From an uncultured Flavobacteriales bacterium (GTDB lineage Bacteria > Bacteroidota > Bacteroidia > Flavobacteriales_E > Vicingaceae), in NCBI GenBank assembly GCA_905479995.1, contig CAJQON010000003.1, forward strand, positions 62,001-126,000: a stretch of 64,000 nucleotides of DNA. Reading direction: 5' to 3'. The notes under the pieces were generated by a model, which saw nothing but the letters and a program-made list of their open reading frames with translations, did not search any database and was not told the DNA's origin. Made by a program: the position numbers and the translations under genes. This document shows, in pieces, positions 1 through 64,000 of this stretch; position 1 is the stretch's first letter; each line of letters begins with the position of its first letter.

Positions 1-1033
1 AAAGTGTTTTTTTATCAGTATAAATAAAAGGTGCATCTTCATCTTCTTTGGTATTTATTGTTGGTCCCATGTTCATGGCCTTACTCCATTTTCCATTTGG
101 CAACCTTAACGCCCTATAAATATCTTTACCTCCAAAACCACCCGGACGATCGCTCGAAAAGTAGAGCACTTTATCATCTAAAGTAATCGAGGCACTCGCT
201 TCAATATATTCTGTATTAATGTCTGATCCCAACTTAACTGGATTTTCCCAATCATCTAATCCCATTCTACTTTCATAAATATCGCCCGACCTTAAATCTT
301 CACTGGGTTTAAATATAAAAAGTATCTGTCCATCGGGCGATAATCCTACACAAGCATCATTTCCTACAGAATTTATACCTTCTCTTAATTTTTTTGGAGT
401 TGTCCAAGAATTTGAACTTTTCTCCGCAACATAAATGTCTTCATAAGGAATACCATTTGGGTCTAAAAATCCACCGGGACTACTTGGTCGCCTAGAGGTA
501 AAAAATAATTGTGCATCATCTGCCGAAATTAGCGGAACATATTCTTGATGTTCAGTATTAACACTTGGCCCTAAATTTTGTACCAAAACATTCCGTTTAT
601 CTTTTAAAGCCGTTTCGGCATACTTTGTTTTTTGAATCAGACTATTTACTGTTTCATTGTCCCAATCTTTTTTCCCAGCAATTAATTTATAAGCATTGTA
701 GTAATTAATGGCTTTTTTAAATTTCATGCTAATATGGGCTATAGAAGCTTTGTATCGAAACAACTCTAAACTTACACTACTACTACTTTTTAAAAAATGC
801 TTTTCTGCTGTTTTATATTTTGTTAGATTATAGTTACAAACTCCCAACTTAAAATTTAACGTTATATCTGTACTATCTTGAGTATAAAGATTTTCATATA
901 GTTTTAGTGCTCCATAATAATCTCCATTGTCAAATTTCTTATTAGCCAAATTAAACGATTTAGAATCCAGTTGAGCAAAAGCACTCATGGAAGTACCAAA
1001 AACCAGTAGTATTATCAATAATCTATTTACCAT
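1..1033 (-). CDS. PD40 beta-propeller/TPR secreted protein, 3' part outside window
   Basis: The frame is open from an ATG at 1033 to the window edge, so about 344 residues are seen and the C-terminus is missing. It opens with a signal peptide (MVNRLLIILLVFGTSMSAFA, then Q). Residues about 25-150 look like TPR repeats (alternating helices with repeated NxGDYYGAL-type turns). After that come PD40/WD40-like beta-propeller blades recognisable by repeated SADDAQLFFTSRRP, LSPDGQILFI and LDDKVLYFSSDRPGG strings. This layout is typical of Bacteroidota OmpA-family PD40 proteins of the cell envelope, which often end in a peptidoglycan-binding OmpA domain, but that part cannot be seen here. The start lies 5 bases after the stop of the upstream PKD gene, so the two are probably cotranscribed. 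The family call is fairly sure; a role in secretion or anchoring is inference. Confidence 0.8.
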   Translation of the reverse strand, partial: MVNRLLIILLVFGTSMSAFAQLDSKSFNLANKKFDNGDYYGALKLYENLYTQDSTDITLNFKLGVCNYNLTKYKTAEKHFLKSSSSVSLELFRYKASIAHISMKFKKAINYYNAYKLIAGKKDWDNETVNSLIQKTKYAETALKDKRNVLVQNLGPSVNTEHQEYVPLISADDAQLFFTSRRPSSPGGFLDPNGIPYEDIYVAEKSSNSWTTPKKLREGINSVGNDACVGLSPDGQILFIFKPSEDLRSGDIYESRMGLDDWENPVKLGSDINTEYIEASASITLDDKVLYFSSDRPGGFGGKDIYRALRLPNGKWSKAMNMGPTINTKEDEDAPFIYTDKKTL

Positions 1034-1038
1034 AACCT

Positions 1039-4000
1039 TTATCTTAGTAACGTTATATCTCCTAAAAACGACTCTGACGTTCCGTTTATATAGGTTACTT
1101 TTATTTTATATACGTAAACATCTTGTTTACTTAATTCATTTCTGTAATAACCATCCCATCCAATGTTTACATCTGTACTAATAAACAGTAACTCACCCCA
1201 TTTATTAAAAATGTTCAACTCATATTCTTCTGCTCCAATAATTATTGGATGAAACACATCGTTGTCGGCACTATTCGGATCATAAACCCCACCACTAGAT
1301 CCATTAGGACTAGGTGTAAAGGCATTTGGAATTTTAATTCCTCCCTCCGACAAAGCCTCAACTCCTGCCGACAGTATAAATGTATCAATACAATTGTTTA
1401 CAGTTGTAGCAATTAACATAATGTCATAAACACCTACTTGTGTATAAAAGTGTTGCGGATATTCATCAATGGAAGTGTTGCCATCGCCAAAATCCCAAAA
1501 ATATGACGAGGCAAAATTGGATAGGTTAAAAAATGCTACAGGTTCATTGGGTATAAATACCGTTGTTGGACTAACCGTGAAGAAAGCACTTGGCATTTGG
1601 TATACCTCAATAATTAATTGTTGTACTTGAGTATCTTGCCCTCCAGATCCAAATACTGTTAAAGTAACAGTGTAAACTCCAGGGTTAAAATAAGTGTAAC
1701 TCGGTTCAAATTGTGTTGAAGTACCTCCATCTCCAAAATCCCAAAGATAAGTATCGGCAAATTGAGAGTTGTTTGTAAAATCAACAGCAAGTGGACGACA
1801 ACCTTGAGCCGGACCAGTAAAATCAGCTACCGGAATAGGAGCTACAATTTCTATATTATTTACAGCTGTATCCGCGCAATTGACATTACTTACAATTAAA
1901 GTAATTGGATAAATTCCCCAAGTAGCATACACATGAGCCAATGGATTTTGATTGACATCCAAAGGTGTTCCATCTCCAAAATTCCATGAATATTGCCAAG
2001 TTCCAAATGAGGATGTATTGGTTACTCCTACTGTGGTATTTGGAAAGGTTTGGAGCAATGGAAAAGGAGTAAATGAAGCGACAGGCGTAGCATAAACAGT
2101 AATGTTTTGTTGAATGGTATCGAAACAACCAAAAGCAGACTCAACAATTAATGTTAAAGTATAAGTTACATCTAAAGCTGTAGTATTGGTGTATTGATGT
2201 GTTGGATTAGGTGTTATATCAATTGAAGAGCCATCACCAAAATCCCATGTATAATTAACTGCTCCAGTTGAATTGTCTATAAAATTTATATCTAAAGGAC
2301 TACAACCAATCGTATCAGAAACAAAATCGGCTATTACCTCAGGGTAAACAGTTACATTTTGGAAAGCTGTATCTAAACATCCTTTGGCTGTTTCTGCAAC
2401 AAGGGTTACTGGATAAATTTGTGAAACTCCTGTTAAGTTAAAAAAAGTATATCCAAAGTTAGCAACCAATGTATCAAAAGTAACAGTATTACCCATATCC
2501 CAATGGTAAAGGGAACCTCCTGTAGAAGTGTTGGTAACATTAATCGGATGTGGCGTACAACCTGCCAAGGTATCTATAGAAAATTGAGCAGAAGGGTTCG
2601 GAAATATTAAGACTTGCCCATAGGAGGTATCTACACATCCAAAAGGAGAGGTTGCAATAAGTTCAATAATATACGTTACATCATTTGTAGTAGAGTTTAC
2701 ATAAGTATGAGTAGGTGTTGGACCAACACCTACATTTCCATCGCCAAAATCCCATTGATAATTAACTGCTCCAATTACCGAAGGAAATTGTACAAATAAC
2801 GGACTACAACCAGAATCTGGATTGGTACTAAACCCAAATTGTGGCTCTGGAAAAACAAGCACACTATCAATTATTGTATCTGCACATCCGTTAGCGCTAA
2901 CTGCAATCAGCGTAACAATATTGTTGTCGATAAACTGAGTTAAATTTTGATAAGTATGTGATGGATTTAAAGAGTTATCCAACGGTGATCCATCTCCAAA
3001 ATCCCAAATATAGGTAACAGCGCCAACAGAAGTATTGGTAAAATTGACTATTAAAGGAGCACAATCTAAACTTGCATTATTGGTAAATGACGCAGCTGGA
3101 TTTGGATAAACCGTAATAGATTCATAAACAGTATCTACACAGCCAAAAGTAGTTTGAGCTATTAACATAACTTGGTAAGTAGTGTCAAATCCAAAATTAT
3201 TTAAGAATACATGACTTGGATTGGTTGCAGTACTGGTATCTCCATCTCCAAAATCCCAATAATAACTTGCTGAATTTGCAGAAGATGTATTGGTGAAATT
3301 AACCGTTAAATCTGCACAACCATTCAGTCTATCGGCAGTAAAACCAGCTGTTGGTGCATTTTCAATGGTTACCACTATGGTATCTGAAGCTGCACAAAAT
3401 GCAGTGCTAACTGTTAAAACTGCATTTACTAAACCTGGAGTAGTATAAATGTGTGTAGGATTTTGTTGTGTACTAAAGTTTCCATCACCAAAATCCCAAT
3501 TCCAATTTAAAATAGGGTCGCCAACAGAGCTAGTAGATAAATCATTAAACTGCGCCAATTCATTCAAACAAATACTGGTTGGAGTAAATGCTGGAACTGG
3601 CGATTGATAAACATTAATTACTTGAACAAGTGTGTTTACACAACTATTTGAACTGGTTACATCCAACTGAACATTATAATTTCCGGGGGTAGCGTAAAAT
3701 TGAGCTGGAGGATTAGGAAGTGTACTAAAATTTCCGTTTCCAAAAGTCCACTGCCAACCAACAATAGCACCAGTAGAAAAATCGGTAAAATTAACCGTTA
3801 AACTATCACAACCATTGTTGTTGTCAATGTTAAAGTTTGCACTTGGACTAGGTAAAACGTGTAAAGGAATATCAATAGTATCAGTACAACTTGCAGTTCC
3901 TCCCGCAATAAATGCAGCCAATTGAATAACATAGTTACCCGTAAAATTATACACATGAGAAACTCCACCTCCTCCAGATGCTATCCAACCTGTTCCATCA

Positions 4001-5067
4001 CCAAAATTCCAAAAATATGAATTTGCTCCTCCTGTAGACAGGTTACCAAATGTTACGGTTTCCCCTTCGCAAATTGTATCTTTACTAATGATAATTCCTG
4101 CCGTTGGAGGTGGCACAATTTGCACTGTAATAAAAGCAGTGTCTAACCCACAATAACTACTATCTACTAGCATTACATTGTAAGTTCCTATTCCTGGATA
4201 AGCAATTGTTAATGGCGCGTTATTAGGAGGTCCCCAAGGTCTCCACCCTACAATAGAATCTTGTCCTAGCCCCCAATGGTCGCCAAAGTTCCAATATTCA
4301 TATCGTTGAGCAGTGTTTCCGTTGGCAAAACAATTTCTTGTTGTGGTATTGGTAAAATCAACAATGGTATCTGGATAACACAACAATACATCTGAAGCAG
4401 TAATTTCAGCATCATCAATATCCCAAACCTGAATAGGAAAAAAGGTGTTGGTAGAAGGATTGCCTTGATTGCAAAAATTTTCTGCTGTTAAGGTAACCGC
4501 AACATCACAATTTACAGTTCCGGGCAAATAAACATGCGAAATAGTTTGCCCTGCATTTGCACTTCCTAAATTCAATATTGGAGATCCGTCTCCAAAATCC
4601 CAAGTAAAATTAGTGTTAGCAGAAACATTTTGAGTGTTGTTGTTAAAGTTAAATGAGGCTGGAGCACAACCATTTACTGGATCACCAATAGGAATAACAA
4701 TTGATGCAGTAGGAACCTGCTCCATAATTACAGTTCCAACAATTACGCAGCCTGTTGAAATATCGGTAATAGTAACCGTATAATTTGCAATGGCAGTTGC
4801 ATAAAGATGACTAACAAATGCAGGTGGAACAATAGAGGCTCCAACATCCAAGGGAGAGCCATCACCCCAATCGATTGAATAATTACCTAGAGCTATATCT
4901 GGCTGAACAAAAAGAGTATATGTTCCACCGGTACAACTTACCCACAATGGAGTATTGGAAAAAACGCCTATACCATCTAGCACCTGTGGGCATTGAGCTT
5001 TTGAGGACGAGAGCCCCAAAAACACAAAAACAAGTAATGTGATAAGAAATTTTAATCGAGATAGCAT
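1039..5067 (-). CDS. multi-PKD-domain protein with T9SS type B sorting domain
   Basis: This is a secreted adhesin-like protein of about 1342 residues. An N-terminal signal peptide (MLSRLKFLITLLVFVFLGLS, ending near SSKA) is followed by a chain of PKD domains. I count fourteen copies or variants of the signature WDFGDG (for example WDFGDGSPL, WNFGDGTGW, WTFGNGNFS, WDMGNTV), each with two conserved Cys or hydrophobic strands around it. The last 95 or so residues (from IPNAFTPSPNG through FNKWGELLF to GDITLLR) form the gliding-motility-associated, CHU_C-type sorting domain that marks substrates of the type IX secretion system. I chose the ATG at 5067; the frame also offers a TTG two codons earlier. 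It is followed at 5 bases by the PD40 gene. Ligand unknown. Confidence 0.9.
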   Translation of the reverse strand: MLSRLKFLITLLVFVFLGLSSSKAQCPQVLDGIGVFSNTPLWVSCTGGTYTLFVQPDIALGNYSIDWGDGSPLDVGASIVPPAFVSHLYATAIANYTVTITDISTGCVIVGTVIMEQVPTASIVIPIGDPVNGCAPASFNFNNNTQNVSANTNFTWDFGDGSPILNLGSANAGQTISHVYLPGTVNCDVAVTLTAENFCNQGNPSTNTFFPIQVWDIDDAEITASDVLLCYPDTIVDFTNTTTRNCFANGNTAQRYEYWNFGDHWGLGQDSIVGWRPWGPPNNAPLTIAYPGIGTYNVMLVDSSYCGLDTAFITVQIVPPPTAGIIISKDTICEGETVTFGNLSTGGANSYFWNFGDGTGWIASGGGGVSHVYNFTGNYVIQLAAFIAGGTASCTDTIDIPLHVLPSPSANFNIDNNNGCDSLTVNFTDFSTGAIVGWQWTFGNGNFSTLPNPPAQFYATPGNYNVQLDVTSSNSCVNTLVQVINVYQSPVPAFTPTSICLNELAQFNDLSTSSVGDPILNWNWDFGDGNFSTQQNPTHIYTTPGLVNAVLTVSTAFCAASDTIVVTIENAPTAGFTADRLNGCADLTVNFTNTSSANSASYYWDFGDGDTSTATNPSHVFLNNFGFDTTYQVMLIAQTTFGCVDTVYESITVYPNPAASFTNNASLDCAPLIVNFTNTSVGAVTYIWDFGDGSPLDNSLNPSHTYQNLTQFIDNNIVTLIAVSANGCADTIIDSVLVFPEPQFGFSTNPDSGCSPLFVQFPSVIGAVNYQWDFGDGNVGVGPTPTHTYVNSTTNDVTYIIELIATSPFGCVDTSYGQVLIFPNPSAQFSIDTLAGCTPHPINVTNTSTGGSLYHWDMGNTVTFDTLVANFGYTFFNLTGVSQIYPVTLVAETAKGCLDTAFQNVTVYPEVIADFVSDTIGCSPLDINFIDNSTGAVNYTWDFGDGSSIDITPNPTHQYTNTTALDVTYTLTLIVESAFGCFDTIQQNITVYATPVASFTPFPLLQTFPNTTVGVTNTSSFGTWQYSWNFGDGTPLDVNQNPLAHVYATWGIYPITLIVSNVNCADTAVNNIEIVAPIPVADFTGPAQGCRPLAVDFTNNSQFADTYLWDFGDGGTSTQFEPSYTYFNPGVYTVTLTVFGSGGQDTQVQQLIIEVYQMPSAFFTVSPTTVFIPNEPVAFFNLSNFASSYFWDFGDGNTSIDEYPQHFYTQVGVYDIMLIATTVNNCIDTFILSAGVEALSEGGIKIPNAFTPSPNGSSGGVYDPNSADNDVFHPIIIGAEEYELNIFNKWGELLFISTDVNIGWDGYYRNELSKQDVYVYKIKVTYINGTSESFLGDITLLR

Positions 5068-5141
5068 GCACAAATTTTACGTAAAAGTGCGTAAAAAAGG
5101 TTCAAGAAATGCATCTTTTCATCAATTTTGTTTTTAATCAA

Positions 5142-6842
5142 TTATAAAAACCGAACCGACCTATACATTTCCTTTTTAACCTTTACTGGCTTGCTCTTTG
5201 GGTATTTTACTGTAAAAGTTAAATCAATGGTTTTATTTTCATTTGGATTAATGGTATAAAACCACTTTAATTCCCCTGTAAGGTCATTTTTTATCGCATT
5301 GGTAGATTCTACTGTAGATACCTCAATATCACTATCTTGAGAAACTGGAACTTGACCAAAAACATCAATATTAATAGGTCCTTTTCTATTGTTTTTCACA
5401 ATCATTTGATACGCATGTGTTTCCTTTTTATTTGATCCAATAACTTTCCTAGAACTAAAATCTTCCATTTTTGTTCTGGTAACTATTACTTTTTTATCCC
5501 TACCTAAAGATATATTTAAAGTATCACTCACACTTCTTGTAGAAATAAATGATTGACCAACATAGGTTCCTCCAAAATAGATGTTAGCATTTCCTTCTAT
5601 TAAATTTAAATCTTGCCAATTTGGAATTCTTGCAATTAAAAAAGCATCTCTATCTAATTTTGGCACAGAGTAATGCTTGAACAATGCCGGCACATTATAT
5701 TTTATCACCTCCATAATGTAGGGCTGATTATCTGAAGGAATGCTATACATCTTTTCAATTTCAAATTCAGCACTCAGTTCCGAAACTGCAATTTCAACAA
5801 AGTTCTGTTGCTTGTTTTTTCCTTTGCTCAAAGCAAGAGTAGTTTCACCATTAATAGTTGTTGTGTTTAAATACCCTTCCCCTTTAAATTCGTTGTTAGA
5901 TTGTTGATACTTATCACTGGAGTAGGTTTGAGCTTTATAGCGATTTTTACTTCTCCTTAATTGTGAGTTGTAATTTAAATACCATGGTGTAAGCTTTGGT
6001 TGGGTTGCACTTAATGTAGGGTCACCAGTAGATAATTTAAATTTTAAGTTTTTCCAATCTATTCCTGTATTGTTATACACTTTTGCTCTATAATTAATGT
6101 CTATAGGTAAATTGACATCTTTTGCTTTTATATCATAAGAAGGAATCCAACCTGCATCACTTACTACATATTTCAAATCAATTTTAGTACTCGATGCTGT
6201 TTCTGCATTTAAAAGCAACGAAATTTCTCCTCGAGGATAAGTTGTTTTGGCATTTAAAAAATTCAATGCACTATTCAATCTATTTATCTTCACATTGTTT
6301 TGTTCTACCCCTTTATCTAGCTTTGAAATGGCTTTGTTAATTTCCATTATTCTAGCTCTAAATAAATTGGCCACCTTTGTTAATTCTTCCATAGAAACAC
6401 CATTTGTTGTTCCTCCTATTGATTTGTTCTCTAAAAGCATTGCCTTTTCTATTTTGTAAGCATCTCTATCATTATTAAAGGCCACATTATTATCTTTTAA
6501 CAACTCAATAGAATCTTTTAAAATCAATACTTTAGGCTGTTCTTCTACATTGGTTAAATAGTCTATTTTATGTAAAATAGCTAGCACATCAACATTATTT
6601 GTAGTTGAAACTTGTAGGTTATTTGCATTGTATTTAGGTGACAAACCAGTAAAAACAACTCGAGTTCTTCCCTTTTCCAACCTAACTTCTTTTACTCGGT
6701 GAATTTCTGCACCATTTAAATAAATTACTGCCGAATTTATTTCAGTTTTTATCTTTGTTATTTTTTCATTTTGACTCCAAACTGGTTGAAACAAAACGGT
6801 AGCTATTAATATTAAAACTGTTTGTTTTTGTAAGGTTTTCAT
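5142..6842 (-). CDS. mucoidy inhibitor MuiA family protein (DUF4140/DUF4139)
   Basis: The 566-residue product has a signal peptide (MKTLQKQTVLILIATVLFQP, cleavage near VWSQ). An N-terminal beta domain (about residues 28-100, with SAVIYLNGAEIHR and VVFTGLSP) matches DUF4140. Residues about 105-195 are helical and probably coiled coil. The C-terminal two thirds (from about 205, ISLLLNAETASSTKIDLKYV, to the end) match DUF4139. This is the layout of the MuiA family, whose biochemical function is not settled; the name comes from suppression of mucoidy in an enteric bacterium. It is transcribed in the same direction as the PKD gene 74 bases downstream and may share its transcript. Start is the only good ATG before the signal peptide. 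Confidence 0.85.
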   Translation of the reverse strand: MKTLQKQTVLILIATVLFQPVWSQNEKITKIKTEINSAVIYLNGAEIHRVKEVRLEKGRTRVVFTGLSPKYNANNLQVSTTNNVDVLAILHKIDYLTNVEEQPKVLILKDSIELLKDNNVAFNNDRDAYKIEKAMLLENKSIGGTTNGVSMEELTKVANLFRARIMEINKAISKLDKGVEQNNVKINRLNSALNFLNAKTTYPRGEISLLLNAETASSTKIDLKYVVSDAGWIPSYDIKAKDVNLPIDINYRAKVYNNTGIDWKNLKFKLSTGDPTLSATQPKLTPWYLNYNSQLRRSKNRYKAQTYSSDKYQQSNNEFKGEGYLNTTTINGETTLALSKGKNKQQNFVEIAVSELSAEFEIEKMYSIPSDNQPYIMEVIKYNVPALFKHYSVPKLDRDAFLIARIPNWQDLNLIEGNANIYFGGTYVGQSFISTRSVSDTLNISLGRDKKVIVTRTKMEDFSSRKVIGSNKKETHAYQMIVKNNRKGPINIDVFGQVPVSQDSDIEVSTVESTNAIKNDLTGELKWFYTINPNENKTIDLTFTVKYPKSKPVKVKKEMYRSVRFL

Positions 6843-7211
6843 GGGACCATATTTATTGGTTCATATTAGTTTGTCCTTTAGATGCAGAACATTTAATTAT
6901 TCCACTAAACTACCCAACATTTTTTTGAAATACAAAGTACCTTAATTTAAATACCTTTAGTCATTTATACTGTTATTTTACATTTTTTTTAACTAACTTA
7001 GCTTCTTACGAATTTACTAGTGAACCAATTTTACCCAACACGCAAACACATCGAAACAAAACACACAAAATCTTTTAGCGATTACTGTTCAGTCGAGTAG
7101 CGCAAAATCATTTCACTTCATCCGTATCCCTATCTTAAATCCTATCCTTTTTATTTAAAAGAGGAAGCTGAAAATCTTATAGAGTAGGCATTTATTTAAT
7201 GATAATAGAAA
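6843..7211. other. 369-base divergent intergenic region, no gene recognised
   Basis: This gap separates the divergent MuiA-like and FG-GAP genes. I see no RNA gene, no strong inverted repeat and no exact TAnnTTTG box on either strand. It presumably holds both promoters, which must deviate from the consensus. Confidence 0.6.
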
Positions 7212-8762
7212 ATGAAAACAATTATGATTTCGGTGTTTTTGTTAGCTTCTGCTTCATTTATAGCACAAGACTATCAAATAACACAACAAGTATTCCATCC
7301 TAATCAACAAACTAACACTGACACTAAGTTTGGCCATGCAGTGGCAATGTTTGGAAAAAAAGTGGCTATAAGTGCCCACCTTGAAGATAATCCCACACTG
7401 AATGAAGGAGCAGTTTATTTATTTAATATGATTGGAGATACTATTGACCAAACCTCAAATGTAAAATTAACACCCCAAAATGCAGTTGCACAAAATGCAC
7501 AATTTGGAACTTCATTGGCAATGGATAACAATTGGTTAGCTGTAGGCGCTCCTCATACAGGTTCTGCTGTAGAAGCTGGAAAAGTATTTTTATATGACAA
7601 CACCAATACCGAGCACATTCTTTCAGACGGAAATATAAATAGCACTAGTTTTGGCTATTCTGTAGCCATCGAAGACGATTATTTAGTTGTTGGGGCCATA
7701 CATTACGATGACCAAGGAAATCAGGCTACTAGCAATGGAATTGCTTATGTCTACAAATGGTCTGGAAGTAGTTGGGCGCTTATAAAAAACCTTAAACCAG
7801 AAGATGGAAGTGGGAACCCAAATTGGGTAGCAAATGATAAGTTTGGCTATTCAGTAGCCATTTCTGGTGATCATATTATTGTTGGTGCTCCTTTTACTGA
7901 TACAGATGAAGCTGGGGATGGAAAGGCATATGTTTATGAAAAAAACACAGGCGGACCTGACAATTGGGGACAAGAACAAATTTTAACGCCAGTAAATGAT
8001 GGCTTTCCTGGTGATCAGTTTGGTTATTCAGTAGCTATAGAAGGGAACATTACAGCAATAGGTTCTCCACTAAAAGATCTTGAACTAAGCAACAATATAT
8101 ATAATAACCTTGGAAAGGTAAGTGTTTATGAAAAAAATGGAAGTGGAACCAATCCTTGGAGTATGGAATTTAACGACTTTACCCCAGCATGGGAAGAAAG
8201 TGATCGAACAGGACATGCGGTAGCCATTAGCAAAGAAATTATTTTTTCACTTGGAGAAACAGCTGAAAAAGGAACTAAAGAACCAGGTATTTACAATGTT
8301 TTAGAAAAAGACAATGGCAGCTGGAGCTACACCCAATCTAGAGTTTTTATAGATCCATCGTATTTATATGAACAAGATCATATAGAAAGTGTTGCATTTC
8401 AGGATAGCGTGGCAATAGTTGGTTCTCCTCGGTGGGATACTGGTCCCTCATATGAAAAAGGAGCAGTTTATGTGATTAAAAACATGGGAGGTATAGCTGC
8501 TGGAGTTGCTGAATTGACAGAAACCAATGCTTTTAACGTATATCCCAACCCATCAAATGGCATTATTACCATTCAAACAGCAACATTAATTAAAGACTTT
8601 CAACTAACCATTTACAATAATTTAGGTGCTAAAGTTGCCAATTTTACACCTCTTAAAAATAAAGTTGAACTCGATTTAAATCCTTTTGGGAAAGGAATCT
8701 ATATGGTTGCTATTACAACTAAAGATGGCGCTTCATCAATGAAAAAAGTGATGATCCAATAG
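7212..8762 (+). CDS. FG-GAP repeat protein with T9SS type A sorting domain
   Basis: The product has 516 residues. A signal peptide (MKTIMISVFLLASASFIA, then Q) precedes about seven FG-GAP-type beta-propeller blades, seen as repeated FGHAVAMFGKKVAISA, FGYSVAIEDDYLVVGA, FGYSVAISGDHIIVGAP and similar strings between residues about 40 and 430. The final 75 residues, from FNVYPNPSNGIITI to MKKVMIQ, form a Por-type (type A) T9SS sorting domain. It is therefore predicted to be exported across the outer membrane and attached or released. The blades probably form an integrin-alpha-like propeller; no catalytic residues are evident. It is followed by a hairpin shared with the convergent transporter gene. 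Confidence 0.88.
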   Translation: MKTIMISVFLLASASFIAQDYQITQQVFHPNQQTNTDTKFGHAVAMFGKKVAISAHLEDNPTLNEGAVYLFNMIGDTIDQTSNVKLTPQNAVAQNAQFGTSLAMDNNWLAVGAPHTGSAVEAGKVFLYDNTNTEHILSDGNINSTSFGYSVAIEDDYLVVGAIHYDDQGNQATSNGIAYVYKWSGSSWALIKNLKPEDGSGNPNWVANDKFGYSVAISGDHIIVGAPFTDTDEAGDGKAYVYEKNTGGPDNWGQEQILTPVNDGFPGDQFGYSVAIEGNITAIGSPLKDLELSNNIYNNLGKVSVYEKNGSGTNPWSMEFNDFTPAWEESDRTGHAVAISKEIIFSLGETAEKGTKEPGIYNVLEKDNGSWSYTQSRVFIDPSYLYEQDHIESVAFQDSVAIVGSPRWDTGPSYEKGAVYVIKNMGGIAAGVAELTETNAFNVYPNPSNGIITIQTATLIKDFQLTIYNNLGAKVANFTPLKNKVELDLNPFGKGIYMVAITTKDGASSMKKVMIQ

Positions 8763-8785
8763 GGTAAAATTAGCTTTACCTTATC

Positions 8786-8816
8786 AAATCGGCATAGTTC
8801 TTAACTATGCCGATTT
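8786..8816. terminator. bidirectional hairpin terminator between convergent genes
   Basis: Perfect 14-base arms (AAATCGGCATAGTT and its complement) with a three-base loop lie between the stops at 8762 and 8837. The plus direction ends in only four T, so the U-run is short; the tract of A that follows does not help either strand. Position between convergent genes is the main support. Confidence 0.6.
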
Positions 8817-8836
8817 TAAAAAAAAACAGAACTATA

Positions 8837-10066
8837 CTAACTTATTTGAAGCATAAAATAAATTGTAAATCCTATAAAATAAGCAATACCTAACCAGCTC
8901 AAAATTTTTAATATTAATCCAGGTTTATTTTCTTGAGGCATGGTTTTTCCAGTAATCACCAAATAATTTAGAATTGCAATAATTGGAGAAGTCACAAAAG
9001 CTACAACCGTAGCAAAATCAATTAAAGCTTTCATATTGGTTAAGAAAAATGCCAAAATAACTACCGTACCTAAGAGCAATAAAACAAGCCAAAACAAATA
9101 CGTTTTCTTTGTATTAAGCTGCTTGGATGTGATTAAATTAGTAGCCTCAGCCAATACTCTTGGAGATGCATCTAAACAAGTTAAGGTAGTACTTAGCATT
9201 GTAGTAAAAGCTGCAACAGCAATAATTACATAAGCCCACGCCCCTATGTTATTGGTGTAAATAGAAATTAGCTGTTTAGCAAAAGCTCCTCCACTAGCCT
9301 CTAACTCAATTCCTGACCCGTAAATGGAAATTGCTCCTAATGAGACAAAACACAATGCCAAAATGAGAGTTCCCCAATAGCCAATTTTAAAATCGAGCAA
9401 AGCTTCTTTTAAACTGCTTTTTTTTCCTTCATTTTTTGCTGAAGTCCATACCGAATGCCACACCGAAATATCTAACGGAGCAGGCATCCAACCCATTAAT
9501 GCAATTAAAAATAATACATGATTAGTTTTAGCAAAAGTAAAGGATTGCATGTATTCCTCATATTGCTGATTTTGCCCTGTTACAGCAGCTACTAAAGCGA
9601 TTATAGTACTAACGGATAATGTCAGAATGATCATCTTCATGGCTTTATCAAGCACCTTGTATTTTCCAATTAAAAGAATTGCGGTACAGCTTGCCAATAA
9701 AATACTCGACATTATCCAAGGCGAAATACTTACCCCTGTAATTTCTGAAGCTAAACCAGCGGTAACAACAGTTACAGCAGATTGAATAATAAACATACTC
9801 CCAAATGTTAACACCATAAACAGACCAACAGCCCATTTACCAATTGCTTTATAACCGTGCAACAAACTATTTCCGGTACTTGCAGCATAACGCGGCCCAA
9901 ACTCAAAAAAAGGATATTTTAAAAAGTTAGCCAACAAAATAGCCCACACCAAACCATAGCCAAAATCTGCTCCAGCCCTAGTAGATTGTACCAAATGAGA
10001 TACACCAATAGCTGCGCCAGCATACAATAATCCCGGCCCTAATATTTTGTGCCACTTTTTATTCAT
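8837..10066 (-). CDS. Nramp-family transporter, atypical metal-site motifs
   Basis: A 409-residue inner-membrane protein with about eleven hydrophobic segments. The N-terminal helix reads LGPGLLYAGAAIGVSHLVQS and aligns with Nramp TM1, but the hallmark DPGN metal-binding motif is replaced by GVSH. TM6 reads LMGWMPAPLDISVW, so the MPH motif keeps Met-Pro but not His. Canonical Nramps import Mn2+ or Fe2+ with proton coupling; loss of the TM1 Asp and Asn makes that substrate doubtful, and a divergent clade with another cation or solute is possible. It stands alone between a hairpin and a divergent promoter region. Start ATG at 10066 lies four bases after a perfect -7 box. Confidence 0.8.
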   Translation of the reverse strand: MNKKWHKILGPGLLYAGAAIGVSHLVQSTRAGADFGYGLVWAILLANFLKYPFFEFGPRYAASTGNSLLHGYKAIGKWAVGLFMVLTFGSMFIIQSAVTVVTAGLASEITGVSISPWIMSSILLASCTAILLIGKYKVLDKAMKMIILTLSVSTIIALVAAVTGQNQQYEEYMQSFTFAKTNHVLFLIALMGWMPAPLDISVWHSVWTSAKNEGKKSSLKEALLDFKIGYWGTLILALCFVSLGAISIYGSGIELEASGGAFAKQLISIYTNNIGAWAYVIIAVAAFTTMLSTTLTCLDASPRVLAEATNLITSKQLNTKKTYLFWLVLLLLGTVVILAFFLTNMKALIDFATVVAFVTSPIIAILNYLVITGKTMPQENKPGLILKILSWLGIAYFIGFTIYFMLQIS

Positions 10067-10070
10067 TAAA

Positions 10071-10078
10071 CAAACATA
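10071..10078 (-). promoter_or_regulatory. -7 promoter box of the Nramp-like gene
   Basis: On the minus strand the sequence is TATGTTTG, an exact match to the Bacteroidota -7 box TAnnTTTG, ending four bases before the start codon. No clear TTG lies at the -33 position, which instead falls in an inverted repeat. Confidence 0.5.
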
Positions 10079-10088
10079 ATAATTGATA

Positions 10089-10120
10089 GAGTATTTTAAT
10101 AATATTACTTTTAAATACTC
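10089..10120. promoter_or_regulatory. inverted repeat, possible operator upstream of the Nramp-like gene
   Basis: Perfect 8-base arms GAGTATTT (10089-10096) and AAATACTC (10113-10120), with further imperfect pairing outside (AATTG/CAATT), lie where the -33 element of the transporter promoter should be. A binding site for a transcription factor or a hairpin would both fit. Confidence 0.35.
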
Positions 10121-10164
10121 AATTAAGAAACAACTTACTTAATTGCTATTTTTTGCAAAATAAA

Positions 10165-11055
10165 ATGAGTTTTAACGATAAGGCCAGTCAATTTATTCAG
10201 AATATAACCAGCAGTAGCTTGAGCTTGGTAAAAGTCTTAGTTAGTTCTAAATTTAAATCTATTGCTAAAAGTGCTAAAAATAGCAAGCTATTAATTATTG
10301 CAAATGGACCTTCTATAAATGAAGAATTAAGCAAACCCGAAAATCTAGAAAAAATCAAGAAGCTTAACACAATGTGTGTTAACTATTTCCATAAATCTGA
10401 TTTTTTCCTTCAAATAAAACCTAATTACTACATTATTGTTGGTTTAGAGTTATGGAGTGATGGGGTTGACGAAAGCTATATAAAAAACAGGTTAGATCTT
10501 TTTAAAACATTGGCTGAAAAAACCACTTGGAAAATGACGTTTTTAGTGCCTTTTGATGCTCGAAACTATAACTTTTGGATTACCATTATTTCTGCCAATA
10601 AAAATATAACGATTGAGTATTACAACAATCAAGCAATAGATGGTTTTAAAGGTTTGTCCAGAGCAATATACAATAGAAACTTAGGAATGCCTAGAAGTCA
10701 TAATATTGTTGGCTATGCGCTAATGATTTCTATCTGGAAAAATTATAAATCAATTGGTATAATGGGTGTAGAACACTCCTGGACAAAGGAATTATTTGTT
10801 ACTAAAAACAATGAAGCTCTTTTAGCACAACCACATTTTTATGACTTAAATGCAAAAGCAGAAAAAATGGCTAAAGCTGGAAAAGATCAACGTAAATTAC
10901 ATGAAATATTAAGAAAGTTTTATCTGGCTTTTAAAGCTTACTTTGAAATTAAGGAATATGCTAGTAGGCATAATGCTAAAATTTACAACCTTACTGAAGA
11001 CTCATTTATAGATGCATTTGAAAGAAAGAACACCTCCGATTTCATTAACTCATAA
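10165..11055 (+). CDS. MptE-like/DUF115 or GT42-like protein, possible sugar transferase
   Basis: About 296 residues from the ATG at 10165 (an in-frame TTG lies four codons earlier). No signal peptide or membrane helix. Residues about 40-52 read KLLIIANGPSINEEL, the GxGPS-type nucleotide-binding loop shared by DUF115/MptE-like proteins and by GT42 sialyltransferases (Cst-type). A later IGIMGVEHSW (about 200) corresponds to a second conserved beta-alpha unit, and the C-terminus has the long RKFYLAFKAYFEIKEYA helix followed by AKIYNLT, common in this superfamily. It lies just upstream of a methyltransferase and the pse genes, so a role in moving pseudaminic acid onto a glycan or protein is an inference from context. 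The superfamily assignment is from motifs only. Confidence 0.5.
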   Translation: MSFNDKASQFIQNITSSSLSLVKVLVSSKFKSIAKSAKNSKLLIIANGPSINEELSKPENLEKIKKLNTMCVNYFHKSDFFLQIKPNYYIIVGLELWSDGVDESYIKNRLDLFKTLAEKTTWKMTFLVPFDARNYNFWITIISANKNITIEYYNNQAIDGFKGLSRAIYNRNLGMPRSHNIVGYALMISIWKNYKSIGIMGVEHSWTKELFVTKNNEALLAQPHFYDLNAKAEKMAKAGKDQRKLHEILRKFYLAFKAYFEIKEYASRHNAKIYNLTEDSFIDAFERKNTSDFINS

Positions 11056-11115
11056 TTGCAATTTGAAACACCTTTTTTAATTTTATACTTCAGCAAATAA
11101 TTCTAATAGATTTAA

Positions 11116-11123
11116 TACTTTTG
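11116..11123 (+). promoter_or_regulatory. -7 promoter box of the methyltransferase gene
   Basis: TACTTTTG matches TAnnTTTG exactly, 38 bases before the ATG at 11162. No convincing -33 TTG is seen at the expected distance. Confidence 0.4.
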
Positions 11124-11161
11124 AGCATATAGATATATTTATCAAATATTGCCTTAATCTT

Positions 11162-12211
11162 ATGAAAAAATTACTTACTCCAATTATTAAATACGCTATT
11201 AAGATAGCCAAACAAAGTAGATTTGTTCAGAATTTGTTTGAAGCCCCATTTGAATTAGATAAATATCCAAAAATGGGCTCATTTGAAGATTCATTAGGTA
11301 ATAGTTTTGAACTAAAAGAAGGGTTAAGGTCTAAAATAAAACCCGGCTGGGAAAACATGCTAAACAAAAAAGAAGTAACTATAAATTCTGAATATTTAGC
11401 TAATCAAAAATTATATGGATCTCTTGCTGTTGGAACTATAAAACCAATTATAGCAACTATTGGCAAAACAATAAAAAATAGTAAAATATTAGAAATAGGT
11501 TGTCACTCTGGAGCAAGTTCTTTTGCTTTAGCAGACAGTGGAGCCAAAAGTGTTACAGGTAGTGATTTTTCAGGATACCAAGTTCAATCAACACAAACTA
11601 AAGACCAAGTTTTTGATAAAAAGCTAAATGAAGTTGATGAAAAATTAAAAAACATTAGAAAAGGCCTCTCTGCTTTATTTACAAATGGTAATAAAGTTGA
11701 TTTTGTGGATGATGATATTTGCAATTCTAAACTCGAGATGAATTCGTACGATATGATATGCAGCTGGGAAGTTTTAGAGCATTTACATGATACAGAAAGA
11801 GCATTTCAAGCTACTTATGACTTACTAAATGACAACGGATTTGTTGTGCATCTTTACAATCCTTTCTTTTGTTTAAATGGTGGTCATAGTTTATGTACTC
11901 TAGATTTTCTTTGGGGACATACTCGACTGAATGTGGCTGATTTTGAGAAATATGTTTCACATTTAAGGCCTTTGGAAAAAGAAAGGTCTGTTTCCTATTT
12001 TAGTAATGGCTTAAATAGAATGACGCTTGCTGACTTAAAATTTCAATACAAAAAAGCTGGTTTTCAAAACATTAACATTTTACCATTTACAAAAGAACAG
12101 CATGTAAGAATGGTTAACCAAGAAATTTTGGAACAAACTCAAGTGCATTACCCAAACTTAACTATGTTAGACTTAGTTGCTCCTAAAGTAATTATAATTG
12201 CCACTAAATAG
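11162..12211 (+). CDS. class I SAM-dependent methyltransferase
   Basis: The 349-residue soluble protein has a long N-terminal helical extension (1-105) followed by a Rossmann methyltransferase fold. Motif I is EIGCHSG (111-117); the acidic residue of the next strand is in TGSDFSG; the post-motif loop is CSWEVLEHLHD (about 199-209), typical of the Methyltransf_11/25/31 group that methylates small molecules or sugars. The acceptor is unknown. It sits between the transferase-like gene and pseB in the same direction, so methylation of a surface glycan or of nonulosonic acid is plausible, but this is context only. Confidence 0.75.
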   Translation: MKKLLTPIIKYAIKIAKQSRFVQNLFEAPFELDKYPKMGSFEDSLGNSFELKEGLRSKIKPGWENMLNKKEVTINSEYLANQKLYGSLAVGTIKPIIATIGKTIKNSKILEIGCHSGASSFALADSGAKSVTGSDFSGYQVQSTQTKDQVFDKKLNEVDEKLKNIRKGLSALFTNGNKVDFVDDDICNSKLEMNSYDMICSWEVLEHLHDTERAFQATYDLLNDNGFVVHLYNPFFCLNGGHSLCTLDFLWGHTRLNVADFEKYVSHLRPLEKERSVSYFSNGLNRMTLADLKFQYKKAGFQNINILPFTKEQHVRMVNQEILEQTQVHYPNLTMLDLVAPKVIIIATK

Positions 12212-12272
12212 AAAATCTCAATTTTGTTTTGTTCAAATTCAGCTAATTTAAGAGCCAATTTCAGCTATAAAA

Positions 12273-12297
12273 GAGAAGTTTTATTTAAAAACTTCTC
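12273..12297. terminator. stem-loop upstream of pseB, terminator or operator
   Basis: Ten-base perfect arms (GAGAAGTTTT and its complement) with a five-base loop lie 62 bases after the methyltransferase stop. No T-run follows on the plus strand, so termination is uncertain; attenuation of pseB transcription is an alternative. Confidence 0.35.
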
Positions 12298-12349
12298 AAC
12301 TCATTTAAGGTCATATATTTTTAATTTTCCTCAAACAAAACAACATTTA

Positions 12350-12378
12350 TTGTTGTCATATTCGTAAGTTTATGTTTT
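12350..12378 (+). promoter_or_regulatory. candidate pseB promoter
   Basis: TTG at 12350-12352 and TATGTTTT at 12371-12378 are 18 bases apart. The -7 box deviates from TAnnTTTG by its last base. It lies 16 bases before the chosen pseB ATG. Confidence 0.3.
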
Positions 12379-12394
12379 GAATAAAATACGATAT

Positions 12395-13411
12395 ATGTTC
12401 GATTTAAATAATAAGTCTATACTAATTACTGGAGGAACCGGATCCTTAGGAAAAGCTTTAACTAGAAGGATTTTCAAAAATTATCCTGATGTAAAACGAT
12501 TGGTTATCTTTTCAAGAGATGAACAAAAGCAATTTGTAATGGACCAGGAATTTCCTACAAAAGAATACAAAGCAATTCGATATTTTATTGGAGATGTTAG
12601 GGATGAAAAACGAATGGAAAGAGCATTAAAAGGAATTGACTATGTGATTCATGCTGCCGCAATGAAGCATGTCCATTTAGCAGAATACAACCCAATGGAA
12701 TGCATCAAAACAAATATTATTGGTGCCGAAAACGTGATTAACGCATCGTTATCTACAGGTGTTACTAGAGTTGTTGCTTTATCAACTGATAAGGCTGCCG
12801 CACCAATAAATTTATATGGAGCAACCAAATTAGCCTCTGACAAATTATTTGTTGCCGCAAATAATATTACCGGAGAAAATCCTATTAAGTTTTCGGTTGT
12901 AAGATACGGAAATGTAATGGGCTCTAATGGCTCTGTAATTCCGTTTTTCTTAAACAAAAAGAAAGATGGTTATTTACCTATAACCGATAATACCATGACC
13001 AGGTTTAACATTACTCTCGATGAAGGTGTTGACATGGTTTTACATGCGCTAGGATCGGCATGGGGAGGAGAAATATTTGTTCCAAAAATTCCGTCTTACA
13101 AAATTACTGATGTTGCAACCGCGATTGCCCCAGAAATTGAACACAAAGAAATTGGAATTAGACCCGGAGAAAAAATACATGAAGAAATGATTACAACTTC
13201 TGATTCTTTTTATACTTATGACTTAGGTAAATACTATGCTATTTTGCCAAGTGTAACCAATTGGAGTATAGAAGATTTTATTGAAACTTTTAAAGCTAAA
13301 AAAGTTGAAATTGGATTTAAATACAACTCTGGTGAAAATGAACTTTGGGAAACTGTGGATGGACTAAGAGAAAAAATTAAGGTACATGTTGACTCAAATT
13401 TTACGATATAA
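12395..13411 (+). CDS. pseB: PseB, UDP-GlcNAc 4,6-dehydratase (5-inverting)
   Basis: First enzyme of CMP-pseudaminic acid synthesis: it removes water from UDP-GlcNAc and inverts C5. The 338-residue product is a short-chain dehydrogenase/reductase with the NADP-binding loop TGGTGSLG (residues 12-19), IFSRDE for coenzyme phosphate, AAAMKHV (about 88-94), STDKA and the catalytic YGATK pair. Its length fits the soluble PseB/FlaA1 group, not the large membrane-bound WbpM type. I prefer the ATG at 12395; an in-frame TTG lies six codons earlier. The stop overlaps the pseC start by one base (TAATG), so the two are translationally coupled. It opens a seven-gene plus-strand operon ending with pseI. Confidence 0.95.
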   Translation: MFDLNNKSILITGGTGSLGKALTRRIFKNYPDVKRLVIFSRDEQKQFVMDQEFPTKEYKAIRYFIGDVRDEKRMERALKGIDYVIHAAAMKHVHLAEYNPMECIKTNIIGAENVINASLSTGVTRVVALSTDKAAAPINLYGATKLASDKLFVAANNITGENPIKFSVVRYGNVMGSNGSVIPFFLNKKKDGYLPITDNTMTRFNITLDEGVDMVLHALGSAWGGEIFVPKIPSYKITDVATAIAPEIEHKEIGIRPGEKIHEEMITTSDSFYTYDLGKYYAILPSVTNWSIEDFIETFKAKKVEIGFKYNSGENELWETVDGLREKIKVHVDSNFTI

Positions 13412-14550
13412 TGAAACCCATACCTTACGGAAGACAACATATTGAACAGGAAGATGTTGATGCAGTGGTAAACACCTTAACTGCTGATTTTCTTACACAA
13501 GGTCCTAAAGTAAAAGAATTTGAAAATCAATTTTCTAACTATGTTGATGCTAAATATGCTGTAGCGGTTAGTAATGCCACAGCAGGGTTACATTTATCAG
13601 TTTTAGCATTAGGTGTTAAACCAGGTGATAGAGTAATTACTACACCTATTACTTTTGCTGCCTCTGCTAATTGCATAAGATATGCTGGTGCTGAAGTTTG
13701 GTTTGCAGATATTGATCCTAACACTTACATCTTATCATTAGAAAAAACTAGACTACTAATAGAAAGTAAACCCAAAGGCTATTTTAAAGGTATAATCCCA
13801 GTAGATTTTGCTGGATTACCAGTCAATCTAGAAGATTTTAGAAGCCTTGCAAACGAACACAATCTTTGGATAATTGAAGATGCCTGTCATGCGCCTGGAG
13901 GTCATTTTAAAAACAGCAAAAATGCTATTCAAAAATGTGGAAATGGAAACTATGCTGATGTTGCCGTTTTTTCATTTCATCCTGTAAAACATATTGCTTG
14001 CGGAGAAGGTGGAATGGTGACAACCAACTCTAAAGAAATTTATGAGAAGCTTCTCCTTCTTCGATCACATGGAATAACTAAAGAAGAAATGAGCCAAAAC
14101 GATGGTGGTTGGTTTTATGAAATGAAAGAACTTGGTTTTAATTACCGACTAACCGATATTCAATCTGCACTAGGTATAACCCAATTGAAAAAAAACGATA
14201 AAGGCGTTATTAAAAGAAATGAAATTGCAGATCGATATAAAGAAGCGTTTAAGGAAAAAATAAAATTTCAACATGTTCCTGAAAATTACTATCATGCACA
14301 TCACTTATTTATTATTGAAGTAGACAATCGAAAAAAACTTTACGAAGCTTTAAAAGAAAATAACATATTTGCTCAAATACACTACATACCTGTTCATACC
14401 CTTCCTTACTACAAAAGAATTGGTTACATCGAGGCGCTTTTAGAACATTCGGAAAATTACTATTCCAAATGCATAAGTTTACCTATGTACCCTAGTTTAA
14501 ATAATGATGAACTAGACTTTGTTATACAAACTGTTTTAAATAATATATAA
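13411..14550 (+). CDS. pseC: PseC, UDP-4-amino-4,6-dideoxy-N-acetyl-beta-L-altrosamine transaminase
   Basis: Second Pse enzyme: PLP-dependent transfer of an amino group from glutamate to C4 of the PseB keto-sugar. The 379-residue protein belongs to the DegT/DnrJ/EryC1 aminotransferases. Visible landmarks are TADFLTQGPKV near residue 24, the phosphate-binding SNATAGLHLS (54-63), IIEDACHAPGG (154-164) with the PLP-contacting Asp, and the Schiff-base lysine in FHPVKHI (K193). It overlaps pseB by one base and is followed by a 59-base gap before pseF, the only noticeable break inside the operon; no terminator is seen there. Confidence 0.95.
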   Translation: MKPIPYGRQHIEQEDVDAVVNTLTADFLTQGPKVKEFENQFSNYVDAKYAVAVSNATAGLHLSVLALGVKPGDRVITTPITFAASANCIRYAGAEVWFADIDPNTYILSLEKTRLLIESKPKGYFKGIIPVDFAGLPVNLEDFRSLANEHNLWIIEDACHAPGGHFKNSKNAIQKCGNGNYADVAVFSFHPVKHIACGEGGMVTTNSKEIYEKLLLLRSHGITKEEMSQNDGGWFYEMKELGFNYRLTDIQSALGITQLKKNDKGVIKRNEIADRYKEAFKEKIKFQHVPENYYHAHHLFIIEVDNRKKLYEALKENNIFAQIHYIPVHTLPYYKRIGYIEALLEHSENYYSKCISLPMYPSLNNDELDFVIQTVLNNI

Positions 14551-14609
14551 ATTACATCTCGAAAAGAGCAGAGGAGCATATAGTTGAATAAATGAATGAG
14601 ACATAGCTA

Positions 14610-15296
14610 ATGAAAAACATTTGTATTATACCAGCAAGAGGAGGAAGTAAAAGAATTCCGAAAAAAAACATCAAAAAGTTTATTGATAAACCCATCATTG
14701 CCTACTCTATAGAAGCTGCCTTAAAAAGTAACATTTTTGATGAAGTAATGGTATCAACTGATGATGAAAAAATAGCTGAAATAGCCAAAGAATATGGCGC
14801 CAATGTTCCCTTTATTAGAAGTAGTAAAAATTCAGATGATTTTGCTACAACTTTAGATGTTATCAATGAAGTAATAGAACACTATCAGTCAATTGGAATA
14901 GAATATCAAACTGCGTGCTGTTTATATGCAACAGCTCCTTTTGTAACATCCAATTTATTATCACTAGGATATAATAAACTAATCTCAAATCATTTTGATT
15001 CTGTATTTCCTATAATTAAGTACAGCTTTCCAATTCAAAGAGCTTTAAAGATAAAGGACAATAAAGTAGAGATGTTTAATCCTGAACATATTAATACTAG
15101 GTCTCAGGATTTAGAAGGAAGTTACCATGATTCTGGACAATTTTATTTTTTTCAAGTAAAAACAATATTGGGCAAAGGAAAGATGTGGACAGATAATACA
15201 AGCTATATTACTTTAAATGAATTAGAGGTACAGGATATTGATACTGAGACCGATTGGAAATTAGCTGAACTTAAGTTTAAATTACTAAAAGAATGA
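14610..15296 (+). CDS. pseF: PseF, CMP-pseudaminic acid synthetase
   Basis: Final activating step: CTP plus pseudaminic acid gives CMP-pseudaminic acid. The 228-residue protein begins with the nucleotidyltransferase signature IPARGGSKRIPKKN (residues 7-20), followed by MVSTDDEKIA and LYATAPFV, as in NeuA/PseF-type cytidylyltransferases, and ends with the metal-binding DIDTETDW. The length fits PseF (about 230). Its stop overlaps the next gene's start (ATGA), so expression is coupled. PseF and the related LegF and NeuA are hard to separate by eye; pseB, pseC and pseI in the same locus decide for PseF. Confidence 0.92.
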   Translation: MKNICIIPARGGSKRIPKKNIKKFIDKPIIAYSIEAALKSNIFDEVMVSTDDEKIAEIAKEYGANVPFIRSSKNSDDFATTLDVINEVIEHYQSIGIEYQTACCLYATAPFVTSNLLSLGYNKLISNHFDSVFPIIKYSFPIQRALKIKDNKVEMFNPEHINTRSQDLEGSYHDSGQFYFFQVKTILGKGKMWTDNTSYITLNELEVQDIDTETDWKLAELKFKLLKE

Positions 15297-16303
15297 AGTT
15301 TCCAACAACATATAACGCTCTAGAGGATAACATTTTTTCTGAAGGTGAATATAAATTAGTGCCTATTAGGTATGAAGATAGAATAGATATTATGCAATGG
15401 CGTAATGAGCAACTGTTTCATCTTAGGCAAAAAGAACTTTTAACTGAAGTGGATCAAAACAACTACTTTAATACTATTGTTTCAAAACTATTTTCATCAC
15501 CAGAACCCAATCAACTGTTGTTTTCATACTTAAAAAACGACATATGTATTGGATATGGAGGGCTTGTCCATATTAATTGGATAGATAAAAATGCTGAAAT
15601 TTCATTCGTTTTAAATACATCTTTAGAAAATGAATATTTTCAGTTTCATTGGTCAAAATATTTAGCCTTAATTGAAAAATTAGCCTTTACAACACTTAAT
15701 TTACACAAGATATACACCTATGCCTATAATTTAAGACCCCAACTGTTTGAAGCTCTGGAAATGAATGGTTACCATAAAGAAGCTACATTAAAAGAACACT
15801 GCTTCTTTAATAATCAATTTATTGATGTAATAATTCATGAAAAAAGAAATCAACTCAAACAACACCATATGCGTGTAGTTAATGAAGGTGACGTTCATTT
15901 ACTTTTCAACTGGAGCAATGAAGCTTCGGTAAGAAACAACGCACTTAATTCTGATTTCATACTATGGGAAGATCATGTAAAATGGTTCAACAAAAAAATT
16001 AATTCACAAAACTCAATGCTCTCAATTTTTGAAATTAATCATACACCAATTGGACAAATTAGAGTAGACAAATTAGAAGATGAAAATTATTGGTTAATTG
16101 ATTATTCTATTGATCTCTTAGAAAGAGGTAAAGGATATGGCGGCATAATGCTAGAACAATTTATGCAAGAAAACAACACCCTAAAGTTGAAAGCTATCGT
16201 AAAGCTGAACAACATTGCTTCTCAAAAGGTTTTTGAAAAACTTGACTTCATTAAAATTAACGAAGTAAATAACCTAATAACTTACTGCTACGATGCCAAA
16301 TAA
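15293..16303 (+). CDS. tandem GNAT acetyltransferase, PseH role likely
   Basis: The 336-residue protein holds two GNAT-fold halves. The first (about residues 20-182) has PIRYEDRIDIMQWRNE at its start and LNLHKIYTYAYN in the conserved helix-strand region, but its acetyl-CoA pyrophosphate loop (about 108-118) lacks the usual RGxGxG/A. The second half (about 193-336) starts with MRVVNEGDVHLLFNWSNE and has an intact loop, ERGKGYGG (277-284), and NIASQKVFEKLDF. PseH N-acetylates the C4 amine of the PseC product, and this gene is the only candidate here. The second half recalls the GNAT domain often attached to PseG in other bacteria, but no PseG part is present. It overlaps both neighbours (4 and 11 bases). 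Confidence 0.75.
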   Translation: MKFPTTYNALEDNIFSEGEYKLVPIRYEDRIDIMQWRNEQLFHLRQKELLTEVDQNNYFNTIVSKLFSSPEPNQLLFSYLKNDICIGYGGLVHINWIDKNAEISFVLNTSLENEYFQFHWSKYLALIEKLAFTTLNLHKIYTYAYNLRPQLFEALEMNGYHKEATLKEHCFFNNQFIDVIIHEKRNQLKQHHMRVVNEGDVHLLFNWSNEASVRNNALNSDFILWEDHVKWFNKKINSQNSMLSIFEINHTPIGQIRVDKLEDENYWLIDYSIDLLERGKGYGGIMLEQFMQENNTLKLKAIVKLNNIASQKVFEKLDFIKINEVNNLITYCYDAK

Positions 16304-16979
16304 CACCTATATTATTCTTTCCGAAAAATCATGGAACAAAGAGGGTTTTGATACTATGTCAAAAAAATTGCCTCAATATAATTGGCATTTAATTGATGAA
16401 AAAGATGATTTTACTTTAGAAAATATAAAACGAATTAACCCAACAAAAATCTTTATTCCACATTGGTCTCACATTATTTCTAATGTCATTTTTGAGCACT
16501 ACGAATGCATTGTTTTCCACATGACAGATTTACCTTTTGGAAGAGGAGGGAGCCCACTACAAAACCTTATCGTTTTAGAACATGAGACTACTAAAATTTC
16601 TGCTTTAAAAGTAGAACAAGAAATAGATGCTGGACCAATTTATTTAAAAAAGGATTTAGGACTAGGTGGAACTGCTCAAGATATTTTTAAAAATGCCAGT
16701 GAGATAATTAATCTGATGATTGAAGAGATTATTGTCGAAAAAATAACCCCTAAACCTCAAAATGGAGATCCTACCTATTTTAAAAGAAGGAGCCCTGAAA
16801 TGAGTAATATTGAAGACATAGATTCTACACAAAAAATATATGACTATATTAGAATGTTAGACGCAGAAGGATATCCACATGCATACATTGAAAATGAATT
16901 TTTTAAATTTGAATTTACTAAAGCAAAAACGCTTGGTAATGATATAATAGAAGCAAATGTTAGAATTATTAAGAAATAA
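16293..16979 (+). CDS. formyltransferase-like protein of the pse locus
   Basis: The 228-residue protein resembles the folate-dependent formyltransferase domain of methionyl-tRNA formyltransferase and of sugar N-formyltransferases. The core motif is HMTDLPFGRGGSPLQNLI (about 70-88), matching the HxSLLPxxRGxxPxxxAI pattern, and EIDAGPIYLKK carries the Asp that pairs with the catalytic His. The Asn two residues before the His in the classical Asn-His-Asp triad appears as Val here (VFH instead of NxH). It is too short for a full Fmt and its genome context is nonulosonic acid synthesis, so the likely target is an amino sugar, perhaps giving an N-formyl pseudaminic acid. Acceptor and activity are inference. 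Confidence 0.65.
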   Translation: MPNNTYIILSEKSWNKEGFDTMSKKLPQYNWHLIDEKDDFTLENIKRINPTKIFIPHWSHIISNVIFEHYECIVFHMTDLPFGRGGSPLQNLIVLEHETTKISALKVEQEIDAGPIYLKKDLGLGGTAQDIFKNASEIINLMIEEIIVEKITPKPQNGDPTYFKRRSPEMSNIEDIDSTQKIYDYIRMLDAEGYPHAYIENEFFKFEFTKAKTLGNDIIEANVRIIKK

Positions 16980-17667
16980 AAAAGTACTCGTAGTAGTAGC
17001 TCATCCAGATGATGAGTTATTAGGACTTGGTGGAACATTAAACAAGTTAGTTACTCAGTACAATTCAACTATAAAAGTTGTAATACTTGGAGAAGGTATT
17101 ACTTCACGATCAGATGAAAGAAATCCTGAAAAGTGGGAGAATGAATTGAAAAAACACCGGTCAAATATTAAATCTGCACAACAAACCATTGGCTATCAAG
17201 AATTATCCATTCACCAATTAGCAGATAATCGATTTGATTCAGTCGATTTACTAGACATTGTTAAAATAGTGGAAAAAGAAAAAAAAGAATTTTCTCCTGA
17301 CTATATATTTACCCATCATGGTGGAGATTTAAACATTGATCATCAACGAACTTTTGAAGCCGTAATTACTGCTACAAGACCGATGGAAAATGAAAATGTT
17401 AAAGGAATTTTTACGTTTGAAACTCCTTCTGGAACAGAATGGAGAGCCTCATCAGATCCTAAACACTTTATTCCCAACGTATTTATAAGTATCTCAGAGT
17501 CCAATTTAGCCAGCAAAATAAAAGGTATGGAATTTTACGACTTTGAAAAAAGACCTTTCCCTCATCCTAGGTCACCAGAAGCATTAAAAATTGTTGCTCA
17601 ACGATATGGAATTCAAGTTGGAGTAAATTATGCCGAAGCATTTATGATTATTAGGCTTAAAGATTAA
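16957..17667 (+). CDS. PIG-L family deacetylase (LmbE-like)
   Basis: A 236-residue soluble zinc hydrolase. The first zinc motif AHPDDE is at residues 15-20 and the third ligand lies in NIDHQRTFEA, the HxxH-like region of PIG-L proteins. Family members remove N-acetyl groups from GlcNAc-type substrates, for example in GPI, mycothiol and bacillithiol synthesis. The gene overlaps the formyltransferase-like gene by 23 bases and ends 3 bases before pseI, so it most likely acts in the same pathway, for example by freeing an amine for the formyl group. A role in bacillithiol synthesis (BshB) is an alternative, since YtxJ is also in this genome, but the locus argues against it. Confidence 0.8.
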   Translation: MLELLRNKKVLVVVAHPDDELLGLGGTLNKLVTQYNSTIKVVILGEGITSRSDERNPEKWENELKKHRSNIKSAQQTIGYQELSIHQLADNRFDSVDLLDIVKIVEKEKKEFSPDYIFTHHGGDLNIDHQRTFEAVITATRPMENENVKGIFTFETPSGTEWRASSDPKHFIPNVFISISESNLASKIKGMEFYDFEKRPFPHPRSPEALKIVAQRYGIQVGVNYAEAFMIIRLKD

Positions 17668-17670
17668 ACC

Positions 17671-18693
17671 ATGAACTTTACAAAAGAGAAAACATTTATT
17701 ATTGCCGAATTGTCTGCTAACCATAATGGTGACATTGAAATTGCTAAAGAAACAATAAAGGCTGCAAAACGAGCTGGTGCTGATGCAATAAAAATGCAAA
17801 CTTATACTGCCGATACAATGACTATTGATAGTAAGAAGGATTATTTTAGAATTGAGCATGGTACCGCTTGGGATGGAGAGTACTATTACAACTTATATCA
17901 AAGAGCCTTCACTCCATGGGAATGGCATGCTGAATTATTTGATTTGGCAGCACAAGAAGGTTTAATTTGTTTTTCATCGCCTTTCGATAAAACTTCTGTT
18001 GATTTACTGGAAGGACTTAATTGCCCCATCTATAAAATAGCATCATTTGAAATTACCGATATTCCATTAATTGAATATGTAGCCTCTAAGAACAAACCAA
18101 TAATTATTTCTACTGGTATTGCTGATATAAAAGACATTGAATTAGCCATAGAAACATGTAAAAAGGCTGGAAACAATCAAATTACCATCTTAAAATGTAC
18201 CTCGGCATATCCTGCAGACCCAAAGGATGCTAACCTCATTACAATACCTGACATTAAAAATAGATTTAACGTAGAAGCTGGACTTTCTGATCATACTATG
18301 GGAATTGAAGGGCCTATTGTTGCAGTTGCTTTGGGTGCTAAGGTTATTGAAAAACACTTTATACTTAACGAAAGTATTGGTGGACCTGATGCTCATTTTT
18401 CATTAACTGAAAATACATTTTCTGAAATGGTTAAAGCAGTGAGAAAAGCTGAACATATGATAGGTAACGTAGATTATGAAATGACTCCTGGAAAGAAAAA
18501 AAGCAGGGAATTTTCACGTTCTCTTTTTGTAGTTGAAGATGTAAAAAAAGGTGACATAATAACTGAGAATAACATTCGTTCTATACGTCCTGGATACGGC
18601 TTACACCCTAAGCATTACAAAGAAATATTGGGTAAAACATTTAATACGAGTATAGAAAAAGGAGAACCACTTTCTATTGATGTAATTAATTAA
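17671..18693 (+). CDS. pseI: PseI, pseudaminic acid synthase
   Basis: Condenses 2,4-diacetamido-2,4,6-trideoxy-L-altrose (or a variant) with phosphoenolpyruvate. The 340-residue protein has a NeuB-type TIM barrel (1 to about 275) with IIAELSANHNGDIEIA at the start, KMQTYTADTMT (about 40-50), STGIADI, LKCTSAYPA, LSDHTMGIEGPIVAVALGA and IEKHFIL, and a C-terminal SAF antifreeze-like domain (about 285-340, RSLFVVEDVKKGD). The KMQTYTADTMT string is characteristic of PseI rather than NeuB. It closes the plus-strand operon; only one base separates its stop from the stop of the convergent flippase gene, and no terminator is visible. Confidence 0.95.
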   Translation: MNFTKEKTFIIAELSANHNGDIEIAKETIKAAKRAGADAIKMQTYTADTMTIDSKKDYFRIEHGTAWDGEYYYNLYQRAFTPWEWHAELFDLAAQEGLICFSSPFDKTSVDLLEGLNCPIYKIASFEITDIPLIEYVASKNKPIIISTGIADIKDIELAIETCKKAGNNQITILKCTSAYPADPKDANLITIPDIKNRFNVEAGLSDHTMGIEGPIVAVALGAKVIEKHFILNESIGGPDAHFSLTENTFSEMVKAVRKAEHMIGNVDYEMTPGKKKSREFSRSLFVVEDVKKGDIITENNIRSIRPGYGLHPKHYKEILGKTFNTSIEKGEPLSIDVIN

Positions 18694-18694
18694 A

Positions 18695-20191
18695 TTACTT
18701 CCCAGTTTTAGTCAGCTTTCGATAGAAACGATTGATCAATTCATTCATCTCATCAGAAGATTTCATCAGAAGGTTTCCTCCAATAAAAACAATAGTAATT
18801 ATTAAGCTATTTAATATTATTTCTAAGAAATTGTTCTCAAACACTCTTGGTTTAAACGCAAACAGCAACACGACAATTCCGGCATTTATTAAAATAAAAA
18901 TATGATTTAGTGAAAGTAAATTCATTTTTAGCTTTAAAAACACTAAAAAGTATTTTATTATAGAATAAGAAAATATTGTAATACTTGTTGCAATGGCTGC
19001 TCCAACAATTCCATAAGCATTTATAAAAACATAATTACTTACTAATGTTACCACTATTAATAAAGGTGCCAAAAAACCATTCCACCTATAATTTTTAGTT
19101 CCATTAATCATAAAATCCGAAGTACTAAAAACTCCATCAAAAACCTTTGCCAAACCTATAAAAAAGACCACCCATTTTCCTTTAGAATAAATTTCTCCAT
19201 TTGGAATTATTAAAAATAATTCATCAATACTAAACCATACCAACATAAATAAAAATAGACTAATAATAGCCATATTAATTCCGGTTTGCTTAAACATATC
19301 AGCCACTTCATCATTCTTTTTGTCAGTAATTTTTTTAGTCAAAATAGGAAATACCAATTGGTGTATAATCCTTTTAGGCAACTCAATGATAGTTGCAATG
19401 AAAAAAGCTATAGCATAAATCCCTAATAATTTAAAATCATCGGTAATACTACTAATCATTACAGAATCAATTTTACCAACCATTACAACTCCACTTACAC
19501 CAATAATTAAATAAGCAGCATAAGAAATAATTTCTTTTTTATTCGCTTTAGTTGTAAGCATTTTGGGTGCTGAAAATTGAAATTTACATCTAGATCTAAA
19601 AAAGATAAACAAAATTACTACTTCAATAAAATGAGCTGCTACATACCAAAATATCAATTGAAAGAAATCGATAAACCCAAAATGAAATACAGCTAATAGT
19701 CCAATCAAAACAACTCTCCTATAAATGTTTTTCATGAACGAAGAAAACACCGTGAGAGACTTAGTAGCCAAAATTGCTTCTATTAAATATTGGTAGATGT
19801 AGCAAACTAAAATTGGCAATACATAAATTAAGTAATTACTATATTTAAGTGCATCATCACCAAGCCAAGCAATAATTTCCATTTTAAATCCTAGAAAAAC
19901 TAACGCTAACAATAGTAAAGCTATTAATGGCACCAAAAACAAAAGTGAAATAAAACTATTTTGCTCGCGACCTTCTTTGAATGTATGCAAAAATCGTGCA
20001 GGCAAACCACTTGTTCCCAACAATATAAAGGGAAAAAGTAAAATAGAAACATCAAAAATATAATTTAATATACCTATTTCTAACTCAGATATAATGGTCG
20101 TTTGAAGCCACAAGACATTTACTACACCTAGCAATACTCCAAAGTAATTAATGATAGAGGTCGATATGGTTTTTCTAATTACAATGCCCAT
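18695..20191 (-). CDS. polysaccharide flippase (Wzx/MATE-like)
   Basis: A 498-residue inner-membrane protein with about 12-14 hydrophobic segments and few loops. The N-terminus (IRKTISTSIINYFGVLLGVV) and the LGTSGLPARFLHTFKE loop resemble Bacteroidota polysaccharide biosynthesis proteins of the MOP (Wzx) superfamily, which move lipid-linked glycans across the membrane. It is the last gene of a minus-strand set with a GT2 glycosyltransferase and a YfhO protein. A second flippase lies at 33 kb, so this one may serve a different glycan or the pseudaminic acid product. Substrate cannot be told from sequence. Confidence 0.8.
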   Translation of the reverse strand: MGIVIRKTISTSIINYFGVLLGVVNVLWLQTTIISELEIGILNYIFDVSILLFPFILLGTSGLPARFLHTFKEGREQNSFISLLFLVPLIALLLLALVFLGFKMEIIAWLGDDALKYSNYLIYVLPILVCYIYQYLIEAILATKSLTVFSSFMKNIYRRVVLIGLLAVFHFGFIDFFQLIFWYVAAHFIEVVILFIFFRSRCKFQFSAPKMLTTKANKKEIISYAAYLIIGVSGVVMVGKIDSVMISSITDDFKLLGIYAIAFFIATIIELPKRIIHQLVFPILTKKITDKKNDEVADMFKQTGINMAIISLFLFMLVWFSIDELFLIIPNGEIYSKGKWVVFFIGLAKVFDGVFSTSDFMINGTKNYRWNGFLAPLLIVVTLVSNYVFINAYGIVGAAIATSITIFSYSIIKYFLVFLKLKMNLLSLNHIFILINAGIVVLLFAFKPRVFENNFLEIILNSLIITIVFIGGNLLMKSSDEMNELINRFYRKLTKTGK

Positions 20192-20257
20192 AATTTAACT
20201 AACTATAAAACTTAAGTATTATTAATTGTACTAAATTTATGAATGGAATTATACCAA

Positions 20258-21142
20258 TCAACTTATCAAACCAACAAAAGCAAGCCTTCTCATTCTTATT
20301 AGGTATCTTCCTTTAATGGCTTCTCCTTTTATTAAAAATTGTATGTAAAAGAAATATACAACGCAATATTTTAAGAAATATTCAACCAATTTAATCAAGT
20401 ATGATAATTTGTTAATTGATAATACTCTTAATTTCTCTTCTTCACCTAATTTTCTGCTAAGCCCATCAAATGATTCATCAGAAATCCTAACGTCATCTAT
20501 ATGGTGGTCAACCTTTAATTCAGGAATATAATACACTTCTGTACTTATTTTTTCTACCTCTAAAAAAATGTACTTGTCATCTACTCTCCACTTTAAAGCA
20601 TTGTTAAAACCTCCAACTTTAAGTAAAATGTCCTTTTTATAAGACATGTTACAACCTGGCGGGTATTTTTTTCCGTAACATTTAAATTTTTCGGAACCAT
20701 AATCAACATGAGTTACCATCATTCTTGTATGATAAGAAAGCCAAGCTGGTTCTTTAGATTCATAAAACGGTATTACCTTACCTCCTACTCCTTGATAACT
20801 GGGGTTGTTTTCAAAACAAGCAATTGTCAATTCCAATAACTTTTTGTCTGCAATTCCGTCATCATCAATGTAGGTAATAATTGGTGAACTTGCTTCTTTT
20901 ACGCCTCTATTTCTAGCAAATGATAACCCTTGATTAGATTCTATGAAGTATTTAATATTTACTGAACTTGAATATTCTTTCAAGATTTCTTGACAGATTG
21001 AGTCTGTATTATCGGACGAATTGTTGTTTATTATTATTATTTCATAATCCGTTTTGGCCAACGATTGATTTATGAGACTTAATATTGATTGTCGAATATA
21101 TTTGTCTCGATTATAAGAGCATACTATTGCCGATATTTTCAT
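20258..21142 (-). CDS. GT2 family glycosyltransferase
   Basis: About 294 residues from the ATG at 21142 (the frame extends 8 codons further to a TTG). The GT-A fold is clear: KISAIVCSYNRDKYI at the start, INNNSSDNT (about 42-50), the donor-binding NQGLSFARNRGV, and the metal-binding IDDDG (about 92-96). The C-terminal 70 residues carry a hydrophobic stretch (YFLKYCVVYFFYIQFLI) that could tether it to the membrane. Sugar donor and acceptor are unknown. It lies 45 bases after the YfhO gene and 66 before the flippase, consistent with one transcript. Confidence 0.85.
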   Translation of the reverse strand: MKISAIVCSYNRDKYIRQSILSLINQSLAKTDYEIIIINNNSSDNTDSICQEILKEYSSSVNIKYFIESNQGLSFARNRGVKEASSPIITYIDDDGIADKKLLELTIACFENNPSYQGVGGKVIPFYESKEPAWLSYHTRMMVTHVDYGSEKFKCYGKKYPPGCNMSYKKDILLKVGGFNNALKWRVDDKYIFLEVEKISTEVYYIPELKVDHHIDDVRISDESFDGLSRKLGEEEKLRVLSINKLSYLIKLVEYFLKYCVVYFFYIQFLIKGEAIKGRYLIRMRRLAFVGLIS

Positions 21143-21187
21143 ACTATACTTTTGTTTTTGAAACAAGCATTTTCATTCTTAAATCAA

Positions 21188-23848
21188 TTAATCTTTTTTA
21201 AATTTCAACAATTTTGGAAAGGCCGTTAGCAATAACGTAATAGCAATTATAGCAAATGCTAACAAACTAATAACATTACCTGTCGCTAACATTTTTGGTT
21301 CAAATTTGAATTCAACTTTATGGGTTCCTCCTGGTATATTTAATGCTCTAAGTACATAATTAGCTCTTAAATGCTCCACCTCTTTTCCATCAATATAAGC
21401 TACCCAATCATCTTTGTAATGCAATTCAGAAAAGACTGCTAAAACATTGGTATTAGCAGTCGCTGTATAAGCTATATGGTTAGGTTTATAGTCATCCATA
21501 ACAATTGATGCTCCAGTAATGTCGTTAGATATATTTGAAACCAATGCTGCGTATTCTTGATGAACAACTGCTGTAGTTTTCGGATCGATTTCACCTAAAG
21601 CGATTATTTCTTCATTAGGATTGTTTACTAACTTAGCAGCTTTAACAATCCATGCATTACCATATGCGTAAGGGTTATCAAACACCAAATTACCTTGATA
21701 TAAAAAATACTTATTGTTTAACATATTCAACACCTTAATTTTTTCTGGTGTTTGTAACATGTTTACTTCTTTAGAAATATAAAAATCAATCAGATCTTGG
21801 TATCGTGCCATTTTTGCAGCATGATATCCTCCAGTAGATTTATGAAAGTAACACACAGAAGCACTATTAAAAGGGTTATCTAAATTCATAACCCTATAAT
21901 TTGAATTAAAGTTTAAAGTGGCAAATCGAATACTTTCTTCTATCTTCCTTGTATTTTTCCTGTCTTCTTTTACCGGCTCAGCCTTTCGAGTCTGAAACTC
22001 TTGCTCAATAGCAGGGTTTTTAGCAACTTCTTTGTTGTAAATATCAAAGTCACCTTGAGTAGCATTTGGAGTATTACCAAAACCTGTATTCTTTTCCCAT
22101 GAGAGGTATTCTCTTTTATTTTGAGGATTTTTAGTATTACTCAAATAACGTTTATCAATCATCCAAACATCAATAAGTGCTACTGTTGACAAACAAATTA
22201 TTGCTACATTATATTTTATTTTTTTAGTAATCCAAAGAAATAAAATTGCCAAGCCAATTATTAAAAACAATAATGTTCTATAAGCATCACTTCTAAAGGC
22301 ACTAATTCTAAAGTCTGTAACTGCAGCTTCTGCATCAGCAGGATTAATGCTAGCAGGATTTGAGTTATGAGCTACATACATTTGATTTAAAGTAGCATCT
22401 TCAATGTCACTAGTAAAATCTAATAATCCTGGCAATAAAGCTAATATTAATACAAAGCCAGCTACAGAACCTCCAACTAACATTAATTTTTTAATGTTTT
22501 CCTTAGCCCATTCTTGATTATTGTAAACATGGTTAACAAAGAGCATTGCCATTAAAGGGAACAGCAAGTTGAGTACAATCATCATAGAAGATACCGTTCT
22601 AAACTTACTGTAAAGCGGTACATAATCAATAAAAAAGTTAGTCAGCCACATCTCTTCAATTGAACCACCTAAGTTTTTACCCCAGCTCAATAATACGGTT
22701 AAAATAATAACCCCCAATAGTGGCCATCTAAACGAAGATTTAACCAATACTAAATACATTATTGCAAATAAAACTATTATTGCTCCTAAATAGTTTGCCC
22801 CTGAAGTAAACGGTTGATCTCCCCAGTATCCACCAAATACTTTTCCATTCGTTTTTTGGTATTGCTCTACTGAAAAATTAAATAGCGCTGGATTCTCTGC
22901 TCGTAGATAATCAAAATATTCCCCTGTCAAATTCTTACTATCTCCTTTAACGTTAGGTATTAGTAGATTTAATGTTTCTTGCTTACCATAACACCAATTC
23001 ACAATATAATCTCTATCTAATCCTGTAGATTGTGATGCAACTTTATCCGATCCGTCAGGATTAATAGTCAACTCTGGGGCTCCCCTCATTGTTTCTTGAC
23101 CATACGAATAGGTATAGTAAGAGGTAGTAAAATTAGCCAATAGACTAAAGACAAGAGCAATAAGAACCATACCGGTTCGTATAAAAAATGACTTAACTTG
23201 TTTGTCAATTAAGGATTTAATGAATTGATAAATTCCTATTGCTATTAAGATAAAACCTAAGTAGTATGTCATTTGTATGTGACCAGAGAGTATCTCTAGG
23301 GCCATAAAGAACGCAAATAAGGCAGCAGATAAAATGATTTTTTTGCTCTGATATACCATAATAAATGTACCTAATACTGCTGGCATATAGGATAAGGCTC
23401 CCATCTTAGTATTATGTCCTGCTGCAAGAATATGCATATGATAGGCCATAAAACCATAAGCAAAAGCTCCTAACACACCAATGAGAGTCTCAATTTTTAA
23501 AGACTTAGCAAGTATAAAGAAAGAGAGCATCGCAATAAACATCATATTTATTGGAAAGGGTGTTTTCATTGAAAGGATTTGAGACATTATGAGAAAACCA
23601 TTCATGTAACTCAAATCAATTATAAAGCCAGGCATCCCTCCAAAAATTGAATTAGTCCAAGCAGTTTCTTCTCCAAAAAATGTTCTAAAATCTTGCATTT
23701 CTTTGGCTGTCGCTCTCCAAGTAGAAATATCTCCTTGTACTAAACTAAACCCCTGTATTACAGGGAAAAAGTAAATTGCTGCAACTACAAAAAATCCTAA
23801 TAGGATAACTAAATATTTCCAATTGTTGTTAAAAAAATCTTTTATCAT
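21188..23848 (-). CDS. YfhO family membrane protein
   Basis: A large polytopic membrane protein of about 886 residues from the ATG at 23848. The N-terminal half has about eleven hydrophobic helices (KYLVILLGFFVVAAIYFFPV first) and the family hallmark loop FRTFFGEETAWTNSIFGGMPGF; the C-terminal part holds a soluble beta-rich domain (about 600-850) with YKDDWVAYIDGKEV and RANYVLRALNIPGGTH, then a final helix. YfhO proteins are GT-C-like; the Bacillus member is linked to glycosylation of lipoteichoic acid. Here it probably transfers a sugar from a polyprenyl carrier outside the membrane, judged from its neighbours. No enzyme assay exists for this branch that I can cite. Confidence 0.85.
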   Translation of the reverse strand: MIKDFFNNNWKYLVILLGFFVVAAIYFFPVIQGFSLVQGDISTWRATAKEMQDFRTFFGEETAWTNSIFGGMPGFIIDLSYMNGFLIMSQILSMKTPFPINMMFIAMLSFFILAKSLKIETLIGVLGAFAYGFMAYHMHILAAGHNTKMGALSYMPAVLGTFIMVYQSKKIILSAALFAFFMALEILSGHIQMTYYLGFILIAIGIYQFIKSLIDKQVKSFFIRTGMVLIALVFSLLANFTTSYYTYSYGQETMRGAPELTINPDGSDKVASQSTGLDRDYIVNWCYGKQETLNLLIPNVKGDSKNLTGEYFDYLRAENPALFNFSVEQYQKTNGKVFGGYWGDQPFTSGANYLGAIIVLFAIMYLVLVKSSFRWPLLGVIILTVLLSWGKNLGGSIEEMWLTNFFIDYVPLYSKFRTVSSMMIVLNLLFPLMAMLFVNHVYNNQEWAKENIKKLMLVGGSVAGFVLILALLPGLLDFTSDIEDATLNQMYVAHNSNPASINPADAEAAVTDFRISAFRSDAYRTLLFLIIGLAILFLWITKKIKYNVAIICLSTVALIDVWMIDKRYLSNTKNPQNKREYLSWEKNTGFGNTPNATQGDFDIYNKEVAKNPAIEQEFQTRKAEPVKEDRKNTRKIEESIRFATLNFNSNYRVMNLDNPFNSASVCYFHKSTGGYHAAKMARYQDLIDFYISKEVNMLQTPEKIKVLNMLNNKYFLYQGNLVFDNPYAYGNAWIVKAAKLVNNPNEEIIALGEIDPKTTAVVHQEYAALVSNISNDITGASIVMDDYKPNHIAYTATANTNVLAVFSELHYKDDWVAYIDGKEVEHLRANYVLRALNIPGGTHKVEFKFEPKMLATGNVISLLAFAIIAITLLLTAFPKLLKFKKD

Positions 23849-24008
23849 AATATTCAATTGCGTTAATTATAAAACGGACTTCAATATCCGCTATTTTTTT
23901 GAGATAAGAAAATTCTAAAATGACTAAGATCAATTTTTCTAGTGATTAAATAAATAATAAGATTTTTAAGAAAAAAATACAATAGAAAAATTAATGAATA
24001 GATCTATT

Positions 24009-24718
24009 TTACAAACAAGCCGATTTTACAAAACAAGAAAAGGCTCGAAATGCATCGTTCCAGCCATTTTTCTTCCCTTCCTCATAGGTTCTACCGAAGT
24101 ATGATATACCTACTTCGTAAATTCTAATGTTATTTACCCTAGATAGTTTTGCTGTTAATTCTGGTTCAAATCCAAAACGTTTCTCTTTGAGCTTAAGATT
24201 TTTAACCACATCTGCTTTCATAAGCTTATAACATGTTTCCATATCAGTTATATTCAAATTATTAAACATATTTGACAGAAAGGTTAAGAATTTATTACCT
24301 ACAGAGTGCCAAAAGAACAATATTCGATGAGGCTTACCACCAATAAACCTTGAGCCATAAACAACATCAGCAAACCCGTCCACAATTGGCTTTAATAATA
24401 AATTATATTCTTCAGGATCATATTCTAAATCAGCATCCTGAATAATGAGGTAATCACCTGTTGCTTTCTCAATTGCTTTATGAATAGCAGCACCTTTCCC
24501 CATATTTTTTTTTGGTTATAAAGTGTAATTCCTAGCTCGGGGTTTTTACTAACGTATAATTTTATTACATCCACTGTATCATCTGAAGAAAAATCATTAA
24601 CAATAATTACTTCCTTTGTAATACCTCCAATTAGAGAAACAGATTTAATTTTATCAAGAATTTGGTGTATTGTTTGTGCCTCATTGTAGGCAGGAATTAG
24701 GATTGAGAGCTTCGTTAT
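24009..24718 (-). pseudogene. broken GT2 glycosyltransferase (DPM1-like)
   Basis: The C-terminal frame (24009-24503, 164 codons) starts inside a conserved motif, [12 protein letters not shown], and has [19 protein letters not shown] and the usual GT2 tail. Translating further upstream gives an equally well conserved N-terminus, TKLSILIPAYNEAQTIHQIL and EVIIVNDFSSDDTVDVI, but in another frame. The switch is at a run of nine A on the minus strand (24505-24513); ten would restore one frame. The expected start codon is ATA (24716-24718) and no ATG, GTG or TTG precedes it before a stop. Two lesions suggest a recent pseudogene, unless they are sequencing errors or the A-run is a slippage site. The intact enzyme would be a polyprenyl-phosphate glycosyltransferase. 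Confidence 0.75.
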
Positions 24719-24786
24719 GAAAATTATTTCTAAAAAAGTAGTATAAATATATAATAAACCAAAGGCGCTAGATACTAACTAGGGTT

Positions 24787-25188
24787 TCACCTTAATAGGG
24801 TTACTGATCCTTTATAAGTTTCAATCAATTCAACTCCATCGTTAAAATACCCTATTGTAAAAATATAAAAATACACTCCTCCTGGTACTTTATCACCAGT
24901 ATTAGTTCTACCATACCAAGGTTCACTAATTTGATTAGATTGAAACAACAACTGCCCCCATCGATTATATATTTCCTTTTTCAAACTAGTGATACAATAT
25001 GACTGAACATTAAACCCATCATTATTCATATCCAAATTTGGCGTGAATACGTTAGGTATATTAATTCCCGATTCTATATCAATACCAATGCATTCTACTG
25101 TTTGTGATTTCAATGATAGAGTAGTGCTAAAAAAAATCGTAAAAACTAATAGTTCAAGTTTTATATTATAATCTTTCCACTTCCTCAT
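24787..25188 (-). CDS. small secreted protein consisting of a T9SS type B sorting domain
   Basis: A 133-residue product with an N-terminal signal segment (LELLVFTIFFSTTLSLKSQ). Almost everything after it is the CHU_C/gliding-motility-associated sorting domain: INIPNVFTPNLDMNNDGF, IYNRWGQLLFQSN, WYGRTNTGDKVPGGVYFYIF and the terminal GSVTLLR. Normally this domain is the tail of a large exported protein. Here no cargo domain is present; only about 20 residues separate signal peptide and tail. It could be a remnant, a minimal T9SS substrate, or a competitor for the secretion machinery. It stands alone next to the broken GT2 gene, with a perfect -7 box five bases before its ATG. Confidence 0.85.
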   Translation of the reverse strand: MRKWKDYNIKLELLVFTIFFSTTLSLKSQTVECIGIDIESGINIPNVFTPNLDMNNDGFNVQSYCITSLKKEIYNRWGQLLFQSNQISEPWYGRTNTGDKVPGGVYFYIFTIGYFNDGVELIETYKGSVTLLR

Positions 25189-25193
25189 TAAAA

Positions 25194-25201
25194 CAAAATT
25201 A
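25194..25201 (-). promoter_or_regulatory. -7 promoter box of the small T9SS protein gene
   Basis: TAATTTTG on the minus strand matches TAnnTTTG and ends five bases before the start codon, so the message may be leaderless. Confidence 0.45.
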
Positions 25202-25251
25202 ACTATTTCCGTAGATAGATGAACTGAAAGTGCAACTTTATAAATAAAGAA

Positions 25252-26175
25252 CTACAAATGATTCATTAAATATTTATATAAAGCTACCATATTTTCAATG
25301 TCTTGCTTGTGTACTTTTTCATCGGGTGTATGCACATTATCTTCTGGTGCGCCAATAAAACACCAGTCAAAAGGAAAAGGAGAACGTTGTAATGAGTTCC
25401 CATCACTTCCTCCAGCACTTTCCACTTCTATCTGAAATTTAACGCCACTTTCTTTTGCCAATGCCACAATTTTATTCAAATATGTTCTTCTTGGAATTCC
25501 AGAATCTCGCATAGAAACTGCTACACCATTTCCGTGTTGAACACCTGGTGTAACCCAAGTAATATCAGAAATTAACGCCTGCTGTACTTGATAGTTTTCG
25601 TATAAATACTTGGCCAAATAACCAACACTTCCCCCTCCGTGTTCTTCCCAAGTGGAAAACACTATAGCTCCGTTTTCTAAGGTTTCTGCTACTTTTAAGG
25701 CATTCCAAACACCCAAACGATTATCCATATAGCAACATTGAACAAAGTCGTCTGTTTCTCTAAAATCTGGCTTATATGTCAATGTAGTGGCCCTATCAAT
25801 TTCTCTATTAAAGTCGGCTGAATAGCTTAAAAACTCATGTTCATCTTCTTCCACTTTTAACACAGCCTCTATTTTACCTTGCGAATCTTCTCCAACTAGC
25901 TTTGTTCCTCTTTTTGCTCCTGGACCACCAATTTTAATGAGATTATTTTTATAACCTACCGTATAACCTATAGAGTCTATGTGTGCAAAAATAGCTGTAG
26001 TTGGTTTCCCAAAAACTAAAATTATGTTCTCTTGAAATCCATCTCCAAAAACTATTTTAGGCTGAACTGCCCAATTGCTTTTATGTTGTTCAATAAAATT
26101 CAACAAGTATTCTGTCATGTTCAATTCACTTCCCGAAGGAGCTTCAATTGCACAAAGTTCTTTTAATAATTCCAT
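25252..26175 (-). CDS. M42 family metallopeptidase
   Basis: A 307-residue cytoplasmic aminopeptidase-like protein. Metal ligands of the M42 (glutamyl aminopeptidase/tetrahedral TET) family can be placed: FAHIDSIG (first His and Asp), YMDNRLGVW (bridging Asp), STWEEHGG (catalytic Glu and ligand Glu), ISDITW (Asp) and DNVHTPDEKV (last His). ESAGGSDGNSLQRSPFP is the conserved G-S-D-G loop. These enzymes trim peptides from the N-terminus with two metal ions, usually as dodecamers. It follows dnaN on the same strand but behind a strong terminator, so it is probably transcribed from its own promoter or by read-through. Confidence 0.85.
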   Translation of the reverse strand: MELLKELCAIEAPSGSELNMTEYLLNFIEQHKSNWAVQPKIVFGDGFQENIILVFGKPTTAIFAHIDSIGYTVGYKNNLIKIGGPGAKRGTKLVGEDSQGKIEAVLKVEEDEHEFLSYSADFNREIDRATTLTYKPDFRETDDFVQCCYMDNRLGVWNALKVAETLENGAIVFSTWEEHGGGSVGYLAKYLYENYQVQQALISDITWVTPGVQHGNGVAVSMRDSGIPRRTYLNKIVALAKESGVKFQIEVESAGGSDGNSLQRSPFPFDWCFIGAPEDNVHTPDEKVHKQDIENMVALYKYLMNHL

Positions 26176-26184
26176 ATTTCCCTT

Positions 26185-26230
26185 AAAAAAAAAGCTGCCA
26201 ATGGTTCGTTTAACTTACCATGACAGCTTT
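26185..26230 (-). terminator. intrinsic terminator of dnaN
   Basis: On the minus strand a stem (AAAGCTG with CAGCTTT, and inner ATGGT with ACCAT) is followed by a run of T. It lies just downstream of the dnaN stop and upstream of the M42 peptidase start. Confidence 0.75.
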
Positions 26231-26248
26231 ATATATATTGTTTTTATC

Positions 26249-27370
26249 TTAATTGTTTAACATCACTGGCATTACTAACATTAATACTTCTTCTGCCTCA
26301 TCGTTTTTCTCACAAGGTGTTAGTATTCCTGCTCTATTTGGTGCCGACATTGCAATATTTACTTCTTCCGACTCTAGGTTGGCTAACATTTCAACTAAAA
26401 ATCTTGAGTTAAAACCAATTTCCATGTCTTCTCCTTCATATTGACAAGTTAACCTTTCATTTGCTTCATTGGCAAAGTCTAAATCTTCTGCTGAAATATG
26501 CAATTCACTACCCGACATTTTTAACCTTACCTGATGTGTAGTTTTATTAGAAAAAATAGAAACTCTCTTCACTGAATTCAATAAAGATGTTCTGCTAATT
26601 GTCAATTTATTAGGGTTTTCTGTTGGAATCACAGCATTGTAGTTTGGGTATTTCCCATCAATCAGTCTTGCTGTCATTTTGGTTGATCCGAACACAAACA
26701 TTGCATTTGTTTCATTGTACTCAATGGCAACTTCCTCACCAACACTTCCTAAAATTGCTTTTAATAAGGTTAAAGGTTTTTTAGGCAATATAAAAGAAGA
26801 TGCTTTATCGCCTTTTAAATCTGTTCTTTTATACTTCACCAACTTATGAGCATCAGTAGCTACAAAAGTTAAATCATCGTTATTAATTTCAAAAAACACA
26901 CCCGACATTACCGGTCTCAACTCATCATTACCTGTTGCAAAAAGTGTTTTATTTACTGCATTCGATAATAAAGCGCCTTCAACTTTTATAACAGATGGTT
27001 TTTCTAATTTTGGCGTTTTTGGAAATTCACTTCCGTTGTGTCCGTTTAATTTATATTTCCCAAAATCTGAAGAAATTTCAATTCCAAAAGTTTCTTTATC
27101 AACAGTAAACGTAAGCGGCTGATCTGGAAACGTTTTTAAGGTATCTAACAACAATTTAGCAGGAATAGCAATATCACCATCTTCTTTTGCTTCAATTGAT
27201 ATTTGAGTAGTCATGGTAGTTTCCAAATCGGAAGCAGTAATTACTAACTCACCCTTTTTTATTTGAAATAAAAAATCATCTAAAATGGGAAGTGTATTGC
27301 TGGCATTTAAAACTCCGCCAATTAATTGTAGTTTTTTTAGTAAAACTTCACTGGATACTATAAATTTCAT
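26249..27370 (-). CDS. dnaN: DNA polymerase III beta sliding clamp
   Basis: The 373-residue product has the three-fold DnaN architecture. It begins MKFIVSSEVLLKKLQLIGGV, contains LPILDDFLFQIKKGELVITASDLETTM in domain 1, VMSGVFFEINNDDLTFVATDAHKL in domain 2 and GFNSRFLVEMLANL in domain 3, and ends with the conserved LMLVMPVMLNN. As a dimeric ring it tethers DNA polymerase III and repair proteins to DNA through their clamp-binding peptides. It is not next to dnaA or recF here, as is usual in Bacteroidota. It has its own promoter box upstream and a strong terminator downstream, so it appears to be a single-gene unit. Confidence 0.97.
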   Translation of the reverse strand: MKFIVSSEVLLKKLQLIGGVLNASNTLPILDDFLFQIKKGELVITASDLETTMTTQISIEAKEDGDIAIPAKLLLDTLKTFPDQPLTFTVDKETFGIEISSDFGKYKLNGHNGSEFPKTPKLEKPSVIKVEGALLSNAVNKTLFATGNDELRPVMSGVFFEINNDDLTFVATDAHKLVKYKRTDLKGDKASSFILPKKPLTLLKAILGSVGEEVAIEYNETNAMFVFGSTKMTARLIDGKYPNYNAVIPTENPNKLTISRTSLLNSVKRVSIFSNKTTHQVRLKMSGSELHISAEDLDFANEANERLTCQYEGEDMEIGFNSRFLVEMLANLESEEVNIAMSAPNRAGILTPCEKNDEAEEVLMLVMPVMLNN

Positions 27371-27389
27371 TGCTATCTTTTTTTGTTAT

Positions 27390-27397
27390 CAAATGTA
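27390..27397 (-). promoter_or_regulatory. dnaN promoter -7 box
   Basis: TACATTTG on the minus strand, 19 bases before the dnaN ATG. A TTT lies 18 bases upstream of the box where the -33 TTTG element is expected. Confidence 0.5.
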
Positions 27398-27486
27398 ATT
27401 GTTTTAGGAAGGCTGAAATTTTTAATTTTTCATAAATTATTAACAGTTGTTGATAGCGAATTATCTCCCCAAGAAAACCTTAATAT

Positions 27487-29940
27487 TTAGCTCTTCACAG
27501 AAATATCAATAGCATCTTTAACCTTTTGGTTAGTAAGCGCTAAATCAACAACATCCAACATCTTTTCTACGTAAGAAAATTTCAATCCTTTTAAATATTT
27601 TGGATTAATTTCATTAATGTCTTTCTCATTTTCTTTAGAAAGAATTATCTCTTTAATGTTGGCTCGTTTTGCTGCCAATATCTTTTCCTTAATTCCACCA
27701 ACAGCCAATACTCTTCCTCTCAACGTAATTTCACCAGTCATGGCTAAATTATTTTTTACTTTTCGTTGTGTATAAGCCGAAGCCAATGAGGTTAACATCG
27801 TAATTCCTGCAGAAGGTCCGTCTTTAGGTGTTGCTCCTTCAGGCACATGAATATTAATGTCCCATTGATCAAAAACTTCTGGTTTTAAGCCCAAATTATT
27901 AGCATGTGCTTTTAAATAGGCCAAAGCAATTACTGCCGACTCTTTCATTACATCTCCTAAATTTCCGGTTAAGGTTAGCTTTCCTTTTCCTTTACTTAAG
28001 CTTGTTTCTATAAACAAAATATCTCCTCCAACAGATGTCCAAGCTAAACCTGTTACAACACCAGCAACTTCATTTCCTTGGTACTTGTCTTTTGAGTGCC
28101 CTGGCCCTAATATTTTAATTAAGTTTTCTGGAGCAAACTGAACATCAACCTCTTCTTCCATCACAACCTGCTTGGCTCTATTTCTAACAATTTTAGCCAT
28201 CATTTTCTCTAAAGATCTAACTCCAGACTCTCTAGTATAATCGGTTATTACTTTTTCAATTACGGCTTTATTTAATTTTAACTGCGTTTTTTTTAGTCCA
28301 TGGTTTTCAAGCAGCTTTGGTAATAAATGCTTGTTGGCTATTTCAATTTTTTCTTCAACGGTATATCCATTAATTTCTATTATCTCCATCCTATCCAGCA
28401 AAGCTGGTTGAATGGTAGACAATGAGTTTGCTGTTGCGATAAATAACACTTTAGACAAATCGTAATCCAACTCTAAAAAGTTATCGTAAAAGGTCTCATT
28501 TTGTTCTGGATCCAATACTTCTAAAAGTGCAGAAGAAGGATCTCCTTGATGACTCGTTCCAAGTTTATCAATTTCATCTAAAACAAAAACAGGATTAGAC
28601 GAGCTCGCTTTTTTTATGTTTTGAACCACTCTTCCTGGCATTGCACCAATGTATGTTTTTCTATGTCCTCTTATTTCTGCTTCGTCTCTTACTCCTCCTA
28701 ACGACATTCTTACATACTTTCTATCTAATGCTTCTGCAACCGATTTTCCCAATGATGTTTTACCAACTCCCGGAGGACCATAAAGACAAAGTATTGGAGA
28801 TTTCATATCTCCTTTCAACTTTAAAACTGCCAAATACTCAATAATTCTTTCTTTTACTTTTTCTAGTCCAAAATGATCATTATCCAGTACTTTTTGAGCT
28901 CTTTTTAAGTCAAAATTATCTTTGGTTAAATCATCCCAAGGCAACTCTATTAAAGTTTCTAAATAATTTAATTGAACCGAATATTCCGCAGCTTGTGGGT
29001 TTAATCGTTGAAATTTTTGTAATTCCTTCTCAAATCTTTCTCCAACAGATTTACTCCATTTTTTCTTTTTTGCCTTAGCTCTAAATTCCTCAATATCTTG
29101 CTGTTGCGGATCACCGCCCAACTCTTCTTGTATTTGCTTAATTTGTTGATTTAAAAAATATTCTCGTTGTTGCTGATCTAAATCTGTTCTTACCTTTGAT
29201 TGAATGTCATTTTTTAACTCTAAAAGTTGTAACTCCTTTGTTAAATGTTCCAATAAAGCTGTTGCTCGCTCCACTAACTCTGGAGTCTCCAAAAGGCTTT
29301 GCTTTATACCAACATCTGCCTTCATGTTAGATGCAATAAAGTTGATAAGAAAGGTTGGACTTTCTATGTTCTTTATAGCAAATGTAGCTTCGGTAGGTAT
29401 TGTTGGCGATTGTTCTATTATTTGAGAAGCCAAATCTTTTATAGAACTTACCAATGCGTTAAATGGTTTTCCTTTTGGCTTTTCTAATTGATCAAACGCT
29501 TCAATTTTTGCCTTTAAGTAAGGCTCTTTTTGAGTAATTTCTTTTACTTTAAATCGCTTCTTTCCTTGAATAATAACTGTAGTATTACCATCTGGCATTC
29601 TTAACATTTTAAGAATGAAAGCAACAGTACCTACACCATTTAAATCTTCTTCTGTAGGATCTTCAACTTCTCCGTTTTTTTGAGAAACAACACCCAAGGT
29701 TTTATTCCCTTTATGTGCATCTTTAATTAGCTTAATTGACTTATCTCTTCCTACTGTAATAGGTATTACAACCCCTGGAAACAACACCGTATTTCTCAAC
29801 GGTAATATTGGAAGTTCATCCGGTATTTCCTCAGCGTTTATCTGCTCTTCATCATCTGGTGATAACAAGGGAATAAATTCCGCATCATCCTCCAACGAAT
29901 CACCAATCACCAAATTATCAAAATCAAAATTATCTTTCAT
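27487..29940 (-). CDS. lon: ATP-dependent protease Lon
   Basis: A homo-hexameric serine protease of the cytoplasm that degrades misfolded and regulatory proteins. From the ATG at 29940 the product has 817 residues; the frame runs 20 codons further upstream but those codons do not look conserved. The N-terminal substrate domain begins [19 protein letters not shown]; the AAA+ module has Walker [10 protein letters not shown] and the Walker B-like [10 protein letters not shown]; the C-terminal protease domain holds the catalytic Ser in [11 protein letters not shown] and the Lys in [13 protein letters not shown]. It is transcribed towards dnaN but 116 bases separate them and dnaN has its own promoter. 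No heat-shock operator is evident upstream. Confidence 0.97.
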
Positions 29941-30055
29941 CCCTTTATATTTTAAGTCAATTTGACAGTTATTTTTTCTTATTGAAAGAATAACTACCAC
30001 AACACTTCTTTTTCAAGTGTCGTGCCAATGTAATTATACTGAAATTATGACTGAT

Positions 30056-31231
30056 TTATTGACGATATTTCACTGTTTGTTCAAATATGGCAGAAAAAAT
30101 TTGCTCATCTTTCGTAGTAAATTCAACATTTCTACGCAACATAACAATCCGTGCAATTTCACACATTTTTGCCATATCAGCATCTACAAAACCATCACTT
30201 TCTCCCCAACTAAATGATGGTATAAACTTAGCTGGAAATCCGCTACCGAAAATATTTGCAGATACACCAACCGTAGTTGCTGTATTAAACATTGTATTAA
30301 TACCACTTTTGGAGTGATCGCCCATTAGCAACCCACAAAACTGCATTTCAGTATTTTTAAGTTCTTCAGAAGCGTAAGACCAAACCTTTACATTGGAGTA
30401 GTTATTTTTTAAGTTTGATGTATTGGTATCTGCTCCCAAATTACACCATTCTCCAATTACGGAGTTACCCAAAAAACCATCATGTCCTTTATTCGAATAA
30501 TCTTGTATAACGCTATTATTTACTTCTCCACCAACTTTAGAATATCTCCCTATTGTAGTAGCTCCATATATTTTAGCCCCCATTTTTAAAACTCCTCCCT
30601 CACACAAAGCCAAACCTCCTCTTACAATACTGCCTTCCATTACCTCAGCATTTTTACCGATATATATTGGTCCTGTTTCAGCGTTAAGGATAGAAGCTTC
30701 TACCTTTGCTCCTTCTTCTAAAAATATTCTATCTCCAATTATAGTGTTTGTCTTAGATAAAGCTTCCGATTTCCGACCATTGGTCAACAAATCAAAATCA
30801 GCATTTAAACATGCTTCATTTTTAGAAAACAAATCTGAAAGCTTATTCAAAACAAAACCGATTTCTTCTATATCTAATCTATCAAATTCTTTTGCTTCAA
30901 ATTGTTCTTGAGAGCCTTTAACTAAAACCAGTTCATCGTTACAATATATTGCAATATTATTCTTTAACTCAACAGTTAAATCAACTATGGTTTTGTTAGG
31001 TATAAATCGACTATTGATATAGGTGTTGTTATTTTCAATAATAACAGGAAATTTTTCACTTAAGTAATCTTCTGTAAGAAAGGAAATGGTGTTCTCTATT
31101 CCTTTTTGACTAAAAAAATGCTGCCACTTCTCCTCTATAGTCAATATACCAACTCTAAACTTGGCCATTGGTTTAGTGTAAGCCAATGGCAAAAAACATT
31201 CTCTATTATTGTCAAATAAAATAACATTCAT
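30056..31231 (-). CDS. GlmU family sugar nucleotidyltransferase-like protein
   Basis: A 391-residue protein of the Bacteroidota-specific GlmU-like group. The N-terminal part (NVILFDNNRECFLPLAYTKPMA) is a reduced nucleotidyltransferase domain that lacks the classical LAAGxGTRM loop. The C-terminal part from about residue 160 is a left-handed beta helix of hexapeptide repeats (GDRIFLEEGAKV, GPIYIGKNAEVMEGSIV, GAKIYGATTIGRYSKVGGEV). By family analogy it is linked to UDP-GlcNAc synthesis, although the missing loop makes uridylyl transfer uncertain. It follows rpmE2 behind a terminator and precedes lon by 115 bases on the same strand. Confidence 0.85.
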   Translation of the reverse strand: MNVILFDNNRECFLPLAYTKPMAKFRVGILTIEEKWQHFFSQKGIENTISFLTEDYLSEKFPVIIENNNTYINSRFIPNKTIVDLTVELKNNIAIYCNDELVLVKGSQEQFEAKEFDRLDIEEIGFVLNKLSDLFSKNEACLNADFDLLTNGRKSEALSKTNTIIGDRIFLEEGAKVEASILNAETGPIYIGKNAEVMEGSIVRGGLALCEGGVLKMGAKIYGATTIGRYSKVGGEVNNSVIQDYSNKGHDGFLGNSVIGEWCNLGADTNTSNLKNNYSNVKVWSYASEELKNTEMQFCGLLMGDHSKSGINTMFNTATTVGVSANIFGSGFPAKFIPSFSWGESDGFVDADMAKMCEIARIVMLRRNVEFTTKDEQIFSAIFEQTVKYRQ

Positions 31232-31262
31232 AATTCTTATCGTTTAGAACAGTACTAAAATA

Positions 31263-31292
31263 AAAAAGTCCCGATATATATCGGGACTTTTT
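31263..31292. terminator. rpmE2 terminator
   Basis: A fully palindromic hairpin with core AGTCCCGATAT and its complement, flanked by A- and T-runs. It lies 20 bases after the rpmE2 stop and would work in both directions, but only rpmE2 (minus) reads into it. Confidence 0.85.
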
Positions 31293-31311
31293 AAAAAAAA
31301 TTATGTCGAAA

Positions 31312-31569
31312 TTATTTTTTCGTATGCTTTGCGTAACGGTTTTTGAATTTATCAATTCTACCAGCCGTATCAACTAAATTCATTTTACCAGTATAAAAAG
31401 GATGAGATTTATGAGAAATCTCTAATTTAATTAAAGGGTATTCGTTTCCGTCTTCCCACTTAATAGTTTCCTTTGTTTCTGCTGAAGACTTGCTTAAAAA
31501 CGAGTACTCGTTACTCATATCTTTAAATACTACAAATCGGTAATTCTCTGGATGTATATCTTTTTTCAT
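31312..31569 (-). CDS. rpmE2: 50S ribosomal protein L31 type B
   Basis: The 85-residue product reads [20 protein letters not shown] at the start and has [21 protein letters not shown], the hallmark of L31. The four zinc-binding Cys of type A L31 are absent, which makes it the zinc-independent (C-minus) type B form. L31 sits in the central protuberance of the large subunit and bridges to the small one. It is a single-gene unit with a perfect promoter upstream and a strong terminator downstream. Confidence 0.97.
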
Positions 31570-31606
31570 CTTATCTTATTTTGTTCTGTTCTTGTAAAAA
31601 CGGATG

Positions 31607-31635
31607 CAAATGTAATGATTTTTATTAAAAAACAA
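31607..31635 (-). promoter_or_regulatory. rpmE2 promoter
   Basis: On the minus strand TTG (31635-31633), an 18-base spacer and TACATTTG (31614-31607) match the Bacteroidota consensus exactly. The transcript would have a leader of roughly 35 bases. Confidence 0.7.
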
Positions 31636-31770
31636 TGTTATGGATTAGAAAAAGAATTCTTTACCTCTATTTTTTATTAACATGTTTATTAGGATAATTA
31701 AGCCAAAGTTAGCTAAATTAACATCGATATTTAATCAACTTTGTTTAAAACAAAACAGAGAATACATCCT

Positions 31771-33060
31771 ATGACACTAAAATGGCTAAAATTTATAAAA
31801 GAATTATTTTGTAAAAATCCATTGTATTATTTATACACCGCTGTTTTAGCTCTTATTTGTAATGGAATATTTATCGCAACTGGAACCAAATATCTTGGGC
31901 TAATTGTTTTGTTTTTTGGAGTATTAACTATAAGTTATTTCTTATTGGCAAAAGTTAAAAACTTGTTTTTCATTGATACAATACGAGGTTACATTGCTCT
32001 TTTTATGAAGTTTAATGGAAAGTTTTCCAATTATTTAACTTGGGGATTATTTTATTTCACAATTGGTTTTATCATTTTTCACCAATTTTTCCTTGGCTAC
32101 ATACCAGCTCTTAAAGCTTATTTATCTTTAGATTATTACGGCATAGCCTTTATTAGGCAAAGTATAATTGAGCACGATAGCTCCTTAATAAAATACATTA
32201 GCTCTTTTATAGTAAAAGGTTTACTACCGTTTTTACTCTTGTTTTTTTATATCAAAAAAAGAAAATGGTTTTATGTCTTACTCTTTTTTGGGGTGTTTTA
32301 TGCTATTGCATTAATGCAAAAAAGTTTAATTGTCACCATCCTTTTCCCATTAATAGTTTACATGTTTTTAACCAAACGATTTCTACAAGTCTTTATCTAT
32401 TTCTTACTTTTTGTAGGTGGTGTTTACTTACTTGTTTACATTACCAACCCAATACTTAGAGCTACTGAAGCTGAAATTGAATACGAATTAAGCTTACTAG
32501 ATAGAGACTACTACGAAAAAATGTATGGAAACTCTCCTTCTATTGGCAAAAACCAAGACATTGTTGGACGGTTTACCAATGCTTCAAGTGGAATTTTTGA
32601 AAGAGTTTTTTATACCACTGGAATGGTATCTACTTATTGGTTTGAACACATCCCTTCAAAATACCCTTATTCTTATGGTTGTGGGTATAACTTTTTAGCT
32701 CCAGCTTTAGGCTGTAATTATGATGACTATAATTACAGTAGAATAATTTATGATGAAATTTATGTTGAAAATGCGACCAAAGGATTAGAAGGAACTGTAA
32801 CGGTAGCAAGCTTTGTATACGACTACGCTAACTTTGGTTACTGGGGAATTGGAATTTCAGGTTTTATTTTAGCCATAATATTTCTAGTTATTCAACGAAT
32901 ATTTAACAATGATTATAAATGGATTATTTGCTTAAATTTCTTAAACGTTTTTTGGCTAAGCTCTGCTTCTTATACTACCCTAATGTTTTCTGGCGGATGG
33001 TTTATAATTATTGGGCTTTATATGATATTTGAACCTGAATTGAAAAAAGTAACCATTTAA
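31771..33060 (+). CDS. Wzy-like O-antigen/oligosaccharide repeat polymerase
   Basis: About 429 residues from the ATG at 31771 (a TTG lies ten codons earlier). Ten to eleven hydrophobic segments are visible, with a large periplasmic loop (about residues 230-350) between IYFLLFVGGVYLLVYI and FGYWGIGISGFILAIIFLVI. This topology, low sequence conservation and position immediately before a flippase gene are typical of Wzy polymerases, which join lipid-linked repeat units on the outer face of the inner membrane. The next gene starts on the base after its stop. The family cannot be proved by motif, so the call rests on topology and context. Confidence 0.65.
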   Translation: MTLKWLKFIKELFCKNPLYYLYTAVLALICNGIFIATGTKYLGLIVLFFGVLTISYFLLAKVKNLFFIDTIRGYIALFMKFNGKFSNYLTWGLFYFTIGFIIFHQFFLGYIPALKAYLSLDYYGIAFIRQSIIEHDSSLIKYISSFIVKGLLPFLLLFFYIKKRKWFYVLLFFGVFYAIALMQKSLIVTILFPLIVYMFLTKRFLQVFIYFLLFVGGVYLLVYITNPILRATEAEIEYELSLLDRDYYEKMYGNSPSIGKNQDIVGRFTNASSGIFERVFYTTGMVSTYWFEHIPSKYPYSYGCGYNFLAPALGCNYDDYNYSRIIYDEIYVENATKGLEGTVTVASFVYDYANFGYWGIGISGFILAIIFLVIQRIFNNDYKWIICLNFLNVFWLSSASYTTLMFSGGWFIIIGLYMIFEPELKKVTI

Positions 33061-34332
33061 ATGCGCTCAAAATTCACAAATAAGGGAAGTTTTTCGGCAA
33101 ACATTGCTACCCTTGTGCTGGGCACCATTACCGCCCAAGCTCTACCAGTTATAGCTTCACCAATACTTACCAGAGTTTTTTCGCCAGATGACTTTGGGCT
33201 ATTTGGACTCTACTTTAGTATTGTTGTTATTCTTACAGTTCCAATAACTGGAAGATATGAAATGGCGATTATTCTTCCAGAAAAAGATGAGGATGCCATT
33301 AATGTTTTAGGACTTTCTATTTTAACCACAACAATATCATCTATCCTCCTTTTTATTATTTCGTTTGTGTTTTATGATCAAATTCAAAGTATGATAGATA
33401 ACGAGGCAATTGGAAATTGGATCTACTTATTTTCTGCTTCAACATTGCTAATTGGTTTATACCAATCATTAAACTACTGGTTTAACCGTAAAAGCAAATA
33501 CAAGGCTCTATCTATTAGCCGTGTTACTCGATCTTTTAACACTAGTAGTTTTAGCATTATAATTGGAATTTTTGGAACAAAATCTGGTGGATTAATACTC
33601 GGTGATTTAATAGGCCAAGCTGCAGCTACTTTGTTTCTAGCTATTCGGTTTTTAAAAAACTACAAAGATAAAATAACCCAAATAAACCTTTCTAAAATGA
33701 AAGAAATGGCAAAGCGTTACAATAAATTTCCAAAATACAATGTCTTTGCTGGCCTATTAGAAAAAGGCTCTGGTCAAATGCCCGTTTTACTCCTTACTGC
33801 ATTTTTTGGAATTACAACAGTTGGTTTTTTTACGTTGAGTCAACGTATTATAAGCGCTCCTGGAGCCATAATTGCTCGTGCATTTGGAGATGTATTTCGT
33901 CAAAAAGCAAGCGAACAATTTGCCAAAAACGGAGAGTGCCACAACCTCTTTAAATCCATGTTTAAAAAACTACTTATAATTGCAATAATTCCATTTACTA
34001 TACTGTTTTTTATAGCTCCATGGGCATTCCAATTTGTTTTTGGTGAAGAATGGTTGATTGCTGGAGAATACACACAAATAATGACCGTTATGTTTTTTCT
34101 TCAATTTGTTGTTAGCCCTTTAAGCAATATGTTTTTAGTTGCCGAAAAACAGAGAATGGATCTAATTTTACAGATTTACCTTTTTAGCTCGCTATTTATA
34201 TGTTTCTTTGTTGGGTACAAAGTTTTTGGTGAGGTTGAAACGTGCTTAAAGCTATTTACAGCAGCTTATTCCATTAAATACATAATAGAATTATACCTAT
34301 CCTACCGATTTAGTTTAGGGAAAAAATATTAA
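33061..34332 (+). CDS. oligosaccharide flippase (Wzx-like)
   Basis: A 423-residue membrane protein of the MOP superfamily with about twelve helices. The N-terminus, GTITAQALPVIASPILTRVFSPDDFGLFGLY, is the classic signature of the oligosaccharide flippase family (Polysacc_synt). It would move undecaprenyl-linked repeat units to the periplasm for the Wzy-like protein encoded directly upstream (adjacent stop and start) and the ligase-like protein at 40 kb. The next gene begins one base after its stop region, so the three are one transcript. Confidence 0.88.
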   Translation: MRSKFTNKGSFSANIATLVLGTITAQALPVIASPILTRVFSPDDFGLFGLYFSIVVILTVPITGRYEMAIILPEKDEDAINVLGLSILTTTISSILLFIISFVFYDQIQSMIDNEAIGNWIYLFSASTLLIGLYQSLNYWFNRKSKYKALSISRVTRSFNTSSFSIIIGIFGTKSGGLILGDLIGQAAATLFLAIRFLKNYKDKITQINLSKMKEMAKRYNKFPKYNVFAGLLEKGSGQMPVLLLTAFFGITTVGFFTLSQRIISAPGAIIARAFGDVFRQKASEQFAKNGECHNLFKSMFKKLLIIAIIPFTILFFIAPWAFQFVFGEEWLIAGEYTQIMTVMFFLQFVVSPLSNMFLVAEKQRMDLILQIYLFSSLFICFFVGYKVFGEVETCLKLFTAAYSIKYIIELYLSYRFSLGKKY

Positions 34333-34333
34333 A

Positions 34334-35461
34334 ATGAATAAAGAAAGAGAATACCAAATTTGCAACCGTTGTATTATGGATACTACGGATACCGAAATAG
34401 TATTTGATGATGAAGGGAATTGTAACCATTGTAATAATTACATCAAACTAAGTCCTCTATACGCCTATCATGGTAAAGAAACAGATGAAAAACTGGCCAC
34501 ATTAGTTAAACAAATTAAAGCTGATGGTAAAGGCAAACCATATGATTGTGTAGTGGGTGTTAGTGGTGGTGTAGATAGTTCCTATGTAGCATACCTTACA
34601 AAAGAATTAGGTTTACGTCCTTTATGCGTCCATTTTGACAATGGTTGGAACTCTAAACTAGCCGTTAAAAACATTGAAAATATTCTTAATAAACTTGGTT
34701 TTGATTATCAAACTAACGTTGTAGATTGGGAAGAGTTTAAAGATTTACAAATTTCTTTTTTAAAAGCTTCTGTAGCCAATATTGAAATACCTTCAGATCA
34801 TGCATTTTTGGCAGCTATATATGGTATTTGTAAAAAATACAACATTAAATATACTCTTAGTGGAAGTAACTTTGCTACCGAGGGAATTTTACCAAAAAGT
34901 TGGGGATACAATGCCAAAGATTTAAAACATTTAAAGGCTATTCAAAAACAATTTGGATCAAAAAAATTGAAAACTTACCCTACTCTTGGTTTAAAAAAGG
35001 AAATTTTTAACACTTACGTACACAAAATAAAAATGGTGCGACTTTTAAATTATTATCCATACAACAAACCTGAAGCAATGGAAATTATTCAAGATAAATT
35101 GGATTGGGTTTATTATGGAGGCAAGCACTATGAATCAATCTTTACCCGATTTTTTCAGGCATATATTTTGCCTGTAAAATTCAATATAGATAAAAGAAGA
35201 GCGCATTATTCAACCATGATTTGTTCTAAACAAATTTCAAGAGAAGAAGCGCTTAAAGAAATGGAGAAACCCACTTACCCAGAAGAATTATTAGCATCTG
35301 ATAAAGAGTACGTTTCTAAGAAATTAGGAATGTCTGAAAAAGAATTTGATGCCATTATGGATTTACCGGTTAAATCTTACAAAGAATATCCAAATGACGA
35401 AGCTTTATTAAAGTTTATCTATAAAATTTATTACAAAATTACTGGTCGAAGCAAACTCTAA
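34334..35461 (+). CDS. N-acetyl sugar amidotransferase (PseA/WbpG family)
   Basis: A 375-residue ATP-dependent amidotransferase. It has the PP-loop SGGVDSS (residues 77-83) and an N-terminal zinc-type knuckle with Cys at 10, 13, 30 and 33. Family members turn an N-acetyl group into an acetamidino group, as PseA does in Campylobacter pseudaminic acid synthesis and WbpG in Pseudomonas O-antigen synthesis; WbpG receives ammonia from HisH/HisF-like partners. No such partners are adjacent here. Because a pse locus lies 16 kb away, the product could be an acetamidino pseudaminic acid, but a mannosaminuronate-type substrate is an equal alternative. Its stop overlaps the next start by one base. Confidence 0.85.
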   Translation: MNKEREYQICNRCIMDTTDTEIVFDDEGNCNHCNNYIKLSPLYAYHGKETDEKLATLVKQIKADGKGKPYDCVVGVSGGVDSSYVAYLTKELGLRPLCVHFDNGWNSKLAVKNIENILNKLGFDYQTNVVDWEEFKDLQISFLKASVANIEIPSDHAFLAAIYGICKKYNIKYTLSGSNFATEGILPKSWGYNAKDLKHLKAIQKQFGSKKLKTYPTLGLKKEIFNTYVHKIKMVRLLNYYPYNKPEAMEIIQDKLDWVYYGGKHYESIFTRFFQAYILPVKFNIDKRRAHYSTMICSKQISREEALKEMEKPTYPEELLASDKEYVSKKLGMSEKEFDAIMDLPVKSYKEYPNDEALLKFIYKIYYKITGRSKL

Positions 35462-36579
35462 TGAAAAAGAAAATTAAAGTTTGTCATTTAACCTCTGCTC
35501 ATCCTGATGGCGATATAAGGATTTTCCTGAAGGAATGTGTGAGCTTAGCAAAAGCTGGTTTCGACACCTATCTTGTTGTCCCTAACTCAACCACCCGAAT
35601 AGATAAAGGGGTTAATATTGTTTCTTTTGAAAGCAATTATACCACCAGAAAAGAACGAATGACCAAAACGGTTAATGAGGTGTTCGAAAAAGCTTTAGAA
35701 ATTGATGCCGACATCTACCACTTTCATGATCCTGAATTATTAAGGATAGCTAAAAAATTGCTAAAATTAAATAAGAAAGTAATTTATGATGTTCACGAAG
35801 ATTTGCCCAAACAAATTTTAGGAAAATACTGGATTAATAAGAGTCTAAGAAAATCGATGTCTTTGGCATTTAAATTTTATGAAAATAGGATTGCAAAAAA
35901 GCTTTCCGGTATTATTACTGCTACCCCATTTATTGGTGAAAGATTTGAAAAAATAAATGAAAACACTGTTACAATTAACAATTTTCCATTTATGGACGAA
36001 CTGAATTCTTCGGTAATTAAGACTACTGAAGATCAAAGTTATGTTTGTTATGTAGGAGGGATTTCTAAAATTAGAGGTATTAGTGAATTAATTGCTGCTA
36101 TGAATTTATGCAAAAACACTAAGCTCCTTTTGGCTGGCCCAGTATCTCCCGACAGCTACATTGATGAACTTAAAACCATAGAGGGCTGGAAAAATGTTGA
36201 ATACTTAGGAAAAGTAGATCGTATTGAAGTAGCTAAAGTTTTAAATAAATCCAATGCCGGAATAGTTACTTTTCACCCTTTACCGAACCATATTGATGCA
36301 CAACCCAACAAAATGTTCGAATACATGAGTGCTAACTTACCAGTTATAGGCTCTCATTTTCCAATGTGGAAAAATATTATTGAAAAAAACAATTGTGGCA
36401 TTTGCGTTGATCCACTTATTCCTCAAGAAATTGCCAATGCAATTGAACTTCTTTCTTCAAATAAAGAACTTGTTGAAGAGTTTGGATTAAACGGTAGAGC
36501 TTCAGTTGAAAAAGTGTTTAATTGGAACATTGAGGAAAATAAATTAATTGATTTTTATAATAAGCTTGTGAGTTTATAG
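35461..36579 (+). CDS. GT4 family glycosyltransferase
   Basis: A 372-residue GT-B enzyme. The N-terminal half starts KVCHLTSAHPDGDIRIFLKE and has YHFHDPELL (about 82-90) and VIYDVHEDLPKQI (about 108-120); the C-terminal half has SYVCYVGGISKIRGISELI, then the donor-site stretch PNKMFEYMSANLPVIGSHFPMW with the expected E-x7-E region weakly kept. It uses a nucleotide sugar to extend a lipid-linked glycan at the cytoplasmic membrane face. Donor and linkage are unknown. It overlaps the amidotransferase gene by one base and is followed within 11 bases by a GT2 gene. Confidence 0.88.
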   Translation: MKKKIKVCHLTSAHPDGDIRIFLKECVSLAKAGFDTYLVVPNSTTRIDKGVNIVSFESNYTTRKERMTKTVNEVFEKALEIDADIYHFHDPELLRIAKKLLKLNKKVIYDVHEDLPKQILGKYWINKSLRKSMSLAFKFYENRIAKKLSGIITATPFIGERFEKINENTVTINNFPFMDELNSSVIKTTEDQSYVCYVGGISKIRGISELIAAMNLCKNTKLLLAGPVSPDSYIDELKTIEGWKNVEYLGKVDRIEVAKVLNKSNAGIVTFHPLPNHIDAQPNKMFEYMSANLPVIGSHFPMWKNIIEKNNCGICVDPLIPQEIANAIELLSSNKELVEEFGLNGRASVEKVFNWNIEENKLIDFYNKLVSL

Positions 36580-36590
36580 AACTTGGGATT

Positions 36591-37616
36591 ATGAATAATA
36601 ATTTACCTTCTGTATCAATCGTTATTCCAGCAAGGAACGAAGAAAAGTACATCGAAAAATGTATTCTTTCTTTGCTAAATAACACCTACCCATCTGAGTT
36701 AACCACCATTTACGTTTGCGATGGGTTAAGCGATGATAATACGAGAGAAATTATTGCAGAAATTTCTAATGCACATCCAAATGTAGTTTTACTCGACAAT
36801 AAAAAACAAACTACTCCATTTGCACTGAACATTGGATTGAGAAAATCGGATTCAGCTATAAAAATAATACTAGGGGCACACTCAGAAATGGATGAAAATT
36901 TTATTTCTGAAAATGTAAAGGCTTTTAGCAATGATGATGCAATTGGTTGCACCGGAGGTGTTTTGGAGAATGTTTATGAAACTAAAACTTCTGAAATTAT
37001 AGGGCTAGCCATGTCGTCTTCATTTGGCGTTGGTAATGCCCACTTTAGAACAGGAGCTAAAGATGGTTTTGTTGACACAGTTGCTTTTGGAGCATACAAA
37101 AAAGAAGTTTTTGAACAAAGTGGCTATTTTGATGAGAGCCTAACCAGAAACCAAGATGATGAGTTTAATTTTAGAATCCTTAAAAATGGATTCAAGATTT
37201 ATCTTTCTAAAGCAATAAAATGTAAATATTACGTTCGTGGAAGTTACAAAAAACTATTCCGTCAATATTATCAATACGGCTATTGGAAAGTTTTCGTTAA
37301 CAAAAAACATAAAACGGTTACAAGCATTAGACAATTAATTCCTTTATTTTTTGTACTATTTTTAACACTCGGACCACTTTGCGTATTTATTCATTGGTAT
37401 TTACTAATTGCTTATTCTTCTGTTTTAAGCTTCTATCTAATATTAGCAGGTTTTTCGGCAGCAAAAACAGCCAGTAATACCAGCTACATCTTACCATTAA
37501 TTTACAGTTTTGTCCTTTTGCATTTAAGCTATGGATTCGGGTATTTGGTAGGATTAGTCGATTTTTTACTCTTAAATAAAAACCCGAATAAAAACAAAAC
37601 AAGAATGTCGAGGTAA
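36591..37616 (+). CDS. GT2 family glycosyltransferase, ExoA-like
   Basis: A 341-residue membrane-associated GT-A enzyme. It starts with VSIVIPARNEEKYIEKCI, has VCDGLSDDNTREII (about 42-55), a DxD-equivalent region ILGAHSEMDENF, and the ENQDDE-type NQDDEFNFRI motif (about 183-192) seen in ExoA-like transferases. The last 90 residues contain three or four hydrophobic helices (PLFFVLFLTLGPLCVFI onward). It probably adds a sugar to an undecaprenyl-linked acceptor. Transcription continues from the GT4 gene. After its stop there is a 92-base gap with a new promoter box before wecB. Confidence 0.85.
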   Translation: MNNNLPSVSIVIPARNEEKYIEKCILSLLNNTYPSELTTIYVCDGLSDDNTREIIAEISNAHPNVVLLDNKKQTTPFALNIGLRKSDSAIKIILGAHSEMDENFISENVKAFSNDDAIGCTGGVLENVYETKTSEIIGLAMSSSFGVGNAHFRTGAKDGFVDTVAFGAYKKEVFEQSGYFDESLTRNQDDEFNFRILKNGFKIYLSKAIKCKYYVRGSYKKLFRQYYQYGYWKVFVNKKHKTVTSIRQLIPLFFVLFLTLGPLCVFIHWYLLIAYSSVLSFYLILAGFSAAKTASNTSYILPLIYSFVLLHLSYGFGYLVGLVDFLLLNKNPNKNKTRMSR

Positions 37617-37643
37617 TTATGCTCTATACTCTTGCTATTTTGA

Positions 37644-37651
37644 TAAATTTG
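37644..37651 (+). promoter_or_regulatory. -7 promoter box upstream of wecB
   Basis: TAAATTTG matches TAnnTTTG, 57 bases before the wecB ATG. No good TTG sits at the expected -33 distance. Downstream, 8-base arms TTAATTGT (37671-37678) and ACAATTAA (37684-37691) form a small AT-rich inverted repeat in the leader. Confidence 0.4.
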
Positions 37652-37708
37652 TAAATTATTGACATCATTATTAATTGTTTATGACAATTAAATAAAATAT
37701 TTAGACCC

Positions 37709-38785
37709 ATGAAAATACTAACCATAGTAGGAGCCAGACCACAATTTGTGAAAGCTGCAGCACTGAGTAGAGCTTTTAAAAAGCATAGTAATATTGAAGA
37801 AATTATTGTGCACACTGGACAGCATTTTGATGAAAATATGAGTGACATATTTTTTACGGAAATGGAAATTCCTCAACCTAAATATAATTTAGACATTAAC
37901 AGTGTTGGTCATGGTGCTATGACAGGAAGGATGCTTGAAGGAATTGAAGAGCTTCTCTTAAAAGAAAAACCTGATTTACTTTTAGTATATGGCGATACCA
38001 ACTCTACCATTGCTGGTGCTTTAGCAGCAAAAAAATTGCACATTAAAATTGCACACGTTGAAGCAGGATTAAGAAGTTTTAACATGGAAATGCCAGAAGA
38101 AGTAAATAGAATTTTAACCGATCGTATTTCTGATTATTTATTTTGCCCTACTTCAACTGCCATTAACAACTTAAACAAGGAAGGTTACGAAAATATTGAT
38201 TGCACCATAGTAAATTGTGGTGATGTAATGCAAGATGCTGCCAACTTTTACGCTCAAAAAAGCGAAGAAAAATCTACCGTAATTAAAGATATTAAGTTAA
38301 ACAACTTTATCCTTTGTACGCTTCACCGTGCAGAAAACACAGACGATATTGACCGATTATCCTCTATTGTAAATGCCTTAAATACCATTAACAAAACAAC
38401 ACCTATCGTTCTTCCTTTACACCCTAGAACTAAAAATAAAATTAAGGATGCTGGTTTAAAACTGGAGGTTAATATTATTGATCCAGTTGGATATTTTGAC
38501 ATGATTGAGTTGTTAAAAAACTGTTCATTAGTAATGACGGACAGCGGAGGTCTTCAAAAAGAAGCTTTCTTTTTTGAGAAAAACTGTGTAACCATGAGAG
38601 ATCAAACTGAATGGGTAGAACTAATAGAAAACAATGTTAATGTTTTGGTAGGTGCAGATGAGAAAGCAATTTTAGCTGGTGTAGAAAAGATGCTTGAAAA
38701 CAAACCTGATTTTTCAATTAATTTATATGGAAATGGTATTGCTTGCAATAACATTGCAACCGAAATATTAAAATCAATTCAATAA
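37709..38785 (+). CDS. wecB: UDP-N-acetylglucosamine 2-epimerase (non-hydrolysing)
   Basis: Interconverts UDP-GlcNAc and UDP-ManNAc in the cytoplasm. The 358-residue protein shows the GT-B-like epimerase signature: MKILTIVGARPQFVKAAALS, VHTGQHFDENMSDIFF, VYGDTNSTIAGALAA, HVEAGLRSFNMEMPEEVNRI with catalytic acidic residues, LCTLHRAENTD and LVMTDSGGLQKEAFFF. No wecC (UDP-ManNAc dehydrogenase) is adjacent, so UDP-ManNAc may be used directly or oxidised by an enzyme coded elsewhere. Its 3' end overlaps the convergent gene by 12 bases. Confidence 0.95.
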   Translation: MKILTIVGARPQFVKAAALSRAFKKHSNIEEIIVHTGQHFDENMSDIFFTEMEIPQPKYNLDINSVGHGAMTGRMLEGIEELLLKEKPDLLLVYGDTNSTIAGALAAKKLHIKIAHVEAGLRSFNMEMPEEVNRILTDRISDYLFCPTSTAINNLNKEGYENIDCTIVNCGDVMQDAANFYAQKSEEKSTVIKDIKLNNFILCTLHRAENTDDIDRLSSIVNALNTINKTTPIVLPLHPRTKNKIKDAGLKLEVNIIDPVGYFDMIELLKNCSLVMTDSGGLQKEAFFFEKNCVTMRDQTEWVELIENNVNVLVGADEKAILAGVEKMLENKPDFSINLYGNGIACNNIATEILKSIQ

Positions 38786-39994
38786 ATACCCAATCGCATT
38801 TTTAGTAATTTGCTGGAGAGAAGGATCGTTTTTCTGTTCCAAACACCAGTCTTCAGCTCCTAAGTTAATAATTTTACCCGAAGTTGAATCTGATTGAAAT
38901 TCAAAAATAGCTTTAATCCCTTTTATACCGCTTGGCGTAATAGATTGGTTGTACGCCAAAATATTCTTTATATAATACTTGTTCAATGTAGAATCAATAA
39001 TAGGCTCATTTCCATTCCAAGTAACTGGTGGAGAATTATATAAAGTTGCGTTTAAACGAACACCTTCAACACCATTAAAAATAGTATGTTTCTTTTCCTT
39101 TATAAGGTAATCTACCGAATCAGATTTTCCTCCAAAATGAAGCGAGGTTCCGAAAATATCACGAGGAGGTGCGTTATCATAACCTAACCAACTCTCAATA
39201 GCATCAGATTTTAATTCATCATACAAAAACACTTCATTCTTATCTTTACTATACCAACATACATTGTTTAGCGCGTAACTTGACATTAACAACACATTTC
39301 CTCCTTTAGCAATATATGCTTGCAAATTACTTCTCATTGTTGGTGTCCAAAAAGAAGACTTCCCATAAATAATTAACAACTTAGAATTTTGGAAATCATT
39401 ATTTTCCAAATCACAATCTGTTGTGTAATTAACACTATAAACATTTTCTAACTCATTAAAAAACGAACCTAAACCTAAAGTATATTCATCTATGTAATTT
39501 GTTCTGCTAAAACTAGTTGATGCTATCTTCTCAGAAAAAACTGAAGCCTCTTTTACTTTCTGGTACAACAAGTTATTCATTAAAGGATAAACAACAGTTA
39601 TATCAACAGTACTGTTTCCTTTTACCACAATAGGATAGCGATCAGCAATGGTATAAATACCCGGTTTTAAGGTTAAAGGAAGTTGAAAGTGACTCATCGA
39701 ATGTTTCTCAATTCCATCTTTTAAAACATTGATAGGCAATTTTATATCTCTTTCTAAATTTAGGTCTACATTACCAACTTCATTACCAGAAATAGCTTTA
39801 ATAGTAACTGTTTTACTTGAACTTATTGGAGCTTTGGTTGTAGCGTAAATCAATACCTCATCACCTGCAACATAAGAAGTCTTGTCCACACAAAACTGGT
39901 CTATAGATAAATCCAATACATCCATTTTTAACAGAATTGCGGCAAGCAATCCTACTAAAACAATCAACTTTATTATCTTTAGCTCCTTAAACAT
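38774..39994 (-). CDS. membrane-anchored protein with DMFase-beta-like C-terminal domain
   Basis: A 406-residue protein with one N-terminal helix (IIKLIVLVGLLAAILLKMDV) and the rest outside the cytoplasm. Residues about 30-130 look like a beta-sandwich (SYVAGDEVLIYATTKA). The remainder, with KLLIIYGKSSFWTPTMRSNLQAYIAKGGNVLLMSSY and INLGAEDWCL, resembles the C-terminal domain of N,N-dimethylformamidase beta subunits, a class-I glutamine-amidotransferase-like fold; I see no catalytic Cys-His pair. Function is unknown. It is read against the glycan locus: its start is three bases from the divergent ligase-like gene and its end overlaps wecB. Confidence 0.6.
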   Translation of the reverse strand: MFKELKIIKLIVLVGLLAAILLKMDVLDLSIDQFCVDKTSYVAGDEVLIYATTKAPISSSKTVTIKAISGNEVGNVDLNLERDIKLPINVLKDGIEKHSMSHFQLPLTLKPGIYTIADRYPIVVKGNSTVDITVVYPLMNNLLYQKVKEASVFSEKIASTSFSRTNYIDEYTLGLGSFFNELENVYSVNYTTDCDLENNDFQNSKLLIIYGKSSFWTPTMRSNLQAYIAKGGNVLLMSSYALNNVCWYSKDKNEVFLYDELKSDAIESWLGYDNAPPRDIFGTSLHFGGKSDSVDYLIKEKKHTIFNGVEGVRLNATLYNSPPVTWNGNEPIIDSTLNKYYIKNILAYNQSITPSGIKGIKAIFEFQSDSTSGKIINLGAEDWCLEQKNDPSLQQITKNAIGYLLN

Positions 39995-39997
39995 GAA

Positions 39998-41200
39998 ATG
40001 AATTTCAAGAACCTCAAATATAAGGCAAATTATTATCTGTTATTGCTCTTGGCTTTTGTTATTCCTTTAGAACGAAAATTAATTGCCCCAATTACCATTT
40101 TATTCCTTGTTAGTTCTTTGTTTAACGCAGTTTATAAATTTAAAGAGCGTAAAAAACTTTTGTTATTTGGCATAATCTTCGTTCAATATTTAATTGGCTT
40201 ATTTTATACCAACAACCTCGATTTTGGATTGAAAGATATTATGACCAAGCTCCCGTTAATACTTGTTCCCATTGCCTTTTTTATTTCAACAATTAACATT
40301 AAAGATAAATTAATTAACATCTTAAAATCGTTTATTGACGGTTGTTTTGTATCTACTGTTATTGCAATAATTTATGCGCTTATTCAGTACTTTTTTACCA
40401 ACGATGCTGCAGCATTTTTTTATGGAAGAATAGCATTATTCTCTCACAGTAGCTATTTGTCAATGCTATTGTGCATGGCCATAATTAGTATCTACTATTT
40501 TTCACTCAGTAAAAAAGGAATCTACAAACCCTTAACTACACTTTTTTTGTTGACTCTGTTTTCAATTTACATTTTACTACTCGCTTCTAAAACAGGCTTA
40601 ATAACAATGTTAATTTCTCATTTAATCTTTATTGGCTATTGGATTATTAAAGAGAAAAAATACTTAATTGGAGCATTAATATTTTTCATTATTGCTAGCG
40701 GATTTTTAACTATATATAAAAGCTCTACAGTATTTAAAGCACGAATAGATGAATTATCTTCCATTACCAAAAACGACAATACTAATACTTCAACAGCTGC
40801 CCGAGGAACTATATGGAAATCGGCATTGCACTTAATCATTCAACAACCTATTTTAGGCTATGGTACTGGAGATGGTAAAGATGCATTAATAGAGGAATAT
40901 ATTAAAAATGACTATACTTATTTTGCCGAAAAACAATTGAATGCCCACAACCAATTCATTCAAACATCATTATCTATCGGTTTATCTGGAGGAATTATTT
41001 TATTGGCAATGATTTTACTTCCACTTTACTATGCTATAAAACATAAAAAAATAATATACATAGGTTTTTTAAGCTTAATCTTAATCAATCTTTTAACAGA
41101 ATCAATGTTAGAACGTCAAATTGGTGTTGCCTTTTACTCTTTATTTAACATTGTATTTTTTACAGCCTATTTTATTCCATCAATCAAGAAAACTACTTAA
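39998..41200 (+). CDS. O-antigen ligase family protein (WaaL/Wzy-like)
   Basis: A 400-residue integral membrane protein with about eleven hydrophobic segments. The family landmark is the periplasmic loop near residues 260-320 with STAARGTIWKSALHLI and LGYGTGDGKDALIEEY followed by AHNQFIQTSLSIGLSGGII, where the His-containing AHNQF motif matches the Wzy_C/O-antigen ligase domain. It either attaches finished glycan to lipid A-core or polymerises units; a separate Wzy-like protein upstream favours ligase. The start overlaps the promoter zone of the divergent gene, and the stop overlaps the next start (TAATG). Confidence 0.8.
   Translation: MNFKNLKYKANYYLLLLLAFVIPLERKLIAPITILFLVSSLFNAVYKFKERKKLLLFGIIFVQYLIGLFYTNNLDFGLKDIMTKLPLILVPIAFFISTINIKDKLINILKSFIDGCFVSTVIAIIYALIQYFFTNDAAAFFYGRIALFSHSSYLSMLLCMAIISIYYFSLSKKGIYKPLTTLFLLTLFSIYILLLASKTGLITMLISHLIFIGYWIIKEKKYLIGALIFFIIASGFLTIYKSSTVFKARIDELSSITKNDNTNTSTAARGTIWKSALHLIIQQPILGYGTGDGKDALIEEYIKNDYTYFAEKQLNAHNQFIQTSLSIGLSGGIILLAMILLPLYYAIKHKKIIYIGFLSLILINLLTESMLERQIGVAFYSLFNIVFFTAYFIPSIKKTT
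40015..40022 (-). promoter_or_regulatory. -7 promoter box of the divergent DMFase-like gene
   Basis: TATATTTG on the minus strand, 20 bases before the ATG at 39994. The box lies inside codons 6-9 of the ligase-like gene. Confidence 0.4.
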
Positions 41201-42453
41201 TGTATTTAATTTTTGTATTAATTTTTACAGTTGTTGTCCTATTAATGGACCTCTATTTTTTTCGATCTATAAAATACGTAAGCAGAAATTTAAAACCTCG
41301 AGCTCAACAAATCATTAAAATATCTTATTGGAGCATTACAGCTTTTGTATTTTTATTTTTGTTGGTAGCAGCATCTTACTTTATTACTAAAACCCCACCG
41401 CCTAAATTTGCTCGAACCTACCTCATGGGTTTTATACTTATTGTTACCGTTTGTAAAATAATCGGTTCAGTATTTTTACTATTATTTGATTTATTTAGAG
41501 CTATTCTTTTTATCATCAATAAAAGTATTTACCGAAAAGTTGAACCAAGCGCAAGTAAATCAGCAATATCAAGAGCTGAATTTTTAAAAAAAGCAGCTTT
41601 AATTACAGCAGCCATTCCCTTTGGAACCATGATATATGGCGTTTTAAAATCAGCTTTTGATTATACTATTCACCGTATTGATTTAGAAATAAGTAACCTT
41701 CCCACCTCCTTTAAAGGTTTAAAAATAGTTCAACTATCAGACATCCACACAGGTAGCTTTATGACCGACTCTCCCCTACAAGAAGTAGTTGATATAGTAA
41801 ACAAAGAAAATCCTGATCTTATTTTTTTTACGGGCGATTTAGTAAATGAAATTAGTGAAGAAGCCATTCCTTTTATTAGTGTTTTGAGCCAATTAAAAGC
41901 CAAACATGGTATATTTTCTATATTGGGAAACCACGATTATGGCGACTATTTTTATGCTCAAGAAGACAAAATAGGTAAAGCGCACAATTATGATTTGATG
42001 AAAAAAATTCATCAAAAAATGGGGTGGAATTTATTGTTAAATGACAGCTCCATCATCCAAAAAGGCGAAGATAAATTAGCTATACTAGGTGTTGAAAACT
42101 GGGGAGACAAAGGAAGGTTCCCAAAATATGGAGACATAGATAAAGCAAAAGAAAACTGCTCACCTACTGACATTAAATTGCTTTTGAGTCACGACCCTTC
42201 GCACTGGGAAGCAAAAGTTTTACCTACTCATTCAGACATCGCTATTACATTTTCTGGACATACGCACGGTATGCAATTTGGCATAGAAATTCCTGGATTT
42301 AAATGGAGCCCTTCACAATACATTTACGACCAATGGGCAGGATTGTATCGCAAAAACAAACAACAAATCTATGTCAATAGGGGCATCGGTTTTCTTGGAT
42401 ACCCAGGTAGAGTTGGTATATTGCCTGAAATTTCAGTATTTACCCTCGCATAA
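41200..42453 (+). CDS. membrane-anchored metallophosphoesterase
   Basis: A 417-residue protein. Three to four N-terminal hydrophobic helices (to about residue 155) precede a calcineurin-like phosphoesterase domain with all dimetal motifs: QLSDIHTGSF (about 181-190), FTGDLVNE, LGNHDYGDYFY, LLSHDP and FSGHTHGMQFG. Such proteins cleave phosphomonoesters or diphosphates, some of lipid substrates at the membrane (for example UDP-diacylglucosamine hydrolase relatives and YkuE). The gene is coupled to the ligase-like gene by TAATG overlap, so action on a lipid carrier or lipid A is possible but unproved. The next gene starts on the base after its stop. Confidence 0.88.
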   Translation: MYLIFVLIFTVVVLLMDLYFFRSIKYVSRNLKPRAQQIIKISYWSITAFVFLFLLVAASYFITKTPPPKFARTYLMGFILIVTVCKIIGSVFLLLFDLFRAILFIINKSIYRKVEPSASKSAISRAEFLKKAALITAAIPFGTMIYGVLKSAFDYTIHRIDLEISNLPTSFKGLKIVQLSDIHTGSFMTDSPLQEVVDIVNKENPDLIFFTGDLVNEISEEAIPFISVLSQLKAKHGIFSILGNHDYGDYFYAQEDKIGKAHNYDLMKKIHQKMGWNLLLNDSSIIQKGEDKLAILGVENWGDKGRFPKYGDIDKAKENCSPTDIKLLLSHDPSHWEAKVLPTHSDIAITFSGHTHGMQFGIEIPGFKWSPSQYIYDQWAGLYRKNKQQIYVNRGIGFLGYPGRVGILPEISVFTLA

Positions 42454-43359
42454 ATGAAAAAGATCAACATCATATTCCTTCTAGTGCTTAGCAGTAATTT
42501 ATTGCTAGCACAAGACTATGTAGACTTACTTAAAACTCATTACGCTATAACTCCTCAAAATAATTTTGATAGCATTGGAGGATCAACCGATATTAAAGAA
42601 TTGAAACTTGATTTAACCTTACCAATTCTTTTAAAAAATAAAAATGCATTAATTACTGGCTTAGCAATCGATCAGACAACACTTAAATTAAACCCAAACG
42701 CCAACAGTTCAAACCTAACATCTATAAGTTTAAAAATAGGAATGCAAATTAAACACTCTGAAAAAGTTAGTGGAACGTATTTGTTTTTACCAAAAATTGG
42801 ATCCGACTTTAAAAACATTAATTCTCGAGACTATCAATTTGGAGGTTTGGCATTACTTAAATTTAAAAAAAGTGCTACTTTTAAATACAATGCAGGTGTT
42901 TATTATAACAAAGAGTTATTTGGCCCTTTTGTAGTACCTTTATTGGGGTTTTACTACAAAAGTAACAACCAAAAATTTGAAGCTAACCTTACCTTACCAA
43001 TATGGGCAGATATTAACTATAAACTTAATAAATGGATGAATGTTGGTATGAATTTCGAAGCATATGCACGTAGTTATAACCTAGGGTTAAACAATGCCTA
43101 TGTGGTTAAAAAGTCCAATGAACTATTTGGTTACTTCCAATTTAAAATAAAGAATAGTTTTATAATTCAAAACAAAGTAGGCTACTCTATTGGAAGAGCA
43201 TATAACGTTTATGAGTACAATGATAAGAATGACCTTACGGTCTCTGCTTTTAAATTTGGAGATGATAGAAAACTACTCAACACAACTTTTCAAAACGGAA
43301 TGATATTTAAAGTGAGATTAATTTACCGATTTGACCTCGGAAAAACGATAGAAAACTAA
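42454..43359 (+). CDS. DUF6268-like outer-membrane beta-barrel protein
   Basis: A 301-residue product with a signal peptide (MKKINIIFLLVLSSNLLLA, then Q). The remainder alternates polar and hydrophobic residues in strand-length units with many aromatic ends (FKYNAGVYYNKE, FEANLTLPIWADINYKL, VGMNFEAYARSY, FQNGMIFKVRLIYRFDL), as in transmembrane beta barrels. Spacing and the final strand suit the DUF6268 family of Bacteroidota. Function unknown. It starts immediately after the metallophosphoesterase stop and is the last gene of that transcript. Confidence 0.7.
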   Translation: MKKINIIFLLVLSSNLLLAQDYVDLLKTHYAITPQNNFDSIGGSTDIKELKLDLTLPILLKNKNALITGLAIDQTTLKLNPNANSSNLTSISLKIGMQIKHSEKVSGTYLFLPKIGSDFKNINSRDYQFGGLALLKFKKSATFKYNAGVYYNKELFGPFVVPLLGFYYKSNNQKFEANLTLPIWADINYKLNKWMNVGMNFEAYARSYNLGLNNAYVVKKSNELFGYFQFKIKNSFIIQNKVGYSIGRAYNVYEYNDKNDLTVSAFKFGDDRKLLNTTFQNGMIFKVRLIYRFDLGKTIEN

Positions 43360-43563
43360 TTAACTAATCGAAGCAATTATTCACATTACTCCAGCAAACC
43401 CTCGTATTAAGCCTGTTTAATGCAAAACTAAGGCTTTCAACATTTTACATCGTTTTAGAACCCTAAAAATAAAGTGTTTAAAATTTCACGGTTACGAAGA
43501 TAACTGTTATTTTTACATTAGAATTGGTTGACAACCTATTTTACTACTACAACTACTACATTA

Positions 43564-46179
43564 ATGATTGACTACTACCTTTCAAAATGCAAATACCTAT
43601 TGGTATTATTAATTTGCTTGTGTTTCACAAGCAATATTATTGGACAAACCATAACGCAACCTTCCTCTGGAACTTCCTCTGCAACAATAACTTGTGGAAC
43701 CACCTACACTTACTATGACCCTGCAGGAACCTCAAGTTACGGAAGTAACCAATCAAGTGTTTACACTTTAAATCCGTCAGTTGCTGGACAATTCGTTAGA
43801 ATAAATTTTGGAACAGGAGGTTTTAATATTGAAACTTGTGGTGGAGCTTCTTGTACATGTGACTTTATTAGGATTTATGATGGAACAACAACTGGAGCAA
43901 CTCTAATTGGAAAATATTGTAGTGGCAATAGACCTGGCATAATTACATCTACAACAGGTAGTTTAACGGTAGAATGGAGTTCAGACGCCTTTACTACAGC
44001 ATCTGGATGGGTTGCTGAGGTCACCTGCGAAGCTAGCTCAACAACTCCAACGGCTATTTTTCAGCCAACATCAGGTTCAACATCACAAACAATTACGTGT
44101 GGTACTAACTATGTTTATTACGATCCAGGCGGATATGGAAATTATAGCAACAATCAATTGAGTACACTCACTCTAAACCCTTCAACTGTAGGGCAGATGG
44201 TAGAAATAGATTTTACAACAGGATGGAATAGTATTGAAGATTGTGGTGGAGCTGGATGTGATTGTGATTGGATAAAAATTTATGACGGAACAACAACTGG
44301 AGCTACTTTAATTAACACTTATTGCGATGGAAATCAACCCGGGGTCATTACTTCAACCACAGGTTCTTTAACAATAGAGTTTGACTCTGATGGAGGAACG
44401 CGTAGAGCCGGATATTATGCCTATATTTCTTGCTTTTCACCATGCGCAACCGTTGCAGGAACAGCTGCTGCTTCAGTTACATCATTGTGCGCAGGAAACA
44501 CCAGCTTATCACTTTCTGGTGAAGATCCAGCAGCAACCATACAATGGCAAGTATCTACAGATGGAGGTTCTACTTGGGCAAACATTTCAGGTGCAACTAC
44601 CGACCCTTGGGTGCAAGCTGTATCTGTTAATTCTATGTATCAAGCGTTGGTTACAAATGGCTGTACAGCCACATCTAATTCAGTTTCTGTCACAGTAAAC
44701 TGTCCAGATATTATACAAACTGTAAACGGCACTACCGTAACAACCAATATCTCCTGCGGTGGTTCGTATAACTTCTACGACAGTGGTGGTTCTGGAAGTA
44801 ACCACAGCAATGATGAAAGTGGAATGACAATCATTTGCCCTTCAACTGTGGGACAATATGTTTCTGTAGATTTCACATCATTTAGCTTAGAAAACAACTT
44901 TGATTATTTATACATTTTTGACGGAAGCGCAACAACTTCAAATTTGATTGGGGCGTATACAGGAACAATGTTAAATGGATTAACCATTACAGCAAGTTCT
45001 GCTAATACCACCGGATGTCTCTCTTTCCGAATGTTAGCTGATCCAGGTACCACAGATGCTGGATGGGAAGCATTAGTGACTTGCACCGGAACACCAGCAG
45101 CACCATATGCAACACCTGGAATTGAAGATTGCCATGGAGCATCTGTTATCTGTAGTGATGCAGCACTAACAGGTGGAACTACTGGCTTTGGAAGACAAGA
45201 ATTACCTGCTGAAGTATTTGCTCCATGTATCTTTTTTGATGGTGAAAACGAATCTCAATGGTATGTATTTTCTTCTACCACTCCAGGTACTATAGGATTT
45301 GAAATTGTGCCTGCTTCACCTACTGATTATGACTGGGCTATTTGGGGTCCATATACAACATTAGATTGTCCAGTATTCACAGCAGATTTACCCATTCGAT
45401 GTAATGCAACACAATTAATAGCAAATGGAAATACGGGATTAGTTGCTGGAGCAACTGATACTATTGAAGAAAATGGGAACTGGGCAGGAGAAGTTACTGA
45501 TGCAGACTGTAAACCATTAACTGTATTAGCTGGTGAAATCTATATTATGATGCTAGACAATTGGTCGACAACTGGTATTGGTTTTCAATTAAACTGGTCT
45601 TTAACTAATTCAAATTTAGATTGTAACCCACCACTTCCGGTTACTTTAACAAGTTACACTAGCCATTGTCAAGACAATAAAACTTTATTAAAATGGAGTA
45701 CTTCCTCAGAAATAAATAACAATTTCTTTATTATTGAAAAAGCAAATGATGATTTTGTTTTTAGTGAAATTGGAAAAGTTTTTGGCTCAGGAAGCTCTTC
45801 AATGACTCAAGAATACCAGTTTATAGATCCTGAATCGAATGCGCAAACAGCTTACTACAGATTAGTTCAAATTGATTTTAATGGTGATGCCAAATACCAC
45901 AGAATTGTCGCTTCACACTGCGAAAACGAAGGTTTTAAAGTAACTAAATCTCACCTTACTCAAAACAACCTTAACCTTGTTATAAAAAGTGGCAACAACG
46001 AAAACATTCGAGTAAACATTTATAACAGTACTGGAAAATTGATCTACAATAATTCAGAGACGCTGCAAACTGGAGAAAATTCTATTAATTGTAGAAATCT
46101 TAACATAAGCTCAGGAATTTATCTGGTTTCTATAGTTGGAGATGTGCACAAATACTCCACAAAACTGTTAAGGAAGTAA
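43564..46179 (+). CDS. CUB-domain protein with T9SS type A sorting domain
   Basis: About 871 residues from the ATG at 43564 (an in-frame TTG lies twelve codons earlier). A signal peptide (YLLVLLICLCFTSNIIGQ) is followed by two very similar CUB-like domains, each with CGGAxCxCDxIxIYDGTTTGATLI and STTGSLTxE, then an Ig/adhesion-type unit (IQWQVSTDGGSTW), a third more distant CUB copy (FDYLYIFDGSATT), a domain with HGASVICSDAAL, and a type A sorting tail ending GIYLVSIVGDVHKYSTKLLRK. CUB domains bind proteins or glycans and often calcium. It is therefore a predicted surface or released adhesin. The first two repeats look like a fairly recent duplication. Confidence 0.88.
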   Translation: MIDYYLSKCKYLLVLLICLCFTSNIIGQTITQPSSGTSSATITCGTTYTYYDPAGTSSYGSNQSSVYTLNPSVAGQFVRINFGTGGFNIETCGGASCTCDFIRIYDGTTTGATLIGKYCSGNRPGIITSTTGSLTVEWSSDAFTTASGWVAEVTCEASSTTPTAIFQPTSGSTSQTITCGTNYVYYDPGGYGNYSNNQLSTLTLNPSTVGQMVEIDFTTGWNSIEDCGGAGCDCDWIKIYDGTTTGATLINTYCDGNQPGVITSTTGSLTIEFDSDGGTRRAGYYAYISCFSPCATVAGTAAASVTSLCAGNTSLSLSGEDPAATIQWQVSTDGGSTWANISGATTDPWVQAVSVNSMYQALVTNGCTATSNSVSVTVNCPDIIQTVNGTTVTTNISCGGSYNFYDSGGSGSNHSNDESGMTIICPSTVGQYVSVDFTSFSLENNFDYLYIFDGSATTSNLIGAYTGTMLNGLTITASSANTTGCLSFRMLADPGTTDAGWEALVTCTGTPAAPYATPGIEDCHGASVICSDAALTGGTTGFGRQELPAEVFAPCIFFDGENESQWYVFSSTTPGTIGFEIVPASPTDYDWAIWGPYTTLDCPVFTADLPIRCNATQLIANGNTGLVAGATDTIEENGNWAGEVTDADCKPLTVLAGEIYIMMLDNWSTTGIGFQLNWSLTNSNLDCNPPLPVTLTSYTSHCQDNKTLLKWSTSSEINNNFFIIEKANDDFVFSEIGKVFGSGSSSMTQEYQFIDPESNAQTAYYRLVQIDFNGDAKYHRIVASHCENEGFKVTKSHLTQNNLNLVIKSGNNENIRVNIYNSTGKLIYNNSETLQTGENSINCRNLNISSGIYLVSIVGDVHKYSTKLLRK

Positions 46180-46180
46180 T

Positions 46181-46188
46181 TAAATTTG
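46181..46188 (+). promoter_or_regulatory. coaD promoter -7 box
   Basis: TAAATTTG just after the stop of the CUB gene, 26 bases before the coaD ATG. The -33 element is not obvious. Confidence 0.4.
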
Positions 46189-46214
46189 GTTTATTTGTAT
46201 AAATTAAACTAAGT

Positions 46215-46679
46215 ATGAAAATTGCTGTTTTTCCAGGTTCCTTCGATCCAATTACCATTGGACATCAAAACATTATAGAAAGAGCTTTACCGCTATTCGA
46301 TAAAATAATAGTGGCAATAGGAATAAATTCTGCCAAAAAATACCACTTTAGTCTTGAAGATAGAAAAGCGTTTGTTACTCAAACCTTTAGCAAATACCCC
46401 AATATTGAAATTAAACTCTATGAAGGTTTAACTGTTGATTTTTGTAAGAAAGTTGGTGCAAAGTACATATTAAGAGGGCTTAGAAATAGTACCGATTTTA
46501 ATTATGAAACACCTATCGCTCAAATGAATAAGAGTTTAAATGATAGTATAGAAACCATTTACATGCCATGTATTCCAGAATATACGGCAATAAATTCTAC
46601 AATTGTACGTGATATTATAATTAATGGTGGTAATGCTAGTAAATTTTTACCTTCCGAAATTATAACATTAGTAAAGTAA
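46215..46679 (+). CDS. coaD: phosphopantetheine adenylyltransferase
   Basis: Fourth step of coenzyme A synthesis: ATP plus 4'-phosphopantetheine gives dephospho-CoA and pyrophosphate. The 154-residue protein begins KIAVFPGSFDPITIGHQNII with the HxGH-type nucleotidyltransferase motif (TIGH), has KKVGAKYILRGLRNSTDFNYE and the C-terminal YTAINSTIVRDI. Length matches the family (about 155-160). It acts in the cytoplasm as a hexamer in known cases. The next gene starts 8 bases after its stop in the same direction. Confidence 0.96.
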   Translation: MKIAVFPGSFDPITIGHQNIIERALPLFDKIIVAIGINSAKKYHFSLEDRKAFVTQTFSKYPNIEIKLYEGLTVDFCKKVGAKYILRGLRNSTDFNYETPIAQMNKSLNDSIETIYMPCIPEYTAINSTIVRDIIINGGNASKFLPSEIITLVK

Positions 46680-46687
46680 AACTATTC

Positions 46688-48145
46688 ATGAACTTTAAGC
46701 TTCTCTCTATTTTAATTGCCTTTCTATTTAGTGGTTACGCTGGATATACTAGCACAACCAAAATTAAAGGAAATGCCAAAAACTTTGAAGGAAAGGAAAT
46801 TAGTTTCTATACCTATAAAGACTATTTAACTTTTCAAAAGAAAGACTTAGGGTTTACCAACATCGAAAAAAACGGAGCTTATCATTTCGAATTCAACTTA
46901 AACAAAGTAAAAAAGGTATTTCTAAAAATTGAAGATAAAACCACATGGTTTTTTGTTGAACCTGGTAAAGTCTATAATGTAAATGTGCTATTTGATAAAG
47001 ATTTGAATAAACAAAAAATTTACGACAAAGAACTTTCCTTAGCATTTAACTTCCCGGTTCCACAAGAGCTCAACCAGCAAATAAAAAAGATAAACACTCA
47101 ATTTGATCAATTTATTGATGACAATATTTTAGCATTGAAAAAGAGAGATGGTTCCATTCAGCCTAAATTGAATGAATTTAAAACAAAAATGAACGGCAAC
47201 AAAAACCTTGAAAAAAATAGTTTTCTAAAAAATTATTCTCGTTACAACATGGCTATAATGGAAACTTCTTTAGATATTTCATACACAAAAAAAGAAGGCA
47301 TTAAATCTAGTTCTAAGGTAAATAGATACTTAGCATACTTAGATAAAAAACCAGTATTGTACAACAACCCCGACTATGTTAAGTTTTTTAAAGAATTTTT
47401 TAAAGGTGAAATCAAAGATTTAAGCCTTGAACTAAAAGGGTTTGATATCTCTCAGGCAATTAACGACAAAAGTAGCTACGAAGCACTTTCTCTAGCTTTA
47501 AGCAAATATCCCTTTTTACAAAACGAAGAGTTTAAAAACTTCTTTATTTTAAATGGCCTACTAGAATTGAGTAAAGACAGCTATTTCACCAAAAGCAACA
47601 TTAATTCTATTTTAAAACAAATAGAAAAGTCTTCTAAATTTTCCGAACATAAAATAATTGCACATAATATTATAGAAAAAATAAACACTCCAGTATTCGG
47701 CTCAGGCACAATTGCTCCAGCTTTTGAATTAAAAAATAATGACAAAGAATTAATTTCTTTAGCTCAATTTAAAGGAAAACCTATTTACATTAACTTTTGG
47801 ACAAACTGGAGTTTACCGAGTCAGAAAGAAATGAAAATTATGCAAGTGCTACACAAAAAGTATAAAAACAAAATTCATTTTATAAGTATATGCTGCGACA
47901 ATGAATTTGATAAAATGAGCAATTTTCTTTCCAAAAACACCACTTACAAATGGAACTTTTTGCACATAGGAAACAACAAAAAACTCTTGAAAAAATACCA
48001 CATTAGAACATTTCCGACTTATGTTTTGTTAGATCAAGAATTAAACATTTACAAATTTCCGGCAGGAAGACCAGGAGGAACAGCAGAAAGAGCTACGGAA
48101 CAAAATATAGAAAAGGAATTTTACGAATTAACTAACCCTCAATAA
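46688..48145 (+). CDS. TlpA-like thioredoxin-fold protein with SxxS in place of CxxC
   Basis: A 485-residue exported protein. The N-terminus (MNFKLLSILIAFLFSGYAGY) is a signal peptide; residues about 22-120 form a beta domain like DUF4369; a helical middle follows; residues about 345-485 form a thioredoxin/TlpA domain. Where TlpA proteins have WCPPC, this one has WSLPS (374-378), so both redox Cys are Ser. The cis-proline strand (FPTYV, near 442) remains. It thus cannot perform disulfide exchange by the usual route and may be a binding or chaperone-like protein. Its 3' end overlaps the convergent Nudix gene by 18 bases. Confidence 0.82.
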   Translation: MNFKLLSILIAFLFSGYAGYTSTTKIKGNAKNFEGKEISFYTYKDYLTFQKKDLGFTNIEKNGAYHFEFNLNKVKKVFLKIEDKTTWFFVEPGKVYNVNVLFDKDLNKQKIYDKELSLAFNFPVPQELNQQIKKINTQFDQFIDDNILALKKRDGSIQPKLNEFKTKMNGNKNLEKNSFLKNYSRYNMAIMETSLDISYTKKEGIKSSSKVNRYLAYLDKKPVLYNNPDYVKFFKEFFKGEIKDLSLELKGFDISQAINDKSSYEALSLALSKYPFLQNEEFKNFFILNGLLELSKDSYFTKSNINSILKQIEKSSKFSEHKIIAHNIIEKINTPVFGSGTIAPAFELKNNDKELISLAQFKGKPIYINFWTNWSLPSQKEMKIMQVLHKKYKNKIHFISICCDNEFDKMSNFLSKNTTYKWNFLHIGNNKKLLKKYHIRTFPTYVLLDQELNIYKFPAGRPGGTAERATEQNIEKEFYELTNPQ

Positions 48146-48736
48146 TTCCAAAATAGAAGGGTATGTATTTGATAACACTTTCTTATCAATTTCATTTTGA
48201 TCAAGCCACTCCACCCTAGTAATATCTTCCTCTAACTGAGGAACTAACTCACCACAAAAATTGGTCGTCATCATAAACCAATATGTTTGCTTTAATACAA
48301 AACCACTTTTCATTTTATAAATATGATAAGTGTCTATTAATTTCTTTTCAACAACCAATCCATCAATACCACACTCCTCTTCAACTTCCCTTACTGCAGC
48401 CTCTTCAACACCTTCACCTCTCTCTATCTTCCCTTTGGGTAAGTCCCATTTATCTAACCTATAAATAAAAAGTTTCTTTCCGTTCTCATTCTCCACCAAT
48501 CCACCTGCAGCATCAATTAAGTTAAAATCTTTTTTAAATTCCTCAAAAGCATTTTCAAAATCATCTACATTAATAACAATTGCCGATGTAGAATTATCTT
48601 CTCCTAAAACTCTTAAAAAAGTAGTCGTTAGGTTAGCACAATAAAAATTCAATTTTAATACGCTAGTAAATTCGTTAACAACATTTGAATTATTCGTAAA
48701 ACAAATTACCTTGTCATTTATAAAAACTTTATACAT
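48128..48736 (-). CDS. Nudix hydrolase
   Basis: A 202-residue cytoplasmic protein. The Nudix box is complete: GKIERGEGVEEAAVREVEEE, followed by CGI, fits Gx5Ex7REUxEExGU at about residues 100-122. It is preceded by KLFIYRLDKWDLPK, the usual strand with Trp-Asp-Leu-Pro. The first 75 residues are an additional N-terminal domain. The family cleaves nucleoside diphosphates linked to another moiety; substrate unknown. The gene diverges from pyrE with 7 bases between the two start codons. Confidence 0.88.
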   Translation of the reverse strand: MYKVFINDKVICFTNNSNVVNEFTSVLKLNFYCANLTTTFLRVLGEDNSTSAIVINVDDFENAFEEFKKDFNLIDAAGGLVENENGKKLFIYRLDKWDLPKGKIERGEGVEEAAVREVEEECGIDGLVVEKKLIDTYHIYKMKSGFVLKQTYWFMMTTNFCGELVPQLEEDITRVEWLDQNEIDKKVLSNTYPSILELLRVS

Positions 48737-48739
48737 TTG
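48711..48739 (+). promoter_or_regulatory. pyrE promoter
   Basis: TTG (48711-48713), 18-base spacer and TACATTTG (48732-48739) match the consensus exactly. The box ends four bases before the pyrE ATG and the whole promoter is inside the first codons of the divergent Nudix gene. Confidence 0.65.
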
Positions 48740-48743
48740 CCGT

Positions 48744-49400
48744 ATGATTTTAAACCAAGAGACCGCAACAAAAATAGCAGAATCATTACTGCAAATTAAA
48801 GCTATTAAATTACAACCTACAAATCCATTTAATTGGGCTTCAGGTTGGAAGTCTCCAATTTACTGTGACAACAGAAAATCGTTATCCTACCCTCCTGTCA
48901 GAACTTATATTCGTCAGCAATTTGTAGAAGCAATACGCGAACACTTTCCAAATGTTGACGTAATTGCTGGAGTAGCAACAGGTGGAATTGCGCATGGAGC
49001 TCTTGTAGCAGAAGCTATGGGATTGCCTTTTGCTTATATTCGCTCTTCATCTAAAGGTCATGGAATGCAAAACTTAATTGAAGGTGACATCTTTAAAGAT
49101 CAAAACGTAGTGGTTATTGAAGATCTAATTTCAACAGGTGGAAGTAGTCTAAAAGCTGTAGATGCATTAAGAGATAGTGATTTTAATGTTTTGGGAATGG
49201 TTGCAATATTTACCTATGGTTTTGAATTATCGGTTAAAAACTTTGTCGATCACAATTGCAAATTAATTACACTAAGCGACTATAACGCATTAATTAACTT
49301 AGCTGTCGATTCAAACTTTATATCTCCTGATGATTTAGATTCTTTAACTCAATGGAGAGAAGCACCACACAAATGGTCTCCAACTGTCAGTAAATCTTAA
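48744..49400 (+). CDS. pyrE: orotate phosphoribosyltransferase
   Basis: Fifth step of UMP synthesis: orotate plus PRPP gives OMP. The product has 218 residues from the ATG at 48744; an in-frame TTG eleven codons earlier lies upstream of the promoter box and is unlikely to be used. Motifs are FNWASGWKSPIYCDNRK (substrate loop), VIAGVATGGIAHGAL, YIRSSSKGHGMQNLIEG and the PRPP-binding VVVIEDLISTGGSS. It acts as a cytoplasmic dimer in known cases. The next gene begins 14 bases after its stop. Confidence 0.96.
   Translation: MILNQETATKIAESLLQIKAIKLQPTNPFNWASGWKSPIYCDNRKSLSYPPVRTYIRQQFVEAIREHFPNVDVIAGVATGGIAHGALVAEAMGLPFAYIRSSSKGHGMQNLIEGDIFKDQNVVVIEDLISTGGSSLKAVDALRDSDFNVLGMVAIFTYGFELSVKNFVDHNCKLITLSDYNALINLAVDSNFISPDDLDSLTQWREAPHKWSPTVSKS
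48769..48776 (-). promoter_or_regulatory. -7 promoter box of the Nudix gene
   Basis: TATTTTTG on the minus strand, 32 bases before the Nudix start, inside the pyrE coding region. A TTTG lies 15 bases upstream, somewhat close. Confidence 0.35.
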
Positions 49401-49414
49401 GAAATTATTGCAAT

Positions 49415-49816
49415 TTGAAAATAGAGACACCACAAAAAACAATAAACACCTCTCAAAAAGAAGTCTTTGACTTTTTAATGGACATGAGTAATTTTAAAGA
49501 ATTATTCCCCATAGATAAAATTGAACATTGGCAAGCAACGAACGAAAGTTGTTCCTGTAAAATTAAAAGCCTTGGAGCGATTGAACTTAAACGAGTAGCT
49601 TCTACGCCTAACACTTTAATTTATTTAGACTCTTTTGGAAAAACTCCTTTTAAATTCACACTTAATCTTTTTATAGAAGATAAAGAACCCAATAGTTGTT
49701 TAGCTCATTTGGAGTTTGATGGAGACATAAATCCATTCATGAAAATGATGCTTGAGAAACCTCTAACAGCGTTTTTCAATAACTTGGTCAATAACCTATC
49801 AAACAAGTATCAGTAG
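49415..49816 (+). CDS. SRPBCC-fold protein (polyketide cyclase/START-like)
   Basis: A 133-residue cytoplasmic protein beginning at a TTG (49415), which starts a typical KIETPQKTINTSQKEVFDFL opening; no ATG is available before the conserved strand. The pattern of an N-terminal strand, a helix (FDFLMDMSNFKELF), a curved beta sheet and a long C-terminal helix (PLTAFFNNLVNNLSNKY) fits the SRPBCC (Bet v1-like) fold that binds hydrophobic ligands. The ligand is unknown. It is very probably cotranscribed with pyrE (14 bases apart), a common neighbour arrangement in Bacteroidota. Confidence 0.75.
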   Translation: MKIETPQKTINTSQKEVFDFLMDMSNFKELFPIDKIEHWQATNESCSCKIKSLGAIELKRVASTPNTLIYLDSFGKTPFKFTLNLFIEDKEPNSCLAHLEFDGDINPFMKMMLEKPLTAFFNNLVNNLSNKYQ

Positions 49817-49911
49817 TCCTTCGAGGTTTTACGAGTCCAATAATACTTCATTTAAAGAATGTCACTTTATATATTTTTTTTAACTTTATGTTATAAACTA
49901 AACCTATCACT

Positions 49912-51036
49912 ATGAAAAAATCTACTTTATTCTTTGCAGGCTTTCTTGGCTTTGCATTTGCACTAAGTGCACAAACAATTGTAAACACTGGCGCAGGCAA
50001 CAAGCACGCTGTTTTAGAAGAATTTACAGGTATTAAATGTGGGAACTGCCCAGGCGGACATACCATTGCTAACAACCTAGTAACTAATAATCCAGGTACA
50101 GTTCATGTTATTGCTTATGGCCCATCAAACTCAAGCTATACAGACCCTGCAGGTACACAAGGAACAGATTTTAGAAGAACTTTTGCAAATGCTTTTTATA
50201 GCGCAGCTTACTGTTCCCCTTCTAGTGGTTCAAGATTTATGCCTTCAGCATTTATCAATAGAAAGTTAACTGGAGGAAACATTTTACAAAGCTCAGGTTC
50301 ATGGACATCACAAGTAAACACAACACTTACAGAGTCTTCTCCAATGAATATTGGAATAAAATCTACTTATAGCACTTCTGCTCAAACATTAACAATTGAT
50401 GTTGAAGTTTTCTATACATCAACAGTTTCAGTAGCTAACAATATTCATGTAGCTATTACTGAAGATGATTTGACATCTGATTATCAATCTGGATCTAGTG
50501 CATCAGCTGCAAACCCTTATGTTTATAAGCATTTATTTAGAGAAAATGTTACAACTGGTCAATGGGGAGATGCTATGACTGGATCAACAACTCAAGGTAG
50601 TTTATACACCAAGCAATTTGTGTTTAATTTAGCTGGAGCTCAAGATCCTATTAACATAGCTAAGGCTCATGTTACAGCATTTGTTACTGATAACAATTCT
50701 TCAAACAAAGAAATTTATACTGGAATTAGCGTAGAAGCTGATGGTGGGCAAGCTTCTACAGGAGTTTTTACAAGTGTTGACGAAATTGCGAACGCTGTTG
50801 ATTTTAATGTTTTCCCTAATCCTTCAAACGGACAAGTATCGGTTAACATTAAAGATGCTTCTAACAAATTAGAGGTTTACAATGTTTTAGGAGAAACTGT
50901 TTACACCCAAGTATTAAACAATACTATCAATCAAAAAGTAGTATTAAATGAAACAACTTTTACAAGTAATGGAATTTATTTTGTTAAGGTTTCAACAGAA
51001 AATGCTTCAACAACAGAAAAAGTAATTATTCACTAA
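49912..51036 (+). CDS. Omp28-like secreted protein with T9SS type A sorting domain
   Basis: A 374-residue product. A signal peptide (MKKSTLFFAGFLGFAFALSA, then Q) precedes the Omp28 domain, recognisable by VLEEFTGIKCGNCPGGHTIA (about 34-53); the CGNC resembles a thioredoxin-type CxxC, and the fold is thioredoxin-like. A middle beta domain (IGIKSTYSTSAQTLTIDVEV) follows, then the sorting tail FNVFPNPSNGQVSV to TTEKVIIH (about 300-374). It is predicted to be exported by T9SS. Omp28 was described as a surface protein of Porphyromonas gingivalis. A strong shared terminator follows. Confidence 0.87.
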   Translation: MKKSTLFFAGFLGFAFALSAQTIVNTGAGNKHAVLEEFTGIKCGNCPGGHTIANNLVTNNPGTVHVIAYGPSNSSYTDPAGTQGTDFRRTFANAFYSAAYCSPSSGSRFMPSAFINRKLTGGNILQSSGSWTSQVNTTLTESSPMNIGIKSTYSTSAQTLTIDVEVFYTSTVSVANNIHVAITEDDLTSDYQSGSSASAANPYVYKHLFRENVTTGQWGDAMTGSTTQGSLYTKQFVFNLAGAQDPINIAKAHVTAFVTDNNSSNKEIYTGISVEADGGQASTGVFTSVDEIANAVDFNVFPNPSNGQVSVNIKDASNKLEVYNVLGETVYTQVLNNTINQKVVLNETTFTSNGIYFVKVSTENASTTEKVIIH

Positions 51037-51061
51037 TTCACTTTTGTTTAAAAATACTATC

Positions 51062-51092
51062 AAAAAAGCCTCGCTAATGCGAGGCTTTTTTT
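51062..51092. terminator. bidirectional terminator between Omp28-like gene and birA
   Basis: Arms GCCTCGC and GCGAGGC with a TAAT loop, flanked by six A and seven T, form a textbook intrinsic terminator in both directions. The birA stop codon lies inside the T-run. Confidence 0.9.
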
Positions 51093-51843
51093 ATTTAAAC
51101 TTTACTTCCTTTAAGTCAAATTCACGTTTACCATCTTCCAATTCCATTACTAATCTTCCAATTTCAGAAATCCCAACAATTTTAGCTGATACTTCCTCTC
51201 CATTCACTTCAAAATTTGCACGTTTATTATAACGATAAAGATATTTTAAATAATCTTGGTTAATTTTCTCGAACTCACCTCTTTTTAGCTGTAAATATTC
51301 AACATCAATATAACTTAACAACTCATCCAGAGCCTTCTCTAATTCCAACTCACTTCCCAATAATTCTAATTTTACCGAAGTAGGATTTAACAATTCCTCA
51401 TCAAAAACAGTTTGATTAACATTAAGTCCAAGACCTATTACAGAATCAAAAACCATTGCGTTTTTTAAAGTATTTTCAATTAATATTCCAGCAATCTTCT
51501 TATTTCCACAGTAAATATCATTAGGCCATTTAATTTTTACATTTTCAATTCCTTTAAATTCTAAAAACTTAGCAATAGCTATAGCAATCATTTTACTAAT
51601 CAAAAATTGGTTTTTAACCGCTAAATTAGGTTGCAAATACAAGGAAAAAGTAAGGTTCTTCCCTCCTTCAGCTAACCATGTAGTGCCTCGCTGCCCTTTT
51701 CCAACTAACTGTGTTTTTGCGCTTACTACCAAACCTTCATAAACTTGATTTCTATGCTCCAGCAATCCTTTTAAAAACACATTTGTTGAATCAATTTCAT
51801 CCAATTGAATCAATTTATTTCCGATTATTAATCTCTCTCGCAT
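51091..51843 (-). CDS. birA: biotin--[acetyl-CoA-carboxylase] ligase
   Basis: Attaches biotin, via biotinyl-AMP, to the lysine of biotin carboxyl carrier protein. About 250 residues from the ATG at 51843; the frame extends six codons to a TTG. Motifs are IQLDEIDSTNVFLKGLL, the ATP/biotin loop GKGQRGTTWLAEGG (about 51-64), IKWPNDIYCGNKKIAGILIE and GLGLNVNQ. There is no N-terminal helix-turn-helix, so it is a monofunctional (class I) ligase and not a repressor. A -7 box ends six bases before the ATG. Confidence 0.94.
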   Translation of the reverse strand: MRERLIIGNKLIQLDEIDSTNVFLKGLLEHRNQVYEGLVVSAKTQLVGKGQRGTTWLAEGGKNLTFSLYLQPNLAVKNQFLISKMIAIAIAKFLEFKGIENVKIKWPNDIYCGNKKIAGILIENTLKNAMVFDSVIGLGLNVNQTVFDEELLNPTSVKLELLGSELELEKALDELLSYIDVEYLQLKRGEFEKINQDYLKYLYRYNKRANFEVNGEEVSAKIVGISEIGRLVMELEDGKREFDLKEVKFK

Positions 51844-51849
51844 ATCAAT

Positions 51850-51857
51850 CAAAAATA
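51850..51857 (-). promoter_or_regulatory. birA promoter -7 box
   Basis: TATTTTTG on the minus strand, ending six bases before the birA ATG; the rsfS gene diverges about 90 bases away. Confidence 0.45.
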
Positions 51858-51949
51858 TCAATAAAAAAGAATAGATGAAATCTTACAATAAAATAAGTTA
51901 CATCGTAGATATTTCGTTATTTTGCAGAGATTAAACCACAATATTTTTA

Positions 51950-52321
51950 ATGGCAAAAAAGAAAGAAGTTAAAGAATCGCAAATGATATTAGATGTCGCG
52001 ATTAAAGGATTACAAGAAGTTAAAGGAGAAAATATAGTTAGCTTAGATTTAACAAGCTTAGATAACGCTGTTTGCGACCACTTCATTGTTTGTACAGGAT
52101 CCTCAAATACACACGTAAATGCACTAGCTGCATCCGTTAAAGACGAGTTAAAAAATACACTTACCGAACGCCCTTGGCATTCTGAAGGGTTTGGAAACGC
52201 AGAATGGATTATACTTGACTATGTTAATACAGTTGTACATATTTTCCAGGAAGAGGCTAGAACATTTTACAATATAGAAGGATTATGGGCAGATGCCTCC
52301 ATTACTAAAATAGAAGACTAA
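51950..52321 (+). CDS. rsfS: ribosome silencing factor RsfS
   Basis: A 123-residue protein that in studied bacteria binds ribosomal protein L14 (uL14) and blocks subunit joining under starvation. The family core is visible: VSLDLTSLDNAVCDHFIVCTG (about 25-45), SSNTHVNALAASV, ERPWHSEGFGNAEWIILDY and NTVVHIFQEEARTFYNIEGLW. It starts at an ATG preceded by a TTATTTTGC string that nearly fits the -7 box. ftsH begins 5 bases after its stop, and the pair is a usual Bacteroidota arrangement. Confidence 0.95.
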   Translation: MAKKKEVKESQMILDVAIKGLQEVKGENIVSLDLTSLDNAVCDHFIVCTGSSNTHVNALAASVKDELKNTLTERPWHSEGFGNAEWIILDYVNTVVHIFQEEARTFYNIEGLWADASITKIED

Positions 52322-52326
52322 AAATA

Positions 52327-54396
52327 ATGGCTGAACAAAAAAAACCTAAGAATAAATTCACTCCAACAGGTTCTGGTGGGTCTAAAAAACCATCTAATTT
52401 TTACTGGATCTACGCAGTAGTTGGTGTTGCAATAATTGCATTACAGCTATTTAGCTACGATGGTGGTACTTCCACAATTACAGAATCTGAGTTTGAGCAG
52501 ATGGTAAGTCGAAAGCAAGTGGAAAATGTAGAAGTTGTAAAAAACAAAAACGTTGCCCGAGTTACGCTTACTGATGAAGCATTGGCTTTAGATGAGTTTA
52601 GTGGAAGAATTAAAGACCCACTTATTTCAAATTCTAAAAAAGGACCTCATTTTACCTTTGAATTCCTTTCTCAAGACGGTTTTTATGAAGAATTAAAAAA
52701 ATATGCCAGCGAAGATCAATTAAAATATAACGTTACCACTGAAGAAGATTGGTTTGGCAGTATTATAGGCTTATTACTTCCCATCGCTATTATTGTTGTA
52801 ATCTGGCTATTCTTAATGAAAAGAATGTCTGGAGGTGGTGGAGGTGCTGGCCAAATATTTAGCATTGGAAAATCTAAAGCTCAACTGTTTGATAAAGACA
52901 ATGCTAACAAAACTACCTTTAAAGACGTTGCAGGATTAGAAGGAGCGAAAGAAGAGGTACAAGAAATTGTAGATTTTTTAAAGAAACCTCAAAAATACAC
53001 AGCCATAGGAGCAAAAATTCCTAGAGGAGCACTATTAGTTGGTCCTCCTGGAACTGGTAAAACATTACTAGCAAGAGCAGTAGCAGGAGAAGCAAAAGTT
53101 CCTTTTTATTCACTATCTGGATCTGACTTTGTAGAAATGTTTGTTGGTGTAGGAGCTTCAAGGGTTAGAGATTTATTTAAACAAGCTAAAGAAAAAGCAC
53201 CATCTATTATTTTTATTGATGAAATTGATGCCATTGGTAGAGCCAGAGGAAAAGGTGCTATGCAAGGTGGAAATGATGAAAGAGAAAACACCTTAAACCA
53301 ACTATTAACCGAAATGGATGGTTTTGGAACCAATACTGGTGTTATAGTATTAGCTGCAACTAACAGAGCAGATGTTTTGGATAGAGCGTTAGTTAGACCT
53401 GGAAGATTTGATAGACAAATTCATGTTGATTTACCTGAACTAAATGAACGGGAAGAAATATTTGAAGTTCATCTTAAACCTTTAAAAACTGAAGAGAGTG
53501 TAGATGTTAAATTTTTAGCACGTCAAACTCCAGGTTTTGCAGGAGCCGATATTGCTAATATTTGTAACGAAGCTGCCTTAATTGCTGCCCGTAAAAACAA
53601 AAAGAAAGTAGCAAAACAAGACTTTTTAGATGCTGTTGATAGAATAATTGGAGGATTAGAAAAGAAAAACAAAATTGTTTCTGATCATGAACGAAAAGCA
53701 ATCGCATACCATGAAGCTGGACATGCATCAGTTAGTTGGCTAGTAAAATATGCCTCTCCTCTTATTAAAGTTACCATTATTCCTAGAGGTAGATCTTTAG
53801 GAGCAGCCTGGTACTTGCCCGAAGAAAGACAAATAACTACTACCGAACAATTAATGGATGAAATGTGTGCTGCCCTTGGTGGACGTGCTGCAGAAGAAAT
53901 TATATTTGGAAAAATTTCTACAGGGGCATTAAGTGATTTGGAAAAAGTAACCAAACAAGCCTATGCTATGGTTAGTATTTATGGGTTAAATGACAAGGTA
54001 GGTAACCTTAGTTTTTATGATTCAAGCGGACAAAGCGATTATTCATTCTCTAAACCCTATAGTGATAAAACAGCCGAATTAATTGACAGTGAAGTTAGAA
54101 CATTGGTTGATGGAGCTTACAAAAGAACACTAAAAATATTAGAAGAAAATAAAGACAAGCTAACGTTGTTGGCTGATAAACTGCTTGAAAAAGAAGTGAT
54201 TTTTCAAGATGATTTAGAAGCTATTTTTGGAAAAAGCAAATTTGCTGAAGAACTTAAGGAAGAGAAAAAGATATCTCCAAAGAAAATAATTCCTAGTCCA
54301 GAAAACAATCAAGAAAAAAACGAAGATATAGCAGATAAAGAAACAACTTCTGAAGAAACTCCTACTAGCCCAACCGAAGAAAACAAAAATGTCTAA
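52327..54396 (+). CDS. ftsH: ATP-dependent zinc metalloprotease FtsH
   Basis: A membrane-bound hexameric AAA+ protease that extracts and degrades membrane and some soluble proteins. The 689-residue chain has an N-terminal membrane helix (FYWIYAVVGVAIIALQLF), a short periplasmic domain, a second helix (IIGLLLPIAIIVVIWLFLM), Walker A GPPGTGKT (about 239-246), Walker B IIFIDEIDAIG, the SRH region ALVRPGRFDRQ, and the zinc site HEAGH (about 461-465). The C-terminal 50 residues are charged and of low complexity. Its 3' end overlaps the DUF2007 gene by 8 bases. Confidence 0.97.
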   Translation: MAEQKKPKNKFTPTGSGGSKKPSNFYWIYAVVGVAIIALQLFSYDGGTSTITESEFEQMVSRKQVENVEVVKNKNVARVTLTDEALALDEFSGRIKDPLISNSKKGPHFTFEFLSQDGFYEELKKYASEDQLKYNVTTEEDWFGSIIGLLLPIAIIVVIWLFLMKRMSGGGGGAGQIFSIGKSKAQLFDKDNANKTTFKDVAGLEGAKEEVQEIVDFLKKPQKYTAIGAKIPRGALLVGPPGTGKTLLARAVAGEAKVPFYSLSGSDFVEMFVGVGASRVRDLFKQAKEKAPSIIFIDEIDAIGRARGKGAMQGGNDERENTLNQLLTEMDGFGTNTGVIVLAATNRADVLDRALVRPGRFDRQIHVDLPELNEREEIFEVHLKPLKTEESVDVKFLARQTPGFAGADIANICNEAALIAARKNKKKVAKQDFLDAVDRIIGGLEKKNKIVSDHERKAIAYHEAGHASVSWLVKYASPLIKVTIIPRGRSLGAAWYLPEERQITTTEQLMDEMCAALGGRAAEEIIFGKISTGALSDLEKVTKQAYAMVSIYGLNDKVGNLSFYDSSGQSDYSFSKPYSDKTAELIDSEVRTLVDGAYKRTLKILEENKDKLTLLADKLLEKEVIFQDDLEAIFGKSKFAEELKEEKKISPKKIIPSPENNQEKNEDIADKETTSEETPTSPTEENKNV

Positions 54397-54598
54397 TTGG
54401 GTCATCATACATACGGTTAACAACGCTAACAATAGTGAAATTGTAAAGTCTGTATTAGAAGACAATGGTATTGCAGTGGTGATAATTAACAAAATGGATT
54501 CGATGCACAAACACCTTATGAACGGGAATATTGAATTACACGTTAAACCAGAAGATGCTGTGAAAGCCAAATATATCATAGAAAAAAACGACTTATAA
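54389..54598 (+). CDS. DUF2007-type small protein
   Basis: A 69-residue cytoplasmic protein, WVIIHTVNNANNSEIVKSVL with ELHVKPEDAVKAKYIIE near the end, which matches the DUF2007 fold (related to PII-like signalling domains; often labelled putative signal transducing protein). The gene overlaps ftsH by 8 bases and its stop overlaps the cdsA start by one base, so it is expressed as part of the ftsH-cdsA operon. Its partner is unknown. Confidence 0.85.
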   Translation: MSNWVIIHTVNNANNSEIVKSVLEDNGIAVVIINKMDSMHKHLMNGNIELHVKPEDAVKAKYIIEKNDL

Positions 54599-55407
54599 TG
54601 TTAACCAGAGCAATTACCGGAATACTATTTGTAGCGGCTCTCATTGCAGGAGTTTACTTCAATGAAACAATTGCATTAATCTTACTCTCCATTATTACCC
54701 TAGTCGGTTTAGATGAGTTTTATGGTTTAGTTAAAAAATCAAAAACTGTTAAACCAATCCGTTTTTGGGGAACTTTAACTGGCGCACTACTAATGGTAGT
54801 TCTTTGTTTAATTATAAACGGTTCAATTCAACTTAAATATGTGCTTATTCCTTTAATAATGGTATTCATTACATTTTTAATTGAACTTTTTAGAACAAAT
54901 GAAGCTCCTTTTGTTAACCTCGCTTACACCATAATGGGTAACATTTACATTGTTATTCCATTTGCTATGCTCTACCATCTTGGGTTCTATGCACAAAACG
55001 ACACTTACAGCTACCAAGTAATATTAGGTTTCTTTTTATTGCTATGGACCAGTGACACTGGAGCTTATTTAGCTGGAAAATTTTTAGGCAAGCACAAGTT
55101 ATTTGAACGGATTTCTCCAAAAAAGACATGGGAAGGCTCTATTGGTGGAGCTGTATTAGTTATAGTTATAGCTTATGTATTATCCATCTACTTTACAGAC
55201 TTAACACTTTCCAATTGGATAGTTGTAGGCCTTTTAACCTCAATCTTTGGTGGATTGGGTGACTTAGTAGAGTCTATGCTTAAAAGAAGTTTAAAAATTA
55301 AAGATTCAGGGAACATATTACCTGGCCATGGCGGTATTTTAGATCGGTTTGATGGTCTTTTAATAGGATTGCCATTTGTTTACGCTTATTTGCAATTGAT
55401 TCATTAG
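54598..55407 (+). CDS. cdsA: phosphatidate cytidylyltransferase
   Basis: Makes CDP-diacylglycerol from CTP and phosphatidic acid at the inner membrane. The 269-residue protein has about eight hydrophobic helices and the C-terminal family signature: SDTGAYLAGKFLGKHKLFERISPKKTWEGSIGG (about 157-190, Asp and Lys-Thr-Trp-Glu kept), GDLVESMLKRSLKIKDSGNILPGHGGILDRFD. It is directly upstream of psd, so both act in phospholipid synthesis; psd also seems to have its own promoter. Confidence 0.95.
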   Translation: MLTRAITGILFVAALIAGVYFNETIALILLSIITLVGLDEFYGLVKKSKTVKPIRFWGTLTGALLMVVLCLIINGSIQLKYVLIPLIMVFITFLIELFRTNEAPFVNLAYTIMGNIYIVIPFAMLYHLGFYAQNDTYSYQVILGFFLLLWTSDTGAYLAGKFLGKHKLFERISPKKTWEGSIGGAVLVIVIAYVLSIYFTDLTLSNWIVVGLLTSIFGGLGDLVESMLKRSLKIKDSGNILPGHGGILDRFDGLLIGLPFVYAYLQLIH

Positions 55408-55421
55408 AATTATTATTTTTG
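55389..55421 (+). promoter_or_regulatory. psd promoter
   Basis: TTTG (55389-55392), 21-base spacer and TATTTTTG (55414-55421), 19 bases before the psd ATG. The -33 part lies in the cdsA coding end. Confidence 0.5.
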
Positions 55422-55440
55422 TTCAACCTTAAATCAAAAT

Positions 55441-56100
55441 ATGAAATTTCATAAAGAAGGAATACCATCTCTTATAATAACTTTGCTTTTTGCAGCCGTT
55501 CTTAATGGACTGATTTATTTTTTCTTAAATGACTTCATGCTTATTAAAGTAATTGGTTATTCACTTTCTGCTTTTTTATTGATTGTTATTTTACAATTCT
55601 TTAGAAGCCCTATAAGAAATTTTTCGCCTCGTGAAGGAGATATAATTTCGCCAGCAGATGGTAAAGTTGTTGTTATTGAAGAGGTTGAAGAAACAGAATA
55701 TTTTAAAGATAAAAGACTACAAGTATCGGTATTTATGTCGCCTGTTAACGTACACTTAAATCGTTATCCTATAGCAGGAAATTTAAAATACTACAAATAT
55801 CACCCAGGATTATATCTAGTAGCTTGGCATCCAAAATCATCTACCGAAAATGAAAGAACTACTATTGTTGTTGAAGACAATAAAGGACGAAGTATCTTAT
55901 TCCGCCAAGTAGCTGGTGCTTTAGCACGAAGAATTGTGTTTTTTGGTAAAGAACAAGATAAAGTAACCCAAACAGATGAGTGTGGTTTCATTAAATTTGG
56001 ATCTCGAGTTGATTTATACCTTCCTTTAGGTACTAAGTTGAATGTAAAACTTAACCAAAAGGTAAAAGGTGGGATTACAACTATTGCCCAGTTTAATTAG
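55441..56100 (+). CDS. psd: phosphatidylserine decarboxylase
   Basis: Forms phosphatidylethanolamine from phosphatidylserine using a pyruvoyl group made by self-cleavage. The 219-residue chain is the short form common in Bacteroidota: two N-terminal membrane helices (ITLLFAAVLNGLIYFFL and IKVIGYSLSAFLLIVILQFF), SPADGKVVVIEEV, VSVFMSPVNVHLNRYPI with the catalytic His, and the cleavage site in IKFGSRVDLYLP, where the Ser after Gly becomes the pyruvoyl residue. A 10-base hairpin begins at the last base of its stop. Confidence 0.93.
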   Translation: MKFHKEGIPSLIITLLFAAVLNGLIYFFLNDFMLIKVIGYSLSAFLLIVILQFFRSPIRNFSPREGDIISPADGKVVVIEEVEETEYFKDKRLQVSVFMSPVNVHLNRYPIAGNLKYYKYHPGLYLVAWHPKSSTENERTTIVVEDNKGRSILFRQVAGALARRIVFFGKEQDKVTQTDECGFIKFGSRVDLYLPLGTKLNVKLNQKVKGGITTIAQFN

Positions 56101-56130
56101 CATTGTTTTTCACCACTAAGAAAACAATGC
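56100..56130 (+). terminator. hairpin directly after psd
   Basis: Arms GCATTGTTTT (56100-56109) and AAAACAATGC (56121-56130) pair perfectly around an 11-base loop, beginning on the last base of the psd stop. Few T follow, so it may be a weak terminator or a leader structure of the next small gene. Confidence 0.45.
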
Positions 56131-56165
56131 TTATCTTAGTACTTCAAATTAACAAACCTATTATT

Positions 56166-56417
56166 ATGAAAAAATTACTCTTAATTGTTGCCTTATTTAG
56201 TTTTTTAGCAACTTCTGTTGTTTCTGCAAGTACTTTAGCAACTGATACTACTATTGAATTTTGTGAAGACGACAAAAAATGCGATAAAAAGAATTGCAAA
56301 CACAAGAAAAAAGCATGTACAAAAACAGATAAAGCTACTGCAAAAAAATGTTGCGCAGGAAAAGCTGGTGCTAAAACTTGTAGCAAGAAAAAGAAAGAAA
56401 CAACTGAAAAGAAATAG
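56166..56417 (+). CDS. small exported Cys/Lys-rich protein
   Basis: An 83-residue protein from the ATG at 56166 (the frame is open from 56103, but the signal peptide starts here: MKKLLLIVALFSFLATSVVS). The mature part of about 62 residues has seven Cys, spaced FCEDDKKC, KKNC, KKAC, KKCC and KTC, and about twenty Lys; it contains almost no hydrophobic residues. I do not recognise a family. The Cys pattern suggests metal binding or multiple disulfides in the periplasm or outside the cell. It has a hairpin upstream and a strong terminator downstream, so it is a self-contained unit. Confidence 0.75.
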   Translation: MKKLLLIVALFSFLATSVVSASTLATDTTIEFCEDDKKCDKKNCKHKKKACTKTDKATAKKCCAGKAGAKTCSKKKKETTEKK

Positions 56418-56439
56418 GGTTTTTATTCAGTTCAACAAT

Positions 56440-56471
56440 AAAAAAAAGGCCTCAATTGAGGCCTTTTTTTT
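56440..56471. terminator. bidirectional terminator between Cys/Lys-rich gene and yjjG
   Basis: A GGCCTCAATTGAGGCC palindrome (56448-56463) flanked by runs of A and T serves the small gene on the plus strand and the convergent yjjG on the minus strand. Confidence 0.9.
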
Positions 56472-56478
56472 ATTTTAA

Positions 56479-57174
56479 CTATAATATAGTCATCAACTCA
56501 CTCAAACAACTTATTTCGTGCTGTATTGTCTTATCATGTACTTGTTTGTAATAATTAAAATAGATATGATCCATAGATACCCGCTGAGCTCCATAAATAT
56601 CAGCATACAAATCGTCCCCAATCATAATTGAATTCTCCTTTTTTGCTTTCGCTAAATTCATCGCTTTTTTAAAAATATAAGGATGCGGCTTTTTTACTCC
56701 AACTCTTTCTGATAGAATCAATTCATTAAAGTATGAAGCAATACCAGATTCCTTTAACTTAATTTCCTGAACCTCTTCAAAACCATTCGTAATGATATGT
56801 AAAGTATATTTTTTTGATAGATACTCAAGTACTTCTATAGTATTTGGAAAAAGTATCGTTTGTCGAGGTGAATTGTAAACATAATAGTCTCCCATTCTAC
56901 TTGCTAAGTCAGTATCATTCAAATCAAAAAAAAGTAAGGTCTCGGAAAAGCGTCTCCACCGCAAGTCTTCTTTGGTTAACTTATCAACTCGATACAATTT
57001 CCACAAGGCATCATTTACCTCTTCATACTTTGCAATAAAGTCTTCTTTAGAAAATATAAACTTACTCAAATTAAAAGTGGTAAAAAGATCGCTCAAAACC
57101 TTTCTCGAATTCTCATCAAAATGCCAAAGTGTTCTATCTAAATCAAAAAAAATGTGTTGGTATTTGTTATCCAT
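56479..57174 (-). CDS. yjjG: YjjG-type HAD noncanonical nucleotidase
   Basis: A 231-residue HAD-superfamily phosphatase. Motif I is FFDLDRTLWHF (about 9-19, nucleophile Asp and acid Asp but with Arg in the usual Gly position), motif II HIITNG, motif III Lys in VGVKKPHPYIF, and motif IV MIGDDLYADIYGAQRV. The four-helix cap and the DRTLWHF start fit the YjjG/YfnB group, which dephosphorylates noncanonical pyrimidine nucleotides such as 5-halogenated dUMP. It sits between two terminators and must have a promoter in the 52 bases upstream or rely on read-through. Confidence 0.88.
   Translation of the reverse strand: MDNKYQHIFFDLDRTLWHFDENSRKVLSDLFTTFNLSKFIFSKEDFIAKYEEVNDALWKLYRVDKLTKEDLRWRRFSETLLFFDLNDTDLASRMGDYYVYNSPRQTILFPNTIEVLEYLSKKYTLHIITNGFEEVQEIKLKESGIASYFNELILSERVGVKKPHPYIFKKAMNLAKAKKENSIMIGDDLYADIYGAQRVSMDHIYFNYYKQVHDKTIQHEISCLSELMTIL
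57089..57122. terminator. terminator of the BNR-repeat protein gene
   Basis: A perfect palindrome with core AGCTCCTGTATTAATACAGG plus the closing arm, flanked by six A and six T. Its coordinates lie within the 5' end of the yjjG reading frame region if counted from 57174; read on the minus strand it follows the 57240 stop. Position on the line starting 57181 shows the hairpin at 57189-57222, and those values should be used. Confidence 0.3.
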
Positions 57175-57188
57175 AAATAAGCTATATA

Positions 57189-57222
57189 AAAAAAGCTCCT
57201 GTATTAATACAGGAGCTTTTTT
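57189..57222 (-). terminator. intrinsic terminator after the BNR-repeat protein gene
   Basis: The palindrome AAGCTCCTGTATT with its complement, flanked by A- and T-runs, lies 17 bases after the stop at 57240 (minus strand) and just before the yjjG start at 57174. This is the correct placement of the hairpin also listed at 57089-57122. Confidence 0.9.
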
Positions 57223-57239
57223 ATGTAATAAATAAATTC

Positions 57240-60191
57240 TTATCTCGTTACAACAAATTTTGCAATGCTTCTTTCAGAACCAGATTCTAAAGAAACAATG
57301 TAAGAACCAATACTCAATGCGCTAACATCAATTTGTTCTTTATGAGCACCTTTAGCTTTAGCTCCTAATTCTATTTCTTTAACAATAGCTCCAGATAGAT
57401 TGTAAATCTTAATTGAAGTATTTCCTCTATCAGCTAAAGTAAATTCTACAGAACCAACATTGTTCATAGGGTTAGGATAAACAGTTAAGTTAGAAACAAA
57501 TCCATTGTCTGCTAATTCTTCAAATTCTGATTCATCAATTGATGTTACTAAATCTGTTGACATATAGAAACCTCTACCATGTGTACCTAAATATATAGCA
57601 CCCGCATTAGTCGCTTGATGACTTCTTAAATGTTGTTGTTCAACAGCCCAAACAGGAACGTGACCAGCATTTCCACTTTCATCATTCCAAGCAACTTGTG
57701 TTGGGATTGTAGCAAATGCATTGTCCGTTGTCCAAACTCCCCATTCTGTTCCAATAATAACTTTATTGTTATCAGTAAAATCAATCTCACAATCAAAAAC
57801 TGGCATTTTAGGTAAAGCACCAGCTCCTATTCCTTGAATTGGAGTAAATGTTAAAGCAGTAGTTGCATTAGTAGATCGGAAAACGTGATTACCTGTTGTG
57901 TATCCAGATACAACAACAATCATATTATCAGCATTATTAGGATCACAAGCAATACCTGTAATTCTTCCACTTGTACCAGTAGCAAATGTAGGGGTTAATG
58001 TAGTTACTTCAGAACCACTTCTATGATCTAATCCTAATGAATCATTTGCTAGGTTAAGTCCACTTAATCGTTTTACACCTCCGTTTGTACCAATAAACAA
58101 ATGACTTCCATCAGGAGAAAACTCAAAGCAGTTTGCTCCTTGATTAGGGGTTACTCTAAACCATTCAGTATTAATAGCATTAAATCTAGTAGCATCTTTA
58201 GTTAAGTAAACTCCAGAAGAAGTATTTAATACAAAACGACTTTGTATTGGATCTTGAAGTACAATACTATCATTTGGTGTTCCTAAAACAATATTAGAAG
58301 GAACTACATACATTAAAGGCTCACCATTAGTTAAGCTAGAATAATATATAGTATCACCTGCCATAATAGTTCCACCAGGTAAAACAGAATCTTGAGCAGT
58401 AACTAATCCAGTAGAATCAATCATTATTTTAACAGAATCAACACTTGTTAAATCATTCGTTGATTCCCAGTTTTCAATAACTGTATGGAATGGTTGTCCT
58501 GCAGAAACTACACCTGTTAATTCTTGATCATAAAACTGTCCAAGAGCTCCACCATTACTTCTATAAAGAGTACCATATTGAGATGTAGTGAAAACAATTC
58601 CTCCTCCCAATCTAGAAAAAGAACAATCAAATCCATCTCCACCACTTACTTCTGTTGCTCCTAAAGGAGAAACTTCTCCGGTAGCACCATAAGTAAACAT
58701 TTGGCAGCCATTATCTTGAGCTCCACCAACAAACCATCCGTTAGCCGATGTTGCTACATCAAAGAAAGTAGTTACGTTGTATCCTAAATTTCTCTCTTGC
58801 CAAGTGTTTCCACCATCAATAGATCTAAATACACCTCCATCACCACCAATATAAACTGTTCCTGCAGTAGGCCAAACAATAGTATGCTTATCAGCATGAA
58901 CATAAAAAGGATTAGAAGCAGATTCAAATAAGTTAGCAGCTTTTAACCAAGATCCACCTATTGGGTTAGATGAAGCGTTGTATTGCCATTCAAACAATTG
59001 GATTCCACCAACCAATACATGCCCTCTATCTGAAGGATCTACTGCTATACAAGCATCATAACCTCCTTGTCCACCTGTTGGATCACAATCGTTTTGTAAA
59101 AATGGATCAAAACAATTCGCTCCTCCAGGAACTATAACTTCCCAGTTTTGACCTTTATCTCTTGAAATTTCAAAACTATTTAATGTACCAGTACCAGTAA
59201 TTCTTACCAAATAAATCCAGTTAGGATCTGAAGGTGCAATAGCCGACATTACTCTTGAAGAACCAAGTAAAGTTCTAGAAACAAAACTACCAGTATTTCC
59301 AGTATTAGAAGTGTATAATTTATTAGCTAAACATACTGTCATAGATCCATCAGAAGCTATATCAATGTCTTGAACTGTACCTTTTTCCTTAATTACAGGT
59401 GTAATATCAATTGGATTTGTCCACCCAGTTAAAAGTGTAGGATAATTTCCGCCAACTGGATCTGCATAAATTAAACCATCTCTAGTACCTAAATACAATC
59501 TAGTTCCTTTAGCCGCAATTGCATTACAATAACTCCATTGAGATCCAATGCTATTATTAGGAATTGAACCAGTGTTTGTAATTATAGGTAAAACAGCTCC
59601 TGTTGCAGGAACATATTCATAAACACCATTACCAATAAAACCAGGAGTACTTCCTTGATTACCAGTAGGGGTTTCAAATGTTGAACCTGTTCCAAAAAAT
59701 ATTCTTCCATCATCAGTTTGAGCAATACACGACACTGCTAAATTTTCGCCTAATACACCTTGATGACCAGCAACTGGAGTCCAATTCTGTGTTCCATCTG
59801 TAGAAACGAATAAACCACCAGCAACACTACCAGCATATACAATATTCGGATTATTTCTATCTACTAAAACTGCACGTGTTCTACCACCAACATTATCAGG
59901 CCCCATTTGAGTCCAATTAATTCCTAAAGCTGATTTATTGCTTTGCTTTCCTCTAGCAGCAATTTCATTTCGTACCTGACTAACCAAATTAAGGTCTATC
60001 TTTCCTGTTGCAGGATCTTCTTTCATAGAATGCATATACTCTGCATAATCTTTTTGACCTGAAGTAGCATTATTTAAGCTAAGTGGTGTGTAAGCAGATT
60101 GCTTATCATCCTCTGAAGATAGATTCAAAAGTGTACCGCCTAAAGCCAACCCAAGTGCTAACGATCCAACAATAATAGATTTGATATTCAT
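57240..60191 (-). CDS. BNR/sortilin-like repeat protein with T9SS type A sorting domain
   Basis: A 983-residue exported protein. The N-terminus (MNIKSIIVGSLALGLALGGT) is a signal segment. From about residue 95 the chain has BNR/VPS10-type propeller repeats: NIVYAGSVAGGLFVSTDGTQNW, RISRDKGQNW-like ISRDKGQNWEV, GGVFRSIDGGNTWQER, TLYRSNG and HVFRSTNATT. These Asp-box (SxDGGxTW) strings are typical of extracellular beta propellers. The C-terminus NLTVYPNPMNNVGSVEF to RSIAKFVVTR (about 910-983) is a type A sorting domain. No catalytic residues of sialidases are evident, so binding or structural roles are as likely as enzymatic ones. Confidence 0.87.
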   Translation of the reverse strand: MNIKSIIVGSLALGLALGGTLLNLSSEDDKQSAYTPLSLNNATSGQKDYAEYMHSMKEDPATGKIDLNLVSQVRNEIAARGKQSNKSALGINWTQMGPDNVGGRTRAVLVDRNNPNIVYAGSVAGGLFVSTDGTQNWTPVAGHQGVLGENLAVSCIAQTDDGRIFFGTGSTFETPTGNQGSTPGFIGNGVYEYVPATGAVLPIITNTGSIPNNSIGSQWSYCNAIAAKGTRLYLGTRDGLIYADPVGGNYPTLLTGWTNPIDITPVIKEKGTVQDIDIASDGSMTVCLANKLYTSNTGNTGSFVSRTLLGSSRVMSAIAPSDPNWIYLVRITGTGTLNSFEISRDKGQNWEVIVPGGANCFDPFLQNDCDPTGGQGGYDACIAVDPSDRGHVLVGGIQLFEWQYNASSNPIGGSWLKAANLFESASNPFYVHADKHTIVWPTAGTVYIGGDGGVFRSIDGGNTWQERNLGYNVTTFFDVATSANGWFVGGAQDNGCQMFTYGATGEVSPLGATEVSGGDGFDCSFSRLGGGIVFTTSQYGTLYRSNGGALGQFYDQELTGVVSAGQPFHTVIENWESTNDLTSVDSVKIMIDSTGLVTAQDSVLPGGTIMAGDTIYYSSLTNGEPLMYVVPSNIVLGTPNDSIVLQDPIQSRFVLNTSSGVYLTKDATRFNAINTEWFRVTPNQGANCFEFSPDGSHLFIGTNGGVKRLSGLNLANDSLGLDHRSGSEVTTLTPTFATGTSGRITGIACDPNNADNMIVVVSGYTTGNHVFRSTNATTALTFTPIQGIGAGALPKMPVFDCEIDFTDNNKVIIGTEWGVWTTDNAFATIPTQVAWNDESGNAGHVPVWAVEQQHLRSHQATNAGAIYLGTHGRGFYMSTDLVTSIDESEFEELADNGFVSNLTVYPNPMNNVGSVEFTLADRGNTSIKIYNLSGAIVKEIELGAKAKGAHKEQIDVSALSIGSYIVSLESGSERSIAKFVVTR

Positions 60192-60390
60192 ATTAAAAAT
60201 TTTATATAATTAGTGTAGTGTTTGAAATGGGTTACAAGATACATATAATTTAAAACATACCAAATAATCCAGATCGAATTTAAGTCTAAATTTAAGAATA
60301 ATTTCAATTGAGGGAAAACACCATTTAAGAAACGGTTCAATTTGTGTTTTTTTTGTCTTACCTAACTCAACTTACGGTAATAGAAAAATA

Positions 60391-61287
60391 TTAAAATAAG
60401 TGTTTTTCTGCATGATAAGAAGACCTAACTAAAGGGCCGCTCTCTACAAATCGGAATCCCATCTCATTTAAACCAACATCTTTGTACTTTTTAAATTGTT
60501 CTGGAGTAATAAAGTCAACAACTGGAAGGTGTTTTGGTGTAGGCTGTAAATATTGTCCTAAGGTCAAAATATCACATCCAACTGCTCTTAAGTCAGCCAT
60601 AGATTCAAATACTTCCTCTTCTGTCTCACCCAAACCGAGCATGATCCCAGATTTAGTTTTCATACCACCTTCTTTTAACCTTCTTAATGCCTCAAGACTT
60701 CTATCATACTTTGCCTGAATTCTAACTTGTTTAGTCAACCTCCTTACAGTTTCTAGGTTGTGAGAAACAATTTCTGGAGCAACATCAATAATGCGTTGTA
60801 AATTATCCCAATCTCCTTTAAAGTCAGGAATTAATGTTTCCATTGTTGTTGTTGGACTAAGTTTTCTAACTGCATTTACAGTCTCTACCCATATAATAGA
60901 TCCTCCATCCTTCAAATCATCTCTATCAACAGAAGTAATTACACAATGCTTCACTGTCATCAATTTTACTGAATTAGCTACACGCATTGGCTCTTCCAAA
61001 TCAGCTGGTAATGGCCTACCTGTTTTTACAGCACAAAACCCACAAGATCGTGTACATATATTCCCTAAAATCATAAAGGTTGCAGTACCAGCTCCCCAGC
61101 ATTCCCCCATATTTGGGCAATTCCCACTTTCACATATAGTATGAAGCTTATGCTCAGAAACCAATTTCCTAACTTTCGTATATTCTTTACCAGTTGGTAA
61201 TTTTACTTTTAACCAACTTGGTTTTTTAGCGAACTTTCTTTCTGTTTTTTGATCTTCCAAAATATTACTCTGTTTTTTTTGAGCCAA
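60391..61287 (-). CDS. lipA: lipoyl synthase
   Basis: Radical-SAM enzyme that inserts two sulfurs into octanoyl-carrier domains. The 298-residue protein has both iron-sulfur clusters: auxiliary cluster Cys in [12 protein letters not shown] (about 53-64) and the SAM cluster CTRSCGFC (about 79-86), then [12 protein letters not shown], and the C-terminal RSSYHAEK with the conserved Ser that ligates the auxiliary cluster. Length is usual. Its first 23 bases overlap the 3' end of the upstream barrel-like gene, so the two are cotranscribed and possibly coupled. Confidence 0.97.
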
Positions 61288-62008
61288 AGGTAAGCGATAC
61301 GTAAAAATTAAAAAAATAATTACGGTTTAATTCATTAGTCATAATAGGAACTTTTCTAGCATATAAATCTAATACTGCACCTACTTCAAGTGCATTAATT
61401 TTACTTGCAACTGCTGAGGACTCAAAGTTTAATGCCGATTTTAAATAAATTCCTGGATACCATTTTCCATTTAAAAACCCTCTAAAACATGAGGCTTTAC
61501 CAATAATATCTCCTTGTGTATGGAAATTAGGATTGTATCGTTCAATTTCAGAAGAAATTACACCTTCTTCATCTATATTAATTACTTCTAAATAAACAGG
61601 TTTAGCATAAAGAATTGATAATCCAACATTAAAAATAGAGGAAATAGCAATCCCTCTAACACTTTGCTTACTTATAAAGGTTTTGTGCTTACCCAAACCT
61701 GCCCTAAGCATTAAAATTGAATTAGATTTACCATAATTATAGCCATTCGAATTATCGAATAATGAGCTAAATGTTTTAATTTCTTTAGGATGTTTTTTAC
61801 CCAATAATTCAACCTCATATATATTTCGGGTAAATCCTGAAGTATATTTCCCATAACGATACGTAAGCCCCCATCCGGTGGTATGTACTAAAATACCATA
61901 AGATTGTTCTTTTTTGTAAATCGTTCTTTTCTCCTCAAAAACGGTGCCTTGAGAAAAACCAAGTTGCGAAACAATAGTGAAAATTAGTATGAGTACAATT
62001 TTTTTCAT
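61265..62008 (-). CDS. probable outer-membrane barrel protein upstream of lipA
   Basis: A 247-residue protein with a signal peptide ([19 protein letters not shown], then Q). After it come strands rich in alternating hydrophobic residues and aromatics ([70 protein letters not shown]) that suggest an outer-membrane beta barrel of about eight strands. I do not recognise a named family. The gene overlaps lipA by 23 bases; the functional link, if any, is unclear. A perfect -7 box ends seven bases before its ATG. Confidence 0.65.
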
Positions 62009-62015
62009 TAATTAA

Positions 62016-62023
62016 CAAAAGTA
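62016..62023 (-). promoter_or_regulatory. -7 promoter box of the barrel protein-lipA unit
   Basis: TACTTTTG on the minus strand, seven bases before the ATG at 62008; a TTG lies 15 bases upstream of it. Confidence 0.45.
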
Positions 62024-62072
62024 ATAATAAATAAAATGCAATCTTTACAATCTCAATTAAGTCTATTACTTT

Positions 62073-62477
62073 ATGAAAACGTCAAGAATAACATACCAAG
62101 GAAACTTAAGAACTGGAGCAATCCATTTGAAATCAGGAAACAATATTATTACTGATGCCCCTACAGATAATCAAGGAAATGGAGAAGCTTTTTCTCCTAC
62201 TGATTTAGTAGCTACAGCTTTAGGAAGTTGCATGATAACTATTATAGGTATTAAAGCACAAACATCACCTATCAATATTGACGACATTAAGGTAGACATC
62301 ACTAAAATAATGGGATCTAACCCAAGAGCTATTTCTGAAATAATTGTAGAATTTGACTTTTTAGGGAAATCCTACACGAAAAAAGAGCAGCAGATTATTG
62401 AAAACGCAGCAAAAACTTGTCCTGTTGCACTAAGTTTAAACCCAGCAATTAAACAAACAGTTTCTTTTAATTTTTAG
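62073..62477 (+). CDS. OsmC family protein
   Basis: A 134-residue cytoplasmic protein of the OsmC/Ohr superfamily of thiol peroxidases. The strand-loop GEAFSPTDLVATALGSCMITII (about 39-60) holds the first Cys, and AAKTCPVALSLNPAI (about 111-125) the second; these form the catalytic pair that reduces organic hydroperoxides. An Arg that activates the peroxidatic Cys in Ohr could not be assigned by eye. It is a separate plus-strand gene whose 3' end overlaps ytxJ by 4 bases. Confidence 0.9.
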   Translation: MKTSRITYQGNLRTGAIHLKSGNNIITDAPTDNQGNGEAFSPTDLVATALGSCMITIIGIKAQTSPINIDDIKVDITKIMGSNPRAISEIIVEFDFLGKSYTKKEQQIIENAAKTCPVALSLNPAIKQTVSFNF

Positions 62478-62806
62478 AGCTCTTCAATTTCACTTACGGA
62501 AATTGACAAGTGAGAAGCATTATAAATACAAACGCCATCCTTTATAAGTAAGAGCTGCGGAGACTGATGCTCAATATTAAATTTCTGAGCAATAGCATTA
62601 GAGACATCTCTAAACTGAATTAAATCCAAGTAATAAATTGGGAGATCATTGGTAAATGACCATTTCGAAGATAAACGTGACTTCGCCATACTACTAATAG
62701 AACATCGTGTACTATGCTTAAAGATAGCAATACCTTTATCTAATTTAAAAGAAGATTCTATGATTTGCTCTAAATCAGAAATTGATTCAAGCGTAAGCCA
62801 ATTCAA
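62474..62806 (-). CDS. ytxJ: YtxJ, bacillithiol system thioredoxin-like protein
   Basis: A 110-residue protein with a thioredoxin-like fold. The signature FKHSTRCSISSMAK (about 29-42) has the single active-site Cys typical of monothiol YtxJ proteins, thought to remove bacillithiol from proteins. The start is a TTG at 62806 that gives the family-typical MNWLTLES opening; no ATG is available nearby. TAA of the preceding lipoprotein gene is directly followed by this TTG, so translation is probably coupled. The presence of YtxJ suggests that the organism makes bacillithiol; the biosynthesis genes are not in the window. Confidence 0.88.
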   Translation of the reverse strand: MNWLTLESISDLEQIIESSFKLDKGIAIFKHSTRCSISSMAKSRLSSKWSFTNDLPIYYLDLIQFRDVSNAIAQKFNIEHQSPQLLLIKDGVCIYNASHLSISVSEIEEL

Positions 62807-62935
62807 TTATACTGACTTTTCAGTTGATACTGATTCAACTTTACTATAAGCCGGACAAGTTTCGTGACCTTTACAAGAAGAATATAAAATGGCTACTAAA
62901 AAAAGAGCTGTTGCTGCAAATACTATTTTTTTCAT
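62807..62935 (-). CDS. 42-residue lipoprotein upstream of ytxJ
   Basis: A short frame from the ATG at 62935: MKKIVFAATALFLVAILYSS, then Cys 21 in a lipobox-like LYSSC, followed by KGHETCPAYSKVESVSTEKS and a final V. The signal peptide and lipobox are good, so it is likely exported and lipidated, with a mature part of 22 residues and one further Cys. A consensus promoter lies upstream and ytxJ begins on the next base after its stop. No family is recognised. Confidence 0.65.
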   Translation of the reverse strand: MKKIVFAATALFLVAILYSSCKGHETCPAYSKVESVSTEKSV

Positions 62936-62972
62936 TCCGGTTTAATTAGTTTTGTGTAATAGAATACGATGG

Positions 62973-63002
62973 CAAAGATAGCGATAATTCCTTTACCAAC
63001 AA
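62973..63002 (-). promoter_or_regulatory. promoter of the lipoprotein-ytxJ unit
   Basis: TTG (63002-63000), 19-base spacer and TATCTTTG (62980-62973) on the minus strand, 37 bases before the lipoprotein ATG. Confidence 0.6.
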
Positions 63003-63066
63003 CTAAACTTATTAACATAAATTGTGTTAATACTTAACTGATTTATGTGCCTTTTATTGTGCTAAG

Positions 63067-63795
63067 ATGCTAAATATCAATACAAATACTAATATAAAAG
63101 AAGGGTGGAAAAACCTTTTAAAAGATGATTTTGAAAGTCAAAATTTCTTAACCCTACAAGCATTTTTAAAAACTGAAAATAAAGCCGAATTAAAAGGGGA
63201 AACAAAAATATTTCCAAAGGAAACCGATATTTTAAATGCCTTTATATTTACTCCACTCAACTCTGTTAAAGTTGTTATTATCGGCCAAGACCCTTACCAT
63301 TCAAGTGAAAAAAATGACACCACCATTTTACCACATGCTCATGGCCTAAGTTTTTCTGTGCCTCATGAAGCAAAAAAAATTCCACCTTCTTTAAAAAATA
63401 TTTTTAAAGAAATTAAAGCTGATCTCGGTTACAATATACCAACTCATGGAAATCTCACCAAGTGGACCAAACAAGGAGTTTTACTGCTCAATGCCACACT
63501 AACTGTTAGAAAAGGCGAAGCAGGTTCACATCAAAAAAAAGGATGGGAACAATTTACCGATGCTGCCATAAAAAAACTATCTGACAAAAAAACAGGCCTA
63601 GTCTTTTTATTATGGGGCAAGTTTGCCCAAAACAAAGAAACTCTTATCGACATTACAAAACATACCGTACTAAAAACAACTCACCCTTCTCCTTTTTCGG
63701 CTTATCGTGGTTTTTTAGGTTGCGGTCATTTTTCTACTACCAATAAAATTCTAAAAGCTCAAAATCAAGAAGAAATTGATTGGGAAATCAAATAA
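63067..63795 (+). CDS. ung: uracil-DNA glycosylase
   Basis: Removes uracil from DNA to start base-excision repair. The 242-residue family 1 enzyme has the water-activating loop GQDPYH (about 73-78, catalytic Asp 75), the GLSFSVP strand, LLLNATLTV, the uracil-binding VFLLWGKFAQ and the leucine-loop HPSPFSAYRGFLGCGHFS. All catalytic residues are present. It stands between the divergent lipoprotein gene and a downstream gene cut by the window edge. Confidence 0.97.
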   Translation: MLNINTNTNIKEGWKNLLKDDFESQNFLTLQAFLKTENKAELKGETKIFPKETDILNAFIFTPLNSVKVVIIGQDPYHSSEKNDTTILPHAHGLSFSVPHEAKKIPPSLKNIFKEIKADLGYNIPTHGNLTKWTKQGVLLLNATLTVRKGEAGSHQKKGWEQFTDAAIKKLSDKKTGLVFLLWGKFAQNKETLIDITKHTVLKTTHPSPFSAYRGFLGCGHFSTTNKILKAQNQEEIDWEIK

Positions 63796-63823
63796 TTGAA
63801 TGAACATTACGTAATTTAAAAGT

Positions 63824-64000
63824 TTGAATTTTAATCAACACATAAGAATATTACTAGTTACCTTACTATTCGGTAACACTTGTTTTGCTCAAAAAATAGA
63901 GTTAGCATTTAGCTTTAATGATACCACTCTGCATTCCTCCAAACTACTTGATCACAGCAAAAGCATTGAAATTTCGCAATTAAAAACAGAAATTCAAACT
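63824..64000 (+). CDS. start of an exported protein, cut by the window edge
   Basis: A frame opens at a TTG (63824) with a signal peptide, NFNQHIRILLVTLLFGNTCF-A, then QKIELAFSFNDTTLHSSKLL, and stays open to the window end (59 codons). Too little is visible to assign a family. It follows ung by 28 bases in the same direction. Confidence 0.55.
   Translation, partial: MNFNQHIRILLVTLLFGNTCFAQKIELAFSFNDTTLHSSKLLDHSKSIEISQLKTEIQT

Follow-up and report, generated by a model that had tools for sequence, protein, structure and literature searches.

A cargo-less type B sorting-domain gene beside an M42-family peptidase gene and its possible role as a blank T9SS substrate

A sorting domain without cargo next to the M42 peptidase gene

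The window, a stretch of 64,000 nucleotides, carries on its minus strand a gene for a cargo-less type B T9SS sorting-domain protein of 133 aa (24787..25188), here called mini. The assignment draws on its reading frame, its profile matches and its positional relatives in three other genomes (G005, G010 and G059). ORF reading gives one intact frame of 133 codons with an ATG start, and the plus strand has many stops across 24787–25188. The sorting domain makes up the extreme C-terminus of the protein (residues 42-133 of 133; 24790..25065, minus strand), as judged from profile matches, conserved columns and a structural model. The Pfam family CHU_C (PF13585) matches residues 42–130 over positions 1–85 of its 86 (65.2 bits versus a cut-off of 27, E 6.1e-18), and the NCBIfam profile of the type B T9SS sorting domain, TIGR04131, matches residues 42–133 over its full length (46.5 bits versus a cut-off of 35, E 3e-12). 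No second Pfam or NCBIfam family was found in mini at E up to 1, and thus no cargo domain.

Residues 1–28 (25105..25188, minus strand) resemble a Sec signal peptide, with a basic start and a hydrophobic core (maximal 11-residue Kyte-Doolittle mean 2.1). This segment also has low AlphaFold2 confidence, and it has counterparts in the other minis. Gln at position +1 after signal-peptide cleavage is a habit of Bacteroidota, from which cleavage would be expected before Gln29, leaving about 105 residues. Some 13 residues separate the signal-like segment from the domain and form a short linker with Cys33 (residues 29-41; 25066..25104, minus strand), delimited by comparison of the minis and by the AlphaFold2 model; a passenger or adhesin region is absent. 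The preliminary description, which read the product as a signal peptide plus a full type B sorting domain with no cargo, is confirmed by the ORF and by the PF13585 and TIGR04131 matches, whereas its signal part is suggested by hydropathy and comparison.

The AlphaFold2 model of mini, built on eight alignment rows, has a mean pLDDT of 71.5; beyond residue 50 the ten-residue means lie between 76 and 94, and residues 1–31 stay below 50. Its sorting domain is beta-rich with six strands, and the linker contains a strand at residues 33-37 of low confidence. With the model as query, Foldseek found nothing in the PDB at E <= 1e-3. The top rows were streptococcal surface proteases (1.3e-3), followed at rank 4 by the T9SS protein PorZ (5m11, 2.1e-3) and at rank 17 by 8glk_D, a chain of a T9SS substrate complex. 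Such weak matches fit an Ig-like sorting domain in mini and prove nothing. The best PDB match by sequence is the C-terminus of GhpA (9flp, 6e-9).

Two positional anchors precede mini on the minus strand: an M42-family peptidase gene (25252..26175, Pfam PF05343), present in 37 of 46 family genomes, and a gene at 26249..27370 that we take, from its sequence, to be dnaN, encoding the DNA polymerase III beta subunit. The names Lon, second GT2 and flippase, used below, are likewise our assumptions. The M42 stop and the mini start are 63 nt apart (25189..25251, minus strand). No terminator-like site was found on the minus strand within this gap, so that co-transcription of M42 and mini is possible. 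A sigma-70-like match lies just upstream of the gap (25298-25269, minus strand), in a setting where such matches are fewer than in shuffles. A word similar to the promoter motif TAnnTTTG precedes the window mini, as seen by eye, and none was seen before the other minis.

On the other side of mini lies a split GT2 glycosyltransferase gene. Its C-terminal part occupies 24009..24503 (minus strand, PF00535), and its N-terminal part, in a different frame, extends to about 24720. The preliminary description had called this neighbour broken. It does occupy two frames but gives no impression of decay: apart from the switch, both halves are readily recognisable as GT2, and the frame changes at a 9-base T run (window 24505-24513), one of three runs of at least 9 A or T in the window. 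The split may reflect a sequencing or assembly slip, a fresh frameshift or phase variation.

Type B domains and PorP/SprF shuttles in the same genome

Type B substrates need PorP/SprF shuttles (PMC12618676), and an adjacent porP/sprF gene of their own is usual for them but not universal. The genome from which the window comes (98% complete) has SprA, GldJ and GldK of the T9SS together with 16 PorP/SprF matches, one of them weak. It contains 65 PF13585 matches, 44 above the curated cut-off, in open frames of 74 to 3493 aa. Judged by open-frame length, mini is the only CTD-only gene off the contig ends among the 44 over-cut-off domains; the three open frames shorter than its own (74, 110 and 112) start less than 100 bases from a contig end. 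The next shortest, on contig C10, has an open frame of 172, an ORF of 167 aa and about 60 residues more than mini needs for signal and domain; a PorP/SprF gene follows it directly, with 73 nt from the domain end to the shuttle match. This 167-aa gene (L096:2049-3479) has a 624-aa ORF before it and a large ORF beyond.

A shuttle match is found no more than 400 nt away from nine of the 44 type B domains, which by that measure leaves 35 orphans, including mini; no shuttle gene adjoins it. Among the 16 shuttle matches, seven are unpaired. One of these has a type B domain at a distance of 1.6 kb, and another starts 107 bases from the end of a contig. There is an unpaired PorP/SprF-like gene about 130 nt before GldJ (G000:C45:16481-18886) and another about 210 nt before GldK (G000:C37:19883-22214), and both are candidates for a shuttle that orphan type B substrates share. 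By its domain and genome context mini classifies as a type B substrate, an orphan without passenger, and its export is predicted.

The same locus in related genomes

We compared the locus across 46 genomes of the family. A search at the level of the order gave the same 46, so the survey covers this family alone. M42 was sought at E <= 1e-60, and the next ORFs within the fetched stretches were listed for all 37 genomes in which it was found, window included. A bare mini is present at the M42 locus in 4 of these 37. It stands directly after M42 in the window, in G010 (128 aa) and in G059 (125 aa), which belongs to another genus, and is the second gene after M42 in G005 (128 aa). At least five loci (G001, G011, G046, G047 and G048) reach a contig end 0.4–2 kb from M42, and the absence of mini is not readable there. 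G003 has the M42 closest to that of the window (80%), yet is without mini. The gene order of G059 matches that of the window (Lon, dnaN, M42, mini, one gene, YfhO-like, GT2, flippase); the gene between mini and the YfhO-like gene differs, being a 538-aa protein in G059 and the split GT2 in the window. A scan of the collection with mini as query gave 48 pattern matches, none of which was confirmed. In the M42 scan, among the best 80 of 250 confirmed loci, mini was found only in L129 and L134, which are G010 and G005 themselves. In G061, two ORFs of 158 and 78 aa make up a split M42 peptidase gene (L122:4040-4851).

Long proteins with a type B domain lie in or adjoin the slot in G005 (731 aa), G060 (970), G006 (823) and G061 (1022), and in G010 one of 1066 aa is placed after mini. 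Those of G005 and G060 both have the order LamG–PKD–CHU_C, and residues 25–731 of the former are 53% identical to residues 269–970 of the latter. As the long LamG/PKD proteins of these two genomes have domains of the same clade as the minis (see below), the dnaN–M42 slot holds loaded or bare versions. In G004, of the same genus, a second bare type B protein of 131 aa is encoded at an unrelated locus (L097:3622-4017). The type B domains of the family genomes were taken from the best matches listed, and further short domains are possible.

Selection on the minis

The alignment of the G005 and G010 minis spans both proteins in full, from the signal peptide through the linker to the domain, with 91 of 128 residues identical, pS of 0.58 and dN/dS of about 0.16. 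Between the same two genomes pS is 0.55 for M42 and 0.51 for dnaN, so the two minis separated at about the same time as the genes that surround them. Their linker is conserved, and the constraint on the signal peptide is weak (pN 0.16, pS 0.35, 22 codons). In a neutral simulation with 0.56 substitutions per site and indels ignored, 0.1% of 2000 frames stayed stop-free. The G005–G010 pair shows the signature of purifying selection.

For the window mini against the other three, dN/dS is 0.19–0.31, a rough estimate, since dS (1.4–2.6) is near saturation. Of the 26 columns whose conservation in 44 other domains is 80% or more, the window copy keeps 24 (the median of those domains is all, the lowest 81%); at the 70% level it keeps 28 of 31, slightly under the median of the other domains (94%). 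Marks of a pseudogene were not seen: the frame is intact, and dN/dS between minis is 0.16-0.31 with dS near saturation. Separate origins of the bare genes would place part of this constraint before the bare state, and hence the case is strongest for G005–G010 and weaker for the window. On these comparisons mini is probably a real gene and protein and not debris.

Domain tree and history of the locus

The domain tree (49 rows, 88 columns, 7 of 46 inner branches starred) contains a ten-row clade with support of 98/92. It unites the four minis, the 731-aa protein of G005, the 970-aa protein of G060 and four domains of another genus; the 131-aa bare domain of G004 falls outside. The four minis come together in 0 of 200 bootstrap trees, and the tree needs 3 changes. 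Neither a single clade of minis (p-AU 0.34) nor a sister relationship of the G005 mini and the G005 adhesin (p-AU 0.55) is rejected.

Between the adhesin stop and mini in G005 we found a 20-nt word identical to the M42–mini junction of G010, M42 end included (0 of 5000 shuffles reach 20). Most simply, a bare gene would have followed M42 in the common ancestor of G005 and G010, and the G005 adhesin would later have come between the two; a tandem duplication followed by losses would explain the pattern as well. The signal-peptide DNA of the G005 adhesin is identical to that of the G005 and G010 minis at 43/69 and 40/69 positions (highest of 300 shuffles 37 and 35), and to that of the window and G059 minis at 30 and 32 of 69 (shuffles up to 38). 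As the likeness is confined to the minis of G005 and G010, kinship of the signal peptides is evident for that pair only. The sorting domain of the G005 adhesin matches the G005 mini at 80 of 104 residues (pS 0.49) and its G060 counterpart at 59 of 106. G010 also has a broken copy of the ten-row-clade sorting domain (57 aa, one stop; L049:5875-6045), just after the 1066-aa adhesin-like gene, which ends in a different type B domain. This copy has the look of a decaying domain and suggests that domains are exchanged at the M42 locus.

A bare domain as a possible blank load on shuttles

In F. johnsoniae, the two shuttles tested were scarce, limiting and stoichiometric, and it is proposed that shuttles and substrates are matched and that shuttles are not recycled (PMC12618676). 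The same source reports one orphan shuttle common to three orphan substrates, orphans being accepted type B members in F. johnsoniae; it also states that the domain alone decides whether a protein goes to the gliding track or to a static anchor. By published accounts type B domains are probably not cleaved, and the CTD of the P. gingivalis type B protein PG1035 is described as uncleaved and bound to PorP (PMC9143113). With an uncleaved type B domain and scarce, non-recycled shuttles, a bare domain would amount to a blank load. The reading that we favour, with a confidence somewhat short of even, is that mini is a genuine, inherited, cargo-less T9SS type B substrate that acts as a blank on a PorP/SprF shuttle. 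Mini would be exported by Sec, carried across the outer membrane by the T9SS and taken up by an unpaired PorP/SprF shuttle. It would then stay parked there uncleaved, so that the site is filled without an adhesin, and the number of shuttles that carry same-clade adhesins would be lowered or levelled. The preliminary suggestion that such a domain might compete for or tune the secretion machine is possible in this form, made concrete by the shuttle limitation that PMC12618676 describes. Against this reading stand the lack of an adjacent shuttle gene, the patchy occurrence of the gene (4/37) and its absence in G003, as well as the roughness of dN/dS near saturation, the failure of the four minis to group in the tree and the slightly low column retention of the window copy at the 70% level.

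The length of mini is a further difficulty for its export. Its roughly 105 residues compare with 150–235 for a working type B signal in F. johnsoniae (PMC12618676) and with more than 200 given for type B signals elsewhere (PMC10202324). Mini might therefore be too short to pass the outer membrane and might act or linger in the periplasm or the translocon, where it could for instance inhibit type B transport. The finding that the five motifs are necessary but not sufficient for shuttle pairing (PMC12618676) also leans this way. However, the natural 167-aa type B protein of the same genome, encoded 73 nt before a PorP/SprF gene, implies that short substrates seem usable, and the 112-aa Fjoh_0547 is reported from supernatants even of sprA and porV mutants (PMC7712824). 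We rate a block at the outer membrane as quite improbable.

Repeated internal deletions in the adhesin genes of the slot could also have left signal peptide and sorting domain as a stub without function, the window copy being one that has not yet decayed. Long proteins with a same-clade domain at the locus in G005 and G060 are in keeping with this, as are the patchy distribution, the failure of the minis to group in any of the bootstrap trees, the truly decaying domain copy in G010, and the signal-peptide DNA of the G005 adhesin, which resembles that of the G005 and G010 minis and not that of the window or G059. We nonetheless consider a functionless stub unlikely, because the minis of G005 and G010 are alignable over their whole length and diverged like their neighbour genes at a dN/dS of 0.16, because the junction copy in G005 most simply puts the bare gene before the present arrangement, and because the window copy retains nearly all conserved columns (24/26). 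The purifying selection on the G005–G010 pair, the retained columns and the junction copy equally count against the alternative raised in the preliminary description, a remnant of a larger gene lost with the broken GT2. So does the bare domain at the same locus in G005, G010 and G059, where no ORF in the fetched stretch best-matches that GT2; these are equally short homologues, of the kind that the description had proposed to look for. It had further named long cargo at the locus in relatives, combined with neutral substitution rates, as evidence against its proposal: long cargo with a same-clade domain does occur there (G005 and G060), but the rates are not neutral. Least probable in our estimate is retention of the bare domain as a recombination partner from which adhesin genes of the slot obtain or swap their sorting domains, with its product secondary. 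The G005 adhesin domain is indeed closer to the G005 mini than to its G060 counterpart, and G010 has a broken clade domain immediately behind an adhesin whose own terminal domain is a different one; yet a frame for future recombination is hard for selection to maintain, and the G005–G010 linker is conserved too, with weak constraint on the signal peptide.

If mini is a blank on shuttles, the blank might moreover be a conserved one. The secreted domain would load shuttles, and thus the gliding track or a cell-wall anchor, and so set adhesin display; it would be a natural signal of about 105 residues, and the dnaN–M42 slot would be switchable between loaded and blank. We hold this fuller proposal to be doubtful; were it true, a type B signal could be about half the length thought necessary. 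The needed length of a type B signal and the fate of a loaded shuttle are T9SS questions, and a signal-only protein offers a ready-made test of both. Export of mini would mean that about 105 residues are enough for a signal, and if it occupies shuttles, bacteria would have a simple way to dilute surface adhesins. The M42 locus also points to an adhesin site where passenger and sorting domain come and go.

Comparison with known systems

Like the type B CTD substrates SprB, Fjoh_1123 and PG1035, mini has a full C-terminal sorting domain above both cut-offs; unlike mini, they have a passenger, and the working signal is the longer one given above (150-235 residues versus about 105). F. johnsoniae already provides one small CTD protein, Fjoh_0547, which at 112 residues is described as having little beyond its CTD and in this resembles mini; it is also reported to leave the cell without SprA or PorV (PMC7712824). 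According to the same source, PorA of P. gingivalis is likewise a small CTD protein (246 aa); in contrast to mini, it has an N-terminal FimH-like domain and acts on PorXY-SigP. Its CTD is not of type B, because PGN_1317 is given there as the sole type B protein of the species. A PorA-like regulatory role for mini was rejected, as mini has no N-terminal FimH-like domain and its sorting domain begins at residue 42. Among the titles and abstract openings listed from open-licence literature, we found no type B protein consisting of signal peptide and sorting domain alone, and within these searches no earlier description of a single locus that keeps a bare type B domain in two genera or of one with bare and loaded versions. 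The 131-aa protein of G004 shares with mini a signal-like start followed by a type B domain only, but sits at another locus and outside the clade of the minis and slot proteins, and thus represents a second, separate bare domain.
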